Assembly (NCBI RefSeq): GCF_013744875.1
Contig: NZ_CP059399.1
Span: 1,364,001 to 1,428,000 of the forward strand
DNA: 64,000 nucleotides
Direction: 5' to 3'
Origin: Nocardia huaxiensis
Lineage (GTDB): Bacteria > Actinomycetota > Actinomycetes > Mycobacteriales > Mycobacteriaceae
Numbering within the stretch: position 1 is the stretch's first letter; each line of letters opens with the position of its first letter. The notes beneath the pieces were generated by a model, which was not told the origin of the DNA, did not search any database, and saw only the letters and a program-made list of their open reading frames with translations. Positions 1 to 64,000 of this stretch are shown piece by piece. The position numbers and the translations under genes are program-made.

Positions 1-809
1 GGTGGGGTCGAGTTCCATGGTGGCCAGCTGATCGACCGGCGTCGGCTGGAAGGAACGCAGCCGGTCGGAGGTCGCGGTGATGCTCTTGTCCGCCAGGTTC
101 AGCAGCAGGTCCTTGTCGGAGACCTTCAGCACCCGGTTCTCCTCGCTCTGCGCGATGGTCACGATGACGTACCGTCCGGTCGAGTACCACGCGGCCAGGG
201 CCTGCTTGCTCGGCTGCCACCGCACCACCGCGTTCGCGTGCACCGCGGACTTCAGGGTCTCCACCACATTCGGGCTGCGGTCATAGGGCTCTTGGAACTC
301 GCGGACCGACAGCGCCGCCGCGGCCGCGGTCGCCGCGCTGTCCGATTCGAAGAGCAGCACCGATGTGGACAGCGCATTGCCGATATTGGGGTCGTCGTCG
401 GTCTGCCCCGTGCTCGCGAACCCGGCCACGAAACCCTTGGTGTCGGAATTGAATCCGTCGCTCTTCAGGAATGTGTGCATGGCCAGCGTGCTCTTGCCCT
501 CCTCAGGTTCGAGGAACGCGTGCGTGGTCGTGGTCTGATTGACCCGCAGGCTCGGATCGATCTCGAACGGAGCCGGAATGAACCCCGCCATCCGCTGCGC
601 CTCGAAGAACCGGGCCACCATCACCCGGTTCTTCGGCTGGAATTCCTTGGGCTGGGTGTTGTAGCCGCCGACATCCAGGGCGGCCAGATCGACTTCCGGA
701 TCCGTCACGGCCGCAGCCGGTTCGGACCCACAGGCGGCGGCCGCCCCCACTCCGGTGACCAGCAGCAGCGCCGCCAGTCGTCGTCCCAGCACACGCATGG
801 GTCGCCTCA
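1..809 (-). CDS. DUF7373-type lipoprotein, 3' end outside window
   Basis: A continuous reading frame runs from ATG at 809 off the left edge, giving about 269 residues. It opens with a basic N-terminus, a hydrophobic stretch and a Cys after AAA, which fits a lipoprotein signal peptide. After it comes the family pattern of a VDLAALDVGGYNT motif, a WQPSKQALAAW motif and a FQPTPVDQLATMELDP motif. The last two closely match the lipoprotein at 43823-45046, so the two are paralogues. A purine-rich ribosome site (GGGAGAGGGA) lies just upstream of the start. The function of the family is unknown; surface attachment is inferred from the signal. The C-terminal third is missing only because the window starts here. 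Confidence 0.8.
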
Positions 810-975
810 TCACCATCCCTCTCCCTCGGCATGTGACCGCGCGAAAACCGCTGCAATGCCGTGGGTCCCACCCCGAGCTCGCGCGGAAGGTCCGCGCGGC
901 AGCGGAAAACGATCATCCGCTGCGGGGGAGTCTAGCCTGGCGACCGGTTTGTCACGCTCTGGCCGTTTGTCCGGT

Positions 976-1554
976 TCAGCCCGCGGACAGTTCCGCCGGA
1001 CGACTCAGCGGCACCGGGAGATGGGCGGGAATCCAGCTGTCGGCGCGACGCTCGAACAGGGCACGGGACGGTCCGGTGGCTTCCGGCCCGGCGATCCGCG
1101 CGAGCCGGAAGCCGGCTCTGCGGTAGTAGTCGTGCAATCCCGGATTGGTGGTCCAGGCGTCCAGCCGGACCCAGGTGCGATGCCGCGTCCGGGCCAGCAT
1201 GGCGGCATGCGCGAGCAGGGCGTCGCCCACCCGCTGCCCCGCGAAGCGCAGGTCCACGATCATGTAGTGCACGATGACCGCGTCCGCCAGTTCACCCGGC
1301 GACCACAGGCCCTCATCGGCGCGATCGTTCACCGTGATGGTGCCCGCCGGTTCGCCGTCGATCTCGGCGATCCAGGTCTCGCCCCCGCGAATGGCCTGCG
1401 CCACCGACCGGACGAAGGTCTCCATGGGGAGCCCTCGCCCGGCCCGGGTCCATTGATCGCTGCCGCGGGCGGCCAGCCAATGGGTGCGTTGCCGTCGGAA
1501 CCTGGTGATGGTTCCGACGTCGCCGATGTGGGCCGGGCGAAGGTGCGGAATCAT
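976..1554 (-). CDS. GNAT-family N-acetyltransferase
   Basis: This encodes a 192-residue single-domain acetyltransferase of the GNAT fold, expected to move an acetyl group from acetyl-CoA to an unknown small amine. A typical N-terminus (IPHLRPAHIGDVGTITRF) is followed by the family pattern of Trp/Asp residues near residue 30 (LAARGSDQW). The core strand HYMIVDLRFAGQRVGDALL carries the acetyl-CoA-binding motif, with the usual R-G-Q-x-x-G partly altered to FAGQRVG. A C-terminal YYRRAGFRL motif is also typical. The ATG at 1554 overlaps the stop of the upstream GntR gene by four bases (ATGA), so the two are almost certainly co-translated. The frame stays open further upstream but only antisense to the regulator, so that extension is not used. 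Confidence 0.85.
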   Translation of the reverse strand: MIPHLRPAHIGDVGTITRFRRQRTHWLAARGSDQWTRAGRGLPMETFVRSVAQAIRGGETWIAEIDGEPAGTITVNDRADEGLWSPGELADAVIVHYMIVDLRFAGQRVGDALLAHAAMLARTRHRTWVRLDAWTTNPGLHDYYRRAGFRLARIAGPEATGPSRALFERRADSWIPAHLPVPLSRPAELSAG

Positions 1555-2390
1555 GGCGAGCCGGGTAGTAGCGAACTCTCGAAGGAATGGGAATTGCCCG
1601 GCGGCAGAGCGGTTCCCAGCGTCCGCCGGATCACCTCGGTGCCCGCGGCATCGCCCAGCTCGTACGCCAGCCGATTGCGGGCCGCGGTGGAGCGATGCCG
1701 GGTGACGCGGGTGATGCGATCGTGCGTGGCCCCGATGCGCAGATGGTCGACCAGGAACGTGCTCGGCCCGACGCCCAGCACCGCCGCCTCCTCCGCCGTG
1801 GCCGGCCGCGCGACAATGGTGTCGCGATGCGCCGTCTCGGCGAAGCCGCGCGCCGCCAACCGGCGCGTGGTGCCCTCCGGAATGTCGTGCGGGCAGTCGA
1901 TTCCGGTGGCCTCGGCCAGATCTCGCGGGTAGAAGCTGACCTCCCACGACCACGGCTCGTTGTCCAGATACTGCATGATCGTGCGCGACACCACCCACTC
2001 GTCCCGGTCCACGCCCAGCCAGTGTGCGACCTCCGGGGAGGCCGGTTCCATTCTCGCACTGAACTGTTTGGACGGCTCGCGGCCCGCCGCCCGCGCGATC
2101 TCGGAGAAGATATCGTGCGCGGCCTTGGGCCGGTCGGGCCGAATGTGGTTGGTGACAACCGATTCCAGCACTTCCTGACTCCGCACGATGGTGCCGCGGG
2201 AAGTTGCTGTGTAGACCAGGTTTTCGGCGACCAGCAGCTGAATAGCGTTGCGAGCGGTGGTGATCGAGACCTGCATCTGATCGGCCAGCTCGTTATGGCT
2301 CGGTAGTCGATCGCCCGGTTTCCATTTGCCGGCGCGGATCTCCTCGCGGAGGAGGTCTGCGATCCGTTGATATCTCGGACCGTCCGCCAT
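1551..2390 (-). CDS. GntR-family regulator with UTRA domain
   Basis: This 279-residue transcription factor has an N-terminal winged helix of the GntR family (about residues 8-70, with PGDRLPSHNELADQMQVS and a TARNAIQLL recognition helix) and a C-terminal UTRA-type ligand-binding domain (about 90-245). The start was set at ATG 2390 because GAGGAG lies four bases upstream; the longer TTG start at 2414 has no visible ribosome site. It is translationally coupled to the acetyltransferase at 976-1554. The divergent promoter at 2457-2484 lies 67 bases away. Autoregulation and control of the acetyltransferase are inferred from position; the ligand is unknown. Confidence 0.88.
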   Translation of the reverse strand: MADGPRYQRIADLLREEIRAGKWKPGDRLPSHNELADQMQVSITTARNAIQLLVAENLVYTATSRGTIVRSQEVLESVVTNHIRPDRPKAAHDIFSEIARAAGREPSKQFSARMEPASPEVAHWLGVDRDEWVVSRTIMQYLDNEPWSWEVSFYPRDLAEATGIDCPHDIPEGTTRRLAARGFAETAHRDTIVARPATAEEAAVLGVGPSTFLVDHLRIGATHDRITRVTRHRSTAARNRLAYELGDAAGTEVIRRTLGTALPPGNSHSFESSLLPGSP

Positions 2391-2456
2391 CTCGCTCCTC
2401 GGTTGTTGCTTCAAGGCACCGAAGTCTACTCCGGTGGCCGAACTGCCGTGTAAGGC

Positions 2457-2484
2457 TTGACACCAGTGTTCTGAGGTTTATTGT
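2457..2484 (+). promoter_or_regulatory. sigma70-type promoter for the DUF4254 gene
   Basis: A TTGACA -35 element (2457-2462), a 16-base spacer and a TATTGT -10 element (2479-2484) lie 49 bases upstream of the GTG at 2533. The -35 is a perfect consensus, which is unusual in this GC-rich background. It sits in the 142-base gap between the divergent GntR gene and the DUF4254 gene, so GntR may act here. Confidence 0.55.
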
Positions 2485-2532
2485 AATGAAGGTCCTGAAT
2501 GCGGTGTTGGTCAGCGATGAACGCGAGGCAAC

Positions 2533-3072
2533 GTGGCTGGTTCGGAGACGTCAAATACGGTCGTAGTGGCACTGCCCGACGTATCCCCGCAGTATGCGGA
2601 CGTCGACGCGCAGCCCCTCACTGCCGGGCTATTGCCGACCTCCGACCTACTCCTGCGCGCATGCCGAGGCCACCGTGTCATAGGCGGACCCCTTCTGTGG
2701 TTCGCTCACGACTTGGCGGTCCTGCACGAGCGGCGTCTGGTAGGCCGGGGTGGCACAGGCCCGGAAACCGACCCGACGTCAATCATCGAAAACAAGCGCC
2801 GCCGAATCGAATTGGTTATGGCCATTGACGATTGGATCGTGCGCTCGGTCCCCCAGCACCGCCTGGGCGCGACCCTGCACACCGAAACCGTCGGCTCCGT
2901 CATAGACCGGCTCGCCGAGGCGTCGGTCCGTGCTCATCACGCCCTGATGACCATGGACGCAAACAACGAAATGCTGCATGGTGCCTGGCACCATCTAGCC
3001 GAATTGTCCGATGCCTACGACGATCTCGTCCGAGACGTCCTGGCCGGACGCCGTCGCCTGCCCGCCTGGTAG
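2533..3072 (+). CDS. DUF4254 domain protein
   Basis: This 179-residue cytosolic protein has no signal peptide or membrane segment. The DUF4254 pattern is visible: LLRACRGH near residue 41, the FAHDLAVLHERRL helix, then RRRIELVMAIDDWI and the LHTETVGSVIDRLAE motif. The family is common in Nocardia and some other bacteria and has no established function. GTG at 2533 is preceded by GAGG five bases upstream. It stands alone, divergent from the GntR gene and convergent with the kinase operon, and ends just before a perfect hairpin terminator. Confidence 0.75.
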   Translation: MAGSETSNTVVVALPDVSPQYADVDAQPLTAGLLPTSDLLLRACRGHRVIGGPLLWFAHDLAVLHERRLVGRGGTGPETDPTSIIENKRRRIELVMAIDDWIVRSVPQHRLGATLHTETVGSVIDRLAEASVRAHHALMTMDANNEMLHGAWHHLAELSDAYDDLVRDVLAGRRRLPAW

Positions 3073-3087
3073 GCAAACCCACCGGCC

Positions 3088-3114
3088 GGTCCGGGCCCAA
3101 GGGCGGCCCGGACC
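3088..3114. terminator. bidirectional hairpin terminator
   Basis: A perfect 10-base inverted repeat, GGTCCGGGCC (3088-3097) and GGCCCGGACC (3105-3114), has a 7-base loop. It lies between the convergent DUF4254 gene and the kinase gene ending at 3144. There is no T-tract, as is common for actinobacterial terminators. Confidence 0.65.
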
Positions 3115-3143
3115 ACCCCGGGGTCGGGCATCCCGTGACATGA

Positions 3144-5045
3144 TCAATTCGGTTCGGGCAGAACACTTCTGACCGATTGCAGCAGGGACTCGGCTGCGGT
3201 GCAGTGGGTGTCGGCCTGGTTCGGACCGCCCTCCACCTTGGCGACGATCATTTCGTCGCGGTCCTCGACGGTGCGGTAGCTGTAGGTCAGGGAGCAGCTG
3301 GAGCCGGAACCGGCGCGGTCTTCCGAGACCTCGGTGCCGTCCGCGAGCTTGCGGATGTGGTCGCGGTCGACATGGTTCGGATCCCACAGACGGAACTGGA
3401 CGGTCATGGTTCTGGAGCCGCTCCAGCTACAGGCGTGCGCGTCCACGGCCGCGGGATCGCTCGGGACCGGACCGGCCAGGGCCTCGAAGACGGCCCGGCC
3501 GAGGAGATCGCACGGTGCGATGCGGGACAGCGAGGCGGCGTCCGCCGACTTGGGAGCCGAGTCGCGGGTCGCCAGCAGCCGCTCCAGCAGCTGGGTGGTG
3601 AACGCGCAGCCGGCCCGGGTGCTCACCTCGAGGCCCCACAGCTGGTTCGCGCCGCTGAGATCGACGCCCCGCTCACAGGAGTTCTCCACGCCGCTCTTGT
3701 ATTCCAAGACGGGGAACCCGGATGCCGTCGTGCCCGTCGGCGTCAGATACCGGACCGAATGGCCGGGCTGAATCTCCAGCGAAGCGCCGTTCGACTTGAC
3801 GTAGCAACCCCAGGTCTCCGAGTATTTCCAGGCCCACGTCGCCGGATCCGGGGCCAGACCGGACTCCGCGGGGATCTGCTCGGGCAGCACCGCGCGCAGC
3901 CAGGCGCAGGCGTCGACCTCCGCCAGCGCGGCGGGACCGCGCGTCACGGTCGCGGAGTCGGCTGTGTTGTCTCGCAATTGGAACCAGGTGATACCGGCCG
4001 CCAGGATCGCCACCACGGCCACCGCCAGTGCGGCTCGCAGACCGGTGCGCCGGAAACGACTGCGGGGCACAGTGTTTCCGGCCATCGCGGGGCCGGTGGG
4101 GGAGGGCGTGGGGGCATTGCGCCTGCGCCCGGAAATAGCCTGGGTCGCATGGGGATCGGCGGTCAGCACGGCGAGCTGCGCCGCCTGCCGGTCGATTTCG
4201 GCATGCAGGGATTCCGACCACGGGCGCGCGCGATCCGGCAGGCTGCCCAGATAGGCGAGCAGCTGATCCGGCGTTGGGCGCCGGTGCGGATCCTTGTCCA
4301 GGCACGCGGCGATCATGTCGCGCAGTTCCGCCGGCACCGCCGTCAGATCCGGGGTGGTGTGCACGATATTGAACAGGGTGTAGGCCATCGACGCACCCGC
4401 GAACGGACTCGCGCCCGTGGCCGCCATGGCCAGCATGGCGCCCAGCGCGAACACATCACTGGCCGGCGTAATCGGCTCGGAGAGCGCCTGTTCCGGCGAC
4501 ATATAGGCGGGGGAACCCATGACCGAACCGGTCTGCGTCAGCCCGCCCTGCTGCTCCGACATGGCGGCGATCCCGAAATCGATCACGCGTGGGCCGTCAG
4601 CGCTCAGAATCACATTGGCGGGCTTGAGATCCCGGTGGATCAGACCGCAGCGGTGGATCTCCCGCACCGCCGAGGCCAGACCTATCGCCAGCGTCCGCAA
4701 CTCCGCCACCGGCAGCGGACCGAACTCCGCCACCGTGTGATCCAGCGGCACGCCCACGATGAAAACCGAAGCCAGCCACGGTGGCTCGGCCTGCACGTCG
4801 AAATCGATCACCGGCGCGGTGAACGCGCCCGACACCCGCGTGCTGGCCTGCACCTCGCGCTGGAAACGCGCCCGGTACTCCCAATCCTCCAGCAGATGCG
4901 CGTGCACCTGCTTGATCGCGACGAAACGGCCGTCCGGGCCGACGCCCAGCAACACCCGGCCCATACCGCCGGAACCGAGCACACCGAGCAGCCGGTAGCG
5001 GCCGATCGCGGCCGGATCATCGGGCGAAAGATCTCGAATCGTCAT
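3144..5045 (-). CDS. membrane Ser/Thr protein kinase with Cys-rich sensor region
   Basis: This 633-residue PknB-type kinase has a cytosolic catalytic domain at about residues 15-275: the glycine loop GSGGMG (24-29), ATP Lys45, the catalytic loop HRDLKPAN (137-144), DFG (156-158) and a Thr/Ser-rich activation segment ending at SPEQ. One transmembrane helix lies near 333-355. The outer part holds two similar blocks that start with a DACAWL or APCDLL motif and contain a second Cys (GCY, ACSW). They resemble tandem DUF3558-like domains, which is my inference. Its ATG overlaps the stop of the next kinase gene upstream by four bases (5042-5045), so the two are co-expressed and possibly form a heteromeric sensor. 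Confidence 0.9.
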   Translation of the reverse strand: MTIRDLSPDDPAAIGRYRLLGVLGSGGMGRVLLGVGPDGRFVAIKQVHAHLLEDWEYRARFQREVQASTRVSGAFTAPVIDFDVQAEPPWLASVFIVGVPLDHTVAEFGPLPVAELRTLAIGLASAVREIHRCGLIHRDLKPANVILSADGPRVIDFGIAAMSEQQGGLTQTGSVMGSPAYMSPEQALSEPITPASDVFALGAMLAMAATGASPFAGASMAYTLFNIVHTTPDLTAVPAELRDMIAACLDKDPHRRPTPDQLLAYLGSLPDRARPWSESLHAEIDRQAAQLAVLTADPHATQAISGRRRNAPTPSPTGPAMAGNTVPRSRFRRTGLRAALAVAVVAILAAGITWFQLRDNTADSATVTRGPAALAEVDACAWLRAVLPEQIPAESGLAPDPATWAWKYSETWGCYVKSNGASLEIQPGHSVRYLTPTGTTASGFPVLEYKSGVENSCERGVDLSGANQLWGLEVSTRAGCAFTTQLLERLLATRDSAPKSADAASLSRIAPCDLLGRAVFEALAGPVPSDPAAVDAHACSWSGSRTMTVQFRLWDPNHVDRDHIRKLADGTEVSEDRAGSGSSCSLTYSYRTVEDRDEMIVAKVEGGPNQADTHCTAAESLLQSVRSVLPEPN

Positions 5046-6964
5046 GGCAGCCGCAGCTTTTCGAGGGTGTCCGCCAGCAGTTGACCGGCCTGCTCGCAGC
5101 GCGTCGCCGAGCCCGTGGGGTCCGCGTCCTTCGCATTGACGTACACCGACACCTGCTCGGCCAGATTGTCCTTGGTCGGGCGCACCAGATAGGTCAGGCC
5201 ACAGGTCGAATCACCCTTCTCCTGATAGGCGGTGAAACGCCCGACCTGCACCTTGCCCTGCGCCCCCGCATCCTTGCGCGGGCCCTCGTACAGCGCGACA
5301 TTGGCGACGACGGACACGCCGCCGAAAGCACACAGGTCCAGACCCGCGGTCATGCTCGCGGGCGCGCCGACAATGGCACGACCACGCTCCGGATCCACCA
5401 CCGAACACGGGTCGGTCGACAGGATCGAGTCCCGGTCGTGTTGCCGCAGCGGTACCCGAACGGTCAACTGCCGCACCACCGCCACCAGTGCCTTCTGCAC
5501 ATCCGAGCAGGAGCCGTCCGCACGCTGCACGCCATCGATCGTGATGACCGCCTGGCTGTTGCGCGTCTGCCCGCGCGTGGGCGTGACCACCGCGCGCTGG
5601 CAGCGGGTCGCGAACTGATCGCCCAGGACGGCGGTCCAGCCCGCGGCGACCCCCACCGGCTCCATCGAACTCAGGGCCACCTCGGCGTAACCGTCCACCG
5701 ACAGCGAGTAGCCCACCTTCGTCCCCGCCGAATCGGTGAAGGAGGTGCTGCACGAGTGCTTGCCCGATTTGATCTCGGTGGTGAGATTGCCGGAGCGGGG
5801 ACCGATCGCCGGGGCCACCGCTTGCTCCAGCAGCGCGCAGGTGTCGAGCAGGCGCGCCTCGGTGGCGGTCAAGGCCAGCGCCGGATCCACCATGGCCGCC
5901 GGGCTCCCCGGCATCTCGGCCAGCTCCCCGGCTGCCACGGCGGTGCCACCGATCACCGCCAGCGCCGCGACACCCGCCGCCGTCCAGCGCAGCCGACGAG
6001 TTCGCCGGTGCCGCAAGGCTTCCAACCGTTCTCGCTGCCGGGCCTCGCGGGCCGCCATCTCGACCCACCAGTCGGTGTCGGCCCGATGCGCGGCAATGCG
6101 CGCCCGCACCGGCTCCGGCCAGCCCGGCTCGGCGGGAATCCGCCCGGCGGCATCCAGCAGTTGGATCGCCGTGGGACGCTCGGCCGGATTCTTCGCCAGA
6201 CAGGCCGCGACCAGCTCACGCACGGCGGGCGGCAGGGCGCTCAGCTCCGGAGCCGAGTACATGACGTTGTAGAGCACCTGCGGGGTGGTCGTGCCCGGGA
6301 ACGGCGCGACCCCACCCGCGGCCAGCGCCAGAATCGCGCCCACCGCGAAAACATCGGCGGCAGGGGTGATCTCCCCACCCGTCGCCTGCTCCGGCGACAT
6401 ATAGGCGGGGGAACCCAGCACCGAACCGGTCGCCGTCAGCGTGGCCGAGCCCTCGGCGGCGCGGGCGATGCCGAAGTCGATGACGCGCGGGCCCTCCGCG
6501 GTCAACAGCACATTGCCGGGCGTCAGATCGCGGTGCACCAGACCGGCGCGGTGGATCTCCATCAGCGCGGCGGCCAAACCCGTTGCCAGCAACCGCAATC
6601 CGCCCAGGGGCAGCGGGCCGCAGTCCGCCACCACCGCGGACAGGGGCGGGCCGTTCATGTACTCCGTTGCCAGCCAGGGGATCTCCGATTCGATGTCGGC
6701 CTCCACCACCGCCGCGGTGTACGCGCCGGTCACCTGCCGACCGGCCGCCACCTCACGCTGGAAGCGGCTCCGGAACTCGGTGTCCCCGGCCAGGTGCCGG
6801 TGGATCCGCTTGACCGCCACCAGGCGGCCCGCCGCGGTCCGGCCCAGCAGCACCCGGCCCATACCGCCCTGGCCGATCACCGCCAGCAGCCGAATATCGC
6901 CGAGCTGCGCGGGATCCTGTGTTCCGAGCGCCTTCACGAATTCCCCTCCCGGTCTTTCACTCAT
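5042..6964 (-). CDS. membrane Ser/Thr protein kinase with HRDLT catalytic loop
   Basis: This kinase of about 640 residues is a paralogue of its downstream neighbour. It keeps the glycine loop (GQGGMG), the VAVKR lysine, a DFG motif and a SPAYMSPEQ activation segment. The catalytic loop reads HRDLTPGN, so the usual Lys after HRDL is Thr while the catalytic Asp remains. A transmembrane helix lies near residues 330-347. The outer region again has two Cys-paired blocks (DTCALLEQ and TDPCSVVD). ATG 6964 was chosen because its first eight bases overlap the end of the lipoprotein gene (ATGAGTGA, 6957-6964) and a GGGGG ribosome site lies before it. Kinase activity is likely but should be tested because of the Thr. 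Confidence 0.88.
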   Translation of the reverse strand: MSERPGGEFVKALGTQDPAQLGDIRLLAVIGQGGMGRVLLGRTAAGRLVAVKRIHRHLAGDTEFRSRFQREVAAGRQVTGAYTAAVVEADIESEIPWLATEYMNGPPLSAVVADCGPLPLGGLRLLATGLAAALMEIHRAGLVHRDLTPGNVLLTAEGPRVIDFGIARAAEGSATLTATGSVLGSPAYMSPEQATGGEITPAADVFAVGAILALAAGGVAPFPGTTTPQVLYNVMYSAPELSALPPAVRELVAACLAKNPAERPTAIQLLDAAGRIPAEPGWPEPVRARIAAHRADTDWWVEMAAREARQRERLEALRHRRTRRLRWTAAGVAALAVIGGTAVAAGELAEMPGSPAAMVDPALALTATEARLLDTCALLEQAVAPAIGPRSGNLTTEIKSGKHSCSTSFTDSAGTKVGYSLSVDGYAEVALSSMEPVGVAAGWTAVLGDQFATRCQRAVVTPTRGQTRNSQAVITIDGVQRADGSCSDVQKALVAVVRQLTVRVPLRQHDRDSILSTDPCSVVDPERGRAIVGAPASMTAGLDLCAFGGVSVVANVALYEGPRKDAGAQGKVQVGRFTAYQEKGDSTCGLTYLVRPTKDNLAEQVSVYVNAKDADPTGSATRCEQAGQLLADTLEKLRLP

Positions 6965-8150
6965 CCCCCATGACCGCGTACTGCGCGGCCGCCAACCACC
7001 GCACATCGGTGTCCTGATTACTGGCCACCCGGGCCACCGACGCGCCCCGGGTCACGAAGCATCGGAAGCGATACGGCTTCATCTCCGTCGGATTCGGTTG
7101 GGTCGCTTGGCCGCACCGAATGCCGTCGATGCCCGCGACACCGGAAATCGGCGTGTAGGAGATGGTCGAGGGCGTCTCCAGCAGATACGTCATGAGCGCC
7201 CGCGCCGCCTCGGCATTCTTCGCCCGATACAGAAACTTGTTGTCCGCCACCGCGATCGTGCTCACACCCTGTTTCGTGAAGGCGGCGAGCGAGCCGATCG
7301 GATCGGGCACCAGCACCGCGAAGGCATGCGTGCTGTACACCGCGAAGGTCATATTGTTCGGCGTCGGATCGGCGGTGCCGACCAGGCGGGTCAGCTCCCC
7401 GTTCGGATCCAAGGCCAGCTTCGGCAGCTGATCGCGTGTGGTCGGTGCGAAGCCGTCCAGCGCCGGCGCCTGCCGCTGATAGGCGTTCGCCACCGCGGCG
7501 GTGAGCAGATCCGGATTCGCCTCGGTCAACTGTGCGAACACCCGGATCACCACCGACTTCACCACCAGCCAGCTGCCGATGGTCGGCACGCCGGGCCGCC
7601 AATGTGCCAGCGCCGCAGGGTATCCGGGGATGCTCAGCGGCGCGTTCTCCGCGGCCGCCTGATCGAAATCGGCCCGCGCCATGGCCGCGGCGGCCGAGTT
7701 CGCCGTCTGCTCGTCAGGAAACGCCAGCAGCACCATCGAGAGCATGCGCTCGGCCTGATTCGCCCGGTACTCCCGATCCGCTGCGATGGCCCCGAAACCG
7801 CCGTTGATAGCGAAGCCCGACAGCGCCCGCTGCTGCGCCCCCGACAGCATGTCGTTCACCCCGTCGATATCCACGATCACGCCGCCGCCGCGCCCCACCC
7901 GCAACGTCGAATCGACCTCACCCGGATACGCGAGATGCTCGCCCAGCCGCAATGATTCCGCCAACACGCCGCGCGCCAAACTGGACGGCGCGTCATAGTC
8001 GCCGGCGATCCGTTGCGTCGAATACGGCCCGTACTCCACGCCCACAGCGCCATTCCCGCACCCGGCCGCCATCACCACCGCAACCACCGCCGCCGCGAAC
8101 CGCACTCCCGCCCATCCGCGCACGGCCGTGGAACCTCTGCGCCAGCCCAC
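6957..8150 (-). CDS. DUF7373-type lipoprotein, first gene of the kinase operon
   Basis: This 397-residue predicted lipoprotein has a basic N-terminus, a hydrophobic core and a lipobox ending VMAAGC near residue 31. The body has the family marks: an ALAHWRPGVPTIGSW motif in the middle, a long alpha/beta region, and two Cys (IRCGQ and RFRCF) near the C-terminus, which ends in an AAQYAVMGDE motif. The GTG start at 8150 follows a run of six G about five bases upstream. It overlaps the first kinase gene by eight bases. A lipoprotein translated together with two receptor kinases suggests an outer partner of the sensor; this is inference. Confidence 0.82.
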   Translation of the reverse strand: MGWRRGSTAVRGWAGVRFAAAVVAVVMAAGCGNGAVGVEYGPYSTQRIAGDYDAPSSLARGVLAESLRLGEHLAYPGEVDSTLRVGRGGGVIVDIDGVNDMLSGAQQRALSGFAINGGFGAIAADREYRANQAERMLSMVLLAFPDEQTANSAAAAMARADFDQAAAENAPLSIPGYPAALAHWRPGVPTIGSWLVVKSVVIRVFAQLTEANPDLLTAAVANAYQRQAPALDGFAPTTRDQLPKLALDPNGELTRLVGTADPTPNNMTFAVYSTHAFAVLVPDPIGSLAAFTKQGVSTIAVADNKFLYRAKNAEAARALMTYLLETPSTISYTPISGVAGIDGIRCGQATQPNPTEMKPYRFRCFVTRGASVARVASNQDTDVRWLAAAQYAVMGDE

Positions 8151-8245
8151 TCACGCCCCCCGTAATCGCCAAACCGCCAATCGGCGACAACCTACCACCG
8201 ACTGGACGGTCTCACCTTGCCTGTGTGGGGGGCTCGGCGCCGCGA

Positions 8246-11200
8246 TCAGCCGCGATAGCGGCGGTGATCGCTGGCGAAGTCGTCCGCGACCGTGGCGGCC
8301 AGTTCCACCAGGGAGCGCTTCGTATTCTTGTGCAGCCGTTGCAGATCGATCTCCGCGCCCTCGCCCAGGTGGGCGTCGTAGGGAATGATGTGCACGGCGC
8401 GGCAGCGGGACAGGAAGTAGTCGCGGAGCTGGTTGATGCCGACGTTCGGGGCGCCCGGGCGCGGAAGGTTGATGACCACCACGGCATTTCGCACCAGATG
8501 GTCGTGGCCGTGCAGGGACAGCCAGTCCAGGGTGGCGGCGGCGCTGCGCGCGCCGTCGATGGCGGACGACGAAATCAGCACCAGCGAATGCGCCAGATCC
8601 AGCACGCCCGCCATGGCCGAATGCATGAGTCCCGTACCGCAGTCGGTGAGAATGATGTTGTAGAAGCGCTGCAGGATCCGTGCGACCGCGCGGTACTCCT
8701 CCTCGCTGAACGCCTCCGACGCAGCCGGGTCCCGCTCACTGGCGAGAACTTCCAGCCGGCTGCCGCCCTGCGAGGTATGCCGCCGCACATCCGAATACCG
8801 TTGGATATTCGGATCCAGCAACAGATCCCGCACCGTCGACCGAGTCTGCAACGGCACCCGCTGCGACAGCGTCCCGAAGTCCGGATTCGCATCCACGGCG
8901 ATCACGCGGTCGCCGCGCACCGAGGCGAAGATCGACCCCAATCCCATTGTGGTGGTGGTCTTCCCGACCCCACCCTTCAACGACAGCACCGCGATCCGGT
9001 AATCCCCGCGCACCGGCTGCCGAATCCGAGCCACCAACTCCTGCAGCCGCAACTCCTCGGCCGACATCCCCGGATTGATCGCTCCACCCGAAATATGGTG
9101 CACAGCCTTCCGCCACCCCGACCCGGCGGCCTTCTTCGCCCGCCGCACCGGCACCTCATCCAGCGAAGGCCCCGGCTGACCCGGCTGCCCCCAACCTGGT
9201 TGCCCAGCAGCTCCATTGGCCCCTTGCCCGGCCCACTGCGGCTGCCCATACCCGGCATTCCCGCCCTGGGGATACCCACCCTGAACCGGCGCACCCTGGC
9301 CCTGCGCACCCCACGCGCCCTGCCCAGCCTGCTCGCCCCCGTGCGGCCACGAGTTTCCTTGCGGCGCGCCTTCTCCGGGTGCTCCCCACGAGGCTTGCGC
9401 GGCTCCTTGCTCGCCGCCCTGCGGCCACGAATTGCCCTGTGACGCACCCTCACCGGGCGCACCCCACGCACTCTGCCCGGCCTGCTCGCTACCGTGCTGC
9501 CATGGATTGCCCTGCGGCGTATTCTGCCCCGGCATCCCCTGATCCGGCGCGGGCGCATAAGCCCCCGGCCCGCCAGGCCCCTGCATCGCCCCGGTCCCAT
9601 ACTGCGGAGCGGAAGCGTCGCTCTGCGGCGCGCCGGCGCTCGGTGGCCACGGGCTGCCCTGCGGTGGATTCCCGTGCGATCCAGGCGCAGCGAAATTCGA
9701 CGGCGGAGTGGACATGTCGCCCGGCGGCACCGCCCCGATGTCCGGTCCCTGCTGCCACGGATGTCCCTGCGGCGAGTTCTGTTGCGAAGTATCTGTTCCC
9801 GGTGCGCCGAAGCCGACCGGCGGTACGTCATCCGCCGCATCGTCAACCCCGGGCGCGCGATGCCGGGAGTCGGCTCCCGCAATGTCGAGCCCCGGCCTCG
9901 CCTGAGCGACCGGTGGCATAGCCGAGTCGACGCCGCCCATCGGTGTGGAGGGCACCGCCTGCTCTCCGCCGACCTGGGGCGCGGCCTCCGATTCCGGAGC
10001 ACGATAAGACCGTGGCCCCCGCGGCGGCAGCACCTGCCCGCCCGCCCTGAGGTCCCGTCGCGCACTATCGGCGAACCAATCGGCCCCACCGGACTCAGGC
10101 CCCTGTGTTCGCGAATCGGCCTGCGCCCCCGGCAAGCCCGGCGCAGCACCCGCAGCGGCGGACGACGCCGATCCCGGGGACCCCGTGGATGCCGCCGCGC
10201 CAGAGTGCGCCGCCGCCCCACCGACCGGCGCGCCGGAATCAGCCCCCGCGGCCAGTGGTGACGGGGGTGCCTGATGCGTCGAATCCCCCTGCGGCGCGGC
10301 AGGACTGGATCCCTGCTTCGGTGCGTGCGACGTCGACGGATCGTGGCTCGGTCGCTCACCGGTCAGCGATGCGGGGGGATCCGACTCGGGCGCCCGGTAA
10401 TCCGAACGTGCCGGGCGCGAAACCTGGCCGGAAGCCATGCCGGATTCCGCTGCGGAAGGCTGCGACGCGTTTCCGATCGGTGCATTTGCATCGACATCCA
10501 CATCGAGCGGCGCCGGGTGCGCGGAATCGCTGTGTGGTGCGGAGGAATTCGGATCTTGCCCAGCTGGGTGCGCGGGGGCTGGATCGGTACTCGGTCGCGC
10601 ACCGGCCAGCGGTGCGGAAGCCGATTCCGGGGCGCGGTAGGACCGGTGCGCGGGCTGCGGCTCGTCCGATATGGGGGGTGTTCGACGCGGCTGGTCTTCG
10701 GGTGCGCCCTGCTGCGGGTCCGAGCCGGGTGCATGGAACCGTGGGTCGACCTGCGGCGCAAGGGGGTCCGGTGTGGGTTGGAAGGGCCGCGACCCGGCCT
10801 CCGTGCTGGCCGGAACTGGGGCCGGCCGAGTGTCGGGCGCGGCCGTCGATGGATTGGACTGTGCCGCAGCCTGTTCCGGGGTTTGGTGAGCGCTCGGACC
10901 GCTAGTGGGCGTCTGTCCCGGCTGCGGTGCTTGCGGGACCGACGGCGGATTGCCGGTGAAGCGGGTGGTCGCGTCCGGCCTCGGCGGGCGCGGATTCGCT
11001 TCGTGCGCATCGGGAGTCGGTGCGTGCGGGGACGGCGGCAGGGGCGGATGCTGCGCGGGCCGGGCCTGTGCCGACGGCGGAGCGGTGGGTGCGTGTGATT
11101 GGGCGGCGCGGGGGGCGTGTGCGTCGGACCAGGTGTTCGGGTGGGTGGTGAACTGGCGCGGCGCATCGAGCGGAAGCGGGACGTCCACCGCGTGGTGGCG

Positions 11201-12172
11201 GCCGGTGGCCGGACCCGCCTGGTCGCTGCCGGAGCTCGGCGCTTGCGGCGCAGCGTTTTCGGCGGACTGCGCGGGGGCGGGATTCGCCGCGTCGCCGCGC
11301 AGGGCTTCGCCCAGGCTCGGCGGCCGTGGGGCGGGTGCGGGCTGGTTGGCCGGTTCGGCTGCGGGAGAGCCGCTTTCGGGGGCGGCAGGGATGCCCGGGG
11401 CCGGTTGGCGATTCTCGGGGCGAGCCGCGACGGGGACGCGCGTCGTCATATCTGCGGCATTCGCCGGGGGAGCGGTGAACCCGGGGCGGCTGTGCTGCGG
11501 GCGGGCCGGAGCGGGTCGTGCGGCTTCAGCCGGCTGATGCGGCTGGGCCGCGGGCGCCTGAGCGCCCGGCGTCTGCGGGGTCGCGGTCGGCATGCCGGGA
11601 CCCTGCGGTCCGTGGCCGTACGCCGCCGGACCCTGTGGCACTCGACCCTGTGCGGCCGGACCCTGCACCGGACCCGGATGCGCCGGGGGCTGGTGGTGCG
11701 GGTCGACGGCCGGGGTCGGCGCGGTGTTGAAACGGGACGGGCCCTGCGGCGGGTGGCCGTTCGCCGGGGCCGGGCGGCGCGGGGCGTCGGGCAGAGGGCG
11801 GCGAGCGTCGGGGGCGGGCGGGGTTCCGTTGGAGGCCGGGGGGTGCGCTGGGCTCGGGTGGGAAGCCTGCGCCGGGGGCGGGTTCGAGGCGGGGGCCTGG
11901 GAGTCGCCGGGGGTGCGGGCCCAGTCCGGGGTTTCCGGGATGTGCGGGGGTGCCGGGGGTGGGGTGTCGGCGTCGGGGGTGGCCGGGTCGGGCTGGGTGG
12001 AGTCCTTACGGGATTTGCGGCGGCCGAACAGGCCGCCGCCGCGGGCCGACTTGCGGTCGGGGATGGGCTCGTCCTGGGGGAGGTTCTCGACCGGGGGCTC
12101 GTAGCCGGAGGAGGCTTCGCTCTCGGACAGCCACGGCGGCAGCATGGGGAGCCCGTCGTTGTTGCGGCTCAC
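8246..12172 (-). CDS. EspI/MinD-like ATPase with giant Pro/Gln-rich N-terminus
   Basis: This protein of about 1308 residues has two parts. The first 1000 or so residues are low complexity, rich in Pro, Ala, Gly and Gln, with recurring SYRAPES-type blocks (from 10006 to 10660) and a tandem GEGAxQGNSWPxGGEQ repeat (9280-9530). The last 290 residues form a P-loop ATPase of the MinD/ParA class: deviant Walker A LKGGVGKTTTTMGLG, the switch region VDANPDFGTLSQR and the motif ILTDCGTGL. This layout matches EspI-type ESX-associated proteins, which are thought to regulate or assist secretion. The GTG at 12172 (followed by SRNNDG) was preferred because GGGGG lies about seven bases upstream; ATG 12145 is an alternative. 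The gene is divergent from infA. Confidence 0.85.
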   Translation of the reverse strand: MSRNNDGLPMLPPWLSESEASSGYEPPVENLPQDEPIPDRKSARGGGLFGRRKSRKDSTQPDPATPDADTPPPAPPHIPETPDWARTPGDSQAPASNPPPAQASHPSPAHPPASNGTPPAPDARRPLPDAPRRPAPANGHPPQGPSRFNTAPTPAVDPHHQPPAHPGPVQGPAAQGRVPQGPAAYGHGPQGPGMPTATPQTPGAQAPAAQPHQPAEAARPAPARPQHSRPGFTAPPANAADMTTRVPVAARPENRQPAPGIPAAPESGSPAAEPANQPAPAPRPPSLGEALRGDAANPAPAQSAENAAPQAPSSGSDQAGPATGRHHAVDVPLPLDAPRQFTTHPNTWSDAHAPRAAQSHAPTAPPSAQARPAQHPPLPPSPHAPTPDAHEANPRPPRPDATTRFTGNPPSVPQAPQPGQTPTSGPSAHQTPEQAAAQSNPSTAAPDTRPAPVPASTEAGSRPFQPTPDPLAPQVDPRFHAPGSDPQQGAPEDQPRRTPPISDEPQPAHRSYRAPESASAPLAGARPSTDPAPAHPAGQDPNSSAPHSDSAHPAPLDVDVDANAPIGNASQPSAAESGMASGQVSRPARSDYRAPESDPPASLTGERPSHDPSTSHAPKQGSSPAAPQGDSTHQAPPSPLAAGADSGAPVGGAAAHSGAAASTGSPGSASSAAAGAAPGLPGAQADSRTQGPESGGADWFADSARRDLRAGGQVLPPRGPRSYRAPESEAAPQVGGEQAVPSTPMGGVDSAMPPVAQARPGLDIAGADSRHRAPGVDDAADDVPPVGFGAPGTDTSQQNSPQGHPWQQGPDIGAVPPGDMSTPPSNFAAPGSHGNPPQGSPWPPSAGAPQSDASAPQYGTGAMQGPGGPGAYAPAPDQGMPGQNTPQGNPWQHGSEQAGQSAWGAPGEGASQGNSWPQGGEQGAAQASWGAPGEGAPQGNSWPHGGEQAGQGAWGAQGQGAPVQGGYPQGGNAGYGQPQWAGQGANGAAGQPGWGQPGQPGPSLDEVPVRRAKKAAGSGWRKAVHHISGGAINPGMSAEELRLQELVARIRQPVRGDYRIAVLSLKGGVGKTTTTMGLGSIFASVRGDRVIAVDANPDFGTLSQRVPLQTRSTVRDLLLDPNIQRYSDVRRHTSQGGSRLEVLASERDPAASEAFSEEEYRAVARILQRFYNIILTDCGTGLMHSAMAGVLDLAHSLVLISSSAIDGARSAAATLDWLSLHGHDHLVRNAVVVINLPRPGAPNVGINQLRDYFLSRCRAVHIIPYDAHLGEGAEIDLQRLHKNTKRSLVELAATVADDFASDHRRYRG

Positions 12173-12472
12173 GACATGTACCCCCGGGTGCTCGACCGAT
12201 CTTGCTGGACAGGCGTAGTTTAGCGATCTCGGGGCGGAGTGTCCGGGGAGAGCGTGTTCGCGCGCACATGAACCCACCCGTATTTGGCCCGTGCTGGGGA
12301 AACGGGTAAAGTGGTTCGGCGGTGCATCTATACGTGGTTGTGGCATGTTCGCATGCCGTGCCGAAAGTATGGCACCGGGTCGACTGAGGTGCGAGACGAA
12401 CTGCAGAGAGCCGACCAGCCGTCATGAGCATGAACCAACCAGGTTCAGCCAGAACCGGGAATCGCGGAGGAT
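12173..12472 (+). promoter_or_regulatory. divergent upstream region of infA, with promoter
   Basis: This 300-base gap separates the MinD-like gene from infA and has no coding signal. A candidate infA promoter has TTGGCC (12284-12289), a 17-base spacer and TAAAGT (12307-12312), which predicts a leader of about 155 bases. Within the leader is the small inverted repeat GGCATG-TTCG-CATGCC (12342-12357), which could form an RNA hairpin or bind a protein. I see no other structure. Confidence 0.5.
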
Positions 12473-12694
12473 ATGGCGAAGAAGGAAGGGGCCATCGAGG
12501 TCGAGGGCCGGGTCATCGAGCCGTTGCCCAATGCGATGTTCCGGATCGAGCTGGAGAACGGCCATAAGGTTCTGGCCCACATCAGCGGCAAGATGCGGCA
12601 GCACTACATTCGCATCCTGCCCGAGGACCGCGTCGTCGTGGAGCTCTCGCCCTACGACTTGACCCGCGGTCGCATCGTCTACCGCTACAAGTGA
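12473..12694 (+). CDS. infA: translation initiation factor IF-1
   Basis: This 73-residue protein is a single S1-type OB-fold domain: [18 protein letters not shown] near the start, then [14 protein letters not shown], and a C-terminal [11 protein letters not shown]. Sequence and length are typical of IF-1, which binds the 30S A site with IF-2 and IF-3 during initiation. ATG 12473 follows a GGAGG-type site (cggaggatATG). It is first in the block infA-rpmJ-rpsM-rpsK-rpsD-rpoA-rplQ, the usual actinobacterial order. Confidence 0.98.
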
Positions 12695-12743
12695 GTTCGG
12701 GGCTTCCCTCGAACCCGAAGACTTCCGGAGCGAAAGCCCCGGG

Positions 12744-12795
12744 TTTTCCCCGGTCAATCCGGCCGGGGAAAAACTGTGTTCACGGCCAGTGAACA
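12744..12795 (+). terminator. two tandem hairpins between infA and rpmJ
   Basis: The first hairpin has perfect 10-base arms, TTTTCCCCGG (12744-12753) and CCGGGGAAAA (12763-12772). The second has 7-base arms, TGTTCAC (12777-12783) and GTGAACA (12789-12795). They fill the gap before the rpmJ start at 12817. They could act as a partial terminator or attenuator that separates infA output from the ribosomal protein genes. Confidence 0.5.
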
Positions 12796-12816
12796 CCAAC
12801 CCAGATTGGATCTGAC

Positions 12817-12930
12817 GTGAAGGTTCAGCCGTCCGTCAAGCCGATCTGCGAGAAGTGCAAGGTGATTCGCCGTCACGGGCGAGTCATGGTGATCTGCGAG
12901 AACCTGCGCCACAAGCAGCGTCAGGGCTGA
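12817..12930 (+). CDS. rpmJ: 50S ribosomal protein L36 (zinc-binding form)
   Basis: A 37-residue basic protein starts at GTG 12817. It has the four zinc ligands of the C+ form of L36, Cys11, Cys14, Cys27 and His32, in the pattern CEKC...ICEN...H. It matches L36 over its whole length. It lies between infA and rpsM, its usual place. Actinobacteria often carry a second, zinc-free L36 elsewhere, which cannot be judged from this window. Confidence 0.97.
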
Positions 12931-13156
12931 GTTCGGCCCTGGGCCGGGCTCACCGGGGTAACACCCGGTCGCTCACCAGCCAAGCACCGAACGCGGTTTC
13001 GGATTTGGCAACAAAAGAAGAACTCCCAGCGCCAGTCGCCGTTGTCGAGCCCCGCAAGGGGCGGATGGCGGCCTACCCCCGGTACGGAGGCCGGGGCCCC
13101 AGCACGAGGGGACGGACAGGGAGCAGACCTCCGAAAACAGTTAAGGAATCGCCACT
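12931..13156 (+). promoter_or_regulatory. rpmJ-rpsM spacer, possible leader
   Basis: A 226-base gap is long for a ribosomal operon. It holds a short hairpin, ACCGGG-gtaaca-CCCGGT near 12953-12970, and GC-rich inverted segments near 13070-13100. The rpsM ribosome site AAGGAAT ends the region. A promoter or a ribosomal-protein-binding leader could lie here, but I recognise no known motif. Confidence 0.3.
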
Positions 13157-13528
13157 ATGGCACGTCTGATGGGCGTCGACCTCCCGCGCGAAAAGCGCAT
13201 GGAGATCGCGCTGACCTACATCTTCGGCATCGGCCGTACCCGCGCCAAGGAGATCCTCGCGGAGACGGGCGTCAGCCCGGACCTGCGGTCGAAGGACCTC
13301 AGCGATGACGACCTGACCAAGCTGCGCGACTACATCGAGCAGTCGGACATGAAGGTCGAAGGCGACCTGCGCCGCGAGGTGCAGGCCGACATTCGTCGCA
13401 AGATCGAGATCGGTTGCTACCAGGGCCTGCGGCACCGTCGCGGCCTCCCCGTGCGCGGTCAGCGGACCAAGACCAACGCCCGCACGCGCAAGGGTCCGAA
13501 GAAGACCGTCGCCGGCAAGAAGAAGTAG
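13157..13528 (+). CDS. rpsM: 30S ribosomal protein S13
   Basis: This 123-residue protein opens with [18 protein letters not shown], has the helix-two-turn-helix stretch [12 protein letters not shown], and ends in a very basic tail with [20 protein letters not shown] and [12 protein letters not shown]. It is a full-length S13, the small-subunit head protein that contacts the 50S subunit and tRNA. It lies nine bases before rpsK. Confidence 0.98.
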
Positions 13529-13537
13529 GGATAGCGC

Positions 13538-13951
13538 ATGCCTCCGAAGAGCCGGGCCTCGGGCCCGAAGAAGACTCAGAAGTCGCGTCGCCGGGATAAG
13601 AAGAACATCCCGCACGGCCACGCGCACATCAAGAGCACGTTCAACAACACGATCGTGTCCATCACCGACCCGGAAGGCAACGTCATCTCGTGGGCGTCCT
13701 CGGGTCACGTCGGCTTCAAGGGTTCGCGTAAGTCGACCCCGTTCGCCGCGCAGCTCGCCGCCGAGAACGCTGCCCGCAAGGCGCAGGAGAACGGCGTCAA
13801 GAAGGTCGACGTCTTCGTCAAGGGTCCGGGTTCGGGCCGCGAGACCGCGATCCGCTCGCTGCAGGCCGCCGGCCTCGAGGTGGGCTCGATCTCTGATGTC
13901 ACCCCGCAGCCGCACAACGGCTGCCGTCCGCCCAAGCGGCGTCGCGTCTAG
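13538..13951 (+). CDS. rpsK: 30S ribosomal protein S11
   Basis: This 137-residue protein has an N-terminal Lys/Arg-rich tail and the core [19 protein letters not shown], then [37 protein letters not shown] and the end motif [18 protein letters not shown]. This is a typical S11 of the 30S platform, which helps form the mRNA exit region. It lies between rpsM and rpsD with short spacing, so it is in the same transcript. Confidence 0.98.
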
Positions 13952-13972
13952 CGGGAAAGGATTTAGCGAAAA

Positions 13973-14578
13973 ATGGCTCGTTATACAGGCCCCATCACCC
14001 GCAAGTCGCGTCGTCTCCGTGTCGACCTGGTCGGAGGCGACCAGGCGTTCGAGCGTCGTCCTTACCCGCCCGGCCAGCACGGCCGCGCGCGGATCAAGGA
14101 ATCCGAGTACCTCATGCAGCTGCAGGAGAAGCAGAAGGCTCGCTTCTCCTACGGCGTCATGGAGAAGCAGTTCCGCCGCTACTACGAAGAGGCGAACCGC
14201 CAGAAGGGCAAGACCGGCGACAACCTGCTGCGTCTGCTCGAGTCGCGGCTCGACAACGTCGTGTACCGCGCCGGTCTGGCTCGGACCCGTCGTCAGGCTC
14301 GTCAGCTGGTCTCGCACGGCCACTTCATCGTCAATGGCGTGAAGGTGGACGTTCCGTCGTTCCAGGTTTCGCAGTACGACATCATCGATGTCAAGGAGAA
14401 GTCGCTGCCCACGCTGCCTTTCCAGGTTGCGCGTGAGACCGTCGGCGACCGCCCGGTTCCGGGTTGGCTCCAGGTCGTTCCCGGCCGTCTGCGGATTCTG
14501 GTGCACCAGCTCCCCGAGCGTGCGCAGATCGATGTTCCGCTGCAGGAACAGCTGATCGTCGAGTTCTACTCGAAGTAA
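13973..14578 (+). CDS. rpsD: 30S ribosomal protein S4
   Basis: This 201-residue protein has the S4 N-terminal domain (ARYTGPITRKSRRLRVDL, then RRPYPPGQHGRAR) and the S4 RNA-binding domain from about residue 90 (LLRLLESRLDNVVYRAGLA, RQLVSHGHFIVNG). It is a primary 16S rRNA-binding assembly protein and in many bacteria represses its own operon. The N-terminal Cys ligands of zinc-binding S4 are absent, so this is a C-minus form. It is followed by an unusually structured 201-base gap before rpoA. Confidence 0.98.
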   Translation: MARYTGPITRKSRRLRVDLVGGDQAFERRPYPPGQHGRARIKESEYLMQLQEKQKARFSYGVMEKQFRRYYEEANRQKGKTGDNLLRLLESRLDNVVYRAGLARTRRQARQLVSHGHFIVNGVKVDVPSFQVSQYDIIDVKEKSLPTLPFQVARETVGDRPVPGWLQVVPGRLRILVHQLPERAQIDVPLQEQLIVEFYSK

Positions 14579-14615
14579 CAAGGTGCGCTAACCGCGCATC
14601 GCGGTGGGAGACCAC

Positions 14616-14702
14616 GTGGGGGCTTCGCCCCCACACCCCCGGAAAAGGGGAGACGGGGGCCTTGCCCCCGAACCCCCGAGCGGGAGAAGGGGCCTCGGCC
14701 CC
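14616..14702 (+). repeat. cluster of GC-rich hairpins between rpsD and rpoA
   Basis: Three perfect hairpins lie in a row: GTGGGGGC-ttc-GCCCCCAC (14616-14634), CGGGGGC-ctt-GCCCCCG (14654-14670) and GGGGCC-tc-GGCCCC (14689-14702). The middle one continues into AACCCCC, like the dispersed repeat found at 25439, 26478 and 56709. They could slow or end transcription between rpsD and rpoA. The rpoA ribosome site AAGGAGG (14764-14770) follows. Confidence 0.65.
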
Positions 14703-14779
14703 CAACCCCTGGGAAGTGTTCTCGCACAATCCAAGTCGTGAGCGTCAAATGGTGGGCGCTCTGAAGGAGGAAACAGTCC

Positions 14780-15838
14780 ATGCTGATTTCACAGCGACCG
14801 ACGCTGACCGAAGAGGTCGTGTCCGAAAACCGCTCTCGGTTCACCATCGAACCGCTGGAGCCGGGCTTCGGTTACACCCTCGGCAACTCGCTGCGCCGCA
14901 CCCTGCTCTCGAGCATCCCGGGTGCCGCGGTCACCAGCATCCGCATCGACGGCGTGCTGCACGAGTTCACCACGGTTCCGGGCGTGAAGGAAGATGTCAC
15001 CGACATCATCCTGAACCTCAAGGGCCTCGTGGTGTCGTCCGAAGAGGACGAGCCGGTCACCATGTACGTGCGCAAGCAGGGTCCGGGCACCGTCACCGCC
15101 GGTGACATCGTCCCCCCGGCGGGCGTGACCGTGCACAACCCGGACATGCACATCGCCACCCTGAACGACAAGGGCAAGCTGGAGATCGAGCTCGTGGTCG
15201 AGCGCGGTCGCGGCTACGTCCCGGCCGTGCAGAACAAGGCGTCGGGTGCGGAAATCGGCCGGATCCCGGTGGACTCGATCTACTCGCCTGTTCTCAAGGT
15301 GACCTACAAGGTCGAGGCGACCCGTGTCGAGCAGCGCACCGACTTCGACCGGCTCATCCTGGATGTCGAGACCAAGAACTCGATCTCCGCGCGGGATGCG
15401 CTGGCGTCGGCGGGCAAGACCCTGGTCGAGCTGTTCGGTCTCGCGCGCGAGCTGAACGTCGAGGCCGAGGGCATCGAGATCGGCCCCAGCCCGGCCGAGG
15501 CGGATCACATCGCTTCGTTCGGTCTGCCGATCGAGGACCTGGACCTCACCGTGCGGTCGTACAACTGCCTCAAGCGTGAAGGCGTGCACACCGTCGGCGA
15601 GCTGGTCGCCCGCACCGAGTCGGATCTGCTGGACATCCGGAACTTCGGCCAGAAGTCCATCGACGAGGTCAAGGTCAAGCTGCACTCGCTCGGCCTGTCC
15701 CTCAAGGACTCCCCGGCTTCCTTCGACCCGTCCTCCGTCGTCGGCTACGACGCGGCGTCCGGTACTTGGAGCGACAGCGGTTCGTTCAGCGACACCGATG
15801 GCGGCGAGCAGGACTACGCCGAGACCGAACAGCTTTAG
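14780..15838 (+). CDS. rpoA: RNA polymerase alpha subunit
   Basis: This 352-residue subunit has an N-terminal assembly domain (about 1-230; [36 protein letters not shown]) and a C-terminal helix-hairpin-helix domain (about 255-315; [35 protein letters not shown]) that binds UP elements and activators. An acidic tail follows. It has a strong ribosome site (AAGGAGG, nine bases before ATG). The gene sits between rpsD and rplQ as in other actinobacteria. The long hairpin-rich gap upstream could allow separate control from rpsD. Confidence 0.98.
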
Positions 15839-15890
15839 GCCGATCGGGGCCAGCGCCCCGAATCTGCCTTAGACACAGGAGATTCCAACA

Positions 15891-16385
15891 ATGCCCAAGC
15901 CCAAGAAGGGTGCCCGCTTCGGTGGGTCGGCGTCGCACCAGAAGGCGATCTTCGCCAATCTGGCGACGGCGCTCTTCGAGCACGGTCGCATCACGACCAC
16001 CGAGGCCAAGGCCAAGGCGCTGCGCCCCTACGCCGAGAAGCTCGTGACCAAGGCGAAGGCCGGCTCGCTGGCCGACCGTCGCGAGGTCATGAAGGTGATC
16101 CGCAACAAGGACGTCGTGCACGCCCTGTTCGCGGAGATCGGTCCCTCGTTCGAGGGCCGTGAGGGTGGCTACACCCGCATCATCAAGACCATCCCCCGCA
16201 AGGGTGACAACGCTCCGATGGCGATCATCGAGCTGGTCCGCGAGAAGACCGTGACCAACGAGGCCGATCGTGCCCGTCGTGTCGCCGCTTCGCAGAAGGC
16301 CGCCGAGACCGAGACCAAGGCCGAAGAGGCTGCCGTCGAGGCCGAGGCTCCCGCCGTCGAGGCCGAGGAGAAGAAGGAAGACTGA
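15891..16385 (+). CDS. rplQ: 50S ribosomal protein L17
   Basis: This 164-residue protein has the L17 core in residues 1-120 ([43 protein letters not shown], a [20 protein letters not shown] motif). It then has an actinobacterial acidic Ala/Glu tail of about 40 residues. L17 lies at the polypeptide exit side of the 50S subunit. A strong hairpin terminator follows, so this is probably the last gene of the infA/rpoA transcript. Confidence 0.97.
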
Positions 16386-16413
16386 GGTCTTCCGGATTCT
16401 TCGGGGTTAGCCC

Positions 16414-16458
16414 ATGAGTAAGCCCGCCGTCCCCTCCGGGTCGGCGGGCTTCACTCAT
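16414..16458 (+). terminator. strong terminator after rplQ
   Basis: A 16-base arm (16414-16429) pairs with 16442-16458 with one bulged C, around a 12-base loop. The core is AAGCCCGCCG / CGGCGGGCTT. An ATG at the first base of the stem is in frame with truA, but starting there would translate the terminator; the real truA start is further down. Confidence 0.8.
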
Positions 16459-16476
16459 ATTTACCAGGAGATTGCT

Positions 16477-17328
16477 GTGACCGTGGAGGAACCGACCCAG
16501 CAACCGGTTGCGATTCGGGTACGACTGGATATCAGCTACGACGGAACCGACTTCATCGGGTGGGCCAAGCAGCCCGGTCTGCGCACCGTGCAGGGCGTGC
16601 TGGAGGAGTCGCTGAGCAAGGTGCAGCGCGAGCCGATCCAGTTGACCGTCGCCGGGCGCACCGACGCGGGCGTGCACGCCGAAGGCCAGGTGGCGCATTT
16701 CGAGACGCACACCGAGGTGGACGGCCCGAAGCTGGTGCACCGGCTGGCCCGGTTTCTCCCGAAAGACGTGCGGGTCAAGGACGTTCGGCTCGTTCCCGCC
16801 GAATTCGACGCGCGTTTCTCCGCGATCCGCCGGCACTACGCCTACCGGCTGACCACCGCACCCTACGGCGCCGAACCATTGCAGGCCCGGCATGTGGTGC
16901 CCTGTCGTTCGGGTGTGGACCTGGACGCCATGCGCGAGGCGTCTCGAAAGTTGCTGGGGCTGCACGATTTCGCCGCCTTCTGCCGCCGCCGCGAGGGCGC
17001 GACGACCATTCGCGAACTGCAGCGCTTCGACTGGGAGCGGGACGGCGATCTGCTCACCGCCTACGTGAGCGCCGACGCCTTCTGCTGGTCCATGGTCCGC
17101 AGCCTGGTCGGCGGCGTGCTCGCGGTCGGCGAGGGCCGCCGCACCCCCGACTGGATCGGCGGGCTGCTGAACGAGCGGGAACGCTCCAGCTCCGTCACCG
17201 TCGCCCCCGCGCACGGCCTGAGCCTCATCGCCGTCGACTATCCCGCCGACGCCGACCTGGCCGCCCGCAATGCGGCCACACGTGAGGTCCGCACCGTCCC
17301 CGCCGCCGAAGACTGCTGCGGCAGTTGA
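16477..17328 (+). CDS. truA: tRNA pseudouridine(38-40) synthase
   Basis: This 283-residue enzyme converts U38-U40 of tRNA anticodon arms to pseudouridine. The catalytic Asp lies in [17 protein letters not shown] (near residue 60), with [14 protein letters not shown] at the start and the C-terminal [20 protein letters not shown] motif. GTG 16477 is chosen because AGGAG lies eight bases upstream and the longer frame from 16414 runs through the rplQ terminator hairpin. The order rplQ-truA is the usual one. Whether truA has its own promoter is not clear from the sequence. Confidence 0.95.
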
Positions 17329-17353
17329 CCTTCCGCTGAAGGAGCAGTAACCC

Positions 17354-17647
17354 GTGCACGCCTTCTTCTACGCCGTCCCGGTGATCATCTACTTCTTCGT
17401 CGGCGCGGCCGTGGTCTACGTGACCCTGCGCCGCACAGCCGAGGAGAGCCCGGCCACCCGTCGCGCCGAAATCTGGCGCGCCTACACGGTATTGCTCATG
17501 CCGGTCCTCGTCGGCCCGATCCTCATCGGCGGGATCTCCGGCGGCAATCTGCTGCGCTTCCTGGCCGCCGAAATCATTCTCGCCGCCGCGGTCCTGCTGG
17601 CCGCGGCGATCACCGTTCGCAAGGCTGTCCCGAGTCGAGACCGATAG
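17354..17647 (+). CDS. small membrane protein of unknown function
   Basis: This 97-residue protein has three hydrophobic segments at about residues 4-24 (FYAVPVIIYFFVGAAVVYV), 46-64 (LLMPVLVGPILIGGI) and 69-88 (LAAEIILAAAVLLAAAITV), with a short charged loop between the first and second. I do not recognise a family. GTG 17354 lies 25 bases after the truA stop and follows GAAGGAG about ten bases upstream, so it is probably in the truA transcript. Confidence 0.6.
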   Translation: MHAFFYAVPVIIYFFVGAAVVYVTLRRTAEESPATRRAEIWRAYTVLLMPVLVGPILIGGISGGNLLRFLAAEIILAAAVLLAAAITVRKAVPSRDR

Positions 17648-17693
17648 CGGCACACGGTATTCGGGACGTCCAACGAGACGGAGAGTGCGGGCG

Positions 17694-18752
17694 GTGAGCG
17701 CGCGGGAGGAAACCTGCCCGCCGGGCGAGCGTTCGAACGCGGAAGCGGTGCGGCAGCGGGGTGGCGGAGCTGCGTTCCAGGGGGTGCGGCAGTTGGAGGT
17801 GCGGGCGGGGGAGGGGCTGCGGGAGGCGGAGACCTTCGGCGCTTGGGAGGCCGCCATGGTGGAAACCTATTTCCCGCTGGCTGTTTCGCCGCTCGCGGAG
17901 GCGCCGACGCCTTCCTCGGGGTTTCACGGCAGCCTCGCGCACGGGCGATACGGCGCGGTGGACGTGACGGTGGTCGGGGCGACGCCGCAGCGGGTGCGGT
18001 TGACCGACAGCCTGATCGCCGCCGCGCCGGATGAATTTCTGCTCGCCAGCATCTGTACGCGGGGCCGCGGCCGCTTGCGGCTGGGGGATCGAGTCGCCGA
18101 GATCGGTCCCGGGGAGATGGTTTTCTTCCCCAGCAATCGAAAGCTGCACTGGGACTTCGGCGAGAGGTGGGAGAAGACCGTCCTGCAGGTACCGGTCGAC
18201 GTGCTGCGTGAGCGCAGCGGATGCACGCTCGATCAAGTGCGCACCGGTCTCACCCTGCCCCGGCAGGGTGCCATCGGTGTGGTGTCGCGCTTCTTCACCA
18301 ATCTGGCCGATCTGCAGCGCCACAAGCCGGACGAGGCTGCGCTACTGGCGAATTCGGCGCTGGATCTGCTGACGACCGCCGTGCGCCTGAGCGCGGGTGA
18401 AATCCTCACGGAGCGTTCCGCGCTCGCCTTCGCCCGGGAGCGGGTGCACGAGTTCATTCGCGCGCATTGCGCCGATCCGGGTCTCACCGTGGATCGAATC
18501 GCCGAGGGCTGCATGATGTCCCGGCGTTCGCTCTACCGTGTCTTCGACGAAATGGCCGACGGTCCGGGCACGCTGTTGCGCCGCTTGCGCATCGAACGCG
18601 CCGCCGGGCTGCTCGCGGAGTCCGCCCTCCCCATCGCAGTTGTCGCGACCGCGTCGGGTTTCAGCTCCGAAAGTCACTTCTACCGCGCGTTCCGACATGA
18701 AATGGGAACCACCCCAGCAGCTTTCCGCGCTCGGCCGGCACAGCCGGAATAG
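17694..18752 (+). CDS. AraC-family regulator, copy 1 of 4
   Basis: This regulator of about 352 residues has an N-terminal AraC_binding_2-type cupin-like domain and a C-terminal AraC HTH (last 100 residues: LTVDRIAEGCMMSRRSLYRVF and the second helix pair ending GFSSESHFYRAFRHEMG). The N-domain shares the pattern ETFGAWEAAMVETYFPL, then a YGAVDVTVVGATPQRV stretch, with copies 2 and 4. It is therefore one of four local paralogues. GTG 17694 has GGAG ten bases upstream; GTG 17685 is an alternative. The end is five bases from the convergent MBL hydrolase. Ligand and targets are unknown. Confidence 0.85.
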   Translation: MSAREETCPPGERSNAEAVRQRGGGAAFQGVRQLEVRAGEGLREAETFGAWEAAMVETYFPLAVSPLAEAPTPSSGFHGSLAHGRYGAVDVTVVGATPQRVRLTDSLIAAAPDEFLLASICTRGRGRLRLGDRVAEIGPGEMVFFPSNRKLHWDFGERWEKTVLQVPVDVLRERSGCTLDQVRTGLTLPRQGAIGVVSRFFTNLADLQRHKPDEAALLANSALDLLTTAVRLSAGEILTERSALAFARERVHEFIRAHCADPGLTVDRIAEGCMMSRRSLYRVFDEMADGPGTLLRRLRIERAAGLLAESALPIAVVATASGFSSESHFYRAFRHEMGTTPAAFRARPAQPE

Positions 18753-18757
18753 GCCGG

Positions 18758-19531
18758 TCACGGGTGCGCGAATTCGGCGAACGCCGCGGGATCGTGGGAG
18801 GAGATGATGGTGACCTCGTCGGCGTGCTCGCGGTGCAGGGTGCGCAGGCGGCGCAGGTTGGCCAGCCAGTCGAGGGGGCCGACGCCGGTGATGCCGTGGC
18901 TGTAGCCGCCGATCTTCGAACCGGGTTGTGTCGCATCGTATTCGGCGCGGAAGACGATGGTGTCGCCCGCGTGCAGCAGCCAGCCTGAGCCGGTGTCGAC
19001 GGCGACGCCGATGTGGCCGCGGCGGTGGCCGTAGAGCGGGATCGCGAGGATTTCCTCCGGCAGGCCGGACAGTTCGCGCACGGCGCGGAAGCCGAACCAG
19101 CGTTCACCGCCGGTCCACTCGTTGACCTCCCACTTCGGGCCGTGCGCGAGTTGCGGTTTGCGATAGGCGAAGCGCTCCACCAGGCCGGGTTTCAAGAGCG
19201 CCCGGTACTCGGGTCCGTGGATGTGCACTGTGGCCCAGGGGAAGTCGGCCAGCCCGCCGACATGGTCGTAGTCGAGGTGGGTGACGATGATGTGCCGCAC
19301 GTCCTCGGGCGCGTATCCGAGCGCCGCCACCTGCCGGATCGCGGTTTCGTTCTCGTCCAGTGCGAGCCCGAGCAGCCGGTACGTGGGACCGAGGACTTCG
19401 CCGGGCCGCCGCACGCAGTTCAGCCCGAAACCGGTGTCCACGAGGATCAATCCGCTCTCGGTCTCCAGCAGCAGGCAGTGATTGACCAACCCGCGCACCA
19501 TGGTGCCGCAGTTGAGGTGGTGGATCTTCAT
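18758..19531 (-). CDS. MBL-fold metallo-hydrolase with HxDxDH motif
   Basis: This 257-residue metallo-beta-lactamase-fold hydrolase resembles the N-acyl-homoserine-lactonase-like group. Metal-binding residues are visible: THLDYDHVGG near residue 84, a later GHRRGH motif, HAGD near 190 and SSHDP near the end. The first motif has Asp where most members have the second His (HxHxDH). ATG 19531 is preceded by GGGGG four bases upstream. It is divergent from AraC copy 2 across 237 bases, so that regulator may control it. A lactone or other ester substrate is possible; nothing in the sequence decides it. Confidence 0.82.
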   Translation of the reverse strand: MKIHHLNCGTMVRGLVNHCLLLETESGLILVDTGFGLNCVRRPGEVLGPTYRLLGLALDENETAIRQVAALGYAPEDVRHIIVTHLDYDHVGGLADFPWATVHIHGPEYRALLKPGLVERFAYRKPQLAHGPKWEVNEWTGGERWFGFRAVRELSGLPEEILAIPLYGHRRGHIGVAVDTGSGWLLHAGDTIVFRAEYDATQPGSKIGGYSHGITGVGPLDWLANLRRLRTLHREHADEVTIISSHDPAAFAEFAHP

Positions 19532-19768
19532 TGTTCCCCCAGGGCTTCTCCGATACCTGCCAGCCTAGTTGTCTGGGACGGGTGATTGTTCGGTTCTCGG
19601 CCAGAAGTGATTCGCGGATCCGCTGTGGACATCCGTCACGCAAGGCTCGGTACGTGGGTTCGGCGTGGGCCGCTCGAAGTCGATCTCTTCCTGGCGGACC
19701 TGCCGAAAGTTGGAAGATGTGAAGGGATTTCAGGGGTTCGCGGGTGCGCCGGGTGCGACAATCGGCCC

Positions 19769-20734
19769 ATGAGCGGCGGCTCCGAGCCCGCGGTGGTGGA
19801 GGTACGGTCCACGCCGGATGTTTCCGAAGAGGAAGCCTTCGAGCGGTGGGAGGCGGCGGTGGCGCAGGCCTATGTGCCCCTGACCGTCACGCCGGTGCGG
19901 TCGGGGGAGTTCCGGGCGCGGATCGTGCAATCGCGCTACGCGGATCTGGACGTGTCCACGGTGTCCGCGACGGGGCAGCGACTCATCCGGGCGCCCAGAA
20001 TGATTCACGAACCGGACGAACCGTATCTGTTCGCCAGTGTGACCACACACGGGCGCGGCTGGCTGTCGCAGGATGGGCGCGTAGGGGAAATGGCCGACGG
20101 CGGCATGATGCTGTACGTGAGCTCACGGCCGTTCACCGCGCATTTCGAGCAGTCCTGGGGTGTGGTGGCGGTGCAGGTGCCGCTCGCGCAGGTGGTGTGC
20201 GCGGCCGGGATTCCGCCCGATCGGCTGCCCACGGCGGTGCGGCTGCCGCCGGTCGGCGCGGCCGGTGTCGTCGGCCAATTCTTCTGCGGGCTGGCGCGTT
20301 TGCAGCACACCGATCCCGCGCAGGCGGCCGTGCTGGCCCGGCACGGCACCGGTCTGCTCGCCTCGGTGGTGCAGCTGGCGGCCGGGGAGATCCCCGACGA
20401 CGAGGCCGGGCAGGCGCTGACCAAGCAGCGGGCGCTCAGCTTCATCGAGCGCAACTACACCGATCCCGGCCTCACCGTGGAACGGGTGGCGAGCGCGTGC
20501 GCGGTATCCCGGCGAACCCTCTACCGCCTGTTCGAGCAGGGCGAGGACGGGGTGGCTTCGATGTTGCGGCGCATGCGAATCGAGCATGCGGTGGCCTTGA
20601 TCCGCACGGATCGGGTGCGGCCGCTGCTGTCCATCGCGCGCGCGTCCGGCTTCGTCTCCGAGCGTCAGTTCTATCGTGCGTTCAAACGGGAAACCGGCAT
20701 GACACCGGGTGAATTCCGGGTCAGATACGCCTGA
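19769..20734 (+). CDS. AraC-family regulator, copy 2 of 4
   Basis: This 321-residue protein has the AraC_binding_2-like domain (AFERWEAAVAQAYVPLTVTP, YADLDVSTVSATGQRLI) and an AraC HTH from about residue 220 (LTVERVASACAVSRRTLYRLF, RASGFVSERQFYRAFKRETG). ATG 19769 is chosen over the longer frame from 19586 because homology to the other three copies begins just after it. A GACAAT element six bases upstream makes a leaderless transcript possible. It is divergent from the MBL hydrolase and is followed by copy 3 after 202 bases. Confidence 0.85.
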   Translation: MSGGSEPAVVEVRSTPDVSEEEAFERWEAAVAQAYVPLTVTPVRSGEFRARIVQSRYADLDVSTVSATGQRLIRAPRMIHEPDEPYLFASVTTHGRGWLSQDGRVGEMADGGMMLYVSSRPFTAHFEQSWGVVAVQVPLAQVVCAAGIPPDRLPTAVRLPPVGAAGVVGQFFCGLARLQHTDPAQAAVLARHGTGLLASVVQLAAGEIPDDEAGQALTKQRALSFIERNYTDPGLTVERVASACAVSRRTLYRLFEQGEDGVASMLRRMRIEHAVALIRTDRVRPLLSIARASGFVSERQFYRAFKRETGMTPGEFRVRYA

Positions 20735-20936
20735 CTCGAATAGTCAGGTATCTGGCACCGGTGGGCAGTCACAGCCGGGTTATGGGTGTGAATACTGGGG
20801 TACGCCCGGTCGTTGCCCTGAGCCGCCGACGACCGGGCATGCGCCCACCCGGTCCGGATCCCCCTTCGCTGCGGGCGAAGCCGCAACACGAGCGAAAACT
20901 GTTTGCTGCACGGCGTCGTGGTGGGAAGATACCGGT

Positions 20937-21890
20937 GTGGATCATCCGGCTATGGCCGAGGTGGAGGTCTGCTCGTCATCGAACCTCTCGGCCCGGCAGG
21001 CCTTCGAACAGTGGGAGGCCGCGGTCGCCGACGCGGTGGTGCCCGCGCGGATAGAACCGCTGTGCAGCGGCCACTGGCACGGCAAGGTCAGCGTCACGCA
21101 GTTCGACCGCTTCAGCGTCTCGCGCATGCGGGCCAGTTCGCAGCGCGTGGTGCGCACCAAACGCATGGTCGAGCAATCCAGCGATGAGTTCCTGCTCGTG
21201 AACATGGTGCTGGACGGCACCAATTGGACCGAGCAGGGGCAGACGGCCACCACCCGCTGCGGTTCCATCGCCTTCTTCGACAGCGGATTGCCGCTGGAGA
21301 GCCGCACCACCGAGAATTCGGTCTCGGCCATCGTCCGCGCGCCGCTGCGGCTGGTGCTCGAGCATTCCGGGCTGAACCGCAACGAATTGCCCACCGCCAC
21401 CGCCATTCCCATCGACGGCGCGCTGGGCGTGGTCGCCGGGTTCTTCAAGGGATTGTCCGAATTGTCGCCGGGCGAGGCCGATCGCGCCGCCACCGTGCTC
21501 GGGTCGGAGGGCGCGAGCATGCTGGCGTCGGCGCTGCTGCTGGCGACCGGGAAAAGCTCACCGGCGCCATCGGATTCGCTTTACACCCGGCAGCAGGTGT
21601 TCGCGTTCATGCGGGCGCACTGCACCGACCCCAATCTCACCATCGAGGACATCGCGCACGCCTGTCTGATCTCCCGGCGCACGCTCTATCGCGCCTGTGA
21701 GGGCCACGGCGGGCCGGGCGGGCTGCTGCGCCGCATGCGGGTCGAGGTGGCTCGCAAACTCTTGCGTGCCGACCCCGCCCGCCCGCTCGCGGCCATTGCC
21801 GCGGCGTCCGGATTCGCCACCGACCGGCACTTCTACCGGGCATTTCGTGAGGAGACGGGCTTCACGCCCGGGCAGTTCCGCGGGCACTGA
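20937..21890 (+). CDS. AraC-family regulator, copy 3 of 4
   Basis: This 317-residue protein is the most divergent of the four local AraC copies. It keeps the N-terminal AFEQWEAAVADAVVPARIEP pattern and the HTH pair (LTIEDIAHACLISRRTLYRAC, AASGFATDRHFYRAFREETG). The sugar- or amide-binding part differs (TNWTEQGQTATT), which suggests another ligand. GTG 20937 follows GGGAAG eight bases upstream; ATG 20952 is also possible. It ends 168 bases before nitrilase-like gene 1. Confidence 0.83.
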   Translation: MDHPAMAEVEVCSSSNLSARQAFEQWEAAVADAVVPARIEPLCSGHWHGKVSVTQFDRFSVSRMRASSQRVVRTKRMVEQSSDEFLLVNMVLDGTNWTEQGQTATTRCGSIAFFDSGLPLESRTTENSVSAIVRAPLRLVLEHSGLNRNELPTATAIPIDGALGVVAGFFKGLSELSPGEADRAATVLGSEGASMLASALLLATGKSSPAPSDSLYTRQQVFAFMRAHCTDPNLTIEDIAHACLISRRTLYRACEGHGGPGGLLRRMRVEVARKLLRADPARPLAAIAAASGFATDRHFYRAFREETGFTPGQFRGH

Positions 21891-22018
21891 CCACCGGTCG
21901 TTCCAGGCGTCGGCTATCGGTCGTTTCGGACACCGATCGGCCCCCGGCGACCAGGCACTCCGGGTCCGTAGCTCGGCACGGTAGGTCGCTGTGAGCCGCT
22001 CCGCTTCGGCGAAGGGTG

Positions 22019-22039
22019 ATTGCACCGAAGTGGTGCGAT
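22019..22039 (+). promoter_or_regulatory. inverted repeat upstream of nitrilase-like gene 1
   Basis: ATTGCACC and GGTGCGAT form an inverted repeat with one mismatch and a five-base centre, about 20 bases before the GTG at 22059. It could be an operator. AraC proteins usually bind direct repeats, so the regulator is open. Confidence 0.3.
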
Positions 22040-22058
22040 CGCGCGTGAAGGAGTCGAG

Positions 22059-22913
22059 GTGCCGACGAATATTCGAGTGGCAGCCGTCCAGGCCGAACCG
22101 CGGTGGCTGGATCTGCGCGCCGGTGTCCAGCAGACCATCGACCTGATCGAGACGGCCGCCGCGGGCGGGGCGCAACTGGTGGCCTTTCCGGAGACCTTCC
22201 TGCCCGGCTATCCGTGGTGGCTGTGGCTGGACGAGGTGAGCTGGGGTCCGGGTTTCTTCGCCCGCTACCGGACGAACTCGATGACGGTGGGGCGCACCGA
22301 ATTCCGCCGCATCGCGGACGCGGCGCGGCGGCAGCGCATCCACGTGCTGCTGGGATTCAGTGAGCGGTGCGGCAGTTCGCTGTACCTGTCGCAATGCCTG
22401 ATCGACGATCGCGGCGTGCTGCTGGGTGTGCGGCGCAAACCCGAACTGACGCAACTGGAACGGAAGATCTTCTGCCCGGGCGAGCCCGGTGAGCCGCACG
22501 TGTTCCGTACCGGCCTCGGCCGCATCGGCGTGCAGGGCGGCTCCGAGCAACTGCATCTGCCGCCACGCCGCGAACTGGAACGCAGTGGGGCACAGGTGCA
22601 TATCGTCTCCTGGCCCGGTTTCATCGTCGCCCGCGATGTGGAATGGGGTGTGCGGGTGAACAATGCGGCCACGCTCTGGTACGCGGTGGTGGGGCAGCTG
22701 CACGTGGTGGCGGCCTGCTCGGTGATGGATGTGGCGGGCAGTGAGAGCCGGCGCGGGCCGGAACCGGTGAAACAGCTGGTGCGCGGACCGGGCGGGCACG
22801 CAAGGATTTTCGGCCCCGGCGGCCGGGAACTGGCCGCGCCGCTGGGCGGCCACGAGGAGGGGCTGATTTATGCGGATATCGAATTGGATTCCAGTGCCGA
22901 GTCGGCGGCGTGA
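22059..22913 (+). CDS. nitrilase-superfamily protein lacking the catalytic Cys (copy 1)
   Basis: This 284-residue protein is clearly of the nitrilase branch of the carbon-nitrogen hydrolase fold: IRVAAVQAEPRWLDL, then FPETFLPGYPWW with catalytic Glu45, and VRRKPELTQLERKIF with Lys127. At the place of the catalytic Cys (normally C-W-E) it reads GGSEQ, so the Cys is Gly161 and the Trp is Ser. It should therefore not perform normal nitrile or amide hydrolysis. GTG 22059 has AAGGAG five bases upstream. A scaffold, ligand-binding or sensory role next to AraC genes is inference. Confidence 0.85.
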   Translation: MPTNIRVAAVQAEPRWLDLRAGVQQTIDLIETAAAGGAQLVAFPETFLPGYPWWLWLDEVSWGPGFFARYRTNSMTVGRTEFRRIADAARRQRIHVLLGFSERCGSSLYLSQCLIDDRGVLLGVRRKPELTQLERKIFCPGEPGEPHVFRTGLGRIGVQGGSEQLHLPPRRELERSGAQVHIVSWPGFIVARDVEWGVRVNNAATLWYAVVGQLHVVAACSVMDVAGSESRRGPEPVKQLVRGPGGHARIFGPGGRELAAPLGGHEEGLIYADIELDSSAESAA

Positions 22914-23001
22914 GGGATCCTCCGCATTGGCCGTGCGGCCCGGTTTCTGACAAACTCGCCCATATTCGGCCGGGCAGTGGCCGTTCGTTGAGGGAAGCGG
23001 A

Positions 23002-23964
23002 GTGGAACGGTCAGAGTCCGTCGATCGGATCGAGGTGCGGTCCGGGCCGGAAACGCCCGAGTCGGAAGCTTTCGAGCGTTGGGAAGCGCAGGTGAGCGAT
23101 TCGTATGTGCCGCTTGCCGTTTCGCCAAAACCAAGCGGTCTTTTTCGTGGTCATATCGAACAGGCCCGATACGGTGACCTCGATCTGACGGTGATCGGAT
23201 CCACACCGCAGACGATCCAGCGCACCGATCGGCTCATCGCCCGCACCGAGGACGAGTACCTGCTCACCAGCATTCCCATTTCCGGCAGCGGCCGGCTGCA
23301 TCAGGACGGCCGCGTCGCCGACGTCACGCCGGGATCGCTGGTGTTCTACGACACTTCCCGGCCCTACCACTGGGAAATCGAGAACGAGTGGGAACAGGTC
23401 GTCCTGCAGGTGCCGCTGAGCCGGTTGCGTGAACGCTACGGGGTGGCGCGCCCGGATATTCCTACAGCGACTGCTTTTTCGGGTGACACGGCCCCCGGAA
23501 TCGTGGCGCAATTCTTCCGCGGCGTCGCCCGGCTGCAGAACACCGACCCGAGCGGGGCGGCGCTGCTCGCCGAACCGGGCATGGACCTGCTGGCCTCCGC
23601 GGTGATCGCGGCCTCCGGCGGCGTCCCGCGCGACCAGTCCGCCGACGCGCTGAACAGGCAACGGGTGCTGGCGTTCATGCGCAGCCACTGCGCCGACCCG
23701 GAACTCGGGGTGGATCGAATCGCCCAGGGCTGCCGAATGTCGCGGCGTACGCTTTACCGCGTATTCGGCGAACTCGAGGGCGGACCGGGAACGGTGCTGC
23801 GGCGCATGCGGATCGAACGCGCCTGCGACCTGTTGCGTAACGCGCCACAGTTGCCGCTCTCCGTCGTGGCGAAGGCCTCCGGGTTCCTGACGGAGCGTAG
23901 TTTCTACCGGGCATTCCGGCTCGAAATGGGCACCACGCCAGGCGCATTCCGCGCGTTGGCATGA
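23002..23964 (+). CDS. AraC-family regulator, copy 4 of 4
   Basis: This 320-residue regulator is closest to copy 1: AFERWEAQVSDSYVPLAVSP, YGDLDLTVIGSTPQTIQ, and the HTH region LGVDRIAQGCRMSRRTLYRVF with KASGFLTERSFYRAFRLEMG. GTG 23002 follows AGGGAAG six bases upstream. It lies between the two nitrilase-like genes, 88 bases after the first and 79 before the second. All face the same way, so they could be one transcript or could be controlled one by one. Confidence 0.87.
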   Translation: MERSESVDRIEVRSGPETPESEAFERWEAQVSDSYVPLAVSPKPSGLFRGHIEQARYGDLDLTVIGSTPQTIQRTDRLIARTEDEYLLTSIPISGSGRLHQDGRVADVTPGSLVFYDTSRPYHWEIENEWEQVVLQVPLSRLRERYGVARPDIPTATAFSGDTAPGIVAQFFRGVARLQNTDPSGAALLAEPGMDLLASAVIAASGGVPRDQSADALNRQRVLAFMRSHCADPELGVDRIAQGCRMSRRTLYRVFGELEGGPGTVLRRMRIERACDLLRNAPQLPLSVVAKASGFLTERSFYRAFRLEMGTTPGAFRALA

Positions 23965-24043
23965 TAAGTCGGCAAATCGGCACGTATGGGCACTGACTCA
24001 TCCGAAGAGATTCGCAAGCATCACGTTCCATGAGGAATGTCGG

Positions 24044-24937
24044 ATGAGGAAAACCGTGCGCGTCGCCGCCGTCCAAGCGGAACCGAAATGGTTGCGGCTG
24101 GCCGACGGAGTGGAACAGGCTGTCGAACTGATCGGTACGGCGGCTGCGTCGGGTGCTCGTCTGGTCGCATTCCCCGAGACGTTTCTACCCGGGTATCCCT
24201 GGTGGCGCTGGGTAGAATCCAATCAATGGAACGTCGAATATTCGGCTCGGTGTCGCGAGAATTCGATGACACGGGACGGGGCGGAAATGCGTGCGATCAC
24301 CGCCGCCGCGCACCGGTACGGAATCACCGTGGTACTCGGGTTCGGTGAGCTACAGGATCGCCGAATCTATATGGCGCAGGCCGTAATCGATGAATGGGGG
24401 CAGCTGGTCTCGGTGCGCCGCAAGGCCGGGCTGAACCCGGTGGAACGCAAGATATTCGCCTCCGGAACCCCGAATCTGCCCACCGTGCACCAGAGTTCGC
24501 TCGGCAAGCTGGGTGCGCTGTCCGGGCAGGAGAACCAGCGGCCGCTGCTCACCCGGGCGCTGCGCGCCGACGAGGAACAGATACACGTGGCGGCCTGGCC
24601 TGGAAACCCGGACGGCGACGCGCCGGCCGGGCCCGAATCCAGCGCCACCGCCAGCCGCATGTACGCCATGGAGACCGAGGCCTTCGTGCTCGCACCCTGC
24701 TCGGTGCTGAGTCCGGCGGCCTGGGGTGACAGACCTGGGGCGCGGCCCGTGCACAGCACCGGTCGCGCCCGCATCTTCGCCGCCGACGGCTCCGAGATCG
24801 TCACCCCGCTCGCGGAAGGCGCCGAGGGCATCCTCTACGCCGACCTCGACCTGGCCGCCGCCGCCTGCTACAGCTCCAACCCCGACGCCGGCCGGGGCCG
24901 GCGCGCCCGGCGCGGACCACTCAGCGCCGTCAGCTGA
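24044..24937 (+). CDS. nitrilase-superfamily protein lacking the catalytic Cys (copy 2)
   Basis: This 297-residue paralogue of the protein at 22059 has the same pattern: VRVAAVQAEPKWLRLADG, FPETFLPGYPWWRW with Glu45, and VRRKAGLNPVERKIF with Lys127. The nucleophile motif reads LSGQENQRPL, where nitrilases have L-x-C-W-E-N-x-x-P-L, so Cys is again Gly161 and Trp is Gln. The C-terminal strand YADLDL is intact and the gene has no stop or frameshift. Selection therefore seems to maintain it without the nucleophile. It ends 59 bases from the convergent csoR. Confidence 0.85.
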   Translation: MRKTVRVAAVQAEPKWLRLADGVEQAVELIGTAAASGARLVAFPETFLPGYPWWRWVESNQWNVEYSARCRENSMTRDGAEMRAITAAAHRYGITVVLGFGELQDRRIYMAQAVIDEWGQLVSVRRKAGLNPVERKIFASGTPNLPTVHQSSLGKLGALSGQENQRPLLTRALRADEEQIHVAAWPGNPDGDAPAGPESSATASRMYAMETEAFVLAPCSVLSPAAWGDRPGARPVHSTGRARIFAADGSEIVTPLAEGAEGILYADLDLAAAACYSSNPDAGRGRRARRGPLSAVS

Positions 24938-24996
24938 AACAGCAACCGCCGCAACCACTCACGACCCGCCGTGAGCGGCTGCCAACGGGAAACAAC

Positions 24997-25329
24997 TCAG
25001 GAACGCACCAGGCGCGCGATGGCGTCGGTGGCCTCCTTGATCTTCGCCTCGGCCTCCGGGCCACCCGCCACGGCCGCGTCCACCACGCAGTGGCTGATGT
25101 GATCCTCCAGCAGCCCCATGGCGACCGCCTGCAGCGCCTTCGTCATCGCCGACACCTGCGTCAGGATGTCGATGCAGTACTTCTCCTCCTCGACCATGCG
25201 CTGTAGCCCCCGCGCCTGGCCTTCGATCCGCCGCAGCCGCTTGAGATAGTCGTCCTTGGCGGTGATGTAGCCGTGCGCGCTGTGATCGTGGCAGCTCTGC
25301 TCATCGGTGGTGGTCTGCTCGTCGCTCAC
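24997..25329 (-). CDS. csoR: CsoR-type copper-sensing repressor
   Basis: This 110-residue all-helical repressor has the Cu(I) ligands of CsoR: Cys in EKYCIDIL, and His and Cys in the HISHCV motif. An RRIEGQARGLQRMVEE helix carries DNA-contacting basic residues. The N-terminus has an extra CHDHSAH stretch that may bind metal. GTG 25329 was used because the longer frame has no ribosome site. A CsoR-type operator lies about 41 bases upstream (25370-25384), so it is probably self-regulated. No copper ATPase or chaperone is adjacent, so its targets are elsewhere. Confidence 0.88.
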   Translation of the reverse strand: MSDEQTTTDEQSCHDHSAHGYITAKDDYLKRLRRIEGQARGLQRMVEEEKYCIDILTQVSAMTKALQAVAMGLLEDHISHCVVDAAVAGGPEAEAKIKEATDAIARLVRS

Positions 25330-25369
25330 GACCGTCCTCGCTCCCGGCCCTCCGGCCCTCAACCGTTGA

Positions 25370-25384
25370 TACCCCCCGAGGGTA
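25370..25384 (-). promoter_or_regulatory. CsoR operator
   Basis: TACCCCCCGAGGGTA is a near-palindrome that matches the known type of CsoR site (a TACCCC arm and a GGGTA arm). It lies in the promoter region of csoR on the minus strand and supports copper-relieved autorepression. Confidence 0.65.
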
Positions 25385-25438
25385 CATGGAGCGCGGCTGC
25401 GATGCCACCAGCGTGACGGTGCCAACTCTCGGGACCCT

Positions 25439-25456
25439 CAGGGGCTTCGCCCCCGA
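25439..25456 (+). repeat. dispersed hairpin repeat, copy
   Basis: The core CAGGGGCTTCGCCCCCGA is followed by ACCCCCAG. The same core is at 26478-26495 and, inverted, at 56709-56726. A looser relative with alternative hairpins lies at 25555-25576 (GGGTTTCA / TGAAACCC or AGGGGT / ACCCCT). Confidence 0.7.
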
Positions 25457-25642
25457 ACCCCCAGGCGCGAGAGAACTGGGCTGCTACCCGGTCTGCCTCC
25501 AGCGGGGAGCCTGGTGCGCCGCGAGCGGGCCGCGACCTACCCTTTCGCTCAGTGGGGTTTCAGGGGTGAAACCCCTGAGAGCTCCCGAGAGTTGGTTGGT
25601 CCCGGGGCTGGGTCACATGCACGGATGCGCAAGAATCGGGGC

Positions 25643-26458
25643 ATGAGTTCGGATCCTCGGGCCACGCTGGCCATTATCGGCGGCAGTGGGTTCTACGACT
25701 TCTTCGGCGACGACGCGACCACCGTCGAGGTCGAGACACCCTATGGCGCGCCCAGTGCGCCCATCACCATCGGTGAGGTGGAGGGCCGCTCGGTGGCCTT
25801 CCTGCCCCGCCACGGCCGCAAGCACGAGTACTCGCCGCACACCGTGCCCTATCGCGCGAACATGTGGGCGCTGCGCTCGCTGGGGGTGCGCCGGATCTTC
25901 GGGCCGTGTGCCGTGGGCAGCCTGCGCGCCGACTGGGGGCCGGGCACCGTCGCCGTCCCCGATCAGCTGGTGGACCGCACCTCCGGCCGCGACCAGACCT
26001 TCTTCGACACCGGCGGCGTGCACGTCTCCTTCGCCGACCCGTACTGCGCCGACCTGCGCGCCGCGGCCGCGGGCTCGGCGGTCCCGGAGCTCACCCTCGA
26101 GGACCACGGCACCATGGTGGTCGTGCAGGGCCCGCGCTTCTCCACCCGCGCCGAATCCCGCTGGTTCGCCGGGCAGGGCTGGGAGCTGGTCAATATGACC
26201 GGCCACCCCGAAGCGGTCCTCGCCCGCGAACTCGAAATGTGCTACGCCGCAATCGCCCTCGTCACCGACCTGGACGCCGGCCTGGAATCCGGTGCGGGCG
26301 TCAGCGCCGCCGACGTCTTCGCCGAATTCGAGCGCAACCTCGTCCCCTTCAAGGCCCTCGTCCGCAATGCCGTGGCCGCCGTCGAAGGCGACGACACCTG
26401 CGACCACTGCCGCGTCCACGCGGCCACCGGCGTCCAGCTGCCGTTCGAGCTGCCGTAA
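25643..26458 (+). CDS. mtnP: S-methyl-5'-thioadenosine phosphorylase
   Basis: This 271-residue enzyme of the PNP/MTAP phosphorylase family splits methylthioadenosine with phosphate into adenine and methylthioribose-1-phosphate, the salvage step after polyamine synthesis. Motifs seen are the phosphate loop GGSGFYDFFG near residue 12, PRHGRKHEYSPHTVPYRANM, GPCAVGSLR, GPRFSTRAES and NMTGHPEAVLARELEMCYA. ATG 25643 was chosen over a longer frame that crosses the repeats. It is followed by one more repeat copy and by a perfect terminator. A different purine nucleoside substrate cannot be excluded. Confidence 0.88.
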   Translation: MSSDPRATLAIIGGSGFYDFFGDDATTVEVETPYGAPSAPITIGEVEGRSVAFLPRHGRKHEYSPHTVPYRANMWALRSLGVRRIFGPCAVGSLRADWGPGTVAVPDQLVDRTSGRDQTFFDTGGVHVSFADPYCADLRAAAAGSAVPELTLEDHGTMVVVQGPRFSTRAESRWFAGQGWELVNMTGHPEAVLARELEMCYAAIALVTDLDAGLESGAGVSAADVFAEFERNLVPFKALVRNAVAAVEGDDTCDHCRVHAATGVQLPFELP

Positions 26459-26477
26459 CCCACTCTCGGAGGGCTCC

Positions 26478-26495
26478 CAGGGGCTTCGCCCCCGA
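26478..26495 (+). repeat. dispersed hairpin repeat, copy
   Basis: A copy of the CAGGGGCTTCGCCCCCGA core lies 19 bases after the mtnP stop, preceded by CTCTCGGAGGG as at other copies. It is placed where a terminator would be. Confidence 0.7.
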
Positions 26496-26642
26496 CCCCC
26501 AGGAACGCCTCGGGAACCTCCGGGCGAGCAGGGCTCGGCCCGCCGGAGTCCCGGGGCTCGCGGGTGGGCCATGGAATCGCTCTGATTCGCGGTTGTGCCT
26601 CGAATATCCCGGGGCGGGAGTTGTTTCCGGTATAGCTGTCGC

Positions 26643-26671
26643 ACGGCCGGGGTGCTGAGCACCCCGGCCGT
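26643..26671 (+). terminator. perfect hairpin terminator after mtnP
   Basis: Two 13-base arms (ACGGCCGGGGTGC at 26643-26655 and its complement at 26659-26671) flank a three-base loop. The run TTGGCATTCT follows. Confidence 0.75.
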
Positions 26672-26727
26672 TGGCATTCTGTGGGCAGCGGTGACGGGGG
26701 GTCCGGAGGCGCGGCTAGGCTGGAGGG

Positions 26728-28116
26728 ATGAGCGCGAGTGGTCCTCGGGCCGACGGTATGCGGGTGTTGCTGACCGGTGCCGCGGGGTTCGTCGGCTCTC
26801 ATGTGCATCGGGCGCTGGTCGCGGCGGGGCACGAGGTGGTTGCGGCGGACGCTCTTCTCGGTGCCGTGCACGGGTTCGATCCGGTACTGCCCGAAGGGGT
26901 TTCGCTGGTCGACATCCGGGATCCCGAGGCGCTCGAGCCGCTGCTGCACGGGGTCGATGTGGTGTGCCATCTGGCGGCCGCCGTGCCGTTGCCCGACCTC
27001 GATCCCGAGGCGATGGACGAGCGGCCCGCGGGTGCTTCCGATCCGCTGGCGCGGGTCTCGCGCGCTGTACACGACAGGGGGGTCGAGCAGCATTCGACCG
27101 ACGGGTCGGGGCCGATCGAACGCGCTGGGCGGCAGCCTGATCCGAGTCGAATCGGTGACGGCCAGGGGCAACCGCACGGCATCGACGACCAGGGCCGAGC
27201 CGGGGTGGATCACGGTGAGACGCCGAGTCAGGGCCACGGTGCCGGACCCTGCGTGCGCGGGTCGGCGGGGGAGCGGGCGTCGGGCATCGGAGCGCAGCCC
27301 GGTCTGACCGGAATGCGTTGGGCCGCTTGGTATGCGGCGCACAATGATGCGGGCACGGCGGCCTTGCTGGCGGCCATGGAGCAGGCGGGGGTGCGGCGGC
27401 TGGTCATGGCGTCATCGGTCGCGGTGTACGGGGAGGGGCGGTACCGGGGTGTGCGCAGTGGGCCGTTCTTTCCCGGGGTGCGGCGGCGTACGGACCTGGA
27501 TCGCGGTCTGTTCGATCACCGCGCGCCCCGGACCGGAGAGGTGCTGACCTGGGAGCCGATGCGCGAAGACGCACCCCTGCGGCCTCGAAGCGCTTATGCG
27601 GCAAGCAAAGTGGCGCAGGAGCACTATGCGCTGGCCTGGGCCGCGAGCACCGGATCCGCGGCGACCGTGCTGCGCTACCACCACGTTTACGGCGAAGCCG
27701 CCGACTCCGGGCGTCTACTGCGCTCGGCGGAATCCGGTATCGTCGCACGGTTTCGAGCCGACCTGCGGGCCGAACGCGCGCCGCGAGTGTTCGAAGACGG
27801 CGGGCAGGTAAGGGATTTCGTGCATGTGCGGGATGTGGCGGCGGCGACGGTCGCGGCGGTGGCCCATCCGGTGGCCGGGTTCGTGCCGTTGAATATCGGT
27901 TCCGGGCGGCCGGTGACGCTGTGGGAGGTGGCCTCCACGATGGCGAAGGCAGTGGGCGGACCCACGCCGGTGGTGACCGGGCAGTATCGCCTCACCGACG
28001 TGCGGCATCTGGTGGCGCATCACGAGCGGGCCCGGCACATTCTGGATTTCGCCGCCCGCATCGCTCCCGCGCAGGGGCTGGCCGCTTACGCCGCTGCCGG
28101 CGGCCGAACCGAGTAG
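26728..28116 (+). CDS. NAD-dependent epimerase/dehydratase with internal insertion
   Basis: This 462-residue short-chain dehydrogenase of the extended type has the Rossmann motif GAAGFVGS near residue 17, a VVCHLAAAV strand, a catalytic Tyr/Lys in YAASKVAQEHYAL and late motifs FEDGGQVRDFVHVRDVA and NIGSGRPVTLWEV. Between AAAVPLPDLDPE and YAAHNDAGTAALL there are about 100 extra residues rich in Gly, Gln, Asp and Arg (about residues 92-198). Related proteins are expected to have about a dozen there. TAGGCT six bases before the ATG suggests a leaderless transcript. Activity is uncertain because of the insertion; sugar-nucleotide substrates are typical of the family. Confidence 0.8.
   Translation: MSASGPRADGMRVLLTGAAGFVGSHVHRALVAAGHEVVAADALLGAVHGFDPVLPEGVSLVDIRDPEALEPLLHGVDVVCHLAAAVPLPDLDPEAMDERPAGASDPLARVSRAVHDRGVEQHSTDGSGPIERAGRQPDPSRIGDGQGQPHGIDDQGRAGVDHGETPSQGHGAGPCVRGSAGERASGIGAQPGLTGMRWAAWYAAHNDAGTAALLAAMEQAGVRRLVMASSVAVYGEGRYRGVRSGPFFPGVRRRTDLDRGLFDHRAPRTGEVLTWEPMREDAPLRPRSAYAASKVAQEHYALAWAASTGSAATVLRYHHVYGEAADSGRLLRSAESGIVARFRADLRAERAPRVFEDGGQVRDFVHVRDVAAATVAAVAHPVAGFVPLNIGSGRPVTLWEVASTMAKAVGGPTPVVTGQYRLTDVRHLVAHHERARHILDFAARIAPAQGLAAYAAAGGRTE
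27001..27318 (+). other. candidate inserted segment inside the epimerase gene
   Basis: This stretch encodes the low-complexity block that interrupts the Rossmann fold. It keeps the reading frame. The opposite strand reads a hydrophobic, ordinary-looking protein frame here (for example the motif HPGSALVVDAVRLPLAV). It may therefore be a piece of foreign or rearranged coding DNA in reverse orientation. The borders are approximate. Confidence 0.4.
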
Positions 28117-28242
28117 CCGGACGACATCGTCTGGCTCTGATCGGAATTCGTGCAGGTCAGAAGAACATCGCGGGGGTCGCTGCGACTCTTGCGCCGCCGG
28201 GAATGCGCAGTTCTGTGGCGCTGCCCGATTAGGCTCGCGGCC

Positions 28243-28803
28243 ATGGGTGAACCGCTACGGCTCGAGGTGATCGTGGCCAGTACGCGCCCGGGGCGGTTCG
28301 CTCCGGTGGTCGCGGACTGGTTCCTGCGCGAAGCGCGGGAGGATCCGCATTTCGAGGTGGGGGTGATCGACCTCGCCGAGACGCCGCTCCCCGCGGATCT
28401 GAGCGAGACGCCGGAGGTGACGGCCTATCGCGAAAGAATCGCGGCCGCAGACGCTTTCGTGGCCGTCACCTCGGAGTACAACCACGGCTACCCGGCCCCG
28501 CTGAAGACCGCCCTGGACAGCGCGAAACGCGAATGGCGGGCCAAGCCCATCGGTTTCGTGAGTTACGGCGGCCTGTCCGGCGGCCTGCGCGCGGTCGAGC
28601 AGCTGCGGCAGGTGGTCGCCGAGATCCACATGGTGTCGGTGCGCGAGACCGTCAGTTTCCATGAGGCCAAACGCAAATTCGACAGGGCCGGGCAGACCCA
28701 GGACGGCGCCGCCATCGACGCCGCCGCCCGCCTGCTGCATCAACTCGCCTGGTGGGCACGCACTTTGAAAGCCGCGCGGCTCTCCGACCCGTATCCGGGC
28801 TGA
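28243..28803 (+). CDS. NADPH-dependent FMN reductase family flavoprotein
   Basis: This 186-residue flavodoxin-like protein reads RLEVIVASTRPGRFAPVVADWF at the FMN phosphate site, the SEYNHGYPAPLKTALD motif of the family near residue 77 and a YGGLSGGLRAVEQLRQV flavin-contact loop. It is expected to reduce FMN or quinones with NAD(P)H. TAGGCT seven bases before the ATG suggests a leaderless start. Its stop at 28801-28803 abuts the eccE stop on the other strand with no gap. Confidence 0.88.
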   Translation: MGEPLRLEVIVASTRPGRFAPVVADWFLREAREDPHFEVGVIDLAETPLPADLSETPEVTAYRERIAAADAFVAVTSEYNHGYPAPLKTALDSAKREWRAKPIGFVSYGGLSGGLRAVEQLRQVVAEIHMVSVRETVSFHEAKRKFDRAGQTQDGAAIDAAARLLHQLAWWARTLKAARLSDPYPG

Positions 28804-30441
28804 TTACTGGTTGGCGTACGCCCGCGCCTGTCGCGGCTGCCCGATGTAGGTGGCCTCCCGCGGAATCGACACCAGATTCAGATTCACCTGGGTTGTCCCG
28901 GTACGCAGCAGGATTCGATTCCCCGCCGCCCCCGGCTGATGAATGGACAGATCCGGCCGGGTCCCCGGCCAGCCCATCGGATCACCGGTCACATAGATGG
29001 TCGTGACACCCGCGTGCGGGGCGGGCGCGAGCACCCCGTCCACCACCGCGGCCGTGAAATCCGCGTCGGACTGGTGGGTTTCGACCGCGATGGTCAACCG
29101 CTCCGGATTCCCGATCGTGGTCACCAGGTTCTCCCATGCGTGCGGCCGATCGGTGCGGATCAGCACCCGCTCGCCCACCGCCAGCGCCCGGAATACCAGC
29201 TGCTGCGCCAGATACAGTTCACCGGCCACGTACACGCTCGAAATACCCTGGCCGACAAGGCGAATCGCCACGCCGTTGCCGCCGTCGTCGGAGCCGAGCA
29301 GCTGCCCGCAGCCCGCCACCGGCAGCTGTAGCTCGTCGATGGCCTCGATCTCGTGCTCGGCCACCGGCACGGTGTCGTCGAGCCCCGGCACCGCCAGCGG
29401 CAGATGCGCGAGCAGGCTCTCCCGATGCCGTCCGTTCATGGAGATCATGTTCTTGTGCACCCGTTTCTCGGGCAGCTCCCGCGCGGTCAACCGCCAGGCC
29501 GCGCCGACCCGCACGGTCTCGGCGGAGCGTCCCGGCCGCAGCCGCACCGCCACCGTGGTGCCGCGCGAGGCGGGCACCCACAGCTGTGCGAGCACCTCCG
29601 AGTCGAGTTGTGCGGGATCCACGGCCGCACCGATGTTCACGCTGTTGCCGAGCTCGGTGAAGCGCCACGACTGGGTCAGCTCACCCGGGTCGGTACCGGC
29701 CGTGACCTGCAGCGCAGCCTGCTTGATCTCCGGCGCGGTGAGCACGCGGGCCGCACACGCGGCATCCTCGAGCGTGCGCACGATGCGCTGGGTCGCGATG
29801 GTGACCGACCGGCACGCACCCTCCAGCCCGCCGCCGCGCCGCTCGGCGGCCTCCGGGCAGAGCTCCGGATCGAAGGCGATGGCCAGCCACACCGTGCGAT
29901 GCGCGGTCGCCGGCAGCGGCCCCAGCAGCGTCTCGTAGATGGCGCCCGCCGGTGTTCCCGACCGGCTGCGATATCCGTGCGACACGATGTCGATGCCCGC
30001 CAGCAGAATGTCGTGCTGGCTCAAGCGTTTCGCCAATTCCGGCAGCGGCAGCAGATGCGACGCCTGCACGGCCGACCGGCCCAGCCGGGTCAGCCCGCCC
30101 TTCGGCGGCAGCACCTCGACCACCGCGACCACCCGGGTGCCGTCCCGGTACAGCCCGAGCGAACGCCCGTCCCCGGCACGGAAATCGATGACATCCGGCA
30201 CCTCGCGCACCTGCCGGGCGCGGAACCGCCAGCGGGTGGCGACCCAATCGGCCAGCGTGCGCTTGCCCAGCGGAATCAGCACGATCAGCCCGGCCACGAT
30301 CCCGGCCCCCAGCGCGGCGAGGAACGGCAGCCCGCCGAGCAGCACCGCGATCACGACGAGCACCGCGATCACCTGCGCGATCAACAGGTTCGTCAGCGAT
30401 ATGCGGCCGAGCAACGGGCGCGGCCCGCCGGTATCGGTCAT
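28804..30441 (-). CDS. eccE: type VII secretion membrane protein EccE
   Basis: This 545-residue protein has two adjacent N-terminal membrane helices (about residues 15-37 and 40-58) followed by a soluble periplasmic-side domain with the EccE pattern DGRSLGLYRDGTRVVAVVEV and, later, the TVRVGAAWRLTARELPEKRV stretch. EccE sits at the outer edge of the ESX membrane complex with EccB, EccC, EccD and MycP. M. tuberculosis ESX-4 lacks eccE; its presence here resembles the fuller ESX-4 of other actinobacteria. It is divergent from eccB across 138 bases. Confidence 0.88.
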   Translation of the reverse strand: MTDTGGPRPLLGRISLTNLLIAQVIAVLVVIAVLLGGLPFLAALGAGIVAGLIVLIPLGKRTLADWVATRWRFRARQVREVPDVIDFRAGDGRSLGLYRDGTRVVAVVEVLPPKGGLTRLGRSAVQASHLLPLPELAKRLSQHDILLAGIDIVSHGYRSRSGTPAGAIYETLLGPLPATAHRTVWLAIAFDPELCPEAAERRGGGLEGACRSVTIATQRIVRTLEDAACAARVLTAPEIKQAALQVTAGTDPGELTQSWRFTELGNSVNIGAAVDPAQLDSEVLAQLWVPASRGTTVAVRLRPGRSAETVRVGAAWRLTARELPEKRVHKNMISMNGRHRESLLAHLPLAVPGLDDTVPVAEHEIEAIDELQLPVAGCGQLLGSDDGGNGVAIRLVGQGISSVYVAGELYLAQQLVFRALAVGERVLIRTDRPHAWENLVTTIGNPERLTIAVETHQSDADFTAAVVDGVLAPAPHAGVTTIYVTGDPMGWPGTRPDLSIHQPGAAGNRILLRTGTTQVNLNLVSIPREATYIGQPRQARAYANQ

Positions 30442-30522
30442 CGTCGTCCCCCAACTACCGGTTCCGGCCCCGCTACCCCGTCTACACGCGGAAGAAGGGC
30501 GAGGCCGAGTGCGAATGAAGAT

Positions 30523-30546
30523 CGGAACGAACTGTACTGTGTTCCG
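30523..30546 (+). promoter_or_regulatory. inverted repeat around a putative eccB -10 element
   Basis: CGGAAC (30523-30528) and GTTCCG (30541-30546) flank a TACTGT box (30535-30540), about 34 bases before the eccB ATG. It could be an operator in the eccE-eccB divergent promoter region. No -35 box is clear. Confidence 0.3.
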
Positions 30547-30579
30547 CGAACGCGTTGACTGGTCGGGGGAGTTTTCGGG

Positions 30580-32076
30580 ATGCCTTCAAAACCCACCACG
30601 CGCTGGCAGGTGAGCGGTTACCGCTTCCTGGTGCGCCGCATGGAGCACGCTCTGGTTCGCCGGGACGTGCGGATGCTGCACGACCCGATGCGGTCCCAGA
30701 CGCGCGCCTTCAGCGTCGGATTGATCCTGGCGATCATCGTGCTGGCCGGTTGCGGCGTGCTCGCGCTGCTGCGTCCGCAGGACAAGATCGGCAGCAACAA
30801 GATTCTGATCGGCAAGAACACCGGCGCGGTCTACGTGCAGATCGACGGCGTGGTGTACCCGACGCTGAATCTGGCGTCCGCGCGGCTGGCGATCGGCGAA
30901 TCCGCCAAGCCCGCCACCGTGAAGGAATCCGAGCTGTCGAAGAAGCCGCGCGGCCAGCTCATCGGCATCCCGGGCGCGCCCACCTCGCTGAATTACGACT
31001 CCAGTGGCAAGGGCCGCACCTGGGCCGTCTGTGATGTCATGGCCAATGACGGCAGCCGCAGCCTGAAGACCTCGGTGCTCGCCGGTGACCTGAGCCTGGG
31101 GGAGAAGGCGTCCGCACTCCCGTCCGGCAAGGCGCTGCTGGTGCAGGGCGAGGACAATGTGCGCGGCAATCGCACCTATCTGGTCTACGACAATCAGCGC
31201 GCCGAGGTCGATACGAATGTGCGCGCCGTGGCCGACGCTCTCGGTATCCGCGACCTCACCGCGCGCCCGATGAGCAAGGGTCTGCTCAACGCGATCCCGG
31301 AGGCGCCCGCGATCAAGGTGCCGGAGATCGCGAATGCCGGTGCGGCGCCGAGCGGTTACTCGCTCGGCGACCATCGCATCGGTGATGTCGTGGAGGTGCG
31401 CACCGACGGCAGCGCCTATGTGGTGCTGGGCGACGGCCTGCAGCCGGTGTCGGAACTGACCGCGGAGATCATCCGCAACCAGTACCCCTCGACGGCGGCC
31501 GACACCACGATCTCGCAGGCGGATCGCACCCGCGCGCCGGTCTCCTCGGCCCTGCAGATCGGCACCTATCCGGTGAAAGCGCCGGCCATTGTCGACAGCA
31601 AAGACCAACCGGTCGACTGCTTCTCCTGGAAGCCCATCAATACCTCCGACACCTCCGAGGGCACCAAGCACGCCGAGCTGACCCTGCTCACCGGCCATGC
31701 CATCCCGATCCCGGACAAGGCGAAACTGGTCGCGCTGGCCCAGGCGGACGGCAATGGCCCCGAGGTCGATTCGTTCTACATCAAGCCGGGCGCGGGCGCG
31801 TACTTCCAGTCCACCGGCATGGCCGTCGACAGCACCCGCCGCGACAGCCTCTACTTCCTCTCCGACTACGGCGTCCGCTACGGCATCAAGAACCTGGAAT
31901 CCGCCAAAGCCCTTGGCATGGACCCGGATTCGGTGACGCCGGAGCCCGCGCCGTGGGCCATCGTGGGCCTGCTGCCCGACGGGCCGGTGCTGAGCCGGGA
32001 GGCCGCCAAGGTCGCTCACGACGGCGTGGCCCCGGACCCGAACCCCGCCGACGAGCCCATCAAAACCGACAACTGA
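30580..32076 (+). CDS. eccB: type VII secretion protein EccB
   Basis: This 498-residue protein has the EccB start PSKPTTRWQVSGYRFLVRRM, then LVRRDVRMLHDPMRSQ, one transmembrane helix at about residues 47-66 and a large outer domain of repeated beta modules. Two Cys at about 146 and 347 may form a disulfide. EccB is an ESX core component reaching into the periplasm-like space and has been linked to ATPase activity in mycobacteria. It ends at a perfect terminator shared with the convergent mycP. Confidence 0.93.
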   Translation: MPSKPTTRWQVSGYRFLVRRMEHALVRRDVRMLHDPMRSQTRAFSVGLILAIIVLAGCGVLALLRPQDKIGSNKILIGKNTGAVYVQIDGVVYPTLNLASARLAIGESAKPATVKESELSKKPRGQLIGIPGAPTSLNYDSSGKGRTWAVCDVMANDGSRSLKTSVLAGDLSLGEKASALPSGKALLVQGEDNVRGNRTYLVYDNQRAEVDTNVRAVADALGIRDLTARPMSKGLLNAIPEAPAIKVPEIANAGAAPSGYSLGDHRIGDVVEVRTDGSAYVVLGDGLQPVSELTAEIIRNQYPSTAADTTISQADRTRAPVSSALQIGTYPVKAPAIVDSKDQPVDCFSWKPINTSDTSEGTKHAELTLLTGHAIPIPDKAKLVALAQADGNGPEVDSFYIKPGAGAYFQSTGMAVDSTRRDSLYFLSDYGVRYGIKNLESAKALGMDPDSVTPEPAPWAIVGLLPDGPVLSREAAKVAHDGVAPDPNPADEPIKTDN

Positions 32077-32123
32077 GAAGAGAATTCGGCCCCGCCTGCG
32101 GTAGGCCGGGCCGAATTCTCTTC
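32077..32123. terminator. bidirectional terminator between eccB and mycP
   Basis: Perfect 16-base arms (32077-32092 and 32108-32123; core GAATTCGGCCC / GGGCCGAATTC) flank a 15-base loop. They lie exactly between the convergent stops. Confidence 0.85.
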
Positions 32124-32141
32124 AGTCGCAGGGAAAGCCGA

Positions 32142-33587
32142 TCAGGCGTCGTCCTCGCCCAGTCCGAACTTGCGGCGCAGCGGGAACGACGCGGCCCACG
32201 CCAGACCCAGCAGGATCACGATGGCGGCGGTGCCGATCAACGCCACATTGCGGGCGGTGTGATCGGGTGCCGGAGGCGGCGCGGGGAAGGTCAGATCCAC
32301 GTTCTTGCCGGTGACGGCCCGCTTGGGCGGGAGATCGGTGGTCACCTCGGCGGTGAGCGCGGCCACCGGGTCCACGGTGCCGTAACCGATGTACGGGTTC
32401 CACCCTTCGCCGGGTGCGTGCGCGGTGGCCTCGATGCGCTTGATCACCTCGCGTGCGCTCAGCTGCGGAAAGCGGGCGCGCACCAGGGCCGCGACCCCGG
32501 CGACGTAGGGCGCGGCGAAACTCGTGCCCTTGTGATCGGCCCACTGGTTCTGCTTCAGCACCTGGGTGGTGAGCCCGGTGCTGCGCGGATCCAGCGACAC
32601 GATGTTCTCGCCCGGAGCCGCGACACCCACCCACGGTCCGGGAACGGTGAAGTCCGACGGCCGGCCGAACTTGTCCACGGAACCGACGGACAGCACGTAG
32701 TCGTCCCACCAGGCGGGGGCCACATACGTCGAAATATTGCTCCAGAGATCCTGATCCGGCTTCAGCGGATTGATATCGGGGTTGCCCGCCGAACAGTGGT
32801 CGCTATTGCCGGCCGAGGTGACGATGACCGCGTTCTTCTCCTCCGCCGCGTACTTGACGGCCGCGCCCAGCGACGCCATCTCGGTGCTGGAGGGTTTGCC
32901 GGTGCTGCACGCGACGAGTGAGATATTGATGACGCTCGCGCCCGCGTCGGCGGCCCGGCGCACGGCGGAGGCGAGCGCGGACACCTTGCCGTACCCCTCG
33001 GCCATATCGTCGGGGCCCTTGTTCTGGCTCGCGCCCTTGAGCTGATACAGCGCGCTGGTCTGGCGGATGGTGAGGATGCGCGCCTCCGGCGCCACACCCG
33101 AAAAGCCTTGTCCCGCAACCTGGGACGCCGCGATAATCCCGGCCACCAGGGTGCCGTGCGCATCGCAGTCCTCGGTGCCGTCGCCGCCGGCGGCCACGTA
33201 ATCACCGTCGGCGATGAGGCCGGGCAGGCGCGGATGGTTCGCGACGCCGGTGTCGATCACGGCCACCAATTGCCCTGCGCCCTTGGAGAATTGCCACGCC
33301 TGATCCAGGTCGAGGGAGCGCTGCGCGGTCGGCACGGTCGGCCCGTCCCCGCCGGTCTTGGTGTCGTAACACGGTGAGTTGGCCGGATGTTCGGTCTCGC
33401 TGGGCGGTGCGGCCGGATTGCCGGAGGGGAGCAGGCCCATATCGATGGGATCCGGGCGGTCGGCGTGCGCCGTGCCCAGGCCCGAACACACCGACAGGGC
33501 CAGCACCGCGGCGGCTGCCGTCGCACGGAAACCCGTGCGCCGCAGTGCCGGAACGGTCTTGCGGGTATCGCTGGAGTGCAGTGCCAT
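32142..33587 (-). CDS. mycP: ESX subtilisin-like protease mycosin
   Basis: This 481-residue membrane-anchored serine protease has a signal peptide (residues 15-42, ending THAQ-like GTAHADRP) and the triad Asp in VIDTGVANHP, His in CDAHGTLVAGI and Ser in GTSFAAPYVAGVAALV. A C-terminal transmembrane helix (about 447-467) is followed by a short basic tail. Mycosins stabilise the ESX complex and can cut substrates. ATG 33587 lies 13 bases after the eccD stop, so the two form one minus-strand unit. The extra Cys pairs (PCYD, EDCD) are typical of the family. Confidence 0.93.
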   Translation of the reverse strand: MALHSSDTRKTVPALRRTGFRATAAAAVLALSVCSGLGTAHADRPDPIDMGLLPSGNPAAPPSETEHPANSPCYDTKTGGDGPTVPTAQRSLDLDQAWQFSKGAGQLVAVIDTGVANHPRLPGLIADGDYVAAGGDGTEDCDAHGTLVAGIIAASQVAGQGFSGVAPEARILTIRQTSALYQLKGASQNKGPDDMAEGYGKVSALASAVRRAADAGASVINISLVACSTGKPSSTEMASLGAAVKYAAEEKNAVIVTSAGNSDHCSAGNPDINPLKPDQDLWSNISTYVAPAWWDDYVLSVGSVDKFGRPSDFTVPGPWVGVAAPGENIVSLDPRSTGLTTQVLKQNQWADHKGTSFAAPYVAGVAALVRARFPQLSAREVIKRIEATAHAPGEGWNPYIGYGTVDPVAALTAEVTTDLPPKRAVTGKNVDLTFPAPPPAPDHTARNVALIGTAAIVILLGLAWAASFPLRRKFGLGEDDA

Positions 33588-33600
33588 CAGGACGACCGCG

Positions 33601-35061
33601 TCACAGCCCGCGCACGAGCGAGTAGAGGTCGGTGACCCAGAACACCAGCGGCACAACGGCGGCCACGAACGCGTACTCCAGCAGCTCGACCGCGCGCCGC
33701 ATGGGCGGGGTCGCCGCGTGGCCCGGCACGATGATGCCGAGGATGAGCGCCACGATCAGTATCACCAGGGCCACACCGAAAACCACGAGCGGCTGGTCGA
33801 GGGTGAACGCCGCACCGCCGAGCAGGATGAGCAGGATGCTCGCGCCGCCCGCGATCAGCACCACCGCCTGTTCCGCGCCCGCGTAGGTGCGGCTGCGGAA
33901 CATGAGCACGGCCGCGCACACCAGCGCCAGCGACAGGCCCGGCCAGTAGATGTCACCGTCGGCGGAGTCGACCGCGGCCAGCGCACCCGCCGCGATCACC
34001 ACGGTGGTGGCCGACACCAGACCGGCCAGGTACTTGCGGGCGCGCTCGGCCTTGAGGCGCAGCACCTCCATGGTCGGCAGCGCGCGGTGGTCGTCCGGAT
34101 CGTCCTCGGTCGGGTCGATGGGGGTGCCGGGCGCGGGGACCGGCGGCAGCGGCAGCTTGGCCAGCAGCATGGAAAGCCGTGGCGCCAAAGACAATCCGGC
34201 CAGGCCGAGCGCGGCGGCGCCCGCCCCGATGGCGCGCGTGGGCAGATCGGTGAGCAGGCCGACCAGCGCCACCGGCACCGCGTACACGGCGAGGGTGGTG
34301 GCGCCGATGAACAGCCCCAACCCGACGCCGCACATGCGCCACGCCAGAATCGCCGTCGCACCCGCGAGCGCGAAACCGAGCAGCAGGTTCGCCCAGCCGT
34401 AGTGATCGGGCACCAGCAGCATGCCCGCCGCGAAGGCCGGCGGCAGCGCGCATGCACTCACCACGAGCGCGCTCGCGGTATCGCCGTACATCCGGCTGAG
34501 CACCATGCCCGCCACCAGCAGCAGCACCGACACGATCAACGCCACCGGCCCGCTCACCCAGCCGGGCACGGCGTCGGGGGCGGCCAGCAGGCCGAGGCAG
34601 CCGACCAGCATGGTCAGCGCCGCGAGAATGGATCCGGTCAGCCGGGCCGTCTTCGGGTTCCAGCCGCGGAAGTGGTCGGCGTCGGCGATGGCGACGTTGT
34701 ACATGATGTCGTCGAACAGCGGGGTCGGCGCGGTGTGCTCGGCGCTTTCCAGCATGAGCAGTTCACCGTCGCGCACACCCTGTTCGGCGAGGCTCAGCGA
34801 ATTGGAGAACGGCGGCTGGCCGATGCGCGCGAGCACCCACTCGTGCGGTTCGAAACGCTCGCCGTCATTGTCGAAGTCATTGGCGCGGCCGTGCTGGGCC
34901 ACCATGTCCACGACGCTCGGAATGACCAGCGCGACCGGCACATCCAACGGGATCGCCATATCGACCTGGGTGTGCTTGGCGAGAATGGTCACTCGCGCGA
35001 GATCGGGCGCGCGGACTATGCCGCGAGCTTCGTCGATATGGTCCATTCGCGCGTGCGTCAC
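33601..35061 (-). CDS. eccD: type VII secretion channel protein EccD
   Basis: This protein of about 486 residues has an N-terminal ubiquitin-like (YukD) domain (about residues 15-100: ARVTILAKHTQVDMAIPLDV) followed by eleven or so hydrophobic helices. The family places a dimer of EccD in the inner membrane, forming the main membrane vestibule of the ESX pore. GTG 35061 has GGGGG several bases upstream and skips a poorly conserved frame extension to 35196; ATG 35046 is an alternative. It is divergent from eccC across 204 bases and upstream of mycP. Confidence 0.92.
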   Translation of the reverse strand: MTHARMDHIDEARGIVRAPDLARVTILAKHTQVDMAIPLDVPVALVIPSVVDMVAQHGRANDFDNDGERFEPHEWVLARIGQPPFSNSLSLAEQGVRDGELLMLESAEHTAPTPLFDDIMYNVAIADADHFRGWNPKTARLTGSILAALTMLVGCLGLLAAPDAVPGWVSGPVALIVSVLLLVAGMVLSRMYGDTASALVVSACALPPAFAAGMLLVPDHYGWANLLLGFALAGATAILAWRMCGVGLGLFIGATTLAVYAVPVALVGLLTDLPTRAIGAGAAALGLAGLSLAPRLSMLLAKLPLPPVPAPGTPIDPTEDDPDDHRALPTMEVLRLKAERARKYLAGLVSATTVVIAAGALAAVDSADGDIYWPGLSLALVCAAVLMFRSRTYAGAEQAVVLIAGGASILLILLGGAAFTLDQPLVVFGVALVILIVALILGIIVPGHAATPPMRRAVELLEYAFVAAVVPLVFWVTDLYSLVRGL

Positions 35062-35265
35062 GCTGCCCCCAACTTCGGTCCGACCCTTTGCGGCGGCGAG
35101 CGGCGGGGCATCACTGCCGCCCCGGTCCGAATCCGTGTCCGGATCGGCGATGTGCCGCCCTCGCGATGCCGCGATGTGCAGAAATGCTGCCCGCACTGTA
35201 CGGCATGAAGATCATGGTCCGTACACTGAGGCCGCAGTCCAGGACTCGATGGGGGATCTTCTTCG

Positions 35266-38200
35266 ATGAGCACTGTCCGGTTCCAGCGCCGACCACGCCG
35301 GGAGATTCCACGCTCCCCGGGCGGTGAGGTGTCCCTGCAGCCGCCCCCGGAGATCCCGCGGGCCGTACCCGCCAATCTGTTCAGCAAGCTCATGCCGGTC
35401 GTCATGGTGATCGCGCTGGTCGGCATGATGGCGCTCATGTTCACCTCGGGGACGAGCACGTTCTCGAACCCGATGAGCCTGATGTTCCCCATGATGATGG
35501 TGATGTCCATGGTCGGCATGTACGCCGGCCAGGGCGGCAAGGGTGCGAAGGCGTCCGAGGCGAACGAGGACCGCAAGGACTATCTGCGCTACCTGGACCA
35601 GGTCCGCAAGGATGTCGAGGCGACCGCCGGGCAGCAGCGCGCCGCGGTCGAATGGAGTCATCCCGAGCCCGGCCTGATCTGGATGCTGGCCGGCACCACC
35701 CGCATGTGGGAGCGCCGCCCCGGCGACAAGGACTTCTGCCACGCCCGCATCGGGCTCGGCTCACAGCGGCTGGCGACCCGGCTGGTCGCGCCGGAGACCG
35801 GTCCGGTGGAGGAGCTGGAACCGATCGCGGCGGTGTCGCTGCGCCGGTTCGTGCGCACGCATTCGACCGTGCCGGATCTGCCCACCGCCATCGCGGTGAA
35901 GGGTTTCGCGAGCGTTCAGCTCACCGGTGATCGCGCGCAGGCCCGCGATATGACGCGGGCGCTGCTGCTGCAGCTGGCCATGTTCCAGGCGCCGGATCAG
36001 GTGTTGATCGCCGTCGTGTGTGGTCCCGACACCGCACGCGAATGGGAGTGGGCGAAGTGGCTGCCGCACACCCAGCATCCGGAATCGACCGACGGTGTCG
36101 GCACCGAGCGCATGGTGTACGGGTCCATTCGTGAGGCGCATGCGGGCCTGGCTCCCCTGCTGCACAACCGAGTTCGGTACTCGCGCAACGCGCCGCCGAA
36201 TCCGAACCTGGCGCAGATCGTGATCGTGGTGGACGGCGGACTGCTGGAAGCCGAGCAGGATCCCCTGCGGGAAACCGGATTCGAGAGCGTCACCGTCATC
36301 GACCTGTGCGGGTACGCGCCGCGGCTGGCGGCCTCGCGCGGCATCCAGATGCTGGTGGAAGACGGTGTGGCCTCTGGCCGCAGCCCCTCCGGGGCCATGG
36401 AGCGGTTCGCGTCCATCGACCGGCTCACCGCCAAGGAAGCCGAGCAGGCGGCGCGGCGGCTCGCGCCCTATCGCGCGGCCACGCAGAGCGCCGGCGGCGC
36501 GGTCAGCGAAGAGGCCGAGGTCATTACGAGCTGGGCGCAGATGCTGGCGCTCGGCGATATCGGCAACTTCAATCCGGCGTCGGCGTGGAAACCGCGGTAC
36601 GGCCGGGAGCGCCTGCGGGTGCCGTTCGGTCTCGGCGCGGACGGGCTGCCGGTCTTCCTCGATATCAAGGAGGCCGCCGAGGCCGGTATGGGCCCGCACG
36701 GCCTGTGCATCGGCGCCACCGGTTCCGGTAAATCGGAATTCCTTCGCACGCTGGTGCTTTCGCTCATCGCCACGCATTCGCCCGACCAGTTGAACTTCGT
36801 GCTGGTGGACTTCAAGGGTGGTGCGACCTTCCTCGGTCTGGAAGGCGTCGAGCACGTGGCGGCCATCATCACCAACCTCGAGGAAGAGGCCGACCTCGTC
36901 GACCGTATGCGCGACGCCCTCGCCGGTGAGATGAACCGCCGGCAGGAAGTCCTGCGCGCCGCGGGCAATTTCGCGAATGTCGGTGAATACGAGAAGGCGC
37001 GCGCCGCCGGCGCGGACCTGGATCCGCTGCCCGCGCTGTTCGTGGTGCTCGACGAGTTCTCCGAATTGCTCTCGCAGCACCCGGATTTCGCCGAACTGTT
37101 CACCATGATCGGCCGCCTCGGCCGCTCGCTGCACGTGCACCTGCTGCTCGCCTCGCAGCGGCTGGAAGAGGGGCGGCTCAAGGGTCTCGAGAGTCACCTG
37201 TCCTACCGGATCGGTTTGAAGACGTTCTCCGCCAATGAATCCCGTCAGGTGCTCGGTGTGCCCGACGCCTACAATCTGCCCGGCACGCCCGGCGGCGGCT
37301 ACCTGAAGTCGGATTCCGCCGATATCGTGCGCTTCCAGGCGGCCTACGTGTCCGGCCCGTACGTCGGCGGCGGTTCCGCCCCCGACGCCACCGCCGCCAC
37401 CCAGTCCGGCGAAATCGATGTCACCGCACGGCCTTTCACCGCCGTGCACGTGGATTTCCGGGCCGCCGACCGGGTTCCGCTGCCCGCCGTGCCCGCCGCG
37501 GCCGAACCGCAGCCCGAGGGCGATCAGATCTCCAACCTGCAGATGCTGGTCTCCCGCGTCCGCGGTCAGGGCCGTCCCGCGCACGAGATCTGGCTGCCGC
37601 CGCTGGCCGAAGCGCCCACCCTCGACCAGCTCAACCCGCGTTCGGTCCTCACCGGCGACTACAGCCAACTCGCCACGCTCCGTGCGGCTTTCGGCATCGT
37701 CGACCGCCCCTACGACCAGCGCCGCGACCCGCTCATGGTGGACCTGTCCGGTTCCCGCGGTCACGTCGCCATCGTCGGCGGCCCGCAGTCCGGCAAGTCG
37801 ACCGCGCTGCGGTCGCTGATCATGTCGATGTCGCTGACCCACACCGCCGAGCAGGTGCAGTTCTACTGCCTCGACTTCGGTGGCGGCACCATGACCGGTC
37901 TACAGGGCCTGCCGCACGTCGGCGCGGTCGCCAGCCGGATGGAAGAGGACACCGTCCGCCGCACCATCGCGGAAATGGTGACCATCGTCCGCCAGCGCGA
38001 ACTCCGCTTCCGCCAGCTCGGCATCGAATCCATGGCCGAATTCCGCCGCCTGCGCGCCATGGACCCGCTGTCCAGCCCCGCCGCGCAGGGCGCCCACGAA
38101 GACCCCTTCGGTGACGCCTTCCTGGTGATCGACGGCTACGGCACCTTCCGCCAGGAATTCGAAGTCCTCGACCAAACGGTCATGAACCTTGCCGTACAAG

Positions 38201-39294
38201 GTCTTTCGTACGGTGTGCACCTGGTGATCTCGCTGAACCGCTGGGCGGAAACCCGCCCGGCCCTGCGCGATCCCATCGGCACCCGCATCGAACTGCGCCT
38301 CGGCGACCCCATGGACTCCGAACTCGGCCGCAAGTTCGCCAGCCTGGTCCCCATGGGCCGTCCCGGCCGCGGCATGACCCCCGACAAACTTCACATGCTG
38401 ACGGCACTGCCCCGCATCGACGGCGACTCCAACCCGGATACGCTGGGTCAAGGTGTGGCACACGCGGTTTCGCTCATTGCCAACCAGACCCCGGGCCGTC
38501 CGGCTCCGCGCGTGCGCATGCTCCCCGAGCGCCTCCCGCGCGAGGACCTCCTCCGCCTGGCCGGCGACTGGCAGTCCCGCGTCGACCACAACTCGGGCAA
38601 GTGCATGCGCTTCCCGATCGGCATCAACGAATCCGAACTGGCCCCCGTCTACGTCGACTTCAACGCCGCCTCCCACTTCGTCGTCATCGGCGACACCGAA
38701 AGCGGCAAGACGACCCTGCTCCGCTCGCTCATCCAGTCGATCTGCGAGTCCAACACCCCCGACCAGGCCCGCATCATCATGGGCGACTACCGCCGCACCA
38801 TGCTCGGCACCGTCCCCGAGGGCTACCTGGCCGGCTACGGCTCCACCGCCCCCCAATTCACTCAGAACATGGCCGATCTCGCCGCGTATGTCAGCCAACG
38901 CATGCCCGGCCAAGACGTAACCCCCCAACAGCTCCGCGAACGTTCCTGGTGGCGAGGCCCCGAGCTCTACGTGATCGTCGACGACTACGACCTCGTAGCA
39001 ACCTCCAGCGGCAACCCCCTCCACGCCCTCCTGGACCACCTGGCCCACGCCCGAGACCTCGGCTTCCACCTCATCATCACCCGCCGCTCCGGCGGCGCCG
39101 GCCGAGCCCTGTACGAAGCCACCCTCGCCCGCCTGAAGGAACTCAACTCCACCGCCCTGACCCTCAGCTGCAGCCGAGACGAGGGCGTCCTCTTCGGCAC
39201 CACCCGCCCATCCATCCAACCCCCGGGCCGAGGCACCCTCATGACCCGCAGCGGCGAGGAATCCATCCAACTGGGATGGATGCCACAGGCCTAG
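35266..39294 (+). CDS. eccC: type VII secretion motor ATPase EccC
   Basis: This 1342-residue FtsK/SpoIIIE-type ATPase has two membrane helices (about 42-60 and 70-88), a DUF domain and three ATPase domains. The Walker A motifs are GATGSGKSE (about 483), GGPQSGKST (about 837) and GDTESGKTT (about 1142). Walker B-type ends are VVLDEFSEL, FLVIDGYGTF and YVIVDDYDLV; as usual in EccC, the second and third are less canonical. The C-terminal domain binds the export signal of WXG100 partners. The Esx pair at 41540-42214 is the likely substrate. It is fused in one chain, as in ESX-4. Confidence 0.96.
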   Translation: MSTVRFQRRPRREIPRSPGGEVSLQPPPEIPRAVPANLFSKLMPVVMVIALVGMMALMFTSGTSTFSNPMSLMFPMMMVMSMVGMYAGQGGKGAKASEANEDRKDYLRYLDQVRKDVEATAGQQRAAVEWSHPEPGLIWMLAGTTRMWERRPGDKDFCHARIGLGSQRLATRLVAPETGPVEELEPIAAVSLRRFVRTHSTVPDLPTAIAVKGFASVQLTGDRAQARDMTRALLLQLAMFQAPDQVLIAVVCGPDTAREWEWAKWLPHTQHPESTDGVGTERMVYGSIREAHAGLAPLLHNRVRYSRNAPPNPNLAQIVIVVDGGLLEAEQDPLRETGFESVTVIDLCGYAPRLAASRGIQMLVEDGVASGRSPSGAMERFASIDRLTAKEAEQAARRLAPYRAATQSAGGAVSEEAEVITSWAQMLALGDIGNFNPASAWKPRYGRERLRVPFGLGADGLPVFLDIKEAAEAGMGPHGLCIGATGSGKSEFLRTLVLSLIATHSPDQLNFVLVDFKGGATFLGLEGVEHVAAIITNLEEEADLVDRMRDALAGEMNRRQEVLRAAGNFANVGEYEKARAAGADLDPLPALFVVLDEFSELLSQHPDFAELFTMIGRLGRSLHVHLLLASQRLEEGRLKGLESHLSYRIGLKTFSANESRQVLGVPDAYNLPGTPGGGYLKSDSADIVRFQAAYVSGPYVGGGSAPDATAATQSGEIDVTARPFTAVHVDFRAADRVPLPAVPAAAEPQPEGDQISNLQMLVSRVRGQGRPAHEIWLPPLAEAPTLDQLNPRSVLTGDYSQLATLRAAFGIVDRPYDQRRDPLMVDLSGSRGHVAIVGGPQSGKSTALRSLIMSMSLTHTAEQVQFYCLDFGGGTMTGLQGLPHVGAVASRMEEDTVRRTIAEMVTIVRQRELRFRQLGIESMAEFRRLRAMDPLSSPAAQGAHEDPFGDAFLVIDGYGTFRQEFEVLDQTVMNLAVQGLSYGVHLVISLNRWAETRPALRDPIGTRIELRLGDPMDSELGRKFASLVPMGRPGRGMTPDKLHMLTALPRIDGDSNPDTLGQGVAHAVSLIANQTPGRPAPRVRMLPERLPREDLLRLAGDWQSRVDHNSGKCMRFPIGINESELAPVYVDFNAASHFVVIGDTESGKTTLLRSLIQSICESNTPDQARIIMGDYRRTMLGTVPEGYLAGYGSTAPQFTQNMADLAAYVSQRMPGQDVTPQQLRERSWWRGPELYVIVDDYDLVATSSGNPLHALLDHLAHARDLGFHLIITRRSGGAGRALYEATLARLKELNSTALTLSCSRDEGVLFGTTRPSIQPPGRGTLMTRSGEESIQLGWMPQA

Positions 39295-39352
39295 GTACGC
39301 ACAGTCCAGTAGTTTTAGCAATGATCCAGCAATTCGATCGTGGAGGGGGATC

Positions 39353-39799
39353 ATGACCGGCCCGACCGATGTAGATGACCTACGTCATCGCAACGACCAA
39401 CTGCAGTACCAGATCGATTCGATGCTCGAAACCTTGTCGCGGCAGACCGAGGATCTCCGCACGGCGCAAGCTCGCGTTGCACAAATGAAGGTTCGCGGTT
39501 CGTCGCCCGACGGGTTGGTGAGCGTCGAGGTCAACTCGGTCGGCGCGGTGCTCAGCGTAAATTTCGCGCCTCACACCTTCCAGCGCACCACACCGGAGCG
39601 GCTCGGCCACCTGGTGGCTGAGGTGGTGGCCCGCGCGGCGGAATCCGCACGCGAGGAAACCCTGCGCATCATGCAGCCGGTGCTGGATGCGGGACAGTCG
39701 ATGCCCGACCTACCCGACCTCGTGCCCGGTGCGCCGAGCCTGCGCGATCTCTTGTCATCCCCGTCCGCCGGAGATGCGCATCCCCAAGGCTCGCGATGA
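39353..39799 (+). CDS. YbaB/EbfC-family protein, effector operon gene 1
   Basis: This 148-residue protein has an N-terminal coiled coil (residues 8-50, LRHRNDQLQYQIDSMLETL) and the YbaB/EbfC fold (SSPDGLVSVEVNSVGAVLSVNF), then a Pro-rich tail. YbaB proteins bind DNA. In Nocardia, members are often placed in front of type VII substrates, and their role there is unknown. GGAGGGG lies a few bases before the ATG. Its stop overlaps the next start by four bases. Confidence 0.75.
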   Translation: MTGPTDVDDLRHRNDQLQYQIDSMLETLSRQTEDLRTAQARVAQMKVRGSSPDGLVSVEVNSVGAVLSVNFAPHTFQRTTPERLGHLVAEVVARAAESAREETLRIMQPVLDAGQSMPDLPDLVPGAPSLRDLLSSPSAGDAHPQGSR

Positions 39800-40110
39800 G
39801 TGCCGAACTATGGGTCGACCCCGCCCATTTGCGCTCGGTAGCACCGCAATTCGATGATCTGTCCACGCGCACCGTGGACGCGTTGACCAAGCTTCAAGCA
39901 GTGATCGCCGCCGAAGGTGAGTGCTGGGGCGCCGACGAGGTCGGCCAGAGTATCGCCAGTGGTTATGTGGCCAAAGCCGAAGCTGGTGAGAACGCGCTCG
40001 GCGGCGCCGCGGTGGTCCTGGGCGTACTCGGCCCCGCGCTGCGCTACATTGCCGATGAATACGAAACCACCGACGCCGCAAACGCATCCGGGTTCGAAGG
40101 CCTGCGCTGA
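39796..40110 (+). CDS. EspC-like type VII secretion target, effector operon gene 2
   Basis: This 104-residue, mostly helical protein has a helix-turn-helix WXG-like layout. ELWVDPAHLRSVAPQFDDLS is followed by the turn ECWGADEVGQSIASGY and a second helix. The pattern fits the EspC/ESX-1-associated family (PF10824 type). It is joined to its neighbours by overlaps at both ends (39796-39799 and 40110), so all four genes are co-translated. It is probably the partner of the larger protein that follows. Confidence 0.7.
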   Translation: MSAELWVDPAHLRSVAPQFDDLSTRTVDALTKLQAVIAAEGECWGADEVGQSIASGYVAKAEAGENALGGAAVVLGVLGPALRYIADEYETTDAANASGFEGLR

Positions 40111-40982
40111 TGGGAATCGAACTACCTGGCAGTGTCCGATGGCTCGCGGAGAAGGTTGTCGGTGCGGACTGGCCCGACGCCGACGAGACGGCGATGAACC
40201 GTCTGGCGGACGCGTGGAAAGAAACCGCGACCACGTTGCAGGAAATCACCGGCGATGCCGAGCAGTCGATGACCTCCGCGCTCACTGGCATCGAGGGCGA
40301 CGTCCACGTCGCGCTCGCCGAACGCTGGGCAACCCTCGGCACCCAGGGCGCGTTGAAGGAAATCGAGGACCTTGCACGACAGCTCGGCGAATCCCTCGCG
40401 GGCTCCGCGGAGGACGTCCGGTACGCCAAGTTGACGATCATCGCGGCGTTAGTTGCGCTGGCGGCCGAACTCGCCGCGCTCGCAGTGGCTACCGTGATGA
40501 CACTTGGGGCGGCCAGCCCCGGCGTCGTCGCGGCCGAGGCCGCGACGCAGGTGACTGTGCGGATGATAATCCGGCAGCTCGTGATCAAGATCCTCAAGCG
40601 CGCAGCGACGGGTGCTGGCATCGGAGCCTCGATCTCATCCCTTACCGAGTTCGGCATTCAGGGAATCGAGAATTACACCGGTCGCCGGGACGGCGTCGAC
40701 TGGGGCAACGTTTTCGAAGCGGGCGGTCAGGGTGCAGTCAAGGGCGCGGTCAAGGGCGCGATCGCCGGAGCGACCGGCCTCCCGACCCTCCGAGAGGGCG
40801 GGGTCCGCGTCCTCACAGATCCACGCAATATCATTGCCACGATCATCGGAGGTGAAGTGCAGAAAGCGACTGTAGGCGAGAAACGTGGTGCCCTGGATGG
40901 GGCGCTGATTCTCACCGGCTTGGACGACGACGTCGAACGTTTGAAAGACAATATCCCCGACTTCACACCCTTTTCGATATGA
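40110..40982 (+). CDS. CpnT-N/WXG100-like protein with glycine-rich C-terminus
   Basis: This 290-residue protein opens with ELPGSVRWLAEKVVGADWPD and DETAMNRLADAWKET, the pattern of the N-terminal domain of CpnT-type polymorphic toxins. A hydrophobic pair of segments (about 110-152) and a Gly/Ala-zipper stretch GQGAVKGAVKGAIAGATG (near 208-225) follow. No known enzymatic toxin domain is visible and the protein ends soon after. It could be a short toxin with a membrane-active tail, a toxin that lost its end, or a helper. The stop overlaps the RDD gene by four bases. Confidence 0.6.
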   Translation: MGIELPGSVRWLAEKVVGADWPDADETAMNRLADAWKETATTLQEITGDAEQSMTSALTGIEGDVHVALAERWATLGTQGALKEIEDLARQLGESLAGSAEDVRYAKLTIIAALVALAAELAALAVATVMTLGAASPGVVAAEAATQVTVRMIIRQLVIKILKRAATGAGIGASISSLTEFGIQGIENYTGRRDGVDWGNVFEAGGQGAVKGAVKGAIAGATGLPTLREGGVRVLTDPRNIIATIIGGEVQKATVGEKRGALDGALILTGLDDDVERLKDNIPDFTPFSI

Positions 40983-41458
40983 CATACGCGAACCATTCCT
41001 ACAGTCCGATGCCCGCCAAGTACGGAGCGGACGGCGATCCTCGCTACCCATCGCCACGAAAACTCCGGCGATCGATCGCATTCTTCGTCGATTGGATCCT
41101 GCACCTCGGGATCGTGGGCGCAATCATCGTTTTCGCACCCCACAGCGCACTCACCCTTGCCCTGGCGGTACTGGTGGTTTGGCCACTCGTATCGTTCCTG
41201 CACCGCACCGCATTCCAGGGACTCTTCCATGCCACCCTCGGAAAGTTGTTGTGCGGCTTGGTGATCATCCGTCAGCAGGATGGCGGCTGGGTGCAGTTCT
41301 CGACACTCGTCCGCTTCTGGTTCCGGGGTTTCTACATCACGGTGCTGTCGCTGATGTCCGGCGGCGGCGAAGTGGACGGCTGGGATCCGGAATTTCCGTC
41401 CGTCGTCCGGCGCCGTGACGTGAAGGCTTTGGCAGCCAACGGGTTTCGGGTTCAGTAG
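40979..41458 (+). CDS. RDD-family membrane protein, effector operon gene 4
   Basis: This 159-residue protein carries the RDD pattern, with an Arg-x-x-Ala-x-x-x-Asp start (RRSIAFFVDWILHLGIVGAI), a second helix (ALTLALAVLVVWPLVSFL) and the ATLGKLLCGLVIIRQQDG motif. Two to three membrane helices are present. The ATGA overlap links it to the putative toxin, so an immunity or localisation role is possible; this is inference. It is followed by a perfect terminator. Confidence 0.7.
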   Translation: MTYANHSYSPMPAKYGADGDPRYPSPRKLRRSIAFFVDWILHLGIVGAIIVFAPHSALTLALAVLVVWPLVSFLHRTAFQGLFHATLGKLLCGLVIIRQQDGGWVQFSTLVRFWFRGFYITVLSLMSGGGEVDGWDPEFPSVVRRRDVKALAANGFRVQ

Positions 41459-41481
41459 CCGGGGGATCTTCAGATACAACG

Positions 41482-41516
41482 AAAGCTCGGCCGCGATCTG
41501 ATCGCGGCCGAGCTTT
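41482..41516. terminator. bidirectional terminator between RDD gene and esxT
   Basis: Perfect 17-base arms (41482-41498 and 41500-41516; core AAAGCTCGGCCGC) are separated by one base, so the real loop is about nine bases. TTTCATTT-like sequence follows on the plus strand. Confidence 0.85.
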
Positions 41517-41539
41517 TCATTTCGAGAGTGCGAGTGGCC

Positions 41540-41842
41540 TCAGAACAGGCCCGCGAGGGCGGTGTCCTTGGCCTGCAGGTCGGCGTTGCCGGTGCTGACC
41601 AGCTGGCCGGCGCTCTCCAGGGTGGTGTTCAGCTGGGTGACGTTGTTGTTCCAGTTGGTCTGCAGCTGGGTGAAGGCCTCGGTGGCGTCACCTTCCCAGT
41701 TGTTCGCGACGAAGTCGGTGACCTTCTTGTGGAGGTCCTCGAGCTGGGTCATGATGTTGCGCGCCTGGGAGATAATCTGCTGCGCGCCGTCCTCGACGGC
41801 GCCGAAGTTCGCGGAAATTCGATTGACGTCGTTCGTTGCCAT
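41540..41842 (-). CDS. esxT: WXG100 protein, EsxT-like
   Basis: This 100-residue helical hairpin has the turn NNWEGDATEAF (Trp-Glu-Gly) near residue 48. Length and position match EsxT of ESX-4. The C-terminal Y-x-x-x-D/E export motif is absent, as expected for one partner of a pair. AGGAG lies a few bases before the ATG at 41842. It follows esxU after 48 bases, so the two are one operon and likely form a heterodimer exported by EccC. Confidence 0.85.
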   Translation of the reverse strand: MATNDVNRISANFGAVEDGAQQIISQARNIMTQLEDLHKKVTDFVANNWEGDATEAFTQLQTNWNNNVTQLNTTLESAGQLVSTGNADLQAKDTALAGLF

Positions 41843-41890
41843 ATCAGCTCCTAAGAATGTGGTCGGGAGGAATTCGATCCGGCCGAAGCC

Positions 41891-42214
41891 TTAGACCGGC
41901 GGAAGGTCGAGGCTGGAGACCTGCGCGCGGACCTGCTGGGCGCGCTCGTCATCCTGGGTCTCGTATTCACGGCCCGCGGTGCGGAGGCTTTCAGCGGTCT
42001 CGAGGAGCTTGTCGCTGAGCTTGTCGGCCTGGTAGTAGTAGCGCTCCATGAAGGAGTCGAACGCCGCGCGGGCGCCACCGCTCCACGTACCGGTGACCTG
42101 GTCCTCGTAGGTCTTCAGTCTGACGATCGCGTCGCTGAGCTTCTGGTGGTCGTCCGCGACCTGGCCGACGAAGGTGTTGAGCGCTTCCTTATCGACCTTT
42201 GCTTGTCCCGCCAC
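41891..42214 (-). CDS. esxU: WXG100 protein, EsxU-like
   Basis: This 107-residue WXG100 protein has GTWSGGARAAFDSF at the turn and the C-terminal motif YETQD, which matches the Y-x-x-x-D/E type VII export signal. It is the first gene of the esxU-esxT pair and starts at GTG 42214 after GAGGAG. It is the more likely EccC-binding partner because it carries the signal. The 297-base gap upstream, to the lipoprotein end at 42512, has no clear gene or regulatory motif. Confidence 0.87.
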   Translation of the reverse strand: MAGQAKVDKEALNTFVGQVADDHQKLSDAIVRLKTYEDQVTGTWSGGARAAFDSFMERYYYQADKLSDKLLETAESLRTAGREYETQDDERAQQVRAQVSSLDLPPV

Positions 42215-42511
42215 TGTGGCTCCTCTCGATTCGTGGACGACCGGATGCCCCCGTCGATCCGCCTATGTTTGGTTGGACGTATCCGTCGGCTCGGTGGTTC
42301 CATGTTCGAGAGAAAAACTCACGTACTGCACCCCCGACCGGCGCGGCTCGATATTTCGTTTTCGAGTCCGATGGCGTCGCAGCCCCACATCGTCCCCCCG
42401 GGTCCGCTGAGCTCGCCAGTTGGCTGGTGCTGCGTCCCACACCGTACCCAACCATGATCGGCCAGCGCTACCTGTGAGTCGAATATCGCATATGTGCGCC
42501 GGCGGTGGCCG

Positions 42512-43792
42512 TCAGTAGCTGTTGGCGAGCAGTGCGTACTGCGCGGCGGTGCGTTGCTGCAGGTCCACCAATTGGGCACCCCACGCGAGCACGACATATC
42601 GGCGATACCGGACAGCACATGCGAACTGATTCACCGAACCGTGCGCCGGTTGGTCGGCGCATTTGACGTCGGGCACCCCGGCGGGATTCTTCGACGCATC
42701 GGATGGGGCGTCGAGAATCTCTTCCCATAGGGACTGCGCCGATCGCTCATCTCCGGCACGAGCGATGATCAGCCCATCCAGTGATCTGCCAATGCCTTTG
42801 GTGAAGGCGAAGGCGTTGCCCTTCCCGGTCTCGTAGGTGCCGGTGTAGGCGTCGACGAGTGCGAAGCGGTCCACACTCGCGGCCGAGTACAGCTGCCGCG
42901 CGGCCTCACGGTCCTTCTGCCAGTGCAGGAATCCGCGCATGGACTGACTGGCGGAGGTGCCCATCATCGGCACACCGGTCTTCAGGGGCGCCAGCGCCCG
43001 CCGCATCATGTCCATGTCGGGCTCCAGCCGCTGCATCTGTTCGGGCGACAGCGGACTCAGCGTATCCAGCAGGGGAAGTTGCGCCGCGAATGCCTTCTCG
43101 GCCCATCCCGTGAGTGCCGTGAGATCGGCCTCCATCGTCGAGGCGAAGACATTCACGATGTACTGGCCGTGCGCGATGGTGGCGCCCAGGGTAGGGGTGC
43201 CCGGCCTCCAGTGCGCGTGCGCCGCCGGATACTTCTGCAGCGCAACGGATCTATTCTCCTCCTTCGCCACATCGAAATCGGCGCTGTCGATTTCGGCAGC
43301 GGCGTTCTTGGCGGCCGTGCTGTCGAGGAACTGCAGGACGGTGACCGTGACCCGGACCCCCGGAGGCTGAACGCTGCTGTCCACCGGCACCGTGTCGCTA
43401 CTGCCGGAAGCGAAACCGAAGATGGCGCCATTGCGCTGCGCGGCGTCGGAGCCTGCCTGGCTCAGCACCTTTTCCAGGTGATAGGGGTCTTTGTAGGTCG
43501 GATCATTGATATCGGTGATTTCCTGAACGCCGGTGCCGTACTTCAGGATCGGATCGATATCGAGGCCGGTTACCACGTTGTCGGACAGTCGCATGACAGC
43601 GAGTGTCCGGCCGCGGTCGATACTGTGGCCGTAATCCTGATAGGTGTCGATCGGCTCGATCGAGTACTTGCCGACGTCGAGTGTGCGTACGTCGATCTCG
43701 CCCGGGGCCGGCGTGCCGCTGATGGTGGCGCAACCCGTGACCATCAGAACGGCCGCGGTGACGATCGGCAGGCGCATGCGTTCGAACATCAT
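42512..43792 (-). CDS. DUF7373-type lipoprotein
   Basis: This 426-residue predicted lipoprotein has a short basic start, the lipobox VLMVTGC near residue 21 and then EIDVRTLDVGKYSIEPID, the family start pattern. A HAHWRPGTPTLGATIAHGQYIV motif, a C-terminal Cys pair (VKCADQ and FACAVRY) and the closing AAQYALLANSY are shared with the lipoproteins at 43823 and 46774. It follows the next lipoprotein by 30 bases, so they are in one operon with the kinase at 45072-46667. Function is unknown. Confidence 0.82.
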   Translation of the reverse strand: MMFERMRLPIVTAAVLMVTGCATISGTPAPGEIDVRTLDVGKYSIEPIDTYQDYGHSIDRGRTLAVMRLSDNVVTGLDIDPILKYGTGVQEITDINDPTYKDPYHLEKVLSQAGSDAAQRNGAIFGFASGSSDTVPVDSSVQPPGVRVTVTVLQFLDSTAAKNAAAEIDSADFDVAKEENRSVALQKYPAAHAHWRPGTPTLGATIAHGQYIVNVFASTMEADLTALTGWAEKAFAAQLPLLDTLSPLSPEQMQRLEPDMDMMRRALAPLKTGVPMMGTSASQSMRGFLHWQKDREAARQLYSAASVDRFALVDAYTGTYETGKGNAFAFTKGIGRSLDGLIIARAGDERSAQSLWEEILDAPSDASKNPAGVPDVKCADQPAHGSVNQFACAVRYRRYVVLAWGAQLVDLQQRTAAQYALLANSY

Positions 43793-43822
43793 TCGTGAAC
43801 CTCGCTGAAGTCTTCCGGCCGG

Positions 43823-45046
43823 TTATTCGGCATCGGCATTGGCGAGCAGGGCATACTGCGCCGAAATTCGCTGCTGCGCATCGGTCAGCTGACTCGACCA
43901 CGACTCCGCCGAGTATCGGTCGTAGGTGACGGTGCAGTGGAAGCGCGGAATGAACATGTCGGAACCGCGGAATTCGCGGCACTTGGCACCGGGAAGATTC
44001 TGCGGTGAGTCGGCACGTCGATAGAGGCGGGGGACCACCGCGCGATCGGCGGTGATGCGCTGCGCCGAGGCGGCGTCCTTGGCCCGGTAGACGAGACCCG
44101 CGTGATTGGCGACCCAGTCGACGCCGGTCTCGTCGAACAGGGTTCTGTCCTTGGCCGGATCGATCGAAAGATGTAGTCCGCCAACGCGATCGTAAAGACC
44201 GGCGGCATCGCGCTTCTTCTCGTCGTCGGGCTTCTGCAGGGAGCGCCCCAGCATGCCGTCGTGGTCGAGGGCGAGGTCGGCCAACTGATCGTAAGGCGTC
44301 GGCTGGAAGGCGCTGAGCCGGGGCTGCACGGTTTCGAGGCTCTTGATGACCAGGCTGGTCATGGCCGGCAGATCGGGCGGCACCGCGAGAATCCCCTCGT
44401 CGCGCAGGCTTTCCTTCGCGTAGTCCTTGTTGTGCGTGTAGATCACATACCGGCCGGAGGCGAGGAAGCCTTCGATCTCCGGCGACCCGGGCTTCCATTG
44501 GACGAGCGCGGCGGGAAACTTGTCGATCCGCACGCGCTCTGCGGCGTCCGTCTGCGACAGCCGCAGATCGGCAAGGGTTGTCGCCGCAGCGGCCGCCGAT
44601 TGCTCGTCCTGAAACAGGAGAACCGAAACGGCCAGTGTGAGGCCGATTCCGATATCGCTGTCGGAGTACGCCGAAGAACGGAAGCCGGCGATGAATCCGT
44701 TTCCGTTGGAATCGAATCCTGTGGCCGACTTGCCCAGCCCCTTCTCGACATTGATGAACGCGAGCACCTGATAGGGATTGGCCACGCCGTGCTGGATCGT
44801 GAACCGCGGATCGATGTCCATGGGTAGCGGCACCACGCTGCTCAGCCGTTGCCCCTCGGAGAAACGGGCCCGGTCGAAGACGGATTTCTGGATTTCGCGC
44901 GGTGTGGTGTTGTAGTTGCCGACGTCGAGCTTGCTCAGATCGACGTCGGGCGCGGGCGCCGGTTCATCGGATGGTGATCCGCATCCCGTGGCTCCGATCA
45001 GAGCAGCCGTCAAACCGGCAGCCAGCATGGCCGTCGCTCGTCGCAT
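43823..45046 (-). CDS. DUF7373-type lipoprotein, paralogue of the gene at 1-809
   Basis: This 407-residue predicted lipoprotein has a lipobox ending GATGC near residue 22, then VDLSKLDVGNYNTTPREIQ, WKPGSPEIEGFLASGRYVIYTH and FQPTPYDQLADLALDHDG. The last motif and the start pattern match the partial lipoprotein at the left edge of the window. A Cys pair (AKCREF, FHCTVTY) and AQYALLANADAE close the chain. It lies between a lipoprotein and a kinase gene with gaps of 30 and 25 bases. Confidence 0.83.
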   Translation of the reverse strand: MRRATAMLAAGLTAALIGATGCGSPSDEPAPAPDVDLSKLDVGNYNTTPREIQKSVFDRARFSEGQRLSSVVPLPMDIDPRFTIQHGVANPYQVLAFINVEKGLGKSATGFDSNGNGFIAGFRSSAYSDSDIGIGLTLAVSVLLFQDEQSAAAAATTLADLRLSQTDAAERVRIDKFPAALVQWKPGSPEIEGFLASGRYVIYTHNKDYAKESLRDEGILAVPPDLPAMTSLVIKSLETVQPRLSAFQPTPYDQLADLALDHDGMLGRSLQKPDDEKKRDAAGLYDRVGGLHLSIDPAKDRTLFDETGVDWVANHAGLVYRAKDAASAQRITADRAVVPRLYRRADSPQNLPGAKCREFRGSDMFIPRFHCTVTYDRYSAESWSSQLTDAQQRISAQYALLANADAE

Positions 45047-45071
45047 TCTTCCCCCTCCGAGAAAACTTCGG

Positions 45072-46667
45072 TTACTTCACGGTCTTTCGCAGGATCGGCA
45101 CCAGCTTGTCGAGCAGCACCTTCTCCGAGCCGGGGCTCCACGTGCGGACCGCGGCGACGACCGCGGGATCGTCGACCGCGATGACCGTTGCCCGGGTACC
45201 GGTGATCCGGGATCCGAGCCCCATGAGGCCGCCACCCCCGGCGTCCTCATCGCTGCGGATCACCAGAAGGTAGCTGCTTTCGGCTGCTTGTAGATCTTGC
45301 CAATTGTTCGAATCGGGACGCGGATTGGGTTCATCACCGTTGCGCGCGTAGTTGAAGTTGTAGACGAACCCCAGTTGCTCCAGGAAGTTCGTCTGTGAGG
45401 TGCCGCCCAGATAGATCGACAATTCCAGCTGCTTCGGCACGTCGATCATGGTGATGACCTTGCCGTTGAACGCGGGATTATTCTTGCGTGCGTCTTCGAG
45501 CGTGGTCGCCGAATTGCTCACTGCCGCAGCGGATGTGGTGACTGTGGCCACGTCGGTACCGGCGTCGCCCCGGGTGACCACCGCACCGATGCCGACGGCC
45601 AGCGCCGCCGCCACCGCGGCCGCGCCGATGCCCAAATAGATCCCCTTGCGGCGCTTCGGTTTTCCGGGTGGCATGGTCGGAGCGGTGCCGGACTGTGCCG
45701 TATGCGCCATTGAGTGGCCCGTGAAAGCTGTTGCGTGGGTGGCTGTCCGGCTTGTCGGGGCCTGCAGGCTCGGCGGGGCCACCTGGATCGGGTAGGTGGG
45801 GGAGGTGTTGGTTCCCGTGGGGTTGTGGCCGGGGATGAGGGCGTTCGTCGCGGCGTCGGTGAAATCGCGGCAGGTGTTGTAGCGGTCGGCGGGGTTCTTG
45901 GCCATGGCTATGGCGAAGACGTGGTCGATGGCGGGTGGGAGGTGGGGGTTGACGGCGGTGGCGCGGGGTGGGGGTTCTTGGAGGTGGCCGACCATGACTA
46001 TGGCGGGCTGGGTGGAGGGGTAGGGGTTCTGGCCGGTGAGGAGGCGGTAGAAGGCGCAGGCCAGGCTGTAGATGTCGGAGCGGTGGTCGAGGGGGTCGCC
46101 GGCGAGTTGTTCGGGGGAGGCGTAGGCGACGGTCGCTACGAAGCTGCCGGTTTGGGTCAGTTCGGTGGTGTCCTCGGTGGATTTGGCTACGCCGAAGTCC
46201 GCTAGCAGGGCGCGTTCGTCGTCGCCGTCGGTGGTGAGGAGGAAGTTGGCGGGTTTGATGTCGCGGTGCAGCAGGCCGTTGCGGTGGGCGTAGTCGAGGC
46301 CCTTGCCGATTTCGGTGGTGATGCGCAGGGCGCGCAGCGGTGTCATGGCGGCGGGGTCGCGTTTGGCTTCGGCGGAGGCGTCGGTGCCGTCCACGTACTG
46401 CATGGCGATCCAGAGCTGACCGTTCTCCTCGCCGCGATTGTGGACGGCGACGATGTTCGGATGGTGCAGGGCCGCAACGACATTGGCTTCGCGTTCGAAG
46501 CGGCCGCGGAACTCGGGGTTGCGGGACAGGTCGCCGGAGAGCACCTTCAGCGCGTCCATGCGCGGCAGGGACGGGTGCTTGGCCAGGTACACCGTGCCCA
46601 TGCCGCCGGCGCCCAGGACGCGGATGATGCGGTAGCCGCCGACGATGGTGCCCGGGCTCATCGTCAT
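45072..46667 (-). CDS. membrane Ser/Thr protein kinase
   Basis: This 531-residue PknB-type kinase has the glycine loop GAGGMG (19-24), Lys41, the catalytic loop HRDIKPAN (134-141), DFG (157-159) and the activation segment TQTGSFVATVAYASPEQ. A Thr/Pro-rich linker, a transmembrane helix near 344-366 and an outer domain of about 160 residues without obvious Cys follow. It differs from the kinases at 3144-6964 and is closer to PknF/PknH-type kinases (my reading). AGGAG lies eight bases before the ATG at 46667. It is upstream of two lipoproteins and near the FHA-ABC exporter, which suggests linked signalling. Confidence 0.92.
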   Translation of the reverse strand: MTMSPGTIVGGYRIIRVLGAGGMGTVYLAKHPSLPRMDALKVLSGDLSRNPEFRGRFEREANVVAALHHPNIVAVHNRGEENGQLWIAMQYVDGTDASAEAKRDPAAMTPLRALRITTEIGKGLDYAHRNGLLHRDIKPANFLLTTDGDDERALLADFGVAKSTEDTTELTQTGSFVATVAYASPEQLAGDPLDHRSDIYSLACAFYRLLTGQNPYPSTQPAIVMVGHLQEPPPRATAVNPHLPPAIDHVFAIAMAKNPADRYNTCRDFTDAATNALIPGHNPTGTNTSPTYPIQVAPPSLQAPTSRTATHATAFTGHSMAHTAQSGTAPTMPPGKPKRRKGIYLGIGAAAVAAALAVGIGAVVTRGDAGTDVATVTTSAAAVSNSATTLEDARKNNPAFNGKVITMIDVPKQLELSIYLGGTSQTNFLEQLGFVYNFNYARNGDEPNPRPDSNNWQDLQAAESSYLLVIRSDEDAGGGGLMGLGSRITGTRATVIAVDDPAVVAAVRTWSPGSEKVLLDKLVPILRKTVK

Positions 46668-46773
46668 GCGGGGCGCTCCTGATCGGTTCGGCTGGCTGGT
46701 GCTCAGCCGGAGCTTACTGGAGCGACCCGATCTCGTCCGAGTCGATCACCTGCGGTTACCGCGCTCGGAGCCG

Positions 46774-47979
46774 CTACATGCTGTTGGCCAGCAGCGCGTA
46801 CTGGGCCGCGATCTTCTGCCGCACATCGGATTCCGAATCGCTGCTGACCACGCCGATGAAGCGTTTGTAGGCCACGTAGCAGCGGTTCTTGTATTCGGTC
46901 TGGGTGTCGCCCTTGCTGTTCAGCTTGACGCATTTGGCGCCGGGGACGTCATTGGGGGCGGGGAGCGAGTCGTAGTGGTCGCTCTCGTCGGCGACCAGCG
47001 CGCTCAGCATGACCTGAGCGCCTCCCGCGTCGCGGGTGCGGACGACCGCCGAGTCCTCGTTGAAGGCGACGGCGTCGGCGCCGCTGTCGGTGACGGCCTT
47101 CTGGATATCGGATTCGTTGGAGGCGTTCTGAACGAGCTTGGTGGGGCCGTAGACGGCGAACAGGATGGGGTCGAGGGTGCCCTTGCCGTTCGTGGGGCGA
47201 TCCTTCACCACCACACGCGAGAGCAGATTGTCCGGATCCACCTTCAGGGAGGAGAACTTGCTCTCCGGGGTGGGGGTGAACTTGTCCAGCTGCGGCACCT
47301 GGGCGTCCAGGGTCTTGCGCACCCAGCTCAGCAGGTCCTGCTCATCCGCGGACGGCCGCACGACGAGCAGCGAGATCACGAATTCCTTGTAGGCCATGAA
47401 GGTTCCGATATTCGGAACGCCCGGCCGCCAGTGGATGTAGGCGTCCGGGTACTGGCTCAGCGTGAGCTTCTTGTTGATGTCGGCGGCCACATTGAAGTCG
47501 ACGTCCTCGAGTTCGCGCGCGGCGGTCTTCGCCGCCTGCGCGTCCGGGAAGCGCATCACCATGTTCATGACGCTGGTTTCGCCGGTGGCGTCGGGCTCCC
47601 GGTCGCTGCCGCCGACCACGTAGGCCGCCAGCATGCGGTTGCGGTCGAGCACCGGCGTGGAGACGTCGGCGAGCGCGGTGTCGGTGGCGTCGGCGGTGTC
47701 GGAGGTGGCGCGGCCGATGCCGCCGTGGGTGAGGGAGGAATCGATGCGGACCGTCGGCACCACGGCCTCCGACATGCGGAAGCCCTCGAGCAGTGCTGCC
47801 TTTTTGCCCGGGTCCTGGTCATAGCTGAACTGCGAGACCTCGTACTTGCCGACCTCGAGTTTGCGGACGTCGAGCTCCGCGGCGACCGGTGTGCCGTCGA
47901 TCTTCATGCAGGCGGTCGCCAGCAGGGCGGTAATCGAAAGGCATGCCACGAAGAGTGGTTTGCGCGATATGCGAACCAT
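46774..47979 (-). CDS. DUF7373-type lipoprotein
   Basis: This 401-residue predicted lipoprotein starts at ATG 47979 (MVRISRKP) after GAGGACC. The longer frame from 48081 is not used because the signal peptide begins here. The lipobox is LLATAC, then AELDVRKLEVGKYEVSQF, IHWRPGVPNIGTFMAYKEF and a C-terminal Cys pair with AAQYALLANSM. It is a fifth copy of the family in this window. It lies 106 bases upstream of the kinase gene. Confidence 0.82.
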   Translation of the reverse strand: MVRISRKPLFVACLSITALLATACMKIDGTPVAAELDVRKLEVGKYEVSQFSYDQDPGKKAALLEGFRMSEAVVPTVRIDSSLTHGGIGRATSDTADATDTALADVSTPVLDRNRMLAAYVVGGSDREPDATGETSVMNMVMRFPDAQAAKTAARELEDVDFNVAADINKKLTLSQYPDAYIHWRPGVPNIGTFMAYKEFVISLLVVRPSADEQDLLSWVRKTLDAQVPQLDKFTPTPESKFSSLKVDPDNLLSRVVVKDRPTNGKGTLDPILFAVYGPTKLVQNASNESDIQKAVTDSGADAVAFNEDSAVVRTRDAGGAQVMLSALVADESDHYDSLPAPNDVPGAKCVKLNSKGDTQTEYKNRCYVAYKRFIGVVSSDSESDVRQKIAAQYALLANSM

Positions 47980-48184
47980 GTCAGGTCCTCGTTCCTCCCG
48001 TACGTGCATACAAGGTAGCGGACGAATGCCGCGTCCGGAGTCCGTCGGAGAACGCCGCCGCGGCATGATCACCCGCCTCACTCATCGTCGAAGAGCAGGC
48101 CGGACGCAACGTCGGACGCCCACGTAACCTGGTGCATGTGTTGAACGTCCCGTGCCGCGCGTACTCCTGGGGCCGGTTCCGTTG

Positions 48185-49573
48185 ATGGATCGGCAGGTCG
48201 AAGTTGTCGCGGGCAACCATGTGATCACCAGGACGGCCGGCGCTGTGATCCTGGTCGCGCATCGGGAACGGGGGAAGCTCGGCACGGACTCCCGGGCCAT
48301 GGTGGCCTCGCGCGCGCTGGCCGAACTGGTCGCCGAGGCCAGCGAACACGCCCCGGACGGGCCGGGCCGGCTGGTGGCGCGGCAGGCCACGCGCTGGCTC
48401 ATGCGCGACGCCGAACGCATATCGCCCGGGGAGGCCATCGAATTCGGCATTCTGTCCGCCGCCGACACCGGCGGGCTGGCCATCTTCCTGCACGGTTCGG
48501 TCACCGCGGTGCTCGCCGGGGACGAGGTCGAGTACTACCGGGGCAGTGACGCCGCGTTCACCGTGGACCGGGTCGCCGAGCCCCCGTCGCGGGCGGCGGC
48601 GCTGTTCATCGACGAGAGCCGGCGGCGCGCGCCGGAACTGCCGGAACGCGGAATCGGTTCGCTCGTAGCGGGTGTCGCGCAGGCGTCGGGCGCCATCGTC
48701 TGGTTCGAGGGTGATCCGGTGGCCGAGCGCACGCCCGTCGCGGACCCGCCGCGACCGGTGGAGCCGCCCCCGCCCACCGCCTCCTACGATCCGGAGCCCG
48801 AGCGAATTCCGCTGGACCCCAACCTGACTCCCACCAAGACCTCGGCGAGCCTGCCGTCCGGCTTCCTCGCTGATTTCGAGAACGCCACCGCCGAACCGGA
48901 TCTCGACCCCGACGAGGACCCGGACGAGGACCCGGACGAGGTTCCCACCAGCGGGCTGGTGCGCCGGGAACCCAATGGCACGAGCGGATTCGACCCGCAC
49001 CGCGCACCCACCGAGATGGGCGGCACCAACCCCGCGCCCAAACCCGATCCGGATCTACAGCGTCGGCTCGAACAGACCGCCAAGGCCAACGCCCTCACCG
49101 TGAAGGTGCTCGGATTCAAGTGCGCGCGAGCGCATCCCAGTGATCCGCGCGCGGCGTTCTGCACCGTGTGCGGCATGCCGGTCGATCAGACCCAGCAGGT
49201 GTCCGAGGTCATCCGCCCACCGCTGGGCATGCTCGTGCTCGACGACGGCATGACCTACATGCTGGCCTCCGACGCCGTCGTGGGCCGGGATCCGGAGAAC
49301 TCGGAGGCGGCGCGAGCGGGCCTGGTGCCCTTGCGGATCGAGGACACCTCCGGCGGCATGTCCCGCGCGCACGCCGAATTCCGTTTGGTGAACTGGGATG
49401 TCACGGTGGTCGACCGCGGCTCCACCAACGGCACCCGGGTCCGGCTGCCCGGATACCGGGATTGGGTTCGGCTGCAACCGAATCAGCCGATGGCGCTCAT
49501 CGCCGGAGCCGAGGTCATGCTCGGCAACCGCGTGCTGCGCTTGGAACCGGTCGCCCCGCCGCCCTTCGGGTGA
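48185..49573 (+). CDS. FHA-domain protein with zinc-ribbon-like segment
   Basis: This protein of about 462 residues has an N-terminal domain of unknown type (residues 1-190), a disordered acidic/Pro-rich linker with a repeated DEDPD motif, a Cys/His cluster KCARAHPSDPRAAFCTVCG (two CxxC-like Cys plus others), and a C-terminal FHA domain (about 370-460; GRDPENSE, SRAHAEFRL, DRGSTNGTRV). FHA domains bind phospho-threonine, so it may read kinase activity. ATG 48185 is used; GTG 48152 is possible but has no better ribosome site. The gene is divergent from the lipoprotein and convergent with the metallopeptidase. Confidence 0.8.
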   Translation: MDRQVEVVAGNHVITRTAGAVILVAHRERGKLGTDSRAMVASRALAELVAEASEHAPDGPGRLVARQATRWLMRDAERISPGEAIEFGILSAADTGGLAIFLHGSVTAVLAGDEVEYYRGSDAAFTVDRVAEPPSRAAALFIDESRRRAPELPERGIGSLVAGVAQASGAIVWFEGDPVAERTPVADPPRPVEPPPPTASYDPEPERIPLDPNLTPTKTSASLPSGFLADFENATAEPDLDPDEDPDEDPDEVPTSGLVRREPNGTSGFDPHRAPTEMGGTNPAPKPDPDLQRRLEQTAKANALTVKVLGFKCARAHPSDPRAAFCTVCGMPVDQTQQVSEVIRPPLGMLVLDDGMTYMLASDAVVGRDPENSEAARAGLVPLRIEDTSGGMSRAHAEFRLVNWDVTVVDRGSTNGTRVRLPGYRDWVRLQPNQPMALIAGAEVMLGNRVLRLEPVAPPPFG

Positions 49574-49617
49574 AGTTCGGCCACTCGCCGACGGCACTCA
49601 GCCGTGCGCAGCGGCGG

Positions 49618-51063
49618 TCAAGCGTAACGTGATTCGCAGGTGTTCTGGTCGCCCAGCACGCCCGCCCGGAACGCGTCCACGCGGGCGAATCCGCTCGGCA
49701 CCGTATTTCCGTCGGTATCGCTGGCCGCCAGCCCGTCGGTGAGCAGACCCGACACCGCCTCGTCCACGTCACCCGCCGACAGGCTGATATTCCCGTCCGC
49801 CGCAGAACGATTCGGGTCCGACAGCTTCGCGGTGATCACGCCCGACAGGCAGGCCGCCCGCAACCCCGTCTTGGCCCCGGTGAGCGCCTGTCCGGCGGCC
49901 CGCTGCACCGCGAGCGTGTACCGCGAGATGAACACCACGTACGCCGTGAAATCACCGGTCACCTTGACCGGCAAGCCATCCTGCTCGTCTGCGTTCGATA
50001 TCCCGCGTTCCTTCAGCGCGTCGATATCCGTGCCGATGGTGTTGCTGGCCGGGCAGTACGTCACCGGAATCGTGTCCTTGCCGTTGCGGCAGTTCATCTT
50101 CGCGGTGTCGTAGCGGTATTCGGGTTCCTTGGCGATGGGCATGATGGAGGCCATCGCCTTGGCCAGTTCGTCGAGATTGGCTCTGCCGACCTCGGATTCG
50201 CCTCGACCGTCGTCGCCCTGCAGGCTCTGCGGCAGCTTGCCGCGCCGGCCCTCGATCTCGTCGATGTCGATGGCCTTGCAGCCTTCGGCTCCGTCGGTGA
50301 ACCCGATCTGCACGGCCGTCACCCGCTCGAACGCCGACCCGTGCACGCTGTCCGGATCATCCGGATTGTCGTCACGAATGGCTACGGTCGCCGCCAGCAC
50401 CTGGTTCAAACCGTCCGAGGTGTTGATGGTGAAGTGCTTCGCATTGCCTTCGGCCACATGACGAATGAACGCGCCCGCGAAACAGTCGGCCTGCTGCTCC
50501 TTGACCAGGGTCGGCGTCTTGCGCGTCACGATATTGGCGATGTTCTGGATGGCGTGCCCGTACTCGTGCGCGAGCACCATCACCATCGACATCTTGCCGA
50601 AGGTCTCCTCCACCGCGGGCAGCAGCACCGCGCGGTCCCAGCCGATGGAATGGTCCAGGCGGCAATACGCGGCATTGACCAACCGGTAGGTGCTCTCGTC
50701 GCAGAACTTCACATCCTGCGAACGCGGCGCCTTCGCACTCCAGGACACCAGCTTCGACGCCTTCACGAAGTCGCCCTCGAAGTTCTTCGGGTACTCGGCC
50801 TGCCAGTAGGACTCGATGTCCTCGATGGCATTCATGACCAGCCGGTCCACCTCGCCGCCGTCGCTGTTCTCGGCCTGCGCCGGATTGTCCGGCACCCCGG
50901 ATCGCGGCCCGTTCGGGCCGCTCGTGGTCGGCAGCCCGGCCACCTTGAACGGATCGTCGTAGATGGACACCGCGCGACCGTCCACCGTCCGGGTGCATCC
51001 GGACAGCAGCACGACCAGCAGGGTCAGAATCGTGAGGACCGCCGCCCCCTGGCGTCTCGCCAC
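49618..51063 (-). CDS. neutral zinc metallopeptidase, lipoprotein
   Basis: This predicted lipoprotein of about 481 residues has the lipobox LLSGC. It carries the zinc motif HEYGH (HExxH) in VLAHEYGHAIQNIAN, a downstream EQQADCFAGAF Glu ligand region and several Cys (FCDE, YCRLDH, NCRNG, YCPAS) that can form disulfides. This is the predicted neutral zinc metallopeptidase family (COG2321-like). GTG 51063 follows GGGAG five bases upstream. It is divergent from the FHA-ABC gene. A role in envelope or secreted-protein processing is inferred; the substrate is unknown. Confidence 0.85.
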   Translation of the reverse strand: MARRQGAAVLTILTLLVVLLSGCTRTVDGRAVSIYDDPFKVAGLPTTSGPNGPRSGVPDNPAQAENSDGGEVDRLVMNAIEDIESYWQAEYPKNFEGDFVKASKLVSWSAKAPRSQDVKFCDESTYRLVNAAYCRLDHSIGWDRAVLLPAVEETFGKMSMVMVLAHEYGHAIQNIANIVTRKTPTLVKEQQADCFAGAFIRHVAEGNAKHFTINTSDGLNQVLAATVAIRDDNPDDPDSVHGSAFERVTAVQIGFTDGAEGCKAIDIDEIEGRRGKLPQSLQGDDGRGESEVGRANLDELAKAMASIMPIAKEPEYRYDTAKMNCRNGKDTIPVTYCPASNTIGTDIDALKERGISNADEQDGLPVKVTGDFTAYVVFISRYTLAVQRAAGQALTGAKTGLRAACLSGVITAKLSDPNRSAADGNISLSAGDVDEAVSGLLTDGLAASDTDGNTVPSGFARVDAFRAGVLGDQNTCESRYA

Positions 51064-51164
51064 CTTCACTCCCTCGCAGGCCAACCCGGTTCACCACCCC
51101 GAGCGGCGGGTAAATGGCCAATGAGCACAACGCCGTATCCCGGGGCTTCGCATATTATGCGGCC

Positions 51165-54143
51165 ATGTCTTCACCGGGGGCGCAGCAGATCACCGTGCGT
51201 CATGATGGAACCGAACGGGTCTTCGACGCAAGTCAGCGGATCACCATGGGGCGCGCCCCGGAAGTGACGCTGTTCGTCGACAGCCCACTGGTGTCCCGCG
51301 TGCACGCGACCCTCGTCTACGAGGCGGGCAGCTGGATGCTCACCGACAATGGCAGCACCAACGGTGTTTTCGTCGAGGCGCGCAGAATCAACAGTCCGGT
51401 CGTCATCAACCGGCCCACACAGGTGCGGCTCGGGGATGCGATCAGCGGGCCGCTGCTGCATCTGCTGCCGCAGGCGGCGGGGGCCGGTGGTGCGCCGGGA
51501 TTCCCGGGGCAGCGGCCGGGGACGCCGCAATCTTCGCAACCGCGGCATCAGCAGCCGGGGCAGCAGTTCGGGCAACCGGGACAGCAGTATCCGGGCGGGC
51601 CGGCGGGACAGCCATTCGCGCCGGGGCAGGGCGGGCAGCGGCAGGCCGGGCAGCATGCTCAGCCCGCCCAGCACGGTCAGCCGGGGCAGGGCGGTCAGCC
51701 GTATTCCGCAGGGCAGCAGGGTCAGCCGGGGCAGCCGCGTCAGCCGTTCGCGGCGGGTCAGCCGAATCCGCAAGCGCAGTCGCCCTTTTCGCAGGGGCAG
51801 CCGCCGGTGCAGGGGCATCGCGCACCCGGGCAGCAGGGGCATCCCGGTCAGGCGGGACAGCAGTGGCCGCCGAATCAGCCCTCCGGTGCGCAGCATCGCT
51901 CCGGTCTGCCGACGCAGGGCCCGCGCGCGGGCCAGCAGTCCACGCCGGGCCAGTCGCAGCTCCCCGGCCAGCAGCCGCCCGGCCAGCGTGCCCCCGGGCA
52001 GCCGTCGACGGGTCCGACTCCCGCGCAAGCACATTCGCGTGGCCCCGGTCAGTCCTCCGAGCATGTGGACACCCAGCGCCCGCCGTCGAATCCGGCGACC
52101 CCGCAGGCCGATGGCGGCGTCAATATCAACATGACCACCCGCGCGGACTTCTCCATGCTGCCGCCGGTGCGCGCCCGCGCCTCCACCGCCGCCATCGCGC
52201 GTGGTGACAAGGTCCCGCCGGGCGGCCTGCACATCGGCCGCACCAGCGACAACCAGATCGTCGTCAACGATCCGATGGCCTCGCGCCGGCACGCCCGCCT
52301 CATCGCCGACCGCCAGGGCCTGGCCATCGAGGACCTCAACTCGGCCAACGGCACCTTCGTCAACGGCCGCCGCGAAATGCGCGCGATCCTGCGCGAACGC
52401 GACACCGTCACGATCGGCAATGTCGACTTCGTGGTGCAGGAGGGCACCCTGGTGCACCGGCAGCGGCCGGTCGCCGAACAGGGCCTGCACGTGCACGGCA
52501 TCGGGTTCACCGTCGAGGGCAACAAGGAACTGCTCGTCGATGTGAACATGCAGGCCGGTCGCGGTTCGCTGACCGCGCTCATCGGCCCGTCCGGTGCGGG
52601 CAAGTCGACGCTGTCGCGGCTCATCGCGGGCACCACGCAGCCATCGGCGGGCGTGGTCACCTTCGAGGGCCGCAATCTGCACGCCGAATACGACGCGCTC
52701 CGCTCCCGAATCGGCATGGTGCCGCAGGACGATGTGCTGCACCGGCAGCTGACCGTCAAGCAGGCGCTGGGCTTCGCCGCACAACTGCGTCTGCCGCCCG
52801 ACACCAGCAAGGCCGACCGGCAGCGCGTGATCGACGGTGTGCTGGACGAACTTTCGCTCACCCAGCACGCCGACACCCGCGTGGACCGGCTCTCCGGCGG
52901 TCAGCGCAAGCGCGCGTCGGTGGCCATGGAGCTGCTGACCGGTCCGTCGCTGCTCATCCTCGACGAGCCCACCTCCGGTCTGGATCCGGCGCTGGACCGT
53001 CAGGTCATGACCATGCTGCGGGAGCTGGCCGACGCCGGGCGCACCGTCATCGTGGTCACGCATTCCGTTGCGTGCCTGGACATGTGCGATCAGGTGCTGC
53101 TGCTGGCGCCCGGCGGCAAGACCGCGTTCTGCGGGCATCCGGGCAGCGTCGGCGAGTTCCTGGGGACCAGCGACTGGGCGGAGATCTTCGGCCGGGTGGC
53201 CGCGGATCCGGATCGCGCGTTCGCGAACTTCCGGTCCCGGCAGTCGTTCGTGCCGCCGCCGCCCGCCGCGCAACAGTCCGAACGTGCGAAGCCGCCGAAA
53301 TCTAGTGCGGTCAAACAGTTCTCGACGCTCGTGCGACGGCAGCTGCGGCTGGTGCTGGCCGACCGCGGATATCTCGCGTTCCTGCTCATCCTGCCGTTCG
53401 TGCTGGGCGGGCTGTCCCTGGTTGTGCCGGGCAGCAACGGATTCCAGATGGGGCCGCTCGAATCCCAGGGCGGCACCATCGGACCCAAGGGCGGCAGTGA
53501 GACACAGCAGCTGCTCGTGGTGCTGACGCTCGGCGCGTGCTTCATGGGCTCGACGCTGACCGTGCGTGATCTGGTGGGCGAGCGGGCCATCTACTTCCGC
53601 GAGCGAGCGGTCGGATTGCGTTCCGGCGCATACCTCATGTCGAAGATCGCGGTGTTCAGTCTCGCGGCGCTGCTGCAGTCGGCGGTCATGTGCGCGATCG
53701 TGCTGGCGGTGAAGAAGCGGCCCGAAAAGGGTTCGGTGATTCCGATCGGCAGCCTGGAGCTGTACGTCGACATCGCGGTGACCGCGGTGGTCTGCGTGGT
53801 GCTGGGACTGCTGCTGTCCACGCTGGCCAAATCCAACGAGCAGGTGATGCCGCTGCTGGTGCTGGTCATCATGGCGCAGCTGGTGATGGCGGGCGGCATG
53901 ATCCAGGTCACCGACCGGGTTGTGCTGGACCAGATCTCGTGGCTGTTCCCGGCGCGCTGGGGGTACGCCGCCGCGGCCTCGACGGTCGATATCCGGGAAC
54001 TGCTGGCGACCGCGCAACCGGACAAGCTCTGGCAGCACAAGGCCGGAATCTGGTACCTCGACATCGGCGTGCTCGCGGTGATCGGCATCGTGCTGGCGTT
54101 GTTCACGTGGTCGCGCCTGCGCCTGAAGAAGTCGGCGGCATGA
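51165..54143 (+). CDS. FHA-FHA-ABC exporter fusion protein
   Basis: This protein of about 992 residues has four parts: FHA domain 1 (1-95; DGTERVFDASQR, SRVHATLVYEAGS, DNGSTNGVF), a Gln/Gly/Pro-rich linker (about 105-325), FHA domain 2 (350-430; GRTSDNQIVVNDPMASRRHARL), an ABC ATPase (445-680; Walker A GPSGAGKST, LSGGQ, Walker B LLILDEPTSG) and an ABC-2 membrane domain with about six helices. The layout matches the half-transporter Rv1747 of M. tuberculosis, which is phosphorylated by the neighbouring PknF and is linked to cell-wall lipid export. ATG 51165 is preferred over the longer frame. The cargo is unknown. Confidence 0.92.
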   Translation: MSSPGAQQITVRHDGTERVFDASQRITMGRAPEVTLFVDSPLVSRVHATLVYEAGSWMLTDNGSTNGVFVEARRINSPVVINRPTQVRLGDAISGPLLHLLPQAAGAGGAPGFPGQRPGTPQSSQPRHQQPGQQFGQPGQQYPGGPAGQPFAPGQGGQRQAGQHAQPAQHGQPGQGGQPYSAGQQGQPGQPRQPFAAGQPNPQAQSPFSQGQPPVQGHRAPGQQGHPGQAGQQWPPNQPSGAQHRSGLPTQGPRAGQQSTPGQSQLPGQQPPGQRAPGQPSTGPTPAQAHSRGPGQSSEHVDTQRPPSNPATPQADGGVNINMTTRADFSMLPPVRARASTAAIARGDKVPPGGLHIGRTSDNQIVVNDPMASRRHARLIADRQGLAIEDLNSANGTFVNGRREMRAILRERDTVTIGNVDFVVQEGTLVHRQRPVAEQGLHVHGIGFTVEGNKELLVDVNMQAGRGSLTALIGPSGAGKSTLSRLIAGTTQPSAGVVTFEGRNLHAEYDALRSRIGMVPQDDVLHRQLTVKQALGFAAQLRLPPDTSKADRQRVIDGVLDELSLTQHADTRVDRLSGGQRKRASVAMELLTGPSLLILDEPTSGLDPALDRQVMTMLRELADAGRTVIVVTHSVACLDMCDQVLLLAPGGKTAFCGHPGSVGEFLGTSDWAEIFGRVAADPDRAFANFRSRQSFVPPPPAAQQSERAKPPKSSAVKQFSTLVRRQLRLVLADRGYLAFLLILPFVLGGLSLVVPGSNGFQMGPLESQGGTIGPKGGSETQQLLVVLTLGACFMGSTLTVRDLVGERAIYFRERAVGLRSGAYLMSKIAVFSLAALLQSAVMCAIVLAVKKRPEKGSVIPIGSLELYVDIAVTAVVCVVLGLLLSTLAKSNEQVMPLLVLVIMAQLVMAGGMIQVTDRVVLDQISWLFPARWGYAAAASTVDIRELLATAQPDKLWQHKAGIWYLDIGVLAVIGIVLALFTWSRLRLKKSAA

Positions 54144-54264
54144 GCGAACTCGTCGTGCGGCCGAGCGGTTCGGGCGCATCGCAGGTCCGGAGACACGCGC
54201 GAGTGGTGTGGGGGTGCGTGAAGTCGGTTCGATCGCGCGCCCTGACCGGTGAGCAGGCACACTG

Positions 54265-56655
54265 GTGGGCGTGACAGCTCGAGTCGGTGCAGTGCACCTC
54301 GGCTGGGATGTGGTGTCGGTGGCCGCCGGTGGCGGCGGCAAGCCGATCCGTCCCGTCCAGGTCGAAGGCACCTACACACCACCCGCCTACCTGCTGGCCG
54401 ACGCGTCCGGCCGGTTGCACACCGCGGGTGTGGACAGACGTCCCGACGTCGGCATCGCCATCTCCGATGTGCGCGACATCATCGGCCACCCGCAGATCGT
54501 GGTGGCCGGCGCGACCTGGCCGGCCGAACTGGTGTTCCGGGCCCGCATGCACAACCCGCTGTCCGCCATCACCAAATATCTCGGCGTCGCGGCCGAAGTG
54601 GTCGCGCTGCCGTTCCCCGACGAATGGCCCGACGCCAAGGTCGACGAATTCGCCCGTCTGGTCGAACAACTCGGCGTGGTGGCCGAACCGCTGCCCGAAT
54701 CCGTGGCGCTGTCCGGTTATGTGCGCGCGCTCGGCATCGTCCGTGCCGCGGGGCGGGGACCGGCGGTCGGCGCCACCGGCGTCTACTCCGACGGGCGCGA
54801 ATGCCTGGTGGTCGCCGTGCACGGGGACGACGATCAGCCCACCGAATCGGTCAGCGTGCCCATCACCGAGGCCGCGCTGCACGAGGCCCGCGCCGCCGAC
54901 AATGTGGTCATCGAGGTGATGGCCGCCGCCCGCGCCATCAATGCCGACACCTCCACGGTGCTGCTCACCGGCAATGTCTGCTTCAACGACGCGCTGCGCC
55001 TGGCCTTCCAGAACCACCTCGGCCACCGCTTCCAGGTCGCCGACCACCCCATGCACGCCGTGGTCCTCGGCGCCACGCATCTGCTGGTCTCCGACAGCGA
55101 AGGCGAAGAGCTACCGGATTCGCCCGCGCCGCAAGCGAACTCTCCTGTGCCGCAGGCTGCTTCGCCTGCGCCGCAGCCGTCTTCGTCCGCCCACGGGCAG
55201 GGGTACCCCGCGCCCGGCCTGGACCGGTCCGAGCCGAGTGCGGCCAGGCCGCCCGGTCCGGTCGTCGATCAGGGTCCTCGTCACGTCACGCCCGGCGTGG
55301 AGCCGGGTGCCGACGTCGCCGAGCCGACGCGGCGTATCACGCGCGAAGCGCCGGAGCCCGCTGCCGCGTCGAAACCGCCCACCCCGCCGCTGGGCAATCC
55401 GGCCGGTACGCCGCCGCTGGGCACGCCTGCCCCGGCTGCCGCTGCCGCCACCGGAGATCCGGTGGAATTCGAACAGACCCAACGGGTTTCACCTGACGAA
55501 CTGGCGTCGACTCCCGTCGCTTCGCGTGGCGGATTGCCGCCGGGGCTCGCCGGTGTCGGTGGCCGGTTCACCCGTCCGCCGGGCACTCCGGCCGATGATC
55601 GGGCCACAACCGTCATGGGCCGCCCGGAATCCGGGCAGGAACCCGGAGGGCAGGCCGCGGCCTATGGGGCGGCCGGTACCCCGCAATCGGGCGCAGGCGC
55701 CGCGGGATACGGGCAGCAGAGCGGGCCGCAGCAGGCGGTGCCCGGCACCCACTCGGCAGGGTCGCAGGGTCCGAACACCGGTGGCTACCCGGTGCCGGGC
55801 GCGGCTCCCGGGAATCCGGCGCACGGTGCGCAATCCGGCCCGGCGACAGGTGGGTACCCGGTTCAGGGTCCCGCCGGTGGCGGCTACGGCCAGCAGTACG
55901 GTGCGCCGAGCGGTCAGCACAGCGCGGCCCCCGGTCAGCAGCAGGGCACCGCTCCCGGTCAGTACGGGCCGGGCGGTTCGGCTTCGAGCGGCTACGGCCA
56001 GGGCGGCTACGGCGCGCAAGGCTCCGGATACGGTCAGCATTCCGGAAACGCTCCTGGTCAGGCCGGTCCGATGTACGGTGGGTCGATGCCGTCTGGTGGT
56101 GCGCGTCACTCGGGTTCGCAAGTGCCGGAAGATGCCGCTGGGCAGCCGGATTCGACCTCCGAGGCCGAGGGGGACCGCAAACCCCGCAAGGGCAAGCTCT
56201 GGAACAAGATGAAGGACAACCTCTTCGGTGCCCCCATCGTGGTCGGAGCGGCAGCCCTGGCAGCGGTCGGCATGCACGCCGATCCCGAGCCCGCCCACCT
56301 ATCCGGCGCCACACCGGAAATCGGAGCCCCCGACAGCATCGTCGGCCCCGAACACACGGCCGGAACCGCCGCCGCCCCCGCCGCGAGTCTGGGCGCCGCG
56401 AGCTTCGACCTCCGCTCGGCAGATCCCTTCCCGGCGCCCACGATCACCGCCTTCGGCGACTGGCCGTCCCTGGAACGCAATGCCGTGGAAGTCCGCGACT
56501 CCTGCGTCCTCACCCCACCGGCGGCCACCCCGCCGAGCCCCGGCATCGCCCCCGTCACCGCCCAGGACTGCCTGCGCCTCGGCATAGACACCCTGCGCTA
56601 CACCATCCCCGGCCCGATCCGAGGCGTGGACCCCGGCCCGCCGATGCGGATCTGA
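54265..56655 (+). CDS. Hsp70-like ESX-associated protein (Rv3446c-type)
   Basis: This 796-residue protein has an actin/Hsp70-type N-terminal ATPase domain (about 1-275), with GAVHLGWDVVSVA at the start and a C-terminal strand/loop TVLLTGNVCFNDALRLAFQNH and AVVLGATHLLVS. It has a long disordered Pro/Gly/Gln linker with GYGQ- and GGYPV-type repeats (about 285-640), then a membrane-like segment GAPIVVGAAALAAVG and a short Cys-containing tail. This fits the type VII secretion-associated family named after Rv3446c, which belongs to ESX-4. GTG 54265 has AGCAGG seven bases upstream; GTG 54271 is possible. It lies directly before rplM, as ESX-4 genes do. Confidence 0.78.
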   Translation: MGVTARVGAVHLGWDVVSVAAGGGGKPIRPVQVEGTYTPPAYLLADASGRLHTAGVDRRPDVGIAISDVRDIIGHPQIVVAGATWPAELVFRARMHNPLSAITKYLGVAAEVVALPFPDEWPDAKVDEFARLVEQLGVVAEPLPESVALSGYVRALGIVRAAGRGPAVGATGVYSDGRECLVVAVHGDDDQPTESVSVPITEAALHEARAADNVVIEVMAAARAINADTSTVLLTGNVCFNDALRLAFQNHLGHRFQVADHPMHAVVLGATHLLVSDSEGEELPDSPAPQANSPVPQAASPAPQPSSSAHGQGYPAPGLDRSEPSAARPPGPVVDQGPRHVTPGVEPGADVAEPTRRITREAPEPAAASKPPTPPLGNPAGTPPLGTPAPAAAAATGDPVEFEQTQRVSPDELASTPVASRGGLPPGLAGVGGRFTRPPGTPADDRATTVMGRPESGQEPGGQAAAYGAAGTPQSGAGAAGYGQQSGPQQAVPGTHSAGSQGPNTGGYPVPGAAPGNPAHGAQSGPATGGYPVQGPAGGGYGQQYGAPSGQHSAAPGQQQGTAPGQYGPGGSASSGYGQGGYGAQGSGYGQHSGNAPGQAGPMYGGSMPSGGARHSGSQVPEDAAGQPDSTSEAEGDRKPRKGKLWNKMKDNLFGAPIVVGAAALAAVGMHADPEPAHLSGATPEIGAPDSIVGPEHTAGTAAAPAASLGAASFDLRSADPFPAPTITAFGDWPSLERNAVEVRDSCVLTPPAATPPSPGIAPVTAQDCLRLGIDTLRYTIPGPIRGVDPGPPMRI

Positions 56656-56708
56656 GCCGCCGAATCGTGGGAGTTCCGGGGCGATCCACGCTCCGATCTT
56701 CTGGGGGT

Positions 56709-56726
56709 TCGGGGGCGAAGCCCCTG
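56709..56726 (-). repeat. dispersed hairpin repeat, inverted copy
   Basis: The minus-strand reading gives the core CAGGGGCTTCGCCCCCGA with the same flanks as at 25439 and 26478. It lies 53 bases after the Hsp70-like gene. A degraded relative is at 62042-62066. Confidence 0.7.
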
Positions 56727-56775
56727 AGAGCCTCCCCGAGCGTGGGGGGATTTCAGCCCGGCGGTAGCCCGCTGG

Positions 56776-56831
56776 TATCGTGGCTCGTTGGCGTGCGGTA
56801 CGGCCGGGTTCTCCCGGTTGTCGCACGAGCC
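56776..56831 (+). promoter_or_regulatory. promoter and structured leader of rplM-rpsI
   Basis: A TATCGT -10 box (56776-56781) is followed by a stem GTGCG/CGCAC (56793-56797 and 56822-56826). Inside it is CCGGG-ttct-CCCGG (56804-56817). An outer GGCTC/GAGCC pair (56782-56786 and 56827-56831) could extend it. It may be a ribosomal-protein leader, but I cannot match it to a known family by eye. Confidence 0.4.
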
Positions 56832-56910
56832 CCCGGGTCTCCACCGGCCGCCGGGGATCAGCTCGACCACGCGCCTGGCTGGCAAAACCTACGACAGACA
56901 GGGAACGACT

Positions 56911-57350
56911 GTGCCTACGTACAGCCCGAAGGCGGGTGACGTGACCCGTAAGTGGTACGTCATCGACGCCACTGACGTAGTGCTCGGCCGTCTCGCCGTG
57001 CAGGCTGCGAACATCCTGCGTGGCAAGAACAAGCCGACCTACGCTCCGAACGTCGATGGTGGCGACTTCGTCATCATCATCAATGCCGACAAGGTCGCCG
57101 TCTCCGGCAACAAGCGGCAGGACAAGTACATCCACACCCACTCCGGGCACCCGGGCGGTCTCAAGTCCCGCTCTGTCGGTGAGATCCTGGCCACCCGCCC
57201 CGACCGTCTGGTCGAGCGCGCGGTCAAGGGCATGATCCCGAAGAACAAGCTGGGCAACCAGATCGCCGGCAAGCTGAAGGTCTACGCGGGCCCGACGCAT
57301 CCGCACGCCGCTCAGCAGCCCATCCCGTTCGAGATCAAGCAGGTGGCCCA

Positions 57351-57354
<4 letters not shown>
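56911..57354 (+). CDS. rplM: 50S ribosomal protein L13
   Basis: This 147-residue protein starts at GTG 56911 with AGGGA six bases upstream. It has [23 protein letters not shown] at the start, [46 protein letters not shown] and a [13 protein letters not shown] end. L13 is an early-assembling large-subunit protein. Its stop overlaps the rpsI start by four bases. A longer frame from 56788 crosses the leader and is not used. Confidence 0.97.
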
Positions 57355-57860
<506 letters not shown>

Positions 57861-57877
57861 TTTATCGCCGTATGCCC

Positions 57878-57913
57878 TACCGTGCCCGGCCCTCCACTGG
57901 TCCGGGCACGGTA
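57878..57913 (+). terminator. terminator after rpsI
   Basis: Perfect 12-base arms TACCGTGCCCGG (57878-57889) and CCGGGCACGGTA (57902-57913) flank a 12-base loop, in the 159-base gap before glmM. Confidence 0.75.
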
Positions 57914-58019
57914 CGGTCTACGCGGCAACCTGTACGAGAGCAGGCTCCCCGCAGCGGTTTTCGCGGCCGGGCGTCTGCTCTCGTGCTGTATCTACCGACC
58001 ACGCAGGGGTGTTGAGGTA

Positions 58020-59396
58020 ATGGGACGTTTGTTCGGTACCGACGGAGTCCGCGGGCTCGCGAACGAATCGCTGAGTCCGGAACTGGCGCTGCAGGTTTCG
58101 GCTGCGGCGGCGCAGGTGCTCAGTCGGGGCAAGAAGCGCGCGCTCGCGGTGGTCGGTCGTGACCCGCGCGCGAGCGGCGAGATGCTGGAGGCCGCGGTCA
58201 CCGCGGGCCTGACTTCGGCCGGTGTGAACGTGCTTTCGGTCGGCGTGCTGCCCACTCCGGCCGTCGCCTACCTGACCAGCGTCTACGACGCCTGCCTCGG
58301 CGTGATGATCTCCGCCTCGCACAACCCCATGCCCGACAACGGCATCAAGATCTTCGCCGCGGGCGGCCACAAACTCGACGACACCATCGAGGATCGCATC
58401 GAGGCGCTCGTCGCCGAGGGCGCCTTCACCCGCCCCACCGGCGCGGGCATCGGCCGCATCCTCGGCCACCCCGGCCTGGGCGGGCACACCTTCCCCGGCG
58501 ATGAGCACTACAGCATCGAGGGCACCCACGAACGCTATGTGGAGCACCTTGTCGAGGCCACCGGCCGTGATCTGAGCGGCCTCACCGTCGTGGTCGACTG
58601 CGCGCACGGCGCCGCCTCCGAGGTCGGCCCGGCCGCCTACCGCGAGGCGGGCGCCACCGTCATCGCCATCAATGCCGAACCGGACGGCCTCAATATCAAC
58701 GACGGTTGCGGCTCGACGCATCTGGAGCAGATCCAGCGCGCGGTTCGCGAACACGGCGCCGACCTCGGCCTGGCCCACGACGGCGACGCCGACCGCTGCC
58801 TGGCCGTCGACGCCGAGGGCAATGTCATCGACGGCGACGCCATCATGGCGGTTCTCGCTGTGGCCATGCGTGATTCGGGCGAACTCGCCGGAAACACCTT
58901 GGTAGCCACGGTAATGAGCAACCTCGGCCTGCACATCGCCATGCGCGAAGCCGGAATCACCATGCGCACCACCGCCGTTGGTGACCGCTACGTCCTGGAG
59001 GACCTCCGCAACGGCGGCTACACCCTCGGCGGCGAACAGTCCGGCCACGTCGTCCTCCCCAAGTACGGCACCACCGGCGACGGTGTCCTCACCGGCCTCA
59101 AACTCATGGCCCGCATGGCCGAAACCGGCAGTTCCCTCGCGGATCTGGCCGCCATCGTCCACACCGTCCCCCAGGTCCTCATCAACGTCCCGGTCTCCGA
59201 CAAGGCCGCCGTGGCCGCGGCCCCCACGGTCCAGGAGGCCGTAGCCGAAGCCGAGCAGCGACTCGGCGACACCGGCCGAATCCTGCTGCGTCCCAGCGGC
59301 ACCGAACAACTCGTCCGCGTGATGGTGGAAGCCACCGACTCCGACGCCGCCCATCGCCTCGCCGAAGACCTCGCCAAACTCGTCGCCGCGGTCTGA
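58020..59396 (+). CDS. glmM: phosphoglucosamine mutase
   Basis: This 458-residue enzyme interconverts glucosamine-6-phosphate and glucosamine-1-phosphate for UDP-GlcNAc and peptidoglycan. It shows the phosphoserine loop [16 protein letters not shown] (Ser near 102), the metal loop HDGDADRC, the sugar-binding GGEQSGHVV and the C-terminal phosphate site [17 protein letters not shown] 58020 is used; the frame is open upstream but crosses the rpsI terminator. Its place after rplM-rpsI matches other Mycobacteriales. Confidence 0.96.
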
Positions 59397-59416
59397 CGCC
59401 TGCCCCGTGCCGCCGG

Positions 59417-59448
59417 AACCGTACGGTTTGCTGTTGCTACCGTACGGT
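59417..59448 (+). promoter_or_regulatory. paired palindromic operator over a leaderless promoter
   Basis: AACCGTACGGTT (59417-59428, perfect 12-base palindrome) and ACCGTACGGT (59439-59448) have centres 21 bases apart, which is two helical turns. The second covers a TACCGT -10 box (59438-59443) seven bases before the ATG at 59451. The first covers the -35 position. No ribosome site is seen, so the mRNA is probably leaderless and repressible. Confidence 0.65.
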
Positions 59449-59450
59449 TC

Positions 59451-59981
59451 ATGACGCCAGAGCCCTCCGGAGCAGCGACGACCTTCACGCCGTCGGTCCT
59501 GCGACTGTCGCTGATGACCCTCGTGTGCCTGGTCTTCGTCGCGATCGGGCTCGGGATCCTCAGCATTGCCGACGCACCCCTGTTCCCGAAGGTCGCCGCC
59601 GTCCTGTGCGTGGTGCTGTTCGGGCCGGGAGCATTGTTCTTCGTGGTCCGGCTGGTCCGCCGCAGCCCGGAACTGACGCTGACCGACACCGGCCTCGACC
59701 ACCGCCAGCTGGGCCGGATCGGCTGGGACGAGATCGCTTCCGTCCGGCCCATGGCTCAGCGGACCTCGGCGTTCTCGAAGAACCACTACATCCAGATCAG
59801 TCTGCGTGATGCCCGGGCGTATCTGGAGCGGAGTTCCTGGTGGGTCCGCACACTGGGCAAGACCAACCAGAAACTCGGGTACGGCGCGGTCAATCTGCCT
59901 CTCAATATGCTCGGCGCACCGCAGGAAGAGATCTTCGCGGCGATGCGCCGGTATCGACCCGGCCTGATCATCGTCGAATGA
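59451..59981 (+). CDS. STM3941-like membrane protein
   Basis: This 176-residue protein has two membrane helices (about 18-38 and 46-68) and a soluble tail of a PH-like pattern (LTLTDTGLDHRQLGRIGWDEIASV, then NHYIQISLRDARAYLE). The pattern fits the STM3941 family, whose function is unknown. Its promoter region carries the paired palindromes described at 59417-59448, so it is probably tightly controlled. The stop is three bases from the convergent ABC-F gene. Confidence 0.65.
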   Translation: MTPEPSGAATTFTPSVLRLSLMTLVCLVFVAIGLGILSIADAPLFPKVAAVLCVVLFGPGALFFVVRLVRRSPELTLTDTGLDHRQLGRIGWDEIASVRPMAQRTSAFSKNHYIQISLRDARAYLERSSWWVRTLGKTNQKLGYGAVNLPLNMLGAPQEEIFAAMRRYRPGLIIVE

Positions 59982-59984
59982 TCG

Positions 59985-61631
59985 CTACTGTCGCTCGGTC
60001 AGCTGACCGGTGTCCATGTGCCAGCGGCGGGTGGCGCGAACGGTGTCGAGCATGCGGCGGTCGTGGGTGACGAGAAGTACCGTGCCATCGAAGGATTCGA
60101 CGGCCTGCTCGAGTTGTTCGATGGCGGGGAGGTCGAGGTGGTTGGTGGGTTCGTCGAGGACCAGCAGGTTGACGCCGCGGGCCTGGAGCAGGGCCAGAGC
60201 GGCCCGGGTGCGCTCGCCGGGGGACAGGGTGTCGTTGGGGCGCAGGACATGTGGGCCGCGGAGGCCGAATTTGGCCAGGAGGGTGCGCACCTCGGCCTCG
60301 GGCCAGTCGGGGACCTGAGCGCTGAAAGTGTCCGCGAGGGTGGCGGTTCCACGGAACAGGCCACGGGCCTGGTCCACCTCGCCGATGGCCACGCCGGAGC
60401 CCAGGGCCGATGATCCGGTGTCCGGCTGCGTTTTTCCGAGCAGCAGGGACAGCAGGGTCGATTTGCCGGAGCCGTTCGCGCCGGTGAGGACGATGCGGTC
60501 GCCGAAGTCGACCTGCACGGTGACGGGGCCGAGAGTGAAATCTCCGCGCGCGACAGTCGCATTCGACAGGGTCGCCACGATGGAGCCGCTGCGCGGGGCG
60601 GACGCGATGGTCATGCGCAGCTCCCACTCCTTGCGGGGCTCCTCCACCTCGTCGAGCCGCTCTATGCGCTTGAGGGTCTGCTTGATCTTCGACGCCTGCT
60701 TCTCGGTGGATTCCGCACGCGCCTTGCGGCCCAGTTTGTCGGAGTCGCCGCCCTTGGCCTTGCGGCGGGAATTGCGGACGCCGTGCTCGAGCCAGTTGCG
60801 CTGCATCAGCGCACGGGATTCCAGGCCCGCCTTGGTGTCGGCGTACTCGTCGTAGGCTTCGCGGGCGTGGCGGCGGGCGATGGCGCGCTCTTCCAGATAC
60901 GACTCGTAGCCGCCGTCGTAGATGCCTACCTGCTGCTGCGCCAGGTCCAGTTCGACAATGCGATTCACGGTGCGCGCCAAGAACTCTCGATCATGGCTGA
61001 TCACCATGAGAGGTTCGCGCACGCCGGTCACGAACTGCTCCAGGCGGGCCAGGCCGTCCAGGTCCAGATCGTTGGTGGGCTCGTCGAGCAGCAGAATGTC
61101 GAAGCGGGACAGCAGGACCGACGCCAAACCGGCACGCGCCGCCTGCCCGCCGGACAGCACGGTCATGAGGGTGTCGAGTCCGTGCGGCAGGCTCTCGCTC
61201 AATCCGAGATCGGCGGCCACCTCCTCGGCGCGCTGCTCCAGATCCGCGCCGCCCAGGGCCAGCCAGCGTTCCAGCGCGGGCGAATAATCGTCCTCGCCGC
61301 CGTCGGCGAGCCGTTCGGCCGCAGCGTCCATGGTCTCCTGGGCCGCCGCCACCCCGGTGCGCCGGCGCAGGAATTCCAGCACCGTCTCACCGGCGATCCG
61401 CTCGGGTTCCTGCGCCAGATACCCGACCGTCGCGTCCGGCGGGCTCAGCGTGATCTGGCCCTCCGGCGCGTTGCCGTCGGCGAGCATGCGCAGCAGCGTC
61501 GACTTCCCGGCCCCGTTCACGCCCACCAGCCCGATCACATCCCCCGGGGCGAGCACGAGATCGAGGTCGGAGAACAGCATTCGCTCGCCGTGTCCGGCAG
61601 CCAGTCCGCGCGCATGAAGTGTGGTGCTCAC
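59985..61631 (-). CDS. ABC-F family ATPase
   Basis: This 548-residue soluble protein has two ABC domains and no membrane helices. Domain 1 has Walker A GVNGAGKST (about 37), signature LSGGQAARAG and Walker B LLLDEPTND; domain 2 has GANGSGKST (about 385), LSPGERTRA and LLVLDEPTNH. A charged linker of about 80 residues lies between them. ABC-F proteins act on ribosomes; some give antibiotic resistance and others are translation factors. Which applies here cannot be told from the sequence. GTG 61631 is divergent from the PspC gene. Confidence 0.92.
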   Translation of the reverse strand: MSTTLHARGLAAGHGERMLFSDLDLVLAPGDVIGLVGVNGAGKSTLLRMLADGNAPEGQITLSPPDATVGYLAQEPERIAGETVLEFLRRRTGVAAAQETMDAAAERLADGGEDDYSPALERWLALGGADLEQRAEEVAADLGLSESLPHGLDTLMTVLSGGQAARAGLASVLLSRFDILLLDEPTNDLDLDGLARLEQFVTGVREPLMVISHDREFLARTVNRIVELDLAQQQVGIYDGGYESYLEERAIARRHAREAYDEYADTKAGLESRALMQRNWLEHGVRNSRRKAKGGDSDKLGRKARAESTEKQASKIKQTLKRIERLDEVEEPRKEWELRMTIASAPRSGSIVATLSNATVARGDFTLGPVTVQVDFGDRIVLTGANGSGKSTLLSLLLGKTQPDTGSSALGSGVAIGEVDQARGLFRGTATLADTFSAQVPDWPEAEVRTLLAKFGLRGPHVLRPNDTLSPGERTRAALALLQARGVNLLVLDEPTNHLDLPAIEQLEQAVESFDGTVLLVTHDRRMLDTVRATRRWHMDTGQLTERQ

Positions 61632-61747
61632 CGGGGCGATTCTGCCCTGCTCAGGGTGACACCCTGAGGCCGCCCCCGCCGAAGATCAGGGTCCGAATGG
61701 GTCATGGGACCGATGTGCGCGCCCCGTGATCCGAGGACAGTGGAGGT

Positions 61748-61951
61748 ATGACAACACCGATCAACACCCGCAAGCTCACCCGCTCGACCAACGACAAGTG
61801 GATCGCGGGCGTCTGCGGCGGAATCGCACAGTACTTCGGCTGGAACGCCAATATCGTCCGCCTGCTGTTCGTGATCTCCTGCCTGCTGCCCGGCCCGCAG
61901 TTCATCCTCTACCTGGTGCTCTGGCTGGTCATTCCGAAGCAGAAGTACTGA
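61748..61951 (+). CDS. PspC-domain small membrane protein
   Basis: This 67-residue protein is a single PspC domain: TRSTNDKWIAGVCGGIAQYF with the usual GVCGG-hydrophobic pattern, then NANIVRLLFVISCLL and a second helix FILYLVLWLVIP ending in basic residues. PspC proteins are linked to envelope-stress responses. It is divergent from the ABC-F gene over 116 bases. No psp operon is adjacent. Confidence 0.88.
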   Translation: MTTPINTRKLTRSTNDKWIAGVCGGIAQYFGWNANIVRLLFVISCLLPGPQFILYLVLWLVIPKQKY

Positions 61952-62097
61952 GTTGTCCACAGCCCCTGTAGTTATCCACAATCCGTATGAAGGGGCTGCG
62001 GGGCGCATCTCGGAGTGACAGGATTCAGGGACCACCGCAGCAGGGGGTTCGGGGCGAGGTCCCTGGAAAATTTCGAGAGTTGGCAAGGAGCGCGCAC

Positions 62098-62406
62098 ATG
62101 GTCACATCGGGTGATCTGCCCGGCCTGGATCTGCCCAACCTCGACGCGCATTCGGAGCTGGGTGCGCTCGGCGCCATCGAGCTACAGCACCCGACTCAGG
62201 ACATCGATGGCGATGGCACGCTCGACACCATCACCACGAATACCGATCGCGCCATGCATGTGTGGACGGATCTCGATCATGACGGGTATGCCGACCACGT
62301 CACCGTCATCGACAGCGGCGGGGACTATGCCGCTTGGGAATTCCATCACCATCCGGACGGCACCACGGAGTGGGTGCGCACCGATTCGGGCAGCCTCGGC
62401 GGATAG
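62098..62406 (+). CDS. DUF6802-like protein
   Basis: This 102-residue protein has three short repeats of an acidic pattern (DIDGDGTLDTITTN, WTDLDHDGYADHVTVID), as in DUF6802 proteins of Nocardia. These look like EF-hand-like or calcium-type loops. It has no signal peptide. AAGGAG lies seven bases before the ATG; a longer frame from 61987 crosses a repeat relic. It is first in line with two WXG-type genes and may belong to the same operon. Confidence 0.6.
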   Translation: MVTSGDLPGLDLPNLDAHSELGALGAIELQHPTQDIDGDGTLDTITTNTDRAMHVWTDLDHDGYADHVTVIDSGGDYAAWEFHHHPDGTTEWVRTDSGSLGG

Positions 62407-62441
62407 TCCGGGGCAGGGGATTTCGATCTAGGGGGCACAAC

Positions 62442-62756
62442 ATGAGTGGATCGAACGCGCTCTCCGTCGATATCGAAGGGCTGCGCGGGGCGGCAGCGAC
62501 CCTGCGGGACGGCTCGGCCACGCTACGTCGGCAGTCGCGGCGGGTGGACGATCACGCCTTCGGTGGTAGCGGGGAGCAGGCCGGGCGCAACTACGCCCGG
62601 CAGGGCAGCGCCGTGCACAGCGGTTTCGAACACGTCGCGGACTGCCTACGGAACTGGGGCATGGCGCTGGCCGCGACCGCCGACGTATTCGATTCGGCCG
62701 CAAGCGAATACCAGCGCCTGGACAGGGAGAGAGCTGCGCGTATCTCAGGGGGATGA
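62442..62756 (+). CDS. WXG100-like small protein
   Basis: This 104-residue helical protein has LSVDIEGLRGAAATLRDGSATL, a Gly-rich turn (DDHAFGGSGEQAGRNYAR) and a second long helix, like WXG100/ESX-type partners, but without a Trp at the turn. GGGGG lies before the ATG at 62442. Its end overlaps the frame of the next gene (ATGA at 62753-62756). It is probably the partner or chaperone of the larger protein that follows. Confidence 0.6.
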   Translation: MSGSNALSVDIEGLRGAAATLRDGSATLRRQSRRVDDHAFGGSGEQAGRNYARQGSAVHSGFEHVADCLRNWGMALAATADVFDSAASEYQRLDRERAARISGG

Positions 62757-62758
62757 TC

Positions 62759-64000
62759 GTGGGTTTCGATGTCACGGGGAAATCGATCGATGAGATCTTG
62801 GATTACGGGGCACCCGGGTTGCAGTACTGGGAACAGTTCCTGCCGCTCTACGAGAAAGCCTTCGGGCCACTCGGTGGGGGCGTGCTCACGGAGCTGCAAG
62901 CACGGTATGACGAGCAGCGCCGCACCGACCTGGCCGGACTCGACAGTGCGCGAACGGAATTGGAAGGCGCGGTAGCCGAAGCCGATATCCGGTGGGTGGC
63001 CCAGCAAGGAGTGGTGAGCCGGCTGCCTTCGATGTGGCAGGGCGGCGCGGGTGACCGGGCGCTCGGCATCGCGGACGCGCAACTGCGCCAGGCCCGGGAC
63101 GTGGTGGACACCGCCCGTGCTGCCGTGACGGTGATCGGAGATGCCGCCGGGCCACTGCGGTCCGCGGCGCTCGCGAAGGCCGAACACACACTCGGCCTGC
63201 TGGAGCAGAGTGCCGACGGCACCAGGCGCATCGCCATCGGCGGCAAGACGCCGGAGGAGATCGAGGCCCTGATCGCAGACACCGAATCAGATTGGCTGAC
63301 AGATACTTTCAAGCTCGACGTGGAGTGCAAACTGGACGGTTTCACGGCCGCCTGCGCGACAGCGGACGACTGCTTCGAGACCCAGTATCGATCGATCCTC
63401 ACCGCACTGAACCAGACTCCGGATCAGCCCTACCCCTACCCGGACGACTCGCTCGTGCCACGCCGCTCCGATATCGTGCGGGACCCCGAGGCCTCCCGGA
63501 TTCCAGCCGAAACCGGCGCTGGGGGAGCTGTTTCCCCCGCCGCTTCTTCGCCCGGAGTCGCTACCTTCGGCTCTGCTCCCGGCGCGGGTGGATCGCTCTC
63601 CGCAGCCGGGCCGCAGCCGGAAATCGACTCGGCAGGAACGACATACGGGTCCGGCCCCGTGGCGGGGAACGCACCTTCGGGAGTGACCGCACCCGCCGCT
63701 GAGACGGAGTCCGCGCAAGCGGCTGGTCGCCCCGAACCGGAAACGCCGGGCTCGCCGGCCTCTGCTCCCGTCGATTCCGCAGGAAGCACTGTGCCACAGG
63801 GTATTACGGATATCCTCGACAAACTTGGCGAGCTCATCTCCGGTGCGGTGTCCACGCTGACCTCCGGTGACCTCTCCCCGTCGGGAAACTCCCAGCCCGA
63901 GACCGATCCACAGCTCGGGACGGAACCGCAGCCGGGCGTGAACCCGCAGGACAGCCCGCCGAATACCGCAGGAAAGACCGAATTCGACATCGCCGGAAGG
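62759..64000 (+). CDS. large WXG-type putative type VII effector, 3' end outside window
   Basis: The open frame runs from GTG 62759 (AGGGGG six bases upstream; ATG 62753 is an alternative) to the window end, 414 codons. The first 220 residues are helical, with a Trp-x-Gly turn in LPSMWQGGAGDRAL near residue 100. After about residue 225 comes a Pro/Ala/Gly/Ser-rich linker. This is the shape of a type VII substrate N-domain plus linker, with an expected C-terminal toxin or enzyme domain beyond the window. The product is an inference from architecture and from its small WXG-like neighbour. Confidence 0.6.
   Translation, partial: MGFDVTGKSIDEILDYGAPGLQYWEQFLPLYEKAFGPLGGGVLTELQARYDEQRRTDLAGLDSARTELEGAVAEADIRWVAQQGVVSRLPSMWQGGAGDRALGIADAQLRQARDVVDTARAAVTVIGDAAGPLRSAALAKAEHTLGLLEQSADGTRRIAIGGKTPEEIEALIADTESDWLTDTFKLDVECKLDGFTAACATADDCFETQYRSILTALNQTPDQPYPYPDDSLVPRRSDIVRDPEASRIPAETGAGGAVSPAASSPGVATFGSAPGAGGSLSAAGPQPEIDSAGTTYGSGPVAGNAPSGVTAPAAETESAQAAGRPEPETPGSPASAPVDSAGSTVPQGITDILDKLGELISGAVSTLTSGDLSPSGNSQPETDPQLGTEPQPGVNPQDSPPNTAGKTEFDIAGR

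Follow-up and report, generated by a model that had tools for sequence, protein, structure and literature searches.

Cysteine-less nitrilase homologues of Nocardia encoded beside AraC-type regulators and a conserved direct repeat

Nitrilases (EC 3.5.5.1) are characterised by a Glu-Lys-Cys triad in which the Cys is the nucleophile, and they assemble into oligomers and filaments. In the nitA/nitR arrangement of Rhodococcus rhodochrous J1 and Alcaligenes faecalis, a nitrilase-type gene stands beside the gene of an AraC-family regulator. Enzyme-derived sensors or partners of regulators are also known in Gal3/Gal80, in AmiC with AmiR, and in the amidotransferase-like domain of GbdR-type AraC proteins. 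According to PMC6265244, NitR activates the nitrilase gene on isovaleronitrile or caprolactam, and PMC1199592 noted in 2005 that araC genes lie beside nitrilase genes in Bacillus and Pseudomonas. The gene array described here, from Nocardia huaxiensis, is like nitA/nitR in its pairing of a nitrilase-type gene with an AraC-family regulator gene. Unlike nitA/nitR, its nitrilase-type product has no Cys, and several AraC genes occur in arrays made of repeats of the unit. It would be like Gal3/Gal80, AmiC/AmiR and the GbdR type if a binding protein or dead enzyme fold senses here, too, beside a regulator; those have other folds, however, and Nit is a protein of its own, not part of the regulator as a domain. 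In the one library of open-licence literature that was searched, no paper on nitrilases that lack the Cys or are pseudoenzymes was found.

The window, meaning the whole stretch of 64,000 nucleotides that was analysed, contains two such genes, nit1 and nit2. The features of the array are as follows.

17685..18752, + strand: araC1, another AraC_binding_2 regulator of the array, though a less constant member
19586..20734, + strand: araC2, a further AraC_binding_2 regulator of the array
20709..21890, + strand: araC3, a regulator with AraC_binding_2 and HTH_18 domains, directly upstream of nit1
21954..21991, + strand: two copies of GGCAC-N5-GTC as an operator-like direct repeat of 21 bp; lies 67 bp upstream of the start of nit1, predicted from sequence only
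22059..22913, + strand: nit1, Cys-less nitrilase homologue of 284 aa with Gly161 (QGGSEQ) and no C-terminal tail
23002..23964, + strand: araC4, a regulator with AraC_binding_2 and HTH_18 domains, directly upstream of nit2
23958..23995, + strand: second operator-like direct repeat of 21 bp; lies 48 bp upstream of the start of nit2, likewise predicted
24044..24937, + strand: nit2, Cys-less nitrilase homologue of 297 aa with Gly161 (LSGQEN)
24997..25425, - strand: csoR-like metal-sensitive repressor (PF02583), a landmark at the array border
25514..26458, + strand: S-methyl-5'-thioadenosine phosphorylase, a landmark adjoining the array; its family, F2, occurs at 35 of the 42 loci

The products of araC3 and araC4 both match PF14525 and PF12833. 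The true start of araC3 is probably further downstream than 20709; its domain begins near residue 102. The first half-site of the nit2 repeat overlaps the 3' end of araC4 (stop codon 23962-23964). Each nit gene has the makings of a NitR-type unit, an adjoining AraC-family gene and a predicted direct-repeat operator. An anti-phage defence system was considered and rejected, since nit1, nit2, araC3 and araC4 gave no hit to any PADLOC family. The csoR-like gene is probably outside the module. Several neighbours are recorded here in their own right. A gene of the metallo-beta-lactamase fold (PF00753; 18758-19531, - strand) lies between araC1 and araC2; its likeness to quorum-quenching lactonases is weak, all scores being below the NCBIfam cut-offs, and among the examined loci it occurs elsewhere only in N. 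acididurans (L001/L084). An epimerase-family gene (26728-28116, + strand) matches Pfam in three stretches and is unmatched at about residues 95-200, as if it carried an in-frame insert. The presence of EccE and FtsK/SpoIIIE-type ATPase genes (28804-30441, - strand, and 35266-39294, + strand) suggests that a type VII (ESX) secretion locus lies right beside the array.

Nit1 and Nit2 are intact nitrilase-fold proteins without the catalytic Cys. Their reading frames are uninterrupted from start to stop, and the two proteins share 44% identity. Protein P0123, named as from Nocardia huaxiensis, matches Nit2 at 100% identity. The CN_hydrolase domain PF00795 covers nearly the full model in both (123 bits in Nit1 and 142.7 bits in Nit2; cut-off 23.2). 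Modelling of the fold, proposed in an earlier sequence-only reading of this DNA, returned the nitrilase fold: the AlphaFold2 models have mean pLDDT of 83.7 and 88.2 (Nit1 and Nit2), and the top Foldseek match of both is 6zby, at TM scores of 0.88 and 0.85 by query length. The nearest solved structures are 6zby, which is NitA of Pseudomonas fluorescens EBC191, and 8uxu, a bacterial nitrilase whose title names a filament. The full-length domain and the fold place both proteins in the CN-hydrolase superfamily. The triad that defines nitrilases is incomplete, with Glu45 and Lys127 present and Gly161 in place of Cys, and the proteins score below the cut-offs of NCBIfam TIGR04048 (111 and 136.8 bits against 502.6) and NF040852 (41.4 and 31.3 bits against 500).

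In HMMER alignments to 6zby, the catalytic block is ungapped (nit1, LGRIGVQGGSEQ; nit2, LGKLGALSGQEN; 6zby, LGRLGALCCAEH). Gly161 falls on the nucleophile column in both proteins, Glu45, Lys127 and Glu134 are aligned, and PGYPWW is kept. The sequence-only reading had claimed two intact paralogues with Gly161 instead of Cys, a gap-free alignment through Glu45, Lys127 and the nucleophile, and retention of Glu, Lys and GYPWW; all of this stands, with Glu134 to be added to what is kept. Misalignment is an unlikely source of Gly161, since the alignments are ungapped through the catalytic block, and it was rejected. Sequencing error was rejected as well, Gly being present in 14/14 copies each of nit1 and nit2 (the window and 13 Nocardia genome records, L001-L013). 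Those 13 records have both nit1 and nit2, adjoining AraC and csoR genes. The whole fold, Glu45, Lys127, Glu134, His181 and PGYPWW are common to nitrilases (6zby, 8uxu) and Nit1/Nit2, whereas the Cys nucleophile, the loop after Lys127, Trp162 and the C-terminal motif of nitrilases are missing from the Gly type. Relatives are annotated as 'Aliphatic nitrilase' or 'nitrilase-related carbon-nitrogen hydrolase'. Because the nucleophile is absent, the enzyme name is probably wrong for the whole Gly-type family.

A search of 150 Nocardia genomes gave matches in 41 at E <= 1e-25, and reading the loci of those 41 showed Gly-type genes in 36 genomes and Cys-type genes only in the other 5. The resulting Gly-type set holds 65 intact genes at 41 loci (window and Nocardia genomes), after exclusion of five pieces that are short or broken (one each at L055, L066 and L083, two at L075). 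At L055 and L075, nit1 is a remnant or broken while nit2, araC3 and araC4 persist. The Cys-type comparison set consists of the 140 nearest other relatives, 135 among the listed matches and 5 from the genus loci. Column 161 is Gly in 65/65 Gly-type and Cys in 140/140 Cys-type proteins. Lys127 and Glu134 are invariant in both sets (65/65 and 140/140), Glu45 is present in 64/65 (one Asp, at L056) and 140/140, and His181 is also retained in the Gly type, as in active nitrilases. Close homologues with Cys in the same gene pair, which the sequence-only reading had named among the observations that would count against it, did not turn up when the 65 genes were checked for them. Beyond the Nocardia set, a family search of a sample of 301 genomes listed 30 matches that came with a locus, of which 5 were Gly-type loci of genomes already in that set and the other 25 all had Cys; a class search (sample of 394 genomes) gave Cys in 14/14 matches outside the known Nocardia genomes. 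All the Gly-type proteins that bear an organism name among the listed relatives are from Nocardia.

The same genome counts bear on whether Nit lacks activity of its own and serves an active nitrilase of the same cell as a partner subunit or decoy, a role that the oligomers and filaments of nitrilases would make conceivable. The 36 Gly-type genomes have no Cys-type gene among their matches at E <= 1e-25, and the Gly type is missing in turn from the 5 genomes where Cys-type matches occur; this check scored at most 16 candidates per genome, and the contig-end piece of G079 stops short of the column. More distant CN hydrolases exist, G001 having 8 PF00795 matches including the two nit genes. The partner role was rejected for this want of co-occurrence among the matches, and the missing C-terminal tail of nit1 also speaks against it. 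We consider it very improbable.

Of the columns with 93% or more conservation among Cys-type proteins, the Gly type keeps 41 (at least 90%) and has lost 21 (below 30%). The lost columns lie chiefly after Lys127 (128, 129, 132, 139-145) and near the nucleophile, and most of the C-terminal region that Cys-type proteins conserve is absent from the Gly type. There are 29 invariant columns among the 65 Gly-type genes. Ser, Thr and Cys do not occur among them, so that the family as a whole shows no substitute for the nucleophile, and a shared one was rejected. The retention of Glu45, Lys127, Glu134 and His181 as in active nitrilases would fit a repurposed enzyme, in which the Cys-free Glu-Lys-Glu site runs some other reaction (water addition without a covalent intermediate, isomerisation or condensation) and is induced through AraC by its substrate; the control suggested by the predicted operator, which looks substrate-inducible like that of nitrilase genes, would fit it too. 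However, the Gly type no longer has the loop after Lys127 or some other conserved stretches, no Ser, Thr or Cys is invariant, and no pathway gene recurs beside nit. We think such new chemistry rather unlikely.

The sequence-only reading had argued from the loss being the same in both paralogues, as if each counted separately. That premise is wrong, because all the Gly-type rows form one clade with one change. In a tree of 85 rows, the 47 Gly-type rows all fall on one side of a single branch (one change, support 100). A careful tree of 82 rows, from which the nucleophile block and three very distant rows had been removed, gives the same split of the 47 (one change, 100/100). Two independent Cys losses were rejected, as both trees need only one change, placed before the paralogue split. 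As reconstructed from these sequences, then, the tree shows Cys changing to Gly once, long ago, in the Gly-type family.

The Gly clade has a tree length of 19.2 substitutions per site (47 rows). The median pairwise dN/dS (Nei-Gojobori, custom script) of the 19 nit1 genes is 0.124 and that of nit2 is 0.245 (18/21 genes; three less similar ones failed the identity filter), with 0.185 in 7 Cys-type Streptomyces nitrilases for comparison and 0.158 and 0.132 in the neighbouring araC4 and csoR. Given that Gly161, Lys127 and Glu134 do not vary over a tree of about 19 substitutions per site, and given the low dN/dS, selection on the Cys-less protein is well supported. The same invariant site and low dN/dS favour the earlier claim of selection on a role other than covalent hydrolysis. 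Genes on their way out might show the losses seen here, of the Cys, of conserved loops and of the tail, together with a nit1 that is broken or a remnant in two genomes. But a site unchanged over the whole length of the clade, low dN/dS, retained operators and repeated duplication are at odds with decay; it is already contradicted by conservation, and we find it barely credible.

An AraC_binding_2-type gene lies directly upstream, on the same strand, of 59 of the 65 intact Gly-type genes, at a distance of 83-670 bp by match coordinates. Gly homologues are therefore usually but not always found beside such a regulator, which had been posed as a check: the pairing holds for those 59 and fails for six orphans (L054, L058, L061, L064, L065, L074). 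The orphans occupy other chromosomal places, with no AraC neighbour and no operator, and they group together on the 85-row tree; in G043 and G065, the sole match in the genome is an orphan. These genes may have another role than the paired copies do. Arrays hold up to three AraC-nit units, with three in a row at L056. Neighbourhood gene calls in 42 loci (custom simple gene caller) gave a common setting in 35, where the array lies between a block that looks by eye like rpoA-rplQ-truA and csoR plus the S-methyl-5'-thioadenosine phosphorylase gene. The remaining 7 comprise a piece at a contig end and the loci of the six orphans. AraC and nit genes are the only ones to recur widely inside the array. 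Since no pathway gene recurs inside the array among the 42 loci, the best reading of the gene content is that the array would be a self-contained unit. An oxidoreductase-like family (F21), resembling by eye an F420-dependent LLM-class enzyme, was seen within or beside the array in three loci (L071, L080, L081).

On the AraC tree the labels cluster, but several AraC subclades contribute the genes upstream of group B nit genes, so AraC partners have been exchanged in that group; strict co-inheritance of AraC and nit was rejected because of this mixing. At L079, no intact araC3 was found, yet nit1 and its operator are there. Cys-type relatives also often have such an AraC gene close by (16/25 loci of the family search and 4/14 of the class search, in flanks of about 1.5 kb), so the association of AraC with nit is probably older than the Cys loss.

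A shared element was revealed by alignments of the intergenic regions, 20 before nit1 and 21 before nit2. Among spacings of 14-28, self-similarity peaks at 21 bp before nit1 (19 sites), nit2 (20/21) and B1 (10/13) genes. Direct repeats two helical turns apart are typical of AraC/XylS activators. A half-site model trained solely on the 19 nit1 promoters finds the pair in 34/40 other paired nit promoters (nit2 18/21, B1 13/13, B2 2/5, L071 1/1), at a score that no shuffled promoter reached. With the 19 training promoters included, the predicted operator is present before 53/59 paired genes; it is missing at this score from 3/21 nit2 and 3/5 B2 promoters, and at a stricter score the nit2 calls fall to 11/21. 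The pair was found before none of 107 araC, 35 csoR, 2 mbl, 6 orphan and 5 Cys-type genes. The full pattern, derived from the two sites of the window and related sites, matches the window exactly twice, once per nit gene, against 0.03 expected by chance. In 14 genomes with the nit1/nit2 pair, 28 of the 30 matches at up to 2 mismatches lie before nit1 or nit2; at up to 3 mismatches there are 53 matches, of which 25 are away from nit, compared with 19 for a reversed-pattern control. In 13 genomes of other groups, a variant pattern occurs once each in 12, always before a nit gene, and its control gave 1 match. The proteins encoded by araC3 and araC4 presumably bind this putative operator. The link to the neighbouring AraC genes that had been proposed earlier is supported, and the operator-like repeat strengthens it.

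Eleven of the regions with 3-mismatch matches away from nit were inspected. Five adjoin one common small gene (MTA.EEE.QI.ELV...), neither AraC nor nit, at L187, L188, L190 and L191 near 6000 and at L193 near 2521. The looser 21-bp repeat there is possibly the site of another regulator.

The pairing and the operator could also reflect a co-regulator, a Nit protein that binds the neighbouring AraC protein in a ligand-dependent way and tunes its activity. Gal3/Gal80 and AmiC/AmiR are precedents of the dead-enzyme type. The AraC gene directly upstream in 59/65 cases and the runs of up to three consecutive AraC-nit units would suit this role, and close operator matches that fall mostly at nit genes would make a closed loop. 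Against it are the orphans without an AraC neighbour and the group B AraC partners drawn from several subclades; moreover, if nit were the sole target as well, the loop would have no visible output. We judge co-regulation improbable.

The explanation that we put first, at roughly even chances of being right, is that the nit1/nit2 family lost its Cys once and was kept and duplicated for a non-hydrolytic, AraC-controlled job of ligand binding. The tree shows the first step, in which a Nocardia nitrilase homologue lost its nucleophilic Cys, to Gly, a single time. Purifying selection then holds an unchanging Glu-Lys-Glu-Gly site, as the sequences show, and conservation establishes the AraC pairing and the operator-like repeat. 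The AraC_binding_2 proteins encoded alongside would control each paired nit through the 21-bp repeat, most likely as activators, and the kept pocket would bind a small ligand without cleaving it. As a guess, the ligand might be the molecule that induces AraC or one related to it, as with NitR and nitrilase, and the induced Nit might buffer that molecule or hand it on. By analogy, the simplest history would be a NitR-like unit whose enzyme lost its Cys while the pocket and the AraC control stayed. A purely protein-protein role is insufficient, because by itself it would leave the retention of the pocket residues unexplained. Running counter to ligand binding under AraC control are the six orphans without AraC or operator, the missing operators, L079, the broken nit1 genes and the exchanged partners. 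As far as the sequences allow a ranking, this reading would come first, new chemistry and co-regulation next, and a decoy subunit and decay last.

What is new here is the AraC pairing of 59/65 Gly-type genes, the arrays, and the 21-bp direct-repeat operator. Because that operator has few close genomic matches, the question is directly testable. It is a tentative idea, and one that we would sooner doubt than assume, that the nitrilase fold serves here as a free-standing small-molecule sensor in repeated AraC-sensor units with private operators, multiplied in one genus. If binding without cutting is true, an inducible enzyme would have become a binding or sensing protein while still under its AraC regulator, and the family could be a source of modules for sensing compounds that resemble nitriles, amides or oximes.
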